A DNA stretch of 34,111 nt from the NCBI GenBank assembly GCA_001275005.1, contig JWZX01003124.1:1-34111 (forward strand). Direction: 5' to 3'. The DNA is from Chrysochromulina tobinii (Eukaryota; Haptophyta; Prymnesiales; Chrysochromulinaceae). Each line of letters begins with the position of its first letter. The first letter of the stretch is position 1. Below are positions 1-34,111 of the stretch, one piece after another. A program made the position numbers and the translations under genes. The notes beneath the pieces were generated by a model, which was given only the letters and a program-made list of their open reading frames with translations, did not search any database and had not been told where the DNA came from.

Positions 1-136
1 GCGTCGCCGGCTTCGCGATTCGCTCTCGCCGTGATCGGCATCGACCACGGGCGTCGCCTCAAAGCCCAAACGGGCCGACCCGAGCGCGAATGAAGCCGCC
101 AGGGAGCCCGGCAGCGACGCGCACAAAGGCCATGAT

Positions 137-154
137 TCGTCTGGGCCCAGACGA
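137..154. repeat. 18-bp perfect palindrome
   Basis: TCGTCTGGGCCCAGACGA is its own reverse complement over all 18 bases. No spacer. Role unknown. Confidence 0.85.
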
Positions 155-289
155 GGCTTGCGGAATGAGGGCGTGACGTGGGCCTTTAAACTTTCCCAAA
201 GTCGCCGCTCCGCGTGGGATGACAAGGTGCGACGACCGTTTGGTTTTTTTTGAGATACGAAGGTAATCCGAAAATAAGTAATGGGGGAA

Positions 290-352
290 GGTTCGCTCGG
301 GAAACCGAGCGAACCGGCCACTCAGCGCAGCGCTGACTGGTTGGCTAGCCAA
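290..352. other. Cluster of three adjacent inverted repeats, first with a GAAA tetraloop
   Basis: Positions 290-300 (GGTTCGCTCGG) pair perfectly with 305-315 (CCGAGCGAACC), closed by GAAA, a GNRA-type tetraloop when read on the plus strand. It is followed by 323-335 (CAGCGC, one base, GCGCTG) and by the 12-bp palindrome TTGGCTAGCCAA at 341-352. Three strong stems in 63 bp suggest a structured RNA or a protein-binding region. I could not assign it to a known RNA family. Confidence 0.5.
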
Positions 353-450
353 ATTGATTTAAAGCGCCCGCCGCCGTCGGGTTACCGCGTTTTTACTAGT
401 AAGTGAAACGAGAAGCACGAACATAGAGGTTCACTAATAGAGGGGTCAGC

Positions 451-592
451 TCAAAAAATCGACTTTTTGAAACGTCACGATCTGACAGCATGCGACATAC
501 CCACGTGAGACGTGTAGAGCACACTCAGGGGATCACAATGCACCATGGTACACTGTCAGGGTCATCCTCTTTGAGGAATTACATGCATGTAA
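451..592. repeat. Further short inverted repeats
   Basis: TCAAAAA at 451-457 pairs with TTTTTGA at 464-470. TTACATGCATGTAA at 579-592 is a perfect 14-bp palindrome with a GCATGC-type core. ACCATGGT lies between them, near 543-550. Confidence 0.6.
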
Positions 593-639
593 CGTGCTAA
601 ATTTATTAGGGCTCAGGCACACGCACGTGCCTGACCGAG

Positions 640-925
640 GCGGAGATGGCAGAGGCGGCAGCGATGGCGGCGGTGATGGCTGCGGCAGCGGTGCTATCGG
701 CGGCGGAGGCGATGCTATCGATGGTGGCGATGGCGGCTGCAGTGGTGGTAGGAGCGTGCGGCGGCGAGGTAGCGGCGAGGAGCCACAGCGGCGGCGAAGG
801 CGGTGGTGGTGAGGGCTGTGGCGGCAAAGGCGGCGGCGGCAAGGGCGGCGGCGGTAAGGGCGACAACGGCAGGGGCAGCGGCTGTACGAACAGCGAAGGT
901 GGTGGCGGCGGCGGCGGGGATATCA
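640..925. repeat. GGC/GGT-rich trinucleotide-like low-complexity tract
   Basis: The plus strand is dominated by GGC, GGT and GCG triplets. All six frames are open for some distance and read as poly-Gly, Ala or Pro. The minus-strand reading gives PPPPLPP runs similar to hydroxyproline-rich wall proteins, but nothing outside the tract supports a gene, so I leave it as a repeat. Confidence 0.6.
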
Positions 926-958
926 TATTATCATTGTCCCTCGCCGACACATGATATC
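919..958. repeat. 8-bp inverted repeat with 24-bp loop
   Basis: GATATCAT at 919-926 is matched by ATGATATC at 951-958, just after the GGC tract. A simple hairpin; function unknown. Confidence 0.6.
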
Positions 959-1136
959 TCAATAGTAGGATCTCGGACAAAATTAAAAACCCGAGCACGT
1001 GCCCACCACGCCCTTGCCACCACGGCGCAAATAAACCCGAGCACGTGTCCCGAGCGCCATGTTGGGCTAACATATGTTCCAAAAAACACACCACTAATTG
1101 CGTCGGCCGGACTGCGTCGGCTATTTTCTCCCCTTT

Positions 1137-1313
1137 TTATTTTTCACGAAAAAAGAAGCGAAAAAAAGCCGAGGCCGCCGCCACAGCCCACGGGTCGCAG
1201 AAGTACCAGTCGATCGGCCCGTCACGCAGCTTGAACATGTCCTTCATCGCCGCGCGCTTGCAGCACCAATGGCACCATGAGCGTGTGAGGCGGCGGTACA
1301 GACGTGCTTGCAT
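1137..1313 (-). pseudogene. Zinc-finger-like protein fragment (58 codons)
   Basis: A 58-residue minus-strand frame from ATG at 1313 to TAA at 1137. It reads through a Cys-rich part (SWCHWCCKRAAMKD) into MFKLRDGPIDWYFCDPW. The pattern WCxxC, then about 15 residues, then RDGPxDWxFCDxxW resembles an algal Cys-pair motif in which a C-x2-C knuckle precedes an FC(D/N) motif. After DPW the frame dissolves into low complexity and a Phe/Arg run, so it looks like a truncated exon or gene remnant. Coding character is inferred from the unusual, non-repetitive residue pattern. It could instead be an exon of an unseen gene. Confidence 0.4.
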
Positions 1314-1454
1314 TTGCAGGATTGTGACTTTCTGACCACTTAATCAACGATGTCGCTCAGAGTGGTTAAGTACAAAAAGAGACTTATCTCGTATTGAAAA
1401 TTCCCTTTTCTCGTATTGAAAATTCCCCCAATACCCATGTTGCCCCCTTTTTTG

Positions 1455-1832
1455 CTAGTACGGTGACGCGTAACTTGTCGATGTGCCACCGGAGTACTGA
1501 TTTTCTGGGTCCAACTCTTCGATTGATACTCCAAGCTCTAATGCGATGACCATACGAGCCTTCATTGTCGAGAGGTCGAGTAGACGCAGTGTCCGCGTCG
1601 GTGTGAAGATTCTGTGAATGTCACCGTAGTATAAGTATTGCTTCCGGACGCAAGGCACCGGTGATGGCACCCGTGTCCGCGCGCGCGCGCCGCGCTCCAT
1701 TCCGCCCCAGCGCCGCTTACACGTCCATTCATGCGTTTGGTCATGGCCTCCTTGGTCTGGGGCAGACGTGTTGCCCATGTCCTGGTACAGGGTGCCCTCC
1801 AGGATGCCCTTCCGGATGGCCTCTCGGCCCAT
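1455..1832 (-). CDS. Doubtful small protein, 125 aa
   Basis: Minus-strand frame beginning MGREAIRKGILEGTLYQDMG and ending at 1455. It is not recognised. Part of it (about residues 65-115) has normal amino-acid balance, with an amphipathic stretch around LLDLSTMKARMVIALELGV, while residues 45-55 are Arg-rich low complexity over a CG dinucleotide run. An ATATAT element sits at 1851-1856, about 20 bp before the ATG, and a 14-bp direct repeat lies just upstream. These make a real small gene possible. No splice sites or homologues support it, so confidence is low. Confidence 0.3.
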   Translation of the reverse strand: MGREAIRKGILEGTLYQDMGNTSAPDQGGHDQTHEWTCKRRWGGMERGARARTRVPSPVPCVRKQYLYYGDIHRIFTPTRTLRLLDLSTMKARMVIALELGVSIEELDPENQYSGGTSTSYASPY

Positions 1833-2161
1833 GTCGCGTTATTTTGATAGATATATGGACATGCGCCCGTACCGAACGATCAGTACCAAACGATCCGTAC
1901 ACGAGCGGGGACGACATATCTGCGACTGCTACATGGCTTGGGAAACGATATTCTACTCACGGCGGACGAGTCGTAGCCGCACGAGAAGGGGTGCTGTATC
2001 GTCCTCGAGGGAGGACGGGTACGTGCCACGCCCGTCCGTGGCGACGTCAAGATACAATCTTGATGGATATCGACCCGCAGCATCGGCCCTCTCGTGTAGG
2101 CTCCACAGTATGGACGGGGGCAATCAATCTGAGATCTGAGGTCTGCGATCTGCGCGGCGCC
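1833..2161. other. Intergenic stretch with a 14-bp direct repeat
   Basis: Lies between the 3' end of the Tudor-repeat gene (2162) and the doubtful small ORF (1832). It holds two near-identical 14-mers, GTACC(G/A)AACGATC(A/C), at 1869-1882 and 1883-1896, followed by another GTAC. They could be a promoter element for the small ORF. Nothing else stands out. Confidence 0.5.
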
Positions 2162-4221
2162 TCAGGCGGCCGAGACGCGCGTCGTGCGACGCTCAGGCAT
2201 CGCTTGGTACATGGCGATCGCCTGTGCCGCCTCTGCCTCCTCGAGGTCCTCCTCATCTCCATCGTCGTGGACCGCGCGGAAGAGGGCCGGCTCGCCGTCA
2301 GTTTCGTCGGCCGGGAGCCATTTGGAGATGCGTGCGAGCACGGTGCGCTTGCCGAAGCGACGCGCGATCTTGGCGCCTACGAACTTGTGCCCATCTGGAC
2401 GCCACTCGGCTCGCTCCATAGCGAGCCTGCCAAAACAGGCAAGCCCCTCCTCCACCTCGGCTTCCACCAAGTCCTCCTCGTCCGCGTCGTCGTGCACGGC
2501 CCGGAACAGAGCCGGCTCCGTCTCGGGGTTCTCCCCGGCCGGCAGCCACTTGATGATCGTCGCGAGCGCGAACTGCACTCCCCCGCGCGCACCGTCAAAC
2601 GGGCGCGCCACTCGGCTGCCCACGAACCGATGGCCTTCGAGACGCCACACCTCGGGTGCGCCGGCCGAGGGGCCGACGCCTTCGGCGGCCGCGGCCTCGC
2701 TGAAGGCCGTGAGCGCCGTCTCGAGCTCGTTCTGCTCGAGCTCCTCCCTGTCGCCGTCGTCGTGTCGCACCAAAAAGAGCGAAGGATCGCCTTCGGAAAG
2801 GTCAGGCGGCAGCCACTTGACCACGGTACCGTACACGCGCGCTCCCTCGAAGAGACGACACACGCGCTGCTGCAGCGCGCGGTGGCCGACCTGCGGCCAG
2901 AGAGGCGATCAGAGAGGACCATGAGGCAATCCGAAGGCAATCCGAAGGCAATCCGAAGGCGCTTCGATGACAAGCAGCGCACCTTGAGCCAGCGCGTCTC
3001 CCTCGGTGCCAGGGTTTCATAGTCCCCACGCGCGTCCGCAACCTCCGCCTCCTCGAGGTCCTCCTCATCTCCATCGTCATGAATGGCGCGGAAGAGGGCC
3101 GGCGCGCCGCTTGCCTTGCATCCAGGCAGCCAGCGCACGATCGTGCCGAGCACCAGCCGTCGACCGAAGAGTCGAGCGACCCTTCTGCCAATATACACGT
3201 GGCCCGTGGCAAGCATCCGATCAGCCGCGAGCGGCGCGGGCTTCGCCTTCTTCGGCGCCGGCTTCGCCTCGTCCGCCCCCTCGCCCCGCCGATACGGCTT
3301 GAGAAGGCCATACTCACGATTGAGGTCCGTCTCGTCCGGCTCGCAATAGTTGATGCCGATCGACGAGGCGCGGCGCGAGCCGGGTTTGACGATCTCATGA
3401 GAGCATGGGCCGAGGTGGTGGTTCGGGAACATGCACCCGGGCGAGTCGCACATGCCCGGCACGTGCCAAAACACCTCGACGCCCTCGGCCACAGCAGCGG
3501 CTGCCAGGCGGCCTCCGCGGGAGCTACCTTGAGAGCTACCGCGCAGCCGAGCGCGTTGTTCGACGGCCTTCTCGAGGGCGGCGCGCCGCTGCAGGGCGCT
3601 CTCGAGGCTCGCATCATCCGCGGTGCGTAGCGAGCTCTTGCGCGCCTTGACCTGCTCGAGCACCGCCGCCGTCGCCGCATCCCGCTCGGCTCTTGCCTCC
3701 TGCCGTGCCCGCTTCTGCTGCTCGGCGCGCTCGGCGCGCAGCGCTCGCATCTCCGCGTCGCGCTCGCGTCGCGCCTGCGCGACGAGCTGCTGGCGCGCCT
3801 TGCGCTCGGCCTCGCGCTTCACGCGCTCTCGCGCCGCGCGCTCGCGCTCGCGCTGCTCGATGGCCTCGCGCTTCAAGCGCTGTTTCCGCTGCACCTCACG
3901 GCGCGCCTCCGCGGCCGCCTCCTCGGCCTTGCGCCGATCAGCCTCCTCCTTCGCCTGCTTGGCGGCCATGTCGGCGAGAATCCTGGAGCGCTCCGACTCC
4001 GGGCGCGCAGGCACGCTCATCGGCCTCGCCGCGCGCTTCGGCGGCTTCCTCCGGCCATTATTTTGCTGCTTGGTGCCCGACGAGCCCGCCTCTTTCATGC
4101 TCGCCACAGCGTCGAGCAAGCCGAGGCTCTCGAGCACGGCGCGGTTCTGGCTGATCGTCGCGAGCCGCTGCGCCTCGTATGCCGACATCGGCGGCGTGTT
4201 TGCTGCTCTGGTCGCTGGCAT
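2162..4221 (-). CDS. Protein with four Tudor-like repeats and a Cys/His knuckle, 655 aa
   Basis: Two exons, 4221-2983 and 2890-2162, join in phase 0 across a 92-bp intron (GTGCGC...CGCAG). Residues about 75-225 form a highly charged Arg/Glu/Ala coiled coil. About 253-275 is a compact CDSPGCMFPNHHLGPCSH motif, probably zinc-binding. Four copies of one module follow, near 339-395, 413-470, 498-560 and 580-635. Each has GH.(x)G.(R/K)VAR.F, then V.G.I.(K/R)WLP, PALFRA and HDDGDEEDLEE. The (Y/H)DDGD.E.L core with a preceding W resembles Tudor/agenet-type histone-tail readers, so a chromatin or nuclear role is inferred. The second copy is completed only by the splice, which supports the model. A second Met at 4188 is an alternative start. 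It is divergent from the PITH gene, 146 bp away. Confidence 0.8.
2891..2982 (-). other. Minisatellite-type intron, 11-bp unit x3
   Basis: Intron of the Tudor-repeat gene. On the sense (minus) strand it contains three exact tandem copies of the 11-mer CCTTCGGATTG, followed by related CTCTGATCGCCTCTCTGG, and ends CGCAG. Unit sequence and orientation match the other repeat-built introns of the window. Confidence 0.85.
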
Positions 4222-4367
4222 TGGTATGGCGGGTGCGGTTCTCTCCCGCCGCAAAACATGCGACGCGAAAGCCGCTCGAATTGACAGCGCGAATCGACAA
4301 CGGGTATAACTATGAACTTCACGGTGCGAAAAGGGATTTTCGGGATTTACCGGTACCGATCGCGGCC
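4222..4367. promoter_or_regulatory. Shared 146-bp bidirectional promoter region
   Basis: Separates the start codons of the minus-strand Tudor-repeat gene and the plus-strand PITH gene. It contains the palindrome TACCGGTA at 4348-4355, 12 bp before the PITH ATG; the same octamer occurs upstream of two other genes. No TATA box is evident. Confidence 0.6.
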
Positions 4368-5068
4368 ATGTCCAAGCAGGTCGCCTCGGCGGCGAGTTCC
4401 GGGCCGGCGGCTCCCGCTCCGCAACCTCCCGCCGCCTACGGCGCGGCCGCGATGGAAGATCTGCTCGAGTCCATCCATTGGAGTGGTTGTGAGGTGTTGA
4501 ACGCAACCAAGACAGACGCCGTCGGGTCTCTACTCAAGCAAGGCCTTCGTGACCAGGAGTTGATGATCGTCGAGTCGGATGCCGACGAGCAGCTGCTAAT
4601 ATCAATTGCATTCAAGGCCAAGGTGAAGGTGCACTCCATTGCCATCAAGGCCCCGGCCGACGGCCGCGCGCCCAAGAGCTTGAAGCTCTTTGTGAACAAG
4701 CCGTCAATGGACTGCAGCGACGGCGAGTCCATGGTGCGTGCTCATGCTCAAGAGTTCCCATCACCCCGTTGGGAAGTTGCTGACGTGCTTGCCCCGACTC
4801 GCGCTTGCACAACTGCGGCGAACGCTTCTGTCAACTACAGGTGGCGGATCAGGAGATTGAGCTGAGTGCGGAGCAGCTTGGCGAGCGTTTAGAGCTCAAA
4901 TTCGTCAAGTTCCAGAACGTCGACCGGCTGACCCTCTTCATCCACGCCAACCAGGGCGCCGAGGACTCGACGGCGCTCTCGGGCATCAAGCTGTGGGGTG
5001 CGGGCCTAGCGCAGACGAACATGGCAGATTTCAAACGGGTCGCGGGAAGTGCGGGCGAGGGTGAGTGA
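4368..5068 (+). CDS. PITHD1: PITH-domain protein
   Basis: Two exons, 4368-4733 and 4841-5068, give 198 aa, close to the ~211 aa of PITHD1. The intron (107 bp, GTGCGT...CTACAG) splits the domain in phase 0. The PITH (proteasome-interacting thioredoxin) domain fills the protein. LLESIHWSGCEVLNA opens it, the centre carries SIAIKAPADGRAPKSLKLFVN, and the end is ELKFVKFQNVDRLTLFIHANQG, then TNMADFKRVAG. There is no N-terminal thioredoxin domain, so it is the stand-alone PITHD1 type rather than TXNL1. In other organisms PITH proteins bind the 26S proteasome; the role here is inferred from the family. The last codons overlap GAG|GTGAGT at 5061, a strong donor consensus, so an alternative longer 3' end is possible. 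Confidence 0.9.
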
Positions 5069-5544
5069 ACTTGAACAGGGCACTCCGATCGGAGATGAAC
5101 TTCTGCAAGATGGGTTCTTCGATGAACTTCTGCACTTGGCGGCCCCTCCTTATACAGTGGCACGGGCCACGGCTGGCCGTGTGATGTGCGTGGGCGCAGC
5201 GGGTCGGGTCGGCGCTCGCGCACGGCCGCTGGCGTAACACGTCGCGCGCGAGTACAAGCTCGCTCGTGTGTATGAGGACGCTCGGGGTGTCGAACTGGTC
5301 TATGATCGTCAAAACATGTTTTCTTATCCCGCGCCGCATCACGCCATAGGCATGACCACTTTCTCGACGTGACGTGGACGCACCGGCATCCGGGTCACTG
5401 GTCGCATCCTTCGCATGGGCACATGCCGTACCGGGTACACATGCGCGTAAGAAGCGCGATGGGTCGGCGACGGCGTCACGCCCGGGCGTCCCGCTCCTGC
5501 CGCTCTCTTCCATTTGACAATTCGAACCGCCGCGCACCATCCTC
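5069..5544. other. Convergent intergenic region
   Basis: 3' flanks of the PITH gene (+) and the large coiled-coil gene (-). It contains a direct repeat GATGAACTTCTGCA twice, 28 bp apart, near 5094-5135. Open frames here have no recognisable protein. Confidence 0.5.
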
Positions 5545-6171
5545 TCAGTCCCCGTCTTTGCGTCCACGGGGAGTCTGCTGGCTGCGCGGCCGCCCCCCCC
5601 CGATACCCGCTGGCCTCTGTGGCGGGGCGCCCGCTGCGGCGCCTCTCTCCGGCGTGGCGCGCAAAGGGCGCCGCGGGGGTGCGGAGGCGGTCGGTAGAGC
5701 TCGAGGGCTGCCGATCGAGGTGAGGCGCCCACGACGGCGCTCTGACGCGGTGCCGCCCGGCGGCACGGGGATCCTGGCGCCCGCGACGGCGCCATTCGCG
5801 TCGTCCTGAGCACCGGCGGCCGAGGGCGCAGCGACGGGCGGCGCCTCGCCTGGCAGAGCGCCCGTCTCCTCCTTGGAGGTCCGATTGCTGCGCGTGCGGC
5901 GCTCGGGCGAGAGAGAGGCTCGCCTATTGGCCTCGGCCACCCCGAGCTCGGCGCGCAGCACGCTGTACTCGCGTAGCTTGAAGGCCATGCGAGCCTCTAG
6001 CGAGCCGCTCGAGGCGTCCGTGTCGATCGGCACGAGAAGGGCCCTTTTCTGCGCATCCGTCAGCTTGGGATCCGAGTATTGCCAACTGGCAGAGGCCGGT
6101 GCGCGCACGGCGGCGCTGCTGCTGCTGCCAATGGACTGGCCGTTGTCCGGCTCCGGCTCTTCGGTGTACTC

Positions 6172-6204
<33 letters not shown>

Positions 6205-9200
6205 CTCCGCCTCGAGCCACCTGGCCTCCTGTGCCGCTGTGGCCGCAGTCTCGGCGCGCAGGGTCGCCTGAAAGGCCTTGAGCTCGTGGGCGCTGTATTT
6301 GGCGTCTGGTGAGATCTCGGGCAGCTGGGTGGGCGAGATCGCCCCTCCATTCCGTTGCAGCTCGTGCAATCTCAGGTGCGGGATGCGGTTGTTGCGGGCG
6401 CGTGCACTGGGCTCCTCCAGGCTAGGGGCGCGCTCCGGACGCAGCTGGGCCATCTGGTCAGCATCCCAGCCCATCGACAGAATGAGCGCGCACAGCGCAC
6501 TCTCGTTGACGGAGGCATACATGACGGCCTCGACCATCTTGAGGTCACTCATCGAGAGCTTCACCTGCATGCAATCAGGGAGGGCCATCAGCATGCAATC
6601 AGCATGCACTCAGGTTCGACCATCTTGAGGGCACTCATCGAGAGCTTCGCCTTCTTGAGCTGGCCAGATGAGAGAGGCAATCAGAGATCATCAGAGGCAT
6701 CGTCATCGAGAGCTTCACCTTCTTGAGCTGGCCAGATGGCCCAGCGGCGGCATCTACCCCCTTGGCGCCGCCGCTGGTGGCCTGCGCTTTGCTCGGACTG
6801 ATGGTCGAGCTCAGACGACGTCTAGTCGGCCCAGAGGCCGATTGCGCGTCTCCGTCGACGACGCCTGTGCCCTCTTCGTCGCCGTCGCTCAGTTTGATAC
6901 CGAGCAGCTCCGCGAGCGCCGGTGTGATGAACGTCATGGCACTGCCGTCCGATGGCACGCTCAGGCTCGCCTTGCCGTCGCTAGCCCCCGACGACTTTTG
7001 GCGTCGGAGCTGGGGCCTCGAAGATCGCGAAGATTCGACTGGGAGCGTCTGCTCGAGTGCCAAGGACGCGGCCGTCGACGCAAAGGAAGCGACCGTTGAC
7101 TGCGAGCAATTCGATCGGGCGCGCTTCGGGGGATTCGGACGCAGCGGCCCCATCACTGAGCCGCCATCGGAGCGAGTGTCGCGACAGTCTGCGCCACCGC
7201 CGCCGCCGCCGCCATCGCTGCTGCTACCTGTAGCTTGGTCGAGCGAATGGCCCTCCCGCTTCAAGTCACCGAGCTCGATGCCCGCAAAGCGCGCCGTCTT
7301 CTCGGGAGCGGTCTCGCGCGCGCGCAGCTTCTCCATCGCTCGGCGCACCTCGAGCAGCTGCCGAGTGCGCTGAAGCACCGCACCGCGCACCTTGTCGGGC
7401 AACTGGTTGCACACGACGGGATTCGAGAGCACTTCGGCCGAGGCCTCGAGGGAGGCGACAGCCCCGAGGGCGACCCCCTCAACGCGCTCGACCCCCCGGC
7501 GCGCCTCGCGGCAGCGCGCCTCTGCCGCCGAGATGCGCGCTGCGACCGCGTCGAGGGTTTCGTCAAACTCGGCGCGTGCCGCATCGCCCGTCTCGCGGAC
7601 GCTCGCCAAATCGAGCTGCAGCCGTATGATCTTCTCCTTGGACCGTTCCATGAGGGCCACGCGGTCCCTCTCAACCCCCTCAAACGTCTCTCGTGCTTCG
7701 AGCTGGTCCATAATGTACTGCAGCGCGTGCGCCATGCGCGCGCTGAAGGGCGCCGCATGAGCTGCGGGCGCGTCGCACGCGAGCGCAATCTTCTCAAACG
7801 CGGTGCGAAGACTAATCGAGCCGCGCTCGTGCTCGAGCTTCTCTGCTCGGGCGATGGTCACTGCCGCTCCCGAATCGCGCAGCGCTGAGTCCACGCGCAC
7901 GCTCGCGTCATAGTAGTTTTGTTCCGCCCGCCTTGGCCGCCCTCGCTACCTCGCCCGTCACGTTGAACTCGAGCGCTTCGTTATCCAAGGCCACTACCTG
8001 TCCGAGATCATCGCGCTGCCGCTCGGTCGTCGCCTCGCCGACCATGATGTTCCCATTTCCAGCGCCGACCAGTTCCATCGCCCTCTTACGGCGCGCTGAG
8101 CCGGCTTCGTGCAATTGGGCCGCGCGCTCCTTGCGCAGCCGCGCGTGCTCCTCGGACTGAGCTCTCAAGCGCACGTGCTCCGCCATCCGCCGCGCCTTCC
8201 ATTGCTCCGCGGACGCGAGCGCGAGCTCACTGTCCACGATCGTCTTTTCGAGCCGTTCGTTGACCTCGAGTATGCTTGAGCGGAGGTACGTGAGCTTTCG
8301 AGGGTAGTGCGGCCGATACTGCCGCAGACGCTCCTCCATGAAGATGAGTGTCGCACAGTCCGACTCCACACTCATGAGCTCTTCCAAGGCCACCTCGCAC
8401 CGCGCCTCGGCCTCTCCTCGTTCGTCGACGGTGGCCGACAGGTCGACGCCTGATGAGAGAGGCACTCAGAGGTCATCAGAGGTCATCCGAGGCCATCAGA
8501 GATCATCCGAGGTCATCCGAGGTCATCAGTGGCACTTGTCATCTCACCCATGCCAAAGAGACGTTCCTTGAGGGCCTCGAACTCGCGCTCCAAAAGCCTC
8601 TTCTCCGCCTGGCGCTCGTCGGCGAGCTCACGCAGCGCGTCGAGGCGCCGTTTGGTCGCAAGGAGCTTCTTCTCTTCGGTGGCGGCTAGCTCGTCCAAGG
8701 CTGCGCGCACCTGCTCGTCGCCGGTCTGGTTGGCTTCGCGCCAGGAGGCCATCACGACCGAATACGGCTTCGGCGGCGCCAGCGACAGCGGTTGGCGCGC
8801 CGCCGATGCCGACGCCGATGACGGCGCACCGAAGGGCGTGCCATTCACTGTGGTCGCGCCGGCGCCGCGGGCGCCGCCCTCAGCCTCAGCCCGCGAGTAC
8901 TGCAGCGTCGCACTCGATGTCAAATCTGACGCCGAGCACAGGCTCATCGTGAGCGTGTCGGTGAGCTCCTTCGCATCTGTGGGATCGCGCTGGCCCCGAC
9001 GAAGCTTTGCCGGCGTCGGCAGCGCGCTGCTGGCCGTGCTGCCGGCCAAGTTCCGATAGATAGAGGACTCGCAAAGCGATGGACGTGCGGTGAGCGCCGA
9101 GAGCGGACGCGATATCGCGATGGGCTTCTGCAAGCGCGAAGTCGCCGGCCGCGAGGCCAGGCTATTGGCGGTGAGCCGGGTGCGCGGAGACGTCATGTGC

Positions 9201-9424
9201 ACGTCGTCGGCCGCGAGCACGGTGGGTGGCCTGAGCCGCTCCGCGCCTGCGCGCACGAGTGAGGCGTAACGTGTCATGTGTAGCGCATGGGCAGCTCGGT
9301 CTTGGGTTGCATCCGGACCAGCCAGCCCAGCCGCTTCCTGTTTTTCTCGGGCAAGAAGTCGCAGGGCGTTGATGAGCGCCATGTCGTTCTGGTCGGTCAA
9401 CATCTTTACGTTCCTGGCTTCCAC
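5545..9424 (-). CDS. Large coiled-coil protein, about 1221 aa, with one apparent frameshift
   Basis: Exons on the minus strand: 9424-8548, 8449-6719, 6659-6621 (39 nt) and 6564-5545. Intron 1 (98 bp, GTGAGA...CATCAG) joins phase 1 cleanly. The second exon is open only if one base is skipped in the GGG run near 7927-7929; the reading then continues ARAAKAAEQNYYDASVRVDS. The second exon holds a coiled coil rich in EERLRQYRPHYPRKL, RLEKTIVDSELALASAEQW and later RRGVERVEGVALG segments, then a Ser/Gly-rich linker. The last exon has LSMSDLKMVEAV, a (EAAA)3 run over a 12-bp repeat, and a basic, Pro-rich tail. No enzyme motif is visible and I do not recognise the family; a structural or cytoskeletal role is a guess. 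The frameshift is more likely a sequence error than decay, because both sides keep coding character. Confidence 0.7.
6565..6718 (-). repeat. Threefold duplicated exon edge forming two introns and a 39-nt microexon
   Basis: On the sense strand the block around GCTCAAGAAGG(T/C)GAAGCTCTCGATGA occurs around 6726, again around 6660, and in part from 6564. Copy 1 supplies a donor (AAG|GTGAAG at 6718), copy 2 supplies the acceptor TGGCCAG at 6660, and copy 3 is preceded by GCATGCAG at 6565. This defines introns 6660-6718 (59 bp) and 6565-6620 (56 bp) around the in-frame microexon 6621-6659 (LKKAKLSMSALKM). Skipping it, with one intron from 6718 to 6565, also keeps frame. Confidence 0.75.
8450..8547 (-). 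other. Minisatellite-type intron, (C/T)GGATGACCTC units
   Basis: Intron 1 of the large coiled-coil gene. The sense strand is a run of about seven 10-11 bp units of the type GATGACCTC(G/T)G, then GAGTGCCTCTCTCATCAG. The donor GTGAGA is canonical, and the phase (1+2) confirms the boundaries. Confidence 0.85.
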
Positions 9425-9845
9425 CCATTCACATGAATAAAAAAGGCGTCAGGGACAGCGGGCGGCATTCAAAATGCTTGCGCGCCCGCTCAAAATGCTT
9501 GCGCAAAACTCTGAATCTAGACGGAAAGAAAAACGCGCCTACACCCTTGACCCTCGAGCCGTCAACCTCTCAACCAAATGTGGTGTGTAGAGGATTCACA
9601 CACGTGCCGAAGGCGCCAAGCTGCCGAGCAACCAGCTGCCCCCGGTCCACCTGCCCCGTTCCCTGCATCACACGACATGATCTTGCGCACATATGCACAG
9701 TGCCCCGTTGCATGCAAGTGCCCCGTTGCATGCATGAGCCAATTGTTGGAACCTACCCCCTGTCCCTTCGTGCAGTCGACAGCTCAAGCCCGCACGCCGG
9801 CGTGACCTCAACATATCTTAGCGAGTCCGGCCTCGTCGGCTGCCC
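9425..9845. other. Intergenic region upstream of the large coiled-coil gene
   Basis: Lies between two minus-strand genes. It contains two short tandem duplications: CAAAATGCTTGCGC twice (about 9468-9505) and AGTGCCCCGTTGCATGCA twice (about 9699-9736), the latter with the GCATGC core also seen in several introns. No gene seen. Confidence 0.5.
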
Positions 9846-10680
9846 TTACAGCACCTCCACAACGACTTCCGACTTGGCGAGTGGTGGCGCGGGCGTGAGC
9901 TTCTCGAGGATGCGTGTATGATTGAGGGAGGCGAGTGCGCCGCCGAGAAGCTGCGCAATCAGGTAGAGCCACGCGTTGTGCAGATCGCAGCCGAAGACGA
10001 GGGCAGGGCCGATGAAGCGCGCCGGGTTGAAGAAACCGCCCGTAATGTGGCCAGCGCCGCCAACGACTACAACGATCGCGAGACCTGCAGCGTGGCATCG
10101 AATCCCGGAGCGTCATAAGGGATGTGAGAAGGGATCGGGTGGTCCGGCGGCGTTTGGTCACTTGCCACGTACCGATGGCAAACGGGGCGTGGTCGCCGAA
10201 GCCAGGCTTGGCGACTGCCACGGCGTGGACGGTGGCCACCAGCACGAACGTTCCGAGCATCTCGAGCACGAACACAGAGCCACGTACGCGGTCGGGCAGC
10301 GTCCGGTGGCAGCCGGGCGGAATAAGGTATGGCATCTTGTATTCTCCCCAGTTGTCGAGGCCTGCTGCGTCCAGGTTTTCATCAAGATCAATGAAAGCGG
10401 CGAGAAAGGCCGCGGCAATGGAGCCCGATATCTGCGCGACAGCGTAGAGCCCAGCCTTGAACGGCGGCAGAATACCAGTCAGGCAGAGCCCCGCCGACAC
10501 CGCCGGATTCAAGTTTCCGCCCGAATACTTTGCGGTCATGAAGATGCACACCGTGAGGACCACGCCGTTGACGGGACCAACCTGCTCGGTACCACCGAAG
10601 AATTGGAAGATGAAGGTCCCGAGGAATTCAGCCCAGAGGGCAATGACGAGCTCGCGGCTCAAATCGAAGGAGATTTGCAT
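9846..10680 (-). CDS. AQP: Aquaporin / major intrinsic protein, 248 aa
   Basis: Two exons, 10680-10173 and 10084-9846, joined in phase 1 by an 88-bp intron (GTACGT...CTGCAG). The six-helix MIP fold is complete. The first NPA box is SGGNLNPAVSAG (NPA at residues 58-60) and the second is HITGGFFNPARF (189-191), reached only after splicing. The arginine of the selectivity filter is present (R192). At the other filter positions I read V177 where water-specific channels have His, and G186 three residues before the second Asn. This is more like TIP or multi-substrate channels than strict water channels; that reading is inference from position. It should act as a membrane channel for water or small neutral solutes. 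It is divergent from a membrane protein gene, with 308 bp between them. Confidence 0.93.
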
Positions 10681-10988
10681 GGAACTGGTTTCTCGACCTA
10701 GAATATTCTGCCGCCCAGCAGCCCACGGGCACAGCCGCTGCTTTTGAAAATTGAATTTCGGATTTTTTAGGAAAGAGTTTCATCCAATTCGTTAACTCGA
10801 GAAGTCGCTTGTTTTACACTTTACGACCGTGACGACGCCTGAAGATTCGAAGTGCACAGTGGCGATCTGTAGACATCGCCATTGCGTTTCGTTCGATTTG
10901 GCGCGCAGGGCAGGAGGAGGTCCCTACCGGTAACGAGGAAGCCACCCGCCGTTCTCGAACTGCACCCTCCCCGCGCGCGCGAGCTGCC
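10681..10988. promoter_or_regulatory. Bidirectional promoter region, 308 bp
   Basis: Between the aquaporin (-) and the six-helix membrane protein (+). It has an A/T-rich patch around 10743-10790 and the octamer TACCGGTA at 10925-10932, 57 bp before the plus-strand ATG. No gene seen. Confidence 0.55.
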
Positions 10989-12035
10989 ATGTCGAAAGTG
11001 GACGAGAAGGCAGCTCTTCGCTTTGTCGCCTTCCAGGCGAACCTCGCGTCCATGTGCTTTGCTTTTGGAGCGCTCCTATTCTCAGTTGGCCGCGGGCTTG
11101 AAAACGGACACGGCGGCATTGGCTTGAGCTTTGACTCCTACGCGGACTTAACGTGTCCGAACAACACGGTGGTTGTCGCCAGTAACGGCACGAACGGCAC
11201 GGTGGTGTACAATACGGTCAACCTTGGCGATCCTTCACTTACGGACTGCGGCTTCCAGTACCGCTTCGATGACTCGCGGCTCCGCGAAGTTTGGGAGCAG
11301 CGCCACAAAGCCAGCGGTAACCTGCTATGCGGCCAGGCCTTCGCGATCGCGGGCTGGTTCTTCAGCATCGCACCGGTGGCGGCCCTCGCCAAATTGCTCG
11401 ATCTTGGCCATGGCGACGCACAGGTCACCACGGGCAACTCCATCGTCTTCGCGTTCGTCTTCACGGCCGCGCTGACCGTGGTGGAATTCGTCTCTGAAAT
11501 TGGCACGTCGCAGGTGACGGAATGGATTACCAGCTCGTGGAGAGTGCTCAGCCCACCTGGTCCAGACGCTGACGCTGCCGGCGACTATGGCAGTGCTATG
11601 GACGAAGTCCAGTATGGTGGCATCACCGCGGCACAGAATCTCGAGATGACCTACATCGTCGTGCAGTCCCGTTCGCTCTGGCTGTTTGCCATGGATGACA
11701 TCTTCCTCTTGTTTGCGATGCTCATCGCGGCCTGGCTCGGTGTGGGCAGCACGACGGTCCCCAAGGACGTAGGCCGGTTTGGGCTGGTCGTGGCCTTCTT
11801 CTGCGTCCTTGACTTTTCCTTCGAGGTCACGCGCTTCGTCAACTGGCGTGGATCCACGAACAGTGTCATCATCACGTGCTTGATGCTCAACTTTTTCGCC
11901 CTTCCGTGGTGGCTCTTCAAGGTTGGCAATCTGCTCCGCAACATCGCCGAGGACGCGCCAGTCGCAGCGACGACCAGCATCCCAGTGGAGACAGTCGCGA
12001 AGGTGGAGAAGGTCGCGGAGGTGGAGATGCAATGA
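10989..12035 (+). CDS. Unrecognised six-helix membrane protein, 348 aa
   Basis: One uninterrupted exon from ATG 10989 to TGA 12035. Hydrophobic segments lie near residues 15-32, 112-135, 145-168, 228-250, 261-281 and 291-313. The 80-residue loop after the first helix has three N-glycosylation sequons (NNT, NGT, NGT) and Cys residues, so it probably faces outside or the lumen. The C-terminus is a hydrophilic Val/Glu/Lys-rich tail (ETVAKVEKVAEVEMQ). No known transporter signature is seen and I do not recognise the family. Normal codon use and the lack of stops make it a confident gene. The shared promoter with the aquaporin may mean joint expression, which is inference. Confidence 0.85.
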   Translation: MSKVDEKAALRFVAFQANLASMCFAFGALLFSVGRGLENGHGGIGLSFDSYADLTCPNNTVVVASNGTNGTVVYNTVNLGDPSLTDCGFQYRFDDSRLREVWEQRHKASGNLLCGQAFAIAGWFFSIAPVAALAKLLDLGHGDAQVTTGNSIVFAFVFTAALTVVEFVSEIGTSQVTEWITSSWRVLSPPGPDADAAGDYGSAMDEVQYGGITAAQNLEMTYIVVQSRSLWLFAMDDIFLLFAMLIAAWLGVGSTTVPKDVGRFGLVVAFFCVLDFSFEVTRFVNWRGSTNSVIITCLMLNFFALPWWLFKVGNLLRNIAEDAPVAATTSIPVETVAKVEKVAEVEMQ

Positions 12036-12600
12036 GCACCCCTTCAGCGCGGTATGTGGGCGGAAGGCTGCCAGTTGTGCTTCCGCAGGTGGCATGTGTG
12101 CTTGCCGTGAGGGCACTTTGGACGGAACGGAACATGGACAGGTCACGTAGAAGGGCACTTTGCATATAACTGCGTTTGGAGCACACTCAGGGAGTAGGAA
12201 CCAGCACCTGGGAGCCGCGTGAGCATCTTCTTCTGTAGTCCGCTGTACGGGGGTCGGTGCGTGTCGGTCACGAGTCGCGCCCGGTGGCGAATTCGACCGG
12301 TCAATCAACCTGCGTGATGTTACGACGTGTGTTAGCGTGTGCCGCTGTCGTTGGTATACGACCGATCGCATCGTGCGGTCGGCGGACGGCGCCTGCGGAT
12401 CTATGAAACATCGCGATTAAATCGGTCCCGAAACGGAGTCGAGAAACGGTGACGCGCCGCGACGGGTGCGTCCGAGCTCGAGCGCCGAACCGTGCAAACT
12501 GCTAATCTGAATTCGGGGAATCTTTTCGTTTGCCCGCGCGGGAGCCATGGCGGGAGCGTACAGCGTTGCTTCGCCATGCGTACATGCGTTATGGCTGCTT
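12036..12600. other. Convergent intergenic region, 565 bp
   Basis: 3' flanks of the membrane-protein gene (+) and the spermidine-synthase-like gene (-). Open frames here are short or continuations of antisense readings. A weak inverted repeat CGACCG...CGGTCG lies near 12360-12382. I see nothing else. Confidence 0.5.
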
Positions 12601-13782
12601 CTACTCACTACTGCTTCGCACTGGCCACTGCAACACTCCGGGCACGGCATAGTTGGGGAAGAGTGTGGGGGCGAGCTGATGCAGCCGCGGTACGCCAGGC
12701 AGCACAGTCTGGAGCTGCGTGGGCAGCAGAAAGGACGCGTAGTGCACATCAGGGTTGTAGTACTTGGTCTGGATCCGCTTTCGCTCCCAGGCCTCCCAGT
12801 CCAGCTTCGTCTGGAAGGGGTGGATCTGGTCAGAGGCCATCATGAACGAGTAGTGTCCCGAGGCGTAGGTAGGCTGGTACACCTGGAAGACATAGGCATG
12901 ACGAAACAGCCGGCTCATTTGATCCGCGCCTGACGCCACGCGCACCTGCCCCCACTGCGGCGAATCCAGGTTGAAGGCGAGCACTCCACGCGGCGCGAGT
13001 AGCGCCTTGCAGTCGGCGTAGAAGTTGCCCGTGAAGAGCGGCTGGGCCGCGTTGAAGTCGGTGGAGTCGATCAGGATGGCATCGAAGGTGCCATTGTTGA
13101 CGCCTGTTATTGGATATCGCGCCTCCTGCACAAACGTGGCGGCGTTCTGAACGACCAGGCGCACGCGCGGGTCTTGGAGCGCGCGGGCTTGGCGTGGGAA
13201 GAAATCCTTGGCGAATTGGATCACCACCTCGTCGATCTCGACCCATACGACCTCGACGAGGTTAGGGTACTTCACGAGTTGCGTCACGGTGCCGCCGTCG
13301 CCGCCACCCACGACCAGCACCCGCCGCGCCTCGGGCAGGTACGCGAGCGTCGTGTGCACAAGGCTCTCGTGATAGTTGGACTCGTCGCGCTCGGTGATCA
13401 TGAGCGCACCATCAATGGTCAGGATCTTGCCGAAGAAAAACGTCTCGTACACCTGCACGAGCTGGTATGGCGTCTGCACCGTCTTGAGGAGCGCCGATAC
13501 GCGGTAGATGGCGGCGCTGCTCGTCACTTCGGAGTACTCAATGTACGGTGTGGCGGACGACGGGCTGCCGCCTACATGGTTGGGCACGCACAGGTGCATT
13601 GCCGGGCATCTGAAGGACATTTTCCGGTAGACGAGCACGTTGCTCAGCAGCGCGGCGACGGCCACGAGCCACGCGAGCCGTTTGCGCACGAAGGCGCACA
13701 GCGCGGAGCACGCCATGCGCACCCGCAGGAGCGCGGTCACGGACGGATTCGCCTCGGCCTTGGCCTCGCTGTCGCCGCCCAT
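12601..13782 (-). CDS. Spermidine/spermine synthase family, membrane-anchored, 393 aa
   Basis: Single exon. The aminopropyltransferase domain (about 105-385) has the family motifs: YETFFFGKILTIDGALMITE then RDESNYHE (117-139), VLVVGGGDGGTV (155-166, binding decarboxylated SAM), VEIDEVV (181-187) and the DSTDFN box (239-244), where spermidine synthases usually have DSSDP. The enzyme would move an aminopropyl group from decarboxylated S-adenosylmethionine to putrescine, spermidine or a related amine. Which one cannot be told; thermospermine synthase is an alternative. Unusually it has about 100 extra N-terminal residues with a hydrophobic segment (RLAWLVAVAALLSNVLVYRK, 35-54), suggesting a membrane anchor or organelle signal. 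TACCGGTA at 13813-13820 lies 30 bp upstream of the ATG. Confidence 0.88.
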   Translation of the reverse strand: MGGDSEAKAEANPSVTALLRVRMACSALCAFVRKRLAWLVAVAALLSNVLVYRKMSFRCPAMHLCVPNHVGGSPSSATPYIEYSEVTSSAAIYRVSALLKTVQTPYQLVQVYETFFFGKILTIDGALMITERDESNYHESLVHTTLAYLPEARRVLVVGGGDGGTVTQLVKYPNLVEVVWVEIDEVVIQFAKDFFPRQARALQDPRVRLVVQNAATFVQEARYPITGVNNGTFDAILIDSTDFNAAQPLFTGNFYADCKALLAPRGVLAFNLDSPQWGQVRVASGADQMSRLFRHAYVFQVYQPTYASGHYSFMMASDQIHPFQTKLDWEAWERKRIQTKYYNPDVHYASFLLPTQLQTVLPGVPRLHQLAPTLFPNYAVPGVLQWPVRSSSE

Positions 13783-14167
13783 CGGGGTCTTCGTGTGAAT
13801 GCGAATACCCGGTACCGGTACGGTTACGTTTGATATCTTCGCACGTCTCTATGTTGCACCCGGGCGGTACCGGCAGCGCCATGCCACCGGCATCACTGCA
13901 TGTTCATTAAAACACATAAACTGGTGGTCTTGTGGAGGAGCGACGGTGGTGCTGTCCGGACAGCTGGGTCCGGACGTGATGATGACGTTGGCTATTGGCA
14001 CCTGGCGCGCGCCGGTGATGATGATGGTGATCATCGGAGAGGTTGGTGGCGGTAATCGACGGTTTTAGGGAGGTGGCTGCTCGCGCCGTCGCGCCGTCGC
14101 GCGCGCGCCGTCGGCCGGCGGGGACCCGCGGACCCGCGCCGCCCGACGTCTCAGATGGTCCCTCGTC
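13783..14167. other. Intergenic region upstream of the spermidine-synthase-like gene
   Basis: Contains the TACCGGTA palindrome (13813-13820) close to the start codon, and two GTCCGGAC palindromes near 13954-13961 and 13968-13975. GATGATGATG-type runs follow. No gene seen. Confidence 0.5.
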
Positions 14168-15143
14168 TCAACGGAACTCGAGCTTCGGCAGCACCTCTGT
14201 TTCGTCGAGACCATGGCGCCGTGCGTAGACTGCGAGATTGTCGAAGAACTCAGCGCACGACTTGAGAGCGAGGTTCGCCGCCTTGAGGTCGTTGTCATCC
14301 TGTATCAACAACAACGCCTCAGCAAAGGGCCATCAGAGGTTCATCAGAAGTGCATCGGAGGTCTATCAGAGGTGCATCACAGGTGCCTTCACAGGTGCCT
14401 TCACACACAGGTGCCTTCACACCTGGACCTTGATCCGCACGAGCTTGCGCAGTGCGTCGGCTCCCATGGCCAATTCCGCCCACTCCGCATCGCCGACCCC
14501 GCACGCTACGGACGCCGCCGTCGACTCGGCACGCCCGTCGGCGAAGGCGAGGAGCGCCTGGAAGATGGTACCCTTGAGCTGATGACTGCTCGCCGCCTGC
14601 GCCGCCACGCCCTCGTCAAAGCGCAGCGACGCCAGCACGCGACGGCGCGCCTCGGAGAGCGCATCTGGGGTGCGCAGCTGCACGCGCAGCAAGCACTCCA
14701 CCTCGACCCATCGCGACTGCATCATCGCCATGAGCTCCTCATCGCCCACATTGTCGGCGGGCGGCGGCGCCTCCTCCTCATCGCCGCGCCCGTCTTCATC
14801 GAAGGTGAAGGCGCTGCGCAGGGAGCCGTCCCGGCCTGGGCTCATGCCGCTGTGGCTGCGCCACGTCTTGCGCATCCTATCCGCCGCCGTGCGATAGGAT
14901 TCTGCTAAGTGCTTGGGCACCCATCCGTCGCCATCCTTCGCCGCAAAATCTTTCAGAGCGGCGCGCCGCTTCTCGTAGTCGCGTGAGATCTCGATAAACC
15001 TGTGGCCGGTGGAGGAAGGCGTGCGGCGGTCGGCTGTGTATCACGTGTTCAAGGCACGCGTGAGAGCGGACTCACCAAGCCTCTCCTCCCTTTTTCGTCA
15101 CTGAGCCCGGAGGCTTGGGCTCACTGGCCGAATCGTCAGCCAT
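14168..15143 (-). CDS. Unknown three-exon protein, 258 aa
   Basis: Rebuilt from frames that look unrelated before splicing: exons 15143-15076, 14999-14423 and 14299-14168. Intron 1 (76 bp, GTGAGT...CACAG) joins GGEA-TG|G-FIEISRDYEKRRAALK in phase 2. Intron 2 (123 bp, GTGTGA...TACAG) joins RIKVQ to DDNDLKAANLALKSCAEFFD in phase 0. The start is MADDSASEPKPPGS in an AAAATGGC context. The protein is acidic to mixed, mostly helical in character, with a disordered acidic linker (DEDGRGDEEEAPPP) near residues 90-105 and a helix-rich C-terminal half. No motif is recognised. Clean phases at both junctions make the gene likely. It is divergent from a 102-aa gene 220 bp away. Confidence 0.72.
14300..14422 (-). 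other. Minisatellite-type intron (GAAGGCACCTGTG / GATGCACCTCT units)
   Basis: Second intron of the three-exon unknown gene. On the sense strand it has three GAAGGCACCTGTG units, then four or five diverged GATG(C/A)ACCTCTGAT-type units, then a T-rich stretch ending TACAG. Confidence 0.8.
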
Positions 15144-15363
15144 TTTCTCTCGGAGCTGCGCCGCAGCTCAGGAGGCCGCAGCTCGCGGAACGCGCGCTCC
15201 TTGAGCAGCCCGGGGTGTTCTTCTCGAGTTCCAAGGGAATCCTTGCATGTTTGTTGTGAACAGGTTGCTGTACACGTACTCTCGTGTGTTTCCAAGATTC
15301 CAATCGAGCCTTTGAACAGACACAGCTCTGGTCCTTGTGACGACGCGCCGTGAATAGACGGCG
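15144..15363. promoter_or_regulatory. Bidirectional spacer, 220 bp
   Basis: Between the start codons of the three-exon unknown (-) and the 102-aa gene (+). No recognised promoter element. Confidence 0.5.
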
Positions 15364-15672
15364 ATGTCAGACGAACGGCTCTCAAGGCCTGCTGCCGAGA
15401 GAGAGCCACGACGATGGCAGCCACCTGCCAGCGTGCGGCACACGAACGTGTATCCACTCACGCAGCCGACACCATCGAAATTCGAGCTCCAGATGCAGCA
15501 GCGGAGGGAGGCGGCGGCGGCGGCGGCCAAGAAGACCGAGCTCCAGGAGTTTGAAGAGTGGTGCTCTGCGGAGGAGGCGCAGCTGGCTCGCTTGACGGCT
15601 CAACTCGACACGGTGCAGCAGTCGCCTCGTCGATCAGCTCTCGCCAAACAGTCTCTTGGGGCGACCTTTTAG
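15364..15672 (+). CDS. Small coiled-coil protein, 102 aa
   Basis: Single exon, MSDERLSRPAAEREPRRW to SLGATF. The N-terminal 45 residues are Pro/Arg-rich and probably disordered. Residues 42-85 (FELQMQQRREAAAAAAKK, then QEFEEWCSAEEAQLARL) form a probable amphipathic helix or coiled coil. Not recognised. The absence of low complexity at the end and the divergent arrangement support a real gene. An in-frame upstream start is possible but has a weaker context. Confidence 0.6.
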   Translation: MSDERLSRPAAEREPRRWQPPASVRHTNVYPLTQPTPSKFELQMQQRREAAAAAAKKTELQEFEEWCSAEEAQLARLTAQLDTVQQSPRRSALAKQSLGATF

Positions 15673-15821
15673 CGTAGATGATGTCTTTTGGAACGTTGGA
15701 TGTGGTCACATCGGTAGACAGTATGATAAAATCGCACGCTCAAAACGAAAAACGCAGCTTCGAGCTACCAACTTCACAGCAGCACATGCGGCATCTCGCT
15801 CGGCTGCTCATGGACGTGGCT

Positions 15822-17983
15822 TCACTCAGCCTCGCCGTCGCCCAAGCTGACCTCAGCCTCGCCGTCGCCCAAGCTGACGCTCGGCGGTGTGCTCGGTGTC
15901 TTCGCCGCTGCGAGCGCCTCCTTTGCCACCTCTGTGTTGTCGCGCGACGTGAGCTGCTGCTCACTCCCCAAGGCACCGGTGCCATCTCGGTGCAATCTCG
16001 GTGCCATCTCGCTCCCCAAGGCACCCGGGGAGCGCAGCACGACGTGGCCCTCGGAAAAGGCCAGCGACGTCTCAGCGTGCTGCCAGTTGGGCGGAGCCGA
16101 CGTTGCCTCGCGCGCCGTCGTCGCCGTCGCCGTCGCCGCCGCTGAAGCCCCTGCCGCGCCGCGCCATCCGCCCAAGACGTCGCCGGCGCCGCGACTTGCC
16201 CCGACGCTGCCGCCGCACGAGTAGCTCGTGGCGCCCAAGGCGGCGCTCGCCGCATGAGCGTACGCGCTCGCCACGGCGCTTGGCGTGGAGGTCCTTCCAA
16301 ACGAGGCAGGCGGATTGCCTAATATGCTCGCGGAGTGCCCAAAGGGGCTGCTCGCGAAGCTTGCGGTGCTGCGCGGCGCCGTGACGGGCATCCCCAGACC
16401 CGCGCCCAACGCGGCGCGCGCGCCCGCCGCGCTCGGATACGCGCTCGGCGCCGTGTTGGGCGCGTCCCGCGCCGTGCTGGGCGACTCCCACGCGCGCAGG
16501 GGCGAGGTGCGTAGGTCGCCGAGGGCCCATTGGAGCTCGCGCTTCTCTGCGTGCAGCGCATTGAGCGCGCGCGCGGCGCGGCTCCGTTCACGCAACGCCT
16601 CGTCGCGCTGGCGCACCTGATGAAGGAGGCAATTCGAGGCACTCAGCGGCACTCAGCGGCAATCATGAGCCATCATGAGTGGTCCTCGTCAAACGCACCA
16701 GCGGCTGCCAGCGCTCCTCGGCCACCGCGGCGCGGACTTGCTCTTCAAGGAGCTTCTCCTCCGACCGCCGCATCAAGAGCTCTATCCGCAACCGTTCGGC
16801 ACGCTCGAGCTCGAACCGCTCCGCCGTCGCGCGCCGCTGCTGCTCGAGCTCCTTGGCCTGCAGCTCCGCGTACTCGCATCGGGTGCGCAGCTCGCCTGTC
16901 TCCGAGCGGAGCCGCTCGGCTGCATAACGCGCCGCCTCGAGCGCCGCCACGCCTTCCGCCTCAAGCGCCGCCACACGCACCTGCAGCAGCGCGACCGTCT
17001 CCTGCGCCAAGCTGCGCGCCTTGGCCATCTCCGCGGCGCGCGCGTCCGCCGCCTCGGCGCGCAGTCTCGTCCGATCTCGTTCCTCGGCCACGTGGCCGAT
17101 GGAGCTCCTCGGACCGTTTGACGGATTCGACGAGACCCTTGGCCTCAGAGGCGGTGGCTGCGAGTCGCTCGCTGAGCGCCGCGCGCTCGCGCTGCGCGGC
17201 CTCGCGCTCGCGCTGCGCGGCCTCGCGCTCGGACTCCATCTCGCGCTGCCGAGCCTCGGCGGCGGCCGCGCGCTCGCGTTCTCGCGCGAGCTCGTCCCGG
17301 AGCTCGCGCTGCATCGCGAGGCTCGAGGCTTCGAGGCGCCGCGCCTCGTTCTGTGACGAGTGGAGCATCTCGGTGGCTCGAATGAGGGCCTCGCTCGAGC
17401 GACGCGCCTCGGCCTCGGCCACCTTGGACTGCTCGCGGATCGAGCGCATCTCCGCCTCCGCGGCCGCGCGCGCCTCGTTGGCGGCGTTCGCACGCTCCTT
17501 GGCGGCCGCCGCCTCGGCGGATGCCCGGTCGCGCTCCTCGCACCGGAGCTGCTCCTGCCGCGCCGCAACCTCGCGCACCTGCGCCAGCTCGACGCGTACA
17601 GCGGCCAGCAGCTCCTCGCGCTCGCGTACGTCGCTCTGCAGCTGACGGCTCAAGGCATTCTCTTCGTCGATGCGCGAGAAGAGCCGGCTCTTCTCCGCGT
17701 GCAGCGACTGCAGCTCCCTGCGCTCAATCAGCACGCGAGGCGCGCTCTCATTCGGGTCGTGCTTTCGCGTGGCGGCCTTCACCACCGCGGCCAAGCTAGG
17801 CTTAGGCTTCGCCACGGCGGTGGCCGTCGGCTTGGACGCCGTCGGGCTGCTCTGGGCCGCCGCCGGAGGCGAAGACTTGCCGTCCTGGACCGCTGGTGGC
17901 GAAGTCAGAATGGCAGGCTTCGCCGCTGCTGTGGCCTTCGAATTTGCAGGCTTCGTCGCTGCTGTGGCCTTCTTGCTCGACAT
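15822..17983 (-). CDS. Coiled-coil protein, about 692 aa, with one apparent frameshift
   Basis: Exons 17983-16699 and 16616-15822. The 82-bp intron (GTGCGT...CATCAG) joins EERWQPL to VRQRDEALRERSRAARALNA in phase 0. The first exon is open only if one base is skipped in GG at 17101-17102 (sense CTCC); the reading is then KRSEELIGHVAEERDRTRLR. Exon length (1285 = 3n+1) agrees. Residues 1-65 are a Lys/Ala/Pro-rich head with a 27-bp tandem duplication. About 80-460 is a long continuous coiled coil, including REAAQRE heptads from a 21-bp repeat near 17200-17250. The C-terminal 230 residues are Ala/Ser/Pro/Gly-rich, ending in two copies of VSLGDGEAE (27-bp repeat, 15825-15878). A filament, basal-body or scaffold role is plausible but unproven. 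Confidence 0.72.
16617..16698 (-). other. Minisatellite-type intron ending CATCAG
   Basis: Sense strand: GTGCGTTTGACGAGG, then TCATGATTGCC and GCCGCTGAGT units, then CCTTCATCAG. The intron start (GTGCG...GACGAGG) resembles the start of the following exon (GTGCG...GACGAGG), a possible worn trace of a duplication. Confidence 0.8.
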
Positions 17984-18285
17984 TTACAAGCAAATAGTGC
18001 CTCCGCTTGGGCGGCGGCCAGACTCGCGAGTGTGAAAGCGGCTATTGATTGCTGGCCACCTGCTGACGCTCGCCATTGCTTTCGTGTGAATTGGCTGTGA
18101 ATACTCGGACGTGCGAAACCCGGTTTCGATTGAAAGCAGTAATCATTCGCAATCGCTCCTCGGTACGACACACACCGTCCGTATTAAATAGTAGGCGCTC
18201 ACTGAATAATCTCGTCCCTGAGTGACACGGAAAAGATGTGGTCCACACTCCCCCGCGTCGTCTCTGTGAGGAACCAATCGCATGG
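17984..18285. other. Intergenic region between two minus-strand genes
   Basis: Upstream region of the coiled-coil gene and 3' flank of the SPK-rich gene. Less GC-rich than its neighbours. No gene or clear motif seen. Confidence 0.5.
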
Positions 18286-19206
18286 CTACTTGCTGATGGG
18301 CAGGCCGTACTGCCGTTGCAGCTCGAGGGTGAGCTTCATTTGATCCTCGACCCATTCCTGCTTGGCCGTCCGCCGGCCATCCGAATCCTCCATCCACGGA
18401 ACGTTCTGCTCATACTCGGGTTCCGCAGGCGGCTTGGTCACACGCTTGGCGACCGCGCGCTTCCTATTGGTCGAGGGGGCGGCGGCGGAGGATGAGGCGG
18501 CGGCGGCGTCAAGCGCATCGCCCGCCGCGCTCCTCACACCCTCATCGCCCGCCTCGGCAGCCCCGTGCCGCCGGTAGGAGTATCGCGGAGTCTCTGCGTC
18601 CCAAGCATCTCGCAGGCTCGTCCCGAAGACGTCGTCGAGCAGCTCGCGCGCACTCGCACGCTCAGAGATCTCGTCGCTGCCTTGTTCGCTGTCGGCCACT
18701 GACAGCTGCTCAGCAACAAGGGAATGCAGTGCCTCCGAGCGCTCCAACCGCCTGCGCGCCAAGCGCGCCGCCAACGATGTCGCGCCTGAAGGAACGGGCG
18801 CGCCCGTTGCCTCGGGCTCGCTCGTAGAGGGGGACAGAGGTCTGTCCTCGTCGCTCGCAATGATGTGCAGCACCGCTGTGCCTGACTGCCTATCGGTGAG
18901 ACCCCCCTTCCTTGGCGATCCCGATCGTTTACCCTTGGGGGACTTGGGGCGCTTGGGAGTCTTGGGGGATTTTGGGGACTTCTTCAGCTTGGGCTCACTC
19001 GCTGTCGGCGAGGATAAGGCCGTTCCCGACGGGCGTGTCAGGACGCCGAAGCGCTTGTGTCCCATGTCAAAAAACGAAAGCCTGAGGCTCGCGGGTCGCA
19101 CCGCGCGCGGTTTGGCCCCAAAAGTCGTGAAGTTCAGAGTTTGTCGTTCATATGGTAGAGTTGTTTGCGAAACCGTCTGTAGATCGGCGACTGCTGACGA
19201 AGACAT
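18286..19206 (-). CDS. Disordered SPK-rich protein, 306 aa
   Basis: Single exon. I chose ATG 19206 (MSSSAVADLQTVSQTTLPYE) because the frame further upstream overlaps the divergent gene and is Pro/Arg low complexity. Residues about 70-100 form a basic repeat, KKSPKSPKTPKRPKSPKGKR, reminiscent of SPKK motifs of histone H1-type tails and of proline-directed kinase targets. The middle holds a helical stretch (SLAARLARRRLERSEALHSL), and the end (YEQNVPWMEDSDGRRTAKQE to QRQYGLPISK) has normal composition and may be the conserved part. Nuclear or cytoskeletal binding is inference. Divergent from the SRPBCC gene with a 137-bp spacer. Confidence 0.65.
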   Translation of the reverse strand: MSSSAVADLQTVSQTTLPYERQTLNFTTFGAKPRAVRPASLRLSFFDMGHKRFGVLTRPSGTALSSPTASEPKLKKSPKSPKTPKRPKSPKGKRSGSPRKGGLTDRQSGTAVLHIIASDEDRPLSPSTSEPEATGAPVPSGATSLAARLARRRLERSEALHSLVAEQLSVADSEQGSDEISERASARELLDDVFGTSLRDAWDAETPRYSYRRHGAAEAGDEGVRSAAGDALDAAAASSSAAAPSTNRKRAVAKRVTKPPAEPEYEQNVPWMEDSDGRRTAKQEWVEDQMKLTLELQRQYGLPISK

Positions 19207-19343
19207 TGCACGGAAAGGGGGTCTTCCACGTGCGGCACAAGCGTCCGGAGACGATCTCGAGCATCTCCGACGAAACTTGAAATCGGCTGGAGTGGCGGGC
19301 GGCGTCGTGGGTTCGTTCGGCGCTTGGCGAAGGATAGGCGAGC
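19207..19343. promoter_or_regulatory. Bidirectional spacer, 137 bp
   Basis: The shortest of the head-to-head spacers, between the SPK-rich gene (-) and the SRPBCC gene (+). No TATA box or repeated motif recognised. Confidence 0.5.
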
Positions 19344-21221
19344 ATGGCGAGGGGCACGCTTTGGCGCAAACTCCTTCTACTGTGCTCCGTCGCCGGCACG
19401 GCGGCCCATGACCCACGGATGCGTCACTTCCATCGGGGGAAGCTGCCGCCGTACGAGATTGGCCCACCCTCGATCTTGCTATCGCACGGCGACGAGCAGC
19501 GGCTGCTTGCGGGTGAGGCGCTCATGCAAGCGATCGTGCAGGAGGATGGCGTCGCGCGCCGGCTGATCATGGTTAAGGACGTGCGCGCGCCTCCCAGCGT
19601 GATTACGCGCAAGATCTTGGACATCGACGCGTACCCGGCGATGGTCAAGGGCGTTGACAGCACGGCGACCTACTCAATGTCTGAGGACGCGAGCACGGGC
19701 CTGCGCACGATCAAGACGCGTTATGACATCTCGGCGCTGCACGTGAAGTTTACGTACTACCTCGAGCACATATACTCGCCCGCGGATCGCTGCATGACCT
19801 TCCGCCTCGACTACGACCGGCGCTCGGACTTGGATGACACGGTCGGCTACTGGTACGTTCAGCCGCGCGGCCCGGAGGAGTGCCGCGTGTACTACTCGTG
19901 CGTGACTCAACTCCGAGGGTGGGTACCCGGTCCGGTGTACTCGCTCATCACCAAGGCAGCGCTCAAGCAGACCACCTCGTGGCTCGATGTGGAGGCGGTG
20001 CGCGCCTGGACTGCTGAAAAGTCGAGGATGGAGAAGGCGAGTGGTCTTGAGAAGCTGCGGCAGCAGATGCGACAGCGGTTGCTCGAGCAGCAGGAGAGGC
20101 TGCGCGGACGCACGGGCGAGCTGCGCTGGCCTCCCCGTGCGCCGCTCGAGCTGCCGAGCTGGCTCTCGCCGCAAGCGCCGCGCGCGCCGCCGCACGACGA
20201 AGGCGCCACGCCGTTAGGGCCGTTGGGGCGGCCGTTAGGGCGGCCGTTAGCGCCGCCGCCAGACGAAGGCGCCACGCCTAACGGCCCTGACGGCCGCCCT
20301 AAGGGCCCTAACGGCCCAGGCGCCGCGCCTCACGGCCCTCACGGCCAAGGCGCCTCGCCTCATGGGCCCCGCGGAGCCGCGTTTAACGGCCCAGGCGACG
20401 AGCTGATGCCGCCGAGCGAGGCAGAGATGGAGGCGCCTCGGCCGCCACAGGCCGCTCCCGAGCTGGCGCCCGCGACGGCGCTGGCGGGGCAACCGCCCCA
20501 GCCCAGCGCGCGCTCGAGCTTGGTCCGAGGTTGGAATCTCCGAGATAGTATCCGAGATCACATCCGAGATCTCCGCGCACACAGCAGTCGCCGATGGCGA
20601 CCCGCGACGGCGCCCATCACGGCGCTCGCCCCTCCCGAGGGCGCACCGCCTACGGCGCCGACAGACGCCGCCGATGAGACGCCCAACGGCCCGCCGCCGC
20701 TGCCGCCGCCGCCCGCCGAGCCGCCGCAGCCACAACGGCTCTCGAAGCCAGACTGGCGCCTCCGCGTGCCGCGCGTGTTTCGAGGTCGAACACCAGAGGA
20801 AGGCGAAGACGTACCCTCGCCCAAGCGAAAGGAGGAAGGCGAAGACGTACCCTCGCCCAAGCGAAAGGGCGTTATGGGCAAACGGCACCAACAACCTTCG
20901 CGACGCCGTGACGGGCGCGATGACTGGGTCGGCGGATGGGAAGAAGTGCGCGTAGCGAGCCACACGCGCCGTGACGGGCGCGATGCCTGGGGCGGCGGAG
21001 GGGAAGGAGTGCGCGTAGCGAGCCACACGCGCAGCAGCAGCAGCAGCAGCGGCAGCCACGGCTGTGGGCGCCGTGATGGGCCCAGCTTCCGAAAGGGCCA
21101 GCCAGCCTGCATCCGCGCGCCGGCGACGTTGCCTAAGCCCTGGCCGCCGCTCAGCCCGCTCGGGTGCGGCGCGAAGCGGGCGGCCGCCGCCTCGCCGGCT
21201 GATAGACATCAAGGAGGGTAG
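19344..21221 (+). CDS. SRPBCC (START-like) domain protein with Gly/Pro-rich tail, 625 aa
   Basis: The start MARGTLWRKLLLLCSVAGTAAH looks like a signal peptide. Residues about 68-225 match the helix-grip SRPBCC/polyketide-cyclase (Coq10-like) fold: GVARRLIMVKDVRAPPSVIT, then ILDIDAYPAMVKGV, YDISALHVKFTYYL, MTFRLDYDRRSD and a long C-terminal helix. Such domains bind lipids or other hydrophobic ligands. Residues 235-625 are low complexity: GP repeats (PNGPDGRPKGPNGPG), Pro runs, and two in-frame tandem repeats (36 bp and 63 bp). The 36- and 63-bp units, both multiples of three, argue that the tail is translated. A possible 55-bp intron (20530-20584, GTTGG...CACAG) over TCCGAGAT repeats would change the tail frame, so the C-terminus is uncertain. 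Confidence 0.7.
   Translation: MARGTLWRKLLLLCSVAGTAAHDPRMRHFHRGKLPPYEIGPPSILLSHGDEQRLLAGEALMQAIVQEDGVARRLIMVKDVRAPPSVITRKILDIDAYPAMVKGVDSTATYSMSEDASTGLRTIKTRYDISALHVKFTYYLEHIYSPADRCMTFRLDYDRRSDLDDTVGYWYVQPRGPEECRVYYSCVTQLRGWVPGPVYSLITKAALKQTTSWLDVEAVRAWTAEKSRMEKASGLEKLRQQMRQRLLEQQERLRGRTGELRWPPRAPLELPSWLSPQAPRAPPHDEGATPLGPLGRPLGRPLAPPPDEGATPNGPDGRPKGPNGPGAAPHGPHGQGASPHGPRGAAFNGPGDELMPPSEAEMEAPRPPQAAPELAPATALAGQPPQPSARSSLVRGWNLRDSIRDHIRDLRAHSSRRWRPATAPITALAPPEGAPPTAPTDAADETPNGPPPLPPPPAEPPQPQRLSKPDWRLRVPRVFRGRTPEEGEDVPSPKRKEEGEDVPSPKRKGVMGKRHQQPSRRRDGRDDWVGGWEEVRVASHTRRDGRDAWGGGGEGVRVASHTRSSSSSSGSHGCGRRDGPSFRKGQPACIRAPATLPKPWPPLSPLGCGAKRAAAASPADRHQGG
20796..21029 (+). repeat. 36-bp x2 and 63-bp x2 in-frame tandem repeats
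   Basis: 20796-20867 has two copies of a 36-bp unit (EEGEDVPSPKRK). 20904-21029 has two slightly diverged copies of a 63-bp unit (starting RRDGRD, ending RVASHT), followed by an AGC run and a partial third copy. Confidence 0.85.
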
Positions 21222-21357
21222 CCAAATCGAAACGTCACCCCCGCCCTCTTGATACGTATTTAATCGTCATAAAATTCATTTAAGGGTTGAAGGGCGTACT
21301 ACGGTAGACTACCCGACGTCGATAGACGATACTCTTAGACTGTCTCTAGGTAACGCT

Positions 21358-22831
21358 TCAACGTATACTTCGGTCTTCGCGGATACGATCTTTCTTCTTC
21401 GTGTGTGCGTACGTTGTTATCGTGGGTACATCGATGTACGTTGTGTTAGCTCGTACGTAGTAAGTCTCGATAGCAGGTCTCTGCGCGTGCGGCTCGTCGT
21501 GACGGTTCCCAGTTTGCTTCGAAACCTCCCAGACTTGAAGGCTTTTGCCTTGGCAAGCGAGTCTACACGTCTCGTTGCGCCTCATGCCAATAGCATCCTT
21601 GCGCCCTCTGCCGACAGATTCCGTGCACAGGTGCGCAGCCGCAGTTTGAATGGCCTCGCGCGGTGTGATCTCCTTTGGAACCGCAAGAGCAAGGCTGAGC
21701 ATGGTGAGCAAGGTCGACGGCAAGTGGACCTTGCGGAGACCAGGCGGCCCCCAAGCCCTGGTATGCCATCCCCCAGGCTTCCACCTCCTTGCCAGCCGTG
21801 TGGCTGCCGTGGTCACCAAGAAGTGGGCTTTGCCAGAGTGTGCCACACAGGTAGCCACGACGCAGTAGTCAAACTTATGTGGCAAGATCTCGACGACGAC
21901 TCCCCCGGGAGGCATCCATACGTGACCACCGCCGAGTCCCGAGCCGTGGTACGAGATGAGCACGTCGGTCTCCAGGAGTAGGTCCACCTGCGCGAGCGGT
22001 GGCAAGCGCTCCAAGACCACCTGCTTGAGGATCGCTCCTCGTCCTCTCGCCAAGCACTTCAAATCAACGACTACCTCCTCCACGTTCTTGATGCCTCGGA
22101 CTGTCCCTTCAGGGGTCGACTCGGCTGTGGCGTTGCGATGTACAAACACGATCTGCAACGGCCTCTGGGTGCGAGGCCGGGCATAGCGACGCGCAGCGGC
22201 GACCATATGCAATGACGGGATGTGCTCACACATGGCAGCAATCGAGCTGTTGTCCGCATGCTTGAACTCTTCAATATTGTCACGTCGCATGATCGTCATG
22301 TCAAACCGTGGATATGTCTTTACAAGCCAATTACTCGGCATGCCACTGCAACGTGTGCCAATTCGAACAGGTAGATCGAAGAGGGCAAGGTAGAAGTCCA
22401 TATATCGTCTAGTCCATGTGTTGAACATCTTGACCATGGATAAAGTGCCAGAATGCAACTGAGCTGCTGAGTGTATGCCCTCCACGAACGCAAACTCCGC
22501 CCGGAAGCGTGTCTAGGAACGAGCGTTCGCATGAACAATGATGCACCTCATCAGCTCTCGGAAGGGCTCTTGGTCTTGTACAAAGCACGCGTTTCCCATC
22601 ACAGTCGAACGTCCCACGACATCCATGGCGGATCCACAGTTGTCGTACCCCGTCATCTCCGACGCGGCAACCAAAACTGCGTTGGAATACGCACGGAGTT
22701 GAGCTAGTCTGCTCCGCAACATCGCAGATGAGAGACATCGCGAGTGCTCGCTCAAAAGGGAACGTCAGGAGCTCCAAACTTAGAAAGTTAGAAATGAGGA
22801 GCATGCAATCATGTGTTTCGCCATTTATCAT
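21358..22831 (-). CDS. GT61-type glycosyltransferase with N-terminal Cys-rich module, about 490 aa, one frameshift
   Basis: Two overlapping frames join if one base is skipped around 22507-22513. The first (from ATG 22831) holds a Cys-rich module, PCVFQRSFG...LWIRHGCRGTFDCDG...LC...CSC. The second begins TRFRAEFAFVEGIHSAAQ and carries the catalytic domain. Its signature, LISYHGSGLGGGHVWMPPGG then VVVEILPHKFDY, matches the HGxGL...PPG...EI(F/L)P pattern of the DUF563/GT61 family (EOGT, POMGNT2, plant xylosyltransferases). It probably moves a sugar onto glycans or glycoproteins in the secretory path; donor and acceptor are unknown. The tail after about residue 410 is less conserved in style and ends in basic residues. 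It is followed upstream on the same strand by a gene with two copies of the same Cys module. Confidence 0.7.
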
Positions 22832-23289
22832 GTGTAATTTTAGTCCAATGTCAAGACGACTCCGTGCGTCTCTCGTGTCAGTCTCTGAGGAGAGAACGTC
22901 TCCTCTGACTCACACAAGCCGACGACTGTTATGCATCATCGCATCCCGGCAGAATTTGCGGTATGGCTATGGGCGTATGGCGTGTAAATGGCGTGGTGCA
23001 GACAAGAGACATGGGTGTACGGTCCCGCGGTCGTCAAAGTCTAACCCCGATTATACTAAACTACCTGTTGCCTGTGAGAGCACATACCTCGTACGGCGTT
23101 TACGGCGCTCCCGGCCATAGATTGCCATTCGGACATTTAACCGCGCCGCGTGGCCGCGTGGGATGCGGATGGCGCCTGAGATGCGGCCCTATGGCTGTCC
23201 CGTGGGCGGTCAATGGACGATCAATGAACGACGCTCTCTTGGTCGCACACTCTTGGGCGCGCAAACTCTTGGGGCTTGGGTCGACGATC
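22832..23289. other. Intergenic region between the two Cys-module genes
   Basis: Promoter side of the GT61 gene and 3' flank of its neighbour. Small direct repeats occur (TGGCGTG near 22978-22997, CAATG(G/A)ACGA near 23211-23230). No gene seen. Confidence 0.5.
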
Positions 23290-24468
23290 TCAGTCCATGA
23301 TTTGCACTGACGGTTCGATAGGGAGCCACTCTGGCTTGCAGCGGAGGGCCGCTGCGCGATGTGCGACCACTTCGCACGCGCGAGTGCAAGCCGGGTCAGC
23401 ATAGTACATCGAAGGCCGTGTCCCAGGCTCGAAGGACAAGGCCGGGCGCAAGTCCATGAGCTCAGTCTTGGGCACCGGCGTCCCGTGACGCACGTCGGCC
23501 AAATCCTGTGTGTGCCGAGTGAAGTGAACCATCTGCCACCCCTCAGCCCGAGCTTCGTGGACGGCGCCCGACGAGACGAATCGGCACTTGTTGGCGAGGG
23601 AACAAGGGACGCCTGCCGTAGCCGAGCGATTGAACCGACGGTTGAACTCGAAGTGTTCGGCGAAATGGAGTACTCGGCCTATTTTTAAGTACACGCCGGT
23701 GCCCGTTAAGGGGTAGAGCCACGCCGCGTCAGTGCGACGATCGTACATGTAGAAGACGTGGAGCACCTCGATACAGTCGCCCTCGGCGACGGGGGAGGAC
23801 ACGCGTCGCAACGCAGCGTCAAACGCGGGAGGCTGCACGTAATGCTGGTAGATGGAAGTCTCGTCTCGCAACTCGGTCAGATTATTGAACGTGGTGGCAT
23901 GCGTTAGCTGCTGTGCCGTCTTACCGGCATCTGGTGACGGCAAGCACGAGCACTCCTGCCGATAACGTGCGGTAGATGAGCAGCGAACCAATGCACCCCC
24001 GCAGCAGAAGAAGCCGCCGCAGCCACGCTGTGTCCACATTCGTGGTGGAAGTGCAGAGTCTGCGGCCATGGCGCTGTCGAATGTCTGGCTACGATAGCAC
24101 GGAATTCGCACCGCTCTTGTTGCCCGAGCGCGTTGCCATGCTCCGAGACTCAACCGGTTGTCCTCAGCACCAAACACGTCATGGTCCGAAATGCCATGCT
24201 CCCGCTGGTCAGGCCAAGCACGCGTTACAGGCGCGCATGATTTTGTGGTGTTGCATCCGCAATGCTGCCTTCCCCGCTCGCCCTTGCTGCCGCACGAAAC
24301 AAAACGACCAGCGCAGCAGAACACACCACGGCAGCCCTTGCCGACCCACATGACTGAGCCAGCGCTTGCACTAGCAACCATTCCAAAAGAAGAAGTGAAT
24401 GCGCACGGAGAGAGGCTCATCTGCTTCAAGAGCACAATCGGGTCACAGGGCTCGGTATTCCTGCTCAT
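23290..24468 (-). CDS. Protein with two Cys-rich modules and an unassigned C-terminal domain, 392 aa
   Basis: Single exon. Module 1 (about residues 21-72) reads PCAFTSSFG...MWVGKGCRGVFCCAG...SC...CGC. Module 2 (about 122-175) reads PCYRSQTFD...MWTQRGCGGFFCCGG...RC...CSC. Both match the module of the neighbouring GT61 gene: PC, then F, then WxxxGCxGxFxCxG, C and CxC. The W-(x3)-GCR-x2-F core recalls DUF3011/crystallin-like lectin folds, which is only a resemblance. The C-terminal 200 residues contain AWLYPLTGTGVYLKIGR and QMVHFTRHTQD, then ELMDLRPALSF, a pattern seen in algal proteins of unknown function. No signal peptide is obvious at this start, so an upstream exon may be missing. A secreted or Golgi role is inference. 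Confidence 0.7.
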   Translation of the reverse strand: MSRNTEPCDPIVLLKQMSLSPCAFTSSFGMVASASAGSVMWVGKGCRGVFCCAGRFVSCGSKGERGRQHCGCNTTKSCAPVTRAWPDQREHGISDHDVFGAEDNRLSLGAWQRARATRAVRIPCYRSQTFDSAMAADSALPPRMWTQRGCGGFFCCGGALVRCSSTARYRQECSCLPSPDAGKTAQQLTHATTFNNLTELRDETSIYQHYVQPPAFDAALRRVSSPVAEGDCIEVLHVFYMYDRRTDAAWLYPLTGTGVYLKIGRVLHFAEHFEFNRRFNRSATAGVPCSLANKCRFVSSGAVHEARAEGWQMVHFTRHTQDLADVRHGTPVPKTELMDLRPALSFEPGTRPSMYYADPACTRACEVVAHRAAALRCKPEWLPIEPSVQIMD

Positions 24469-24807
24469 GTATTGTATCTCTGACTACTGCCTTGTCATGA
24501 ACAAATGAGCACACGGCAGCAGCACCCAGCACTGTGGCCGCATGAAAACGAACACGTTTCACCTTCACAGTTCAGTTGTACTGTTGACGAACCCTCGTGT
24601 CACAAACCGCGAGGGTTGGCGGTGGGACACCGACGACAACGACAACAACCGAGGCGCAACCGAGAGGCGCACGAATGAAATGGGCCTGTTTTACCATCAG
24701 GCAAAGAATGTTGATCTGCGCGCCCCCGCGCCCGCGCCGCCGCGCCGCCGCCGCGACGCGCGAGCGCTAGCGCGCTGCACAGCTGCTCGTCTGTTCAGTT
24801 TAACCGT
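24469..24807. other. Intergenic region between two minus-strand genes
   Basis: Upstream of the two-module gene and downstream of the PB1 gene. Contains a (GACAAC)n-like run near 24633-24650 and a CGC-rich patch with the palindrome GCGCTAGCGC near 24763-24772. No gene seen. Confidence 0.5.
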
Positions 24808-26059
24808 TCAGTCGGCGGGCTCCTCGTCATCGTCGAGCTCCTGCACGGAGGCCGAGGCGGCCGGCATGGGCCCGCTTGTGGTGTCGGCCTTGAGCTGCAG
24901 GTAGCGCGCCTCGTCAAACTTGAAGGAGAGGATCTGCGTGCACAACAAAGACAGTCGGCATTAAGTCGGCATAGTGGCGTTAGAATAAGCGTTAGAATAA
25001 GCGTTAGAAAGGCGTGGCTTGTGAGCGCGTCGTGCAAATGAGCGCCCGCGCGGGCGCGCGCGGTTAGATTCGGAAGGGGTTCTGCGGACGAGTGTGCTGC
25101 TGTGCTGTGCGGACGAGGGTCCGGGACGAGGGTGCGGCTTTGATGGTTCTCACCGCGCTCTTGAGCTGCATGTCGTTCATGATGGCGATCATGTCACCCT
25201 CGTGGTCGACGAAGGTGAAGCGGCGCACGAGCGGCTGTTCGGCAGGCGGCAAGCCAGGGTGGAGCGCCTTGCGCGCCTCGTCGCACAGCGCGTCAAATGA
25301 GAGCGATCGATCGAGCAGGCACTTCTCGCCACTCTCGAGCTTCAGCTTGAATGCGATCAGGTTGGAGTCCTCAGCCAGCGCTGCGGCGCCAGCGGCACCA
25401 CGGTAGACACGAGGGTACTTGGCCACTGGCTGGCTCGCGGGCGGACGGAGCTGGCTAGAGGGTGGACGGCCACGTCTCTTGGTGCCGTCGCCCGGCTTGG
25501 CTTGGCTTGGCTTGGCCGCCTTGGCGGTCGCAACAGCCTGCGCTGCCTTGCTCAGCTGGCGCTCATTGTAGATTGGCGGTGGCGCAGCGCTGCCGGTGCC
25601 GCGGCGGCTTCTCGGCTCGTCACCACCCTCGCCCTCGGCCGCCGCCTCGCCATCGTCGCCCGCCGCCGTCACCGCAGCCGCCTCATCGCCCTCTCCTTCG
25701 TCCTCCTCCTCGCCGTCGGAATCGAGCGGCGGGACCGTGTAGCCTTTCTTCGTGATGATGCGAATGACCACTGCGTGGTCATTGTTGATGGGCCAGACTT
25801 GGCCTCGGGAGTTCTTGAAGCCCTCTTCGTTGAGCTTGTTGCGGATGCCGCTCAGGCTCAGCCCCTCGCGGCAGAGCTCGTGCACGCGCTCCACAGTCTC
25901 GGGCGGCTGGCGACAGCCCTTGGCGCCCGCTTGCGAGCTGGCCTGCGCCGCCACTTGCGAGCTGGCGCCAAGGGGCGCGAGGGGGCATCGCGCCGCCGCC
26001 GCCGTCGAGTTCGGGGGAAGTCGCTCGAAGTCGTCGTCGCTGATGGGGGACGGAGGCAT
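24808..26059 (-). CDS. Helix-turn-helix / AT-hook / PB1 protein, 343 aa
   Basis: Exons 26059-25154 and 24933-24808, joined in phase 0 over a 220-bp intron (GTGAGA...ACGCAG). Residues 53-107 (ETVERVHELCREGLSLSGIR, then NKLNEEGFKNSRGQVW) look like a recombinase- or resolvase-type helix-turn-helix with the LN..G....G..W pattern. 193-199 is an AT-hook (KRRGRPP). 234-310 is a PB1 domain ending in FVDHEGDMIAIMNDMQLKSA, with its acidic OPCA-type motif. Splicing replaces a retained-intron tail by ILSFKFDEARYLQLKADTT and an acidic end, completing PB1. The protein probably binds DNA and pairs with other PB1 proteins. This domain order is not one I know. Divergent from the phytyltransferase gene by 232 bp. 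Confidence 0.8.
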
Positions 26060-26291
26060 GGAGAGGGACCGCGAGGGACCCGTGTGCGGATGTGCACAAG
26101 TGCGTCACTTCGAGAGGAATTCTGTGAGAAAAAATGAAAACCACGCATGCATCGTTCAAAGAGAGTCGCAGGCCTGGTCCCCACATCTGAGGGAGGTGCG
26201 TCGGACAAGAAGTGCGTCTTTGTGCCGAATTCCCCACATCCCTTTGAGGAATTGCTCCGTGTGTACCTTCATCTCCGCGTCGGCGGCGGAG
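26060..26291. promoter_or_regulatory. Bidirectional spacer, 232 bp
   Basis: Between the PB1 gene (-) and the phytyltransferase gene (+). Contains an A-rich patch near 26131-26145 and a GCATGC core (26147-26152). No assigned promoter element. Confidence 0.5.
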
Positions 26292-27878
26292 ATGTCGGCG
26301 CGCTTCGTATTGTCTGCACTCCTACTGTCGGGAGTGCGCGTCCACGCGCTGTCAACCGGTTCCGCTACCTCTGCTGCTCGACCGACCCTTGCGCCGCGCT
26401 GCCGTCGGAGCGTCGCGGTCGCCAGCCCGCCACGGAGTGCTCTCGCCCAGCACAGCGAGGACGACAGCGAGGACGACAGCGAGCCGCTCCCTGCTGACAT
26501 CGCAGTTGCGCTGCCGCGGCCATCGTCGCTGCTGCGCGTGCTCTGGCGCTTCTCGCGACCGCATACTATGCTCGGCTCCGCGGTGTGCATTCCTGCGCTC
26601 ACGTTGTACGCGGCGCCGGCGGGAGCGGCGCTGTCGCTGCCACTGCTCCAAGGCGTGCTGTACGCCTTGCCCGCCGCGCTGCTCATGAACGTGTACATCA
26701 CCGGCCTCAACCAGCTGCTCGACATCGAGATTGACCGCATCAACAAACCCGACCTGCCGCTGGCCTCGGGCGAGCTCAGTCCGTTCGCCGGCAGCCTGCT
26801 CGTGGCTGGAGCTCTCGTCCTCTCCCTCGGCCTCGGCTGGTGGCATCCCTGGCTCTCTACGAACGCGCTGCGCATCACGCTGCTGGGCTCGGCGGTGCTT
26901 GGCACGCTCTACTCGGCGCCGCCCTTCCGTCTCAAGCGCTTTCCGCTCCTCGCTAGCGCCTGCATCATCACCGTCCGGTGCATGCATGCGCGTGTGCCAG
27001 CCAGTCCTCGGCCGATGGATCCCCTTGCATGCATGCATGCGCGTGTGCCAGCCAGTCCTCGGCCGATGGATCCCCTTGCACGCGCCCTCCCGGCTCGCAC
27101 TCACACTCGCCCCCACGCCCCATGCCGCCCGCAGCGGTGCGCTGGTCAATTGGGGCTTCTGCGCACACGCGATCTCCGTCGCCGCGGCCGCGGCAGGCTC
27201 GCTGCCGTCGGCGGCGCTCGGCTGGTCGTCGCTGCCGCTTCGCTGCTGGGCGCCCGTTGGCTTCTTCAGCCTCTTCGGCCTCGTGATCGCGTTGTTGAAA
27301 GACGTGCCCGACATCAAGGGCGACCGACAGTTTGGAATCCGCTCCTTCTCGGTGCGAGCGCGCCACTGGTTGCCATGGATTGCCGCTGATTGCCGCTGAG
27401 TGGATCTGATGGCCTCCTTCATCAGAGATGGATTGCCGCTGATTGCCGCTGAGTGGATCTGATGGCCTCCTTCATCAGAGATGGATTGCCGGTGAGTGCT
27501 ACCGAGTGCTGCCGAGTGCCACTGATTGCCACTGATTGCCATTCGATGACCACTGAGGGCCACTGATGGCCACTCGATGACCTCCCTCATCAGGTGCGCA
27601 TCGGGGCCGCGGCGGTTCTGCGGCTGGGACTCAATCTGCTCACGACGACGCTCGCGCTAACCGGAGTGGCTCTCGGCGCGGCCGCGACGCTCGCGCCCAC
27701 CGCGGCGCTCGCCGTGCGTCGCCTCGCCGTCAGCCTCGCCTGCGCCGCCTCCGTCGTCGCCATCCGCCGGCGTGCCGCGAGCGTGTCGCCCGATGACCCC
27801 CCAGCCGTCTACGCCCTGTACATGGAGCTCTGGAAGTACTTTTATGGCGCGTACCTGTGCCTGCCGTTCGCCCGTTGA
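26292..27878 (+). CDS. HPT: Homogentisate phytyltransferase (tocopherol pathway), 395 aa
   Basis: Exons 26292-26977, 27135-27351 and 27594-27878. Introns of 157 and 242 bp keep frame (ACIITV-CG|C-GALVNWGF and RSFS|VRIGAAAV). It is a UbiA-type prenyltransferase. NQLLDIEIDRINKPDLP (first Asp-rich motif) and KDVPDIKGDRQFGIRSFS (second) bind the prenyl diphosphate. The end LWKYFYGAYLCLPFAR matches plant VTE2. The length agrees with plant HPT (~393 aa). It would join phytyl diphosphate to homogentisate in the plastid, the committed step of tocopherol synthesis; the related solanesyltransferase is less likely from the first motif. The start MSARFVLSALLLSGVRVHAL resembles a signal peptide, followed by a Ser/Ala/Arg-rich transit-like stretch, as for a complex plastid. 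Confidence 0.9.
26978..27134 (+). other. Intron with a 51-bp tandem duplication
   Basis: First intron of the phytyltransferase gene. A 51-bp unit with GCATGCGCGTGTGCCAGCC and GGCCGATGGATCC is present twice with essentially no divergence (for example GGCCGATGGA at 27010 and 27061), indicating recent expansion. The GCATGC core also occurs in the RAD5-gene introns. Confidence 0.85.
27352..27593 (+). other. Minisatellite intron, 53-bp higher-order repeat plus 11-bp units
   Basis: Second intron of the phytyltransferase gene. Built from GATTGCCGCT and CACTGATTGCC-type units. A 53-bp block starting ATGGATTGCCGCTGATTGCC is exact at 27375 and 27428, and begins again at 27481. Each block carries its own CTTCATCAG, so acceptor-like sites occur at 27425 and 27478 before the real one at 27593. 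An extra GTGAGT donor lies at 27492. Confidence 0.85.
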
Positions 27879-28747
27879 GGCCGGCCCATCGGCATGACCG
27901 GAATTCCATATTAGGACGATGGGCGGGCTCCCATATTAGGACGCGGGATCGGACTGGTGCGGCCAACGGCCACGTCACCGAGCCAATGCCCATCTTCCAA
28001 ATATGGGAGCCACGAGCGGGCGACGCCCCGACGAAGACACCGGGTACAAGGCGGTGCCAAACCTCCTGCGCACGGCATGTGGGAACACTCTGTCCATTTG
28101 CGAGTGCTCCTCAACGTCCTGCGCAAGCCAGCGCTCTTAGTGCGCCGGCCGGCGCGCGGCCGCGGGGCGCGCCGCGCGCGCCGGCGCGCCGTGACGAGAC
28201 GCGCCGCGGGCGGGACGCGCGACGGACGAGTGGAGGCAGGTTCTATTACGTTTCTTATCCGGTTCTCAATCATCATCTTCTCAATACTTAAATCGATATT
28301 TATGCGGACGCTAAACCGGCGCGCACGGAGGGCCGCGGTTCGCGGTGCGGAATGGCGGCTGCCTCCGGCTACCGACATACGAGTCTCGCCGCGCTCCCCG
28401 CGTCCTCGTATATTCACCTCGAGGCACGAGGGCTGCCCGCCGCGACGCGCATGCGCCACATCATTCGCCGGCGGCGTAGTAGCCAGGTAGCCTCCTCCGT
28501 CCACCATGCTCCACACCATGCCAAATGGAGCCGACGGCACACACTTCTCAGCGGTGTTTGCATGCTGTTCTGTCTCTGTGTCCTGGAGTCTCTGTGTCCT
28601 CGAGTCTTTGCTGCTGCTGCTGTGTTCGTCAATCGAGGGACGCGCCCAGCCCTAATATGGCAAGGGACGGGTCGGGGGGGGGGGCTCTTCTCGAGCCTAT
28701 GGAGCAGACACCCGCCGTGAAGGGAGCTGCCCCGCGCCTTCCCGCCC
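27879..28747. promoter_or_regulatory. 869-bp convergent intergenic region with four CArG-type boxes
   Basis: Between the 3' ends of the phytyltransferase (+) and MYB (-) genes. It holds four perfect CC(A/T)6GG boxes: CCATATTAGG at 27906-27915 and 27931-27940, CCAAATATGG at 27997-28006 and CCTAATATGG at 28651-28660. GGCTCCCATATT (27926-27937) and AATATGGGAGCC (28000-28011) form a perfect 12-bp inverted repeat. A run of about 13 G lies near 28673-28685 and a short CTG run near 28610. Open frames here are Arg/Pro low complexity and I call no gene. Confidence 0.6.
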
Positions 28748-30157
28748 TCAGGCGGTCTCAATGGCGCGTGCGTCGAGGGACGCGAGGGCGACGGCGGCGA
28801 GGGCGGCGGTTTCGGGCGGCAGCGCGGACGTGGCGGCGCCCAAGGCGGCGCCCAAGGCGGCGCCCAAGGCCGAGCCGGGGCGCGCCAACGAGGAGAACGC
28901 CAGCTCGCTACCGGCCATAGCCGTGCCCGCCGCCGAGGCGCCGTGCTGGGCGCCGTTGGCTGTGTGCTGGTGGAGGCGCGCTAGGATGTGCCAGCGGTTC
29001 TTGATGTCGTTCTCGGGGCGGTCGGGCAGGTACAAGCTCGAGATCTTTGCCCACTTGGTACCGTGCTGCTGCACCATCTCAAGGATCCTCAGATCCTCCG
29101 CATCCGTCCACGGGCCCTTGTTGCACTGAGGGCGCAGGTGGTTACGCCAGCGCTCGCGGCACTGCTTATTGTTGCGCTCGTGGGGCATGCGGCTCGCCAC
29201 GAGCGCCCACGCCTGCTCGCCGTGCTCCGCCACCAGCCGTCGTAAGCACTCGTCCTCCTGGACTGTCCATAGCACGTGCGTGTTCGTGCGCCCCATCCTT
29301 GGCTGCGCCTTGCCCATGACGGTCGTCCGATACGGATGCAATGAGAGCGTGACGGCGGCGTACGGGAGTGCGTCGGCGCGCGGCGAGGGCGCCGACGACG
29401 CCTCGTGGCTCTTGAGTCGCTTCGCCGCCGGCGGCGCGTCGAGCAGCGCGTTGTAGGAGGGACCGGCGGCAAAGTGGTGGGGGTGGTGACGCTCGCTCGT
29501 GGGCGTGGCGGTGCGGTGCTGCTGCGGCGTGGGCAGAGCGCGTGCGTCCGAGTGCTGCTTAGCCGAGCCGTCCGAGAGCGCGTGCTGCGGCAGGTAGAAG
29601 CCCTGCGAGTGCCCCAACCCCGACGGTAGGCGCGAGGTGTGCCTTGCGTGCGAGGGGGAGAGCGCGTCGAGCTCCTCGGCGGCCGAGATGAGCTCCGAGC
29701 TGGGCGAGGCCGGGCCGTAGGGTGGCGGCGGCGAGGTGCCCGGTGGGTGCGGGCCGTGCGGCGCCACGCACGCGGCGGCCGCGCGCAGGTGCTCGATCGC
29801 CGCCGCCTGCGAGGCGACAAGCTCGCGGAGGGCCGCAATCTCCTTTTGCTGCCGTGCGATGATCTGGCCCTGCTCGACGTCGGTGGGCGGCGCGTGATGC
29901 AAGCTCTCGACGACGGCGCTCGCAACCACAAGCCCCTCGTCGTCGTCCGATTCGTCCGCGTCGAGCTCCTCCTCGTCCTTGCCATGCACCGCGCCAACCC
30001 TCGAGGTCGGCGCGCTCGCGGCCGCGGCGAGCAGGCCGAGCCCCGCCGAGGGCATGCTCTCGTCGGTGGGCGTCACCATCTCGGACTCGCCCGACGACGT
30101 CATGGAGTCCTGCTCGCTCATCGAGAGCGGTTCGAGCGGGGCGTGCGATAAGACCAT
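28748..30157 (-). CDS. R2R3-MYB transcription factor, 469 aa
   Basis: Single exon. Two MYB repeats lie at residues about 295-343 (W297, W317, W337; ending CRERWRNHL) and 347-392 (GPWTDAEDLRILEMVQQHGT, W350, W369, W389; ending NDIKNRW). The helix-turn-helix recognition parts NNKQCRERW and PENDIKNRW are intact, so it should bind DNA as an R2R3 factor, close to the animal/plant c-Myb or CDC5-like pattern. The N-terminal 290 residues are acidic then Pro/His-rich, with a short coiled coil at 97-128 (QGQIIARQQKEIAALRELV) that could mediate pairing. The C-terminus is Ala-rich with an (AALG) repeat. Met13 is an alternative start. Target genes are unknown. Divergent from the RAD5-like helicase by 212 bp. 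Confidence 0.92.
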   Translation of the reverse strand: MVLSHAPLEPLSMSEQDSMTSSGESEMVTPTDESMPSAGLGLLAAAASAPTSRVGAVHGKDEEELDADESDDDEGLVVASAVVESLHHAPPTDVEQGQIIARQQKEIAALRELVASQAAAIEHLRAAAACVAPHGPHPPGTSPPPPYGPASPSSELISAAEELDALSPSHARHTSRLPSGLGHSQGFYLPQHALSDGSAKQHSDARALPTPQQHRTATPTSERHHPHHFAAGPSYNALLDAPPAAKRLKSHEASSAPSPRADALPYAAVTLSLHPYRTTVMGKAQPRMGRTNTHVLWTVQEDECLRRLVAEHGEQAWALVASRMPHERNNKQCRERWRNHLRPQCNKGPWTDAEDLRILEMVQQHGTKWAKISSLYLPDRPENDIKNRWHILARLHQHTANGAQHGASAAGTAMAGSELAFSSLARPGSALGAALGAALGAATSALPPETAALAAVALASLDARAIETA

Positions 30158-30369
30158 GCGCCAACAGGTGAGAGTTGTACCTGACCCACCTCTCGCCAGT
30201 CACGGTGAGACGACGGCAATGCCTGTTTAGGGGCCGTTGCGCTCTCGAGGATCCGAAAATTCAAGGATGATGCGCACGATTTTTTCGCGAAGACCCTTTC
30301 GAACGTGTCTGTGAATTTTGGGGCGCGATTTCCGCGCCTTTCGCTCGAGGTTCCTCTCTTGGGCGCGCG
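30158..30369. promoter_or_regulatory. Bidirectional spacer, 212 bp
   Basis: Between the MYB gene (-) and the RAD5-like gene (+). It has TTTCGCGAA at 30283-30291 and TTTCCGCGCC at 30329-30338, both T-tract plus CGCG elements. They are similar to, but not exact matches of, the E2F consensus, so no factor is assigned. Confidence 0.45.
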
Positions 30370-33214
30370 ATGAACGCGCTGATCCGCGTCGGCGCGAACA
30401 CCATTAATGCCATCATGGGCGCCGCGACGCCCGCGCGGCACATTGTTGAGGATGCGCTGCGCCGCTCGAGCGGCGACGTGGGCACGGCGCTCAACCTGCT
30501 ACTCGATGCACAGCCAGAGGAAGTCTTCTCTCCGCCGCCACCGCCGCCCTCGTTCTCGCCGTATGCGGCGCCTGCGGCAGATCACGCTGCCGCCACGGCT
30601 GGCGCCTCCGGAGCCCACGCGGCTAACGCCATCGACCTGGACGACATAGATGACAGCGTGCCAGCTGTGCGTGTCCCGCCACTCGTCGCATGCTCGGCAC
30701 CGCCTGCCGCAGCACCATCACCAGCACCAGCGCCGGCACCGGCAGCGCGGCAGCCGCGAGATGGTGGCAGCCCTGCCTCCACCTCGGCCTCCGCCTCAGC
30801 CTCCGCCTCGGCCTCCGCTTCGGCCTCCGCCTGCGCGTACGCTGGTGGTGGTGCGGCCTTCACGGGCGCAAGCGCGGTCACGGGCGCGAGCGCTGCCGCC
30901 GCGGCAGTGTGGCCCAAGCTGCTCGCTCCACCAGCGGAGGTACGAGCCCTTTCTCTCTCGCGCATCCGTGAGGGCGAGGTGCTCGAGGACGAGCCTCTCA
31001 CCCTGAAACGTCAAGCCGCGCCCTCCAAGCCCGCCGCCAAGCGAGGGGGTGGAGGCGGCGGCAGCGGCGGCGGCGGCGGGCGTGGCGGTAGCGGCGGCGC
31101 GCGCGGTGGCGGCGGCGCGCGCGGCAGCGGAGCCTCCAGAGGTCCTTTCTTCAAAGCTGCGGCGCCGCCCACGAACAGCATCCTTCGCTTCTGCTCGGCG
31201 CGAGGGTCGGAGCTCGGCCGATTGCCTCTTGAGCTCGCAGAGTGCCTCGCTCCGCTCTTGGACACGCACCGGGCCTCAGTCGAGCTCTCGGCCGGCCGGC
31301 TGCCCCCCGGCGGCCTGGGCATCATGGACGCATTCCCGCTGCGCATCAAGATCTGGCTCGAGCGCGCGGCGTTCACTGACGACCTCGCCGCCGCCGCGTC
31401 CGCGGGCGTCGATGCAAGCGAGACGGCGGCCGCGGCCACGGCGCGTCGGTACGCGCTCGCTTTAAGTCGGCTGGTCCAGCATGCATGCGTCGGCTGGCCC
31501 AGCATGCATGTGCTCACCACGACGCTCTGCTCCCCACAGGTATGCGCTCAGTCGGCTGGTCCGGCAGCTCCGGCTGCCGCCCGAGATCGCCCCCGCCACC
31601 GATCCGCACGCAGGCCTCGACGTGGGAGCCGACAGCGTCGAGGTCGGCGGCGGTGGCGGCGGCGGTGGCGGCGGCGGTGGCGGCGGTGGCAGCGGCGGCG
31701 GCGGTGGCGGCGGTGGCGGTGGCGGCGGTGGCGGCGGTGGCGGCGGCGGCGAGGCGGACGAGGAGAGCCTCTCGGTCGAGCAGTTGCACTCGGTCTACCA
31801 TCAGCTGGGTTGCGACCCGACGCAGCTGAGCCGCTTTGACGCGCCGCAGCCCACCGCCCTCGCCTCGACGCTACACGAGTACCAGCGACAGGGCGTGGGA
31901 TGGATGCGCTCGCGAGAGACCCTCGGGGCGCCGGTACGGCGCTCCGAAGGCAGCGGAACTGGTGGCCCCGGCGCCAGCGGCGAGGGCGGCGGCGGCGGCG
32001 GCGGCGGCACGCTGGTCGCAGAGAGCCTGGCCCCAATGTGGGGAAAGTGGCGGCTGCAGTGCGGCACCCCTTTCTACATTCACGTGGCCTCTGGCGCCGC
32101 GAGCCTCACGCCGCCCTCGGATGCTGGCACGCCGCGCGGCGGCATCCTCGCTGACGAGATGGGACTAGGGAAGACACTGCAGGTGATTGGCACCATCTTG
32201 GCGGACCTTGAGGCTCTCGAGGGTGCGGTGGCCAACGTGGAGGCCAACGGGGATGGAAAGGCGAGCGCTCTCCAGACGGCGGATGGAAAGGCGAGCGCTC
32301 TCCAGACGGTGGATGGAGCTGCGGCAGAGGAAGCGGCGGACGAGGCGCCCACCACGGCGGACGAGGCGCCCACCACGGCGGACGAGGCGCCCACCACGGC
32401 GGACGAGGCGCCCACCACGGCGGATGAGGCGCCCACCACGGCGGAGGTGAAGCAGGAGGCGATGGCGTCGCCGCCACGCCCGCTGCCAACTTGCACTGCC
32501 TTTGACGAAGGGTACGTGAGCTCACCCGAGATTCTCTTCCGTGATGAGCAAGGCGAGTGGCAGGTTCGTCCACCGCGCAGTGCGCAGCGCCGAGCGTCGA
32601 CACCGCCGGTGCCGCAACCGAGCGCCGTGTCGAGCGAGGCAGCAAGCGCAGCCGACGCGGCAGAGGCGAAGGCGGAGGAGGTCGAGGAGGAGCGTGGGGG
32701 AGATGAGGAGGAGGTTCACGTAGGCAGGCGGCGCAGCAGCAGCGCTCGACACAGCGCTGGCCGCCGCCGCAGTGCGCACAAGCGCCGAAGGACGCATCTC
32801 GAAGAGGAGGTGGATGAGGATGAGATGGTGGGAGATGATGACGAGATGTTGGAAGCGCTCGACACAGCGTCCGACACCGCGTCACGTGCTCATCACAACG
32901 CGTCACGTGCTCGCGCATCCGCACGCGATGTGCGTGCTAATGCTGCTGCTGACGCCAGGGTAGCAGCCGCCTCCGCATGCACCGCCTCCGCGGCCTGTGC
33001 CTCCGCGGCCTGTGCCTCCGCGGCCTGTGCCTCCGCGGCCTCCGCGGCCTCCGCGGTCTCCGTGGCTCACTCGAGCTCAGAAGAGGCTTCGTCAAACTTG
33101 GCGCGCGCAGCAGAGGCTTCGTCAAGCGTGGCGCTCAACTCGGCGCGCAGCCGGCCGCGGCGCCGGTGCAGCCAACATGCCGTCTACGTCGGGCTAGATG
33201 AGAGCGACGATGAG

Positions 33215-33247
<33 letters not shown>

Positions 33248-34111
33248 CGTTGCTTGCGGAGTGGCGGCGCGCGCGCGCAGGGCAAGCGCTCACGCGATCA
33301 GCCACCGGCGGCAGCGGCGTCGGCCTCGTCAGCAGCCGCGGCGGCAGCGGGGCGTGGCGGCAAAGCGCGTGTCGGGCAGCGCACGATGACGACGCATGGT
33401 AAGGCGGCCTTGGGCGACGCAGGAGGACGACGAGTGGAAGGCGAGTAGTTCCGATGAGGAGGAGAAGGACGAGGAGGACGAGGACGACGAGGACAAGGAG
33501 GAGGACGATTTTGTGGCGCAGCCACGCCGCCGCCGCCTCAAGAGGCTCAGCCGCACCGCGCCCGCCGCCGTCGCCATCGACGCCAGTGACAGCGCTGTCC
33601 TGAGCGCTCTCTCCGCCTCGAGCCTCCCTACCGCCGCCGCCGCGCCGCATGGTCAGCAGCTTGCGATGCGCGGCGGGCGGCTGGTGGCAGATCGCTCGAG
33701 ATCGCTGGGCGCGCCGATCGGAAGCCGTTACAGCCGTCACAGCGTCTCGCGGCGGCCGGCGACCCTCATCGTGTGCCCGACGTCTCTACTCTCTCAATGG
33801 CACGAGCAATTGGCGCTGCACGTCGTCCCGCACCAGCTGAGCGTGTACGTGTACACCACGGCCAGCCGGCCCAGCATGCATGTGCTCACCACGACGCTCT
33901 GCTCCCCACAGGTACGTACACCACGGCCAGCACCGCACCAAGGACGCGGCTGTGCTCGCGGCGCACGACGTGACGCTCACCACATATGGCGTACTCGCGT
34001 CCGAGTTTGCCGCCTCCAAGGCCAACCAGCAGCACGAAGAGGTCGGCGGGGGCGGCAGCGCCGTCGCGGGCGCCAGCGCCGTCGCGGGCGCCGGCCACAA
34101 GGCGAGTGGAG
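30370..34111 (+). CDS. RAD5: RAD5/HLTF-type SNF2 helicase, N-terminal part (runs off the window)
   Basis: Exons 30370-31448, 31540-33844 and 33912 onward. Residues 9-47 look UBA-like (TPARHIVEDALRRSSGDVG). 266-334 is a HIRAN domain (SILRFCSARGSELGRLPLEL), which binds 3' DNA ends in HLTF. LHEYQRQGVGWM begins the SNF2 domain, and FYIHVASGAASLTPP then GGILADEMGLGKTLQVIG (about residue 560) is the Rad5-type motif I with the Walker lysine. Motif Ia follows only after about 525 low-complexity residues (TLIVCPTSLLSQWHEQL), then LTTYGVLASEF. The family uses ATP-driven fork remodelling and PCNA polyubiquitination in DNA-damage tolerance; the RING and helicase C parts would lie beyond the window. One base must be skipped near 33412-33414, or a 52-bp intron (33371-33422) used, to stay open. 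Confidence 0.87.
31449..31539 (+). mobile_element. Introner-like intron 1 of the RAD5-type gene
   Basis: 91 bp, CG|GTACGC...CCCACAG|GTATGC. Its first ~28 nt repeat, with small differences, the first ~25 nt of the next exon (GTA(C/T)GCGCTC...GTCGGCTGGTCC). Its last 44 nt (31496-31539) are identical to the end of the next intron of the same gene. An extra partial copy of GGTCCAGCATGCATG precedes that part. Splicing gives ATARRYALSRLVRQLRLP. Confidence 0.8.
31645..31750 (+). repeat. GGC/GGT tract encoding polyglycine
   Basis: About 35 consecutive codons of GGC or GGT with a few AGC interruptions, between the HIRAN and SNF2 parts of the RAD5-like protein. A replication-slippage tract acting as a flexible linker. 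Confidence 0.85.
32251..32440 (+). repeat. 30-bp x2 and 21-bp x5 in-frame tandem repeats
   Basis: 32251-32310 carries two copies of a 30-bp unit (DGKASALQT). 32336-32440 carries five copies of a 21-bp unit (ADEAPTT), nearly identical at DNA level. Both sit in the insertion between SNF2 motifs I and Ia. Confidence 0.9.
33845..33911 (+). mobile_element. Introner-like intron 2 of the RAD5-type gene
   Basis: 67 bp, AGCGT|GTACGT...CCCACAG|GTACGT. The first 22 nt (GTACGTGTACACCACGGCCAGC) repeat the first 20 nt of the next exon, with two extra bases. The remaining 44 nt (33868-33911) are identical to 31496-31539. Splicing restores LSVYVHHGQHRTKDAAVLAA, as expected for Rad5-type proteins. Confidence 0.85.

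What the first reader, a model, noticed from the sequence alone, without database searches (positions are those of the whole stretch)
31449..33914. Two introns of one helicase gene look like recent insertions of the same element with a long target duplication
Seen directly: introns 31449-31539 and 33845-33911 end in the same 44 nt (identity continues 3 nt into the exon), although they sit 2.3 kb apart in unrelated coding sequence. In each, the part before the shared 44 nt is a copy of the first ~20-28 nt of the following exon. The duplicated exon sequence supplies the donor (GTACGC or GTACGT) and the inserted piece supplies the acceptor (CCCCACAG). Established: introner elements in some algae spread as introns and can take one splice site from the target. 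Here the duplication is much longer than a normal 3-9 bp target-site duplication, so the mechanism may differ (templated repair, reverse splicing, or an element with a long staggered cut).
Basis: partly seen in the sequence, partly recalled or inferred. Interest (0 to 1): 0.88.

Follow-up and report, generated by a model that had tools for sequence, protein, structure and literature searches.

The report
Exon duplication plus copied acceptor makes introns
In the alga Chrysochromulina tobinii, many introns appear to have arisen when a tiny copied fragment carrying an intron's end landed in a gene and the exon beside it was duplicated to supply the intron's beginning.

Summary
Both introns end in the same 44 nt (+3 nt of exon), and each begins with a copy of the next exon's start. 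The genome is Chrysochromulina tobinii (gene Ctob_004919). A 24-nt core of the shared piece ("E1") has 805 exact copies, reversed control 0; 430 places run on into CCCACAG|GT. Of 146 exact copies in hand, 110 lie between direct duplications X (null 3.7%). In 63 single acceptor-bearing copies X is 16-43 nt, median 29, against 3-9 bp reported for introners and 4-12 bp in Daphnia. A related strain's DNA has X once where C. tobinii has X-E1-X. E1 also sits in frame inside an exon, in both orientations, with X, and relatives lack several units. A second, unrelated acceptor module often has the same layout (11 of 20). Some copies carry donor flanks, and nearby copies resemble each other. Best reading: template-switching repair copies acceptor modules into exons, and splicing or reading frame decides what survives. 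Insertion with long duplication is well supported; the enzyme is inferred and no RNA reads were available.

The parts
31449..31539 (+). intron 1 (91 nt, GT..AG)
   Evidence: removal keeps the frame; deposited protein joins 31448|31540
31449..31476 (+). intronic copy of the duplicated exon start (X1) of intron 1; supplies the donor GTACGC
   Evidence: alignment to the exon from 31540; right edge approximate
31540..31561 (+). exonic copy of X (X2) after intron 1
   Evidence: right edge approximate
31466..31511 (+). 23-nt tandem inside intron 1 (X-derived GTCGGCTGG plus the first letters of E1), read as an iterated template switch
   Evidence: unit starts 31466 and 31489
31496..31539 (+). E1 element, 44 nt shared with intron 2: core 31502-31525, CTCAC branch-like motif, pyrimidine tract, CCCACAG acceptor
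33845..33911 (+). intron 2 (67 nt, GT..AG)
33845..33866 (+). X1 of intron 2; supplies the donor GTACGT
33912..33931 (+). X2, exon start after intron 2
33868..33911 (+). E1 element of intron 2 (core 33874-33897)
30370..34111 (+). host gene Ctob_004919: Rad5-like SNF2 helicase with HIRAN domain, cut by the contig end
6565..6650 (-). probable second-type (E2-like) X-E-X intron on the minus strand; donor reads GC in the intronic copy
   Evidence: L045 minus, position 3436; coordinates inferred, frame not checked

Best explanation
C. tobinii gains introns by templated insertion. A staggered lesion in an exon is repaired by a polymerase that, after copying the exon end X, switches to another genomic copy of an acceptor module (E1 or E2: branch-like motif, pyrimidine tract, AG), copies it, and returns to the start of X. 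The result is X-E-X. If X begins with GT and E carries AG, the spliceosome can remove X1+E and the mRNA is unchanged. If not, in-frame insertions last best. Shown here: the X-E-X anatomy, empty sites, donor flanks in some copies, local similarity of copies, in-frame copies in both orientations. Inferred: the staggered break, a template-switching polymerase (Pol theta or MMBIR type), actual splicing, and that selection rather than targeting sets the GT start.
For: X-E-X in 110 of 146 exact-core copies in hand vs 3.7% of 297 shuffled pairings. X 16-43 nt, n=63. DNA empty site: a relative has X once where C608 has X (25 nt) + 50 nt of E1 + X; P0016, P0017 and the more distant P0019 read straight through there, P0015 carries the insert, P0018 leaves the frame earlier. 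In a second gene P0010, 99% identical where aligned, shows 3 of the 8 E1 peptides of the shared part; P0012 has a different insertion. Donor flanks: L005/L006, L032/L030, L047/L051, and an inverted L036 copy. Near copies (<6 kb) more alike: edit distance 0.367 vs 0.449, P=0.0003. Arrays, partial and patchwork copies. E2: 11 of 20 vs 1.75%. Frames agree if spliced in 35 of 48, if retained in 13 of 48.
Against: E1 recurs so often, also unspliced in exons, that a generic repair process must explain why it is the favoured template; copy number and selection may not suffice. Its left end clusters: in 59 of 88 rows X ends within 5 nt of the core, as an element end would. No fold explains that. Microhomology was seen case by case, not tested statistically. 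36 of 146 copies gave no ungapped X, and 49 of 116 X-E-X copies, array units and window intron 2 among them, did not meet my rule for a restoring GT/GC..AG pair. Frames disagreed with splicing in 13 of 48. Donor flanks are clear in only a few of the 24 pairs that scored. Family-A polymerases exist but none was shown to be Pol theta.
Confidence: 0.6

Rival explanations
1. E1 is a minute non-autonomous transposon (introner) moved by an unidentified transposase or integrase with an unusually long, loose stagger.
For: Hundreds of dispersed near-identical copies; target duplications; donor taken from the duplication as in known introners (PMC9860276, passages); left end clustered at the core (59 of 88).
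Against: X varies 16-43 nt; no inverted repeat joins the ends of the two window copies, only local palindromes; right end varies; donor flanks in some copies; an unrelated module shares the layout.
Confidence: 0.17
2. Target-primed reverse transcription of intron-bearing RNA: a nick at the left edge of X primes on the module's 3' end, and the second nick leaves a long duplication.
For: Variable long duplications; a copy truncated on its left (beside the L067 copy); the acceptor end kept in spliced copies.
Against: L030 matches upstream exon letters of L032, so an excised intron is not its template (read by eye); copies without the acceptor end; inverted local copy at L036; local clustering of variants. 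Unspliced RNA as template is not excluded.
Confidence: 0.15
3. Plain short tandem duplication of exons, with the module later spread among them by gene conversion.
For: Arrays are common (46 of 116 array-like); the two window copies are identical over 44 nt.
Against: In the empty sites read, X is single, with no X-X stage; X differs between loci.
Confidence: 0.05
4. Ordinary old introns that share a conserved splicing signal.
For: E1 contains a branch-like motif, pyrimidine tract and AG (motif recalled).
Against: In-frame exon copies in both orientations; in bystander copies core and X change alike, 27 of 552 vs 36 of 659; empty sites.
Confidence: 0.03

Closest known systems
Introners (Gozashti et al. 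2022, PMC9860276; passages read)
   Same: Similar introns dispersed in one genome; the element can carry the 3' splice site and take the 5' splice site from the target duplication; mRNA length usually unchanged.
   Different: TSDs given there for characterised families are 3-9 bp; here 16-43 nt and variable. Only the 3' part is shared, no inverted repeat joins the ends, some copies carry donor flanks, and the element also persists in frame in exons. The Chrysochromulina sp. example there has 4-bp TSDs and carries the 5' splice site. Supplements not seen.
Staggered-break neointrons of Daphnia (PMC4202315; passages read)
   Same: [quoted passage not shown] break repair proposed.
   Different: Repeats there are 4-12 bp; the passages read name no recurring inserted module. 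Here two modules recur hundreds of times.
Intron gain by tandem genomic duplication (PMC4974935; search listing and start of abstract only)
   Same: A tandem duplication in a gene gives rise to an intron.
   Different: Here an acceptor module lies between the copies.
Templated insertions by polymerase theta (PMC8654963; passages read)
   Same: Patchwork inserts from repeated primer-template switching; tandem duplications.
   Different: In the passages read the inserts map to break flanks; intron gain is not mentioned there.
Propagating fungal stwintrons (PMC12403724, PMC8469720; passages read)
   Same: Recent spread of sequence-similar introns.
   Different: Seamless, no target duplication found, with terminal inverted repeats.

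Membership tests
Introner | Group of similar introns at many places of one genome | tested here: met
   805 exact cores, 430 places followed by CCCACAG|GT; only the 3' part is shared
Introner | Insertion creates the intron at a previously intronless site | tested here: met
   DNA empty site vs C608, supported by P0016-P0017; one site only, splicing inferred
Introner | TSD of 3-9 bp where present | tested here: not met
   X 16-43 nt, median 29, n=63
Introner | Terminal inverted repeats (72 of 177 families in PMC9860276) | tested here: not met
   no inverted repeat of 6 nt or more joins the ends of the two window copies; fold z -0.35 to 1.06
Introner | Spliced out of RNA | not testable with these tools
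   no RNA reads; deposited model for one intron and frame agreement only
Non-autonomous DNA transposon (MITE) | constant TSD length and fixed element ends | tested here: not met
Staggered-break neointron (Daphnia type) | direct repeat of adjacent exon at the opposite intron end | tested here: met
Staggered-break neointron (Daphnia type) | repeat length 4-12 bp | tested here: not met
Pol theta / MMBIR templated insertion | insert copied from another locus with its flank | tested here: met
   L005/L006, L032/L030, L047/L051, L036; direction of copying inferred
Pol theta / MMBIR templated insertion | microhomology at junctions above chance | tested here: inconclusive
   single cases of about 6-10 nt read by eye; no statistic
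LINE/SINE (TPRT) | poly-A or repeat tail and reverse transcriptase dependence | tested here: inconclusive
   no A tail in the copies read; enzyme dependence not testable

The most novel reading that the evidence does not exclude
A whole genome gains introns as a by-product of DNA repair: the exon duplicates itself to make the donor, and a portable branch-site/acceptor fragment, not a transposon, is copied in from another intron. The spread of the fragment is then driven by copy number and by survival through splicing or reading frame.
Probability: 0.4. Interest if true: 0.93.

Novelty: new variant of a known kind. Interest (0 to 1): 0.86.

Why it matters
How introns arise at new sites is an old open question, and most known introners point to transposons. 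Here one alga holds hundreds of insertions with readable target duplications, some with empty alleles, in-frame siblings in exons and traceable donors. That lets mutation be separated from splicing selection, and the repair and transposon models be tested directly.

Tried and rejected
A hairpin in E1 as a polymerase stop: rejected, DNA folds no better than shuffles. Extra constraint on the core: a binned comparison suggested it, but that sample was chosen by core similarity; in 23 bystander rows core and X change alike (27 of 552 vs 36 of 659; one row is a spurious opposite-strand match). Second copy of the window gene: none among the matches listed; only the E1 part of the query matched elsewhere (40 of 88 candidates scored), and the longer query was swamped by GGC repeats. 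Contigs first taken as alleles were identical over the stretches compared (C65/C498, C101/C235) or showed no match to each other beyond 60 letters (C8/C248, C37/C421, C396/C514). Viral carriage: one IMG/VR contig, L077, whose last ~375 bases are algal; its other part was not identified (no Pfam match in the one frame tried) and the contig is read as chimeric. The single genome-contig hit, in a Clostridia MAG (L078), was read by eye as a chance match in a coding stretch. rRNA typing got no answer; the species came from the protein search. Literature: no paper of this library holds both 'Chrysochromulina tobin' and 'introner'; judged by their listings, searches show no description of this layout. 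Supplements of PMC9860276 could not be read, so C. tobinii may be listed there.

Full report
What was checked. The two introns lie in a gene on contig C1965 of a 53.15-Mb genome held in 2,253 contigs. They share exactly 44 nt before the exon and 3 nt after. Each intron begins with a copy of the next exon's start, at scores that none of about 5,000 random window positions reach. Spliced, the coding frame continues across both; the lengths, 91 and 67, would break it if kept. A protein typed from these exons, with low-complexity stretches left out and a frame break at 33400-33420 bridged, has HIRAN and SNF2 domains. The best database match is Ctob_004919 of Chrysochromulina tobinii, on a contig of the same length, 34,111; this deposited protein joins 31448|31540, differs from my model elsewhere, and ends before intron 2. 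The published models used RNA-seq among other evidence (PMC4580454, passages), so this is support, not proof, of splicing.

The family. I call the shared piece E1. Its 24-nt core GCATGCANGTGCTCACCACGRCGC occurs 805 times exactly (402 + 403), and its A/T form 1,557 times with at most one mismatch (747 + 810), against 0 for the reversed pattern in both. In 430 places the core is followed within 2-28 nt by CCCACAG|GT. These counts include some contigs held twice. The window's own variant is rare: with up to three mismatches, a 34-nt stretch of it is found at these two sites and two others only. That fits copying between the two introns or from one near source.

The duplication. I had 146 distinct exact A/T-form copies with enough flank, partly picked by likeness to the window and partly in contig order. 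Of these, 110 lie between ungapped direct repeats X; shuffled pairings give 3.7% of 297. By source it is 35 of 44, 21 of 30 and 54 of 72. A gapped alignment on 132 copies gives 97, against 7.2% of 643 shuffled pairs. The copies without X include gapped cases such as window intron 1. Allowing wider overlaps, 116 copies qualify, 46 of them array-like (X-E-X-E-X) and 93 with an acceptor. In the 63 single copies with acceptor, X is 16-43 nt, median 29, and the repeat period, which is the intron length, 63-93 nt, median 78. The lower bound may reflect the shortest intron the cell can splice, so selection may trim the visible X range. By my rule 67 of the 116 have a donor-acceptor pair that restores the exon; 49 do not, among them array units and window intron 2, whose X is shifted by an indel. 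Of the 67, 48 could be tested for frame by stop codons and third-position GC: frames agree if spliced in 35, if retained in 13. For lengths not divisible by three it is 27 of 38 against 5 of 38.

Empty sites. A metagenomic contig, L077, ends in about 375 bases of Chrysochromulina-like DNA, 97% identical to C608 of C. tobinii over the first 105 and 85% with gaps over the rest. There the relative has ...CTGA|GTGCGAGCTCGTGGCGAGCGTTACC|GGCC... once. C. tobinii has that 25-nt stretch, then 50 nt of E1 ending in CCCCACAG, then the stretch again with one change. L077 looks like a chimeric assembly, so I looked further. Of 756 proteins found (best 120 listed) I read five: P0016, P0017 and the more distant P0019 read straight through the site, P0015 carries the insert in frame, and P0018 leaves the frame before it. 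Whether these come from DNA or RNA is not stated.

A second gene gives more. L130 (C343:1970-3190) is one open frame of 406 codons with six exact E1 cores, one of them inverted to the other five; the five A/T-form cores tested all have X. Its peptides show E1 in both orientations and in more than one frame. P0010, 99% identical where aligned, shows 3 of the 8 E1 peptides in the shared part; at two of the three places concerned it has X once and no E1, at the third one unit instead of three. P0012, more distant, covers two of the three places, has none of those units, and has a different insertion of its own. So insertion is recent, does not need splicing, and goes from X to X-E-X. No sister copy lacking the window's own introns was found, and the C. 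parva protein P0004 does not show its gene structure.

Two ways to survive. Copies without a CACAG-type acceptor have a period divisible by three in 15 of 23, against 18 of 63 single copies with acceptor (Fisher P = 0.003). The 23 include array units and four copies with some other acceptor. Collapsed by hand to 16 events it is 11 of 16 (P = 0.004), one of the 11 being a doubled core rather than an exon repeat; per locus it is 7 of 12 (P = 0.07). This is consistent with selection keeping either spliceable or in-frame insertions, but not conclusive.

A second module. TGATTGCCTCCCTCATCAGGT, unrelated to E1, has 590 exact copies. Of 20 fetched, 11 pass the same kind of test, against 1.75% of 400 shuffled pairs; 7 of those 11 begin exactly at the GT. 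Both modules hold a branch-like yUnAy motif (CTCAC; CTGAT), a pyrimidine tract and AG; the branch reading is recalled consensus, not tested. The shared layout of two unrelated modules speaks for a general process.

Donors. Of 132 copies, 24 pairs from different loci score for likeness left of the core; I read four cases as clear. L006 (contig C761) shares 30 identical letters with L005 (C839), about 20 of which belong to L005's own X. L030 (C1829) matches L032 (C1726) through L032's intron and some letters of its upstream exon. L051 carries X of L047. In L036 an inverted copy carries the X of its neighbour. These show copying of unspliced sequence with variable left ends; the direction is inferred. 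Modules within 6 kb on one contig resemble each other more than others do: mean edit distance of the pyrimidine part 0.367 against 0.449 when shuffled, P = 0.0003, 34 pairs among 91 representatives of the 97 matches used. In the window, intron 1 itself holds a 23-nt tandem of exon letters plus the first letters of E1, as if a polymerase switched twice.

Mechanism. I favour template switching during repair of staggered lesions (0.6). It explains variable X, variable E ends, donor flanks, arrays, patchwork and local similarity. It does not by itself explain why E1 is so favoured as a template, or why in 59 of 88 rows X ends within 5 nt of the core. A transposase with a loose stagger and reverse transcription of unspliced RNA remain open. 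Tested and not supported: a hairpin in E1, inverted repeats joining its ends, and special constraint on the core.

What is known. Introners whose target duplication lends the donor are known; TSDs of 3-9 bp are given for characterised families (PMC9860276, passages). Daphnia neointrons carry 4-12 bp repeats of the adjacent exon, ascribed to staggered breaks (PMC4202315, passages). A survey of 213 introns gives 4-30 bp repeats at borders, mean 11.4 (PMC11782384, abstract), so single repeats of up to 30 bp are on record. I found no account of the present layout or of introners in C. tobinii in this library. I rate it a new variant of a known kind: it works like an introner and like a staggered-break neointron, but does not meet the TSD-length and TIR features of the first or the repeat length of the second.

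Noticed in passing
L130 (G000:C343:1970-3190), minus strand: One open frame with many E1 copies in both orientations read as peptides (RRGEHLHA, HASAHHGA, VVSTCMH); near relatives lack several of them. Mobile sequence seems to be turned into protein.
   Followed up: partly
L077:4180-4554: An IMG/VR contig ends in Chrysochromulina-like DNA; probably a chimeric assembly.
   Followed up: partly
window 33400-33420: The helicase frame changes here: a 24-nt GT..AG stretch, an indel in the assembly, or a very short intron.
   Followed up: no
L062 minus strand (C40): Coding-like stretches of repeated SAHAHH and MPTTAH units that look like tandem pieces of the E1 core.
   Followed up: no
G000:C1472 and C2143: Two loci with family-A DNA polymerase domains; whether one is Pol theta was not tested.
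   Followed up: no
C65/C498 and C101/C235: Contigs with identical stretches, so the assembly is partly redundant and copy counts are somewhat inflated.
   Followed up: partly
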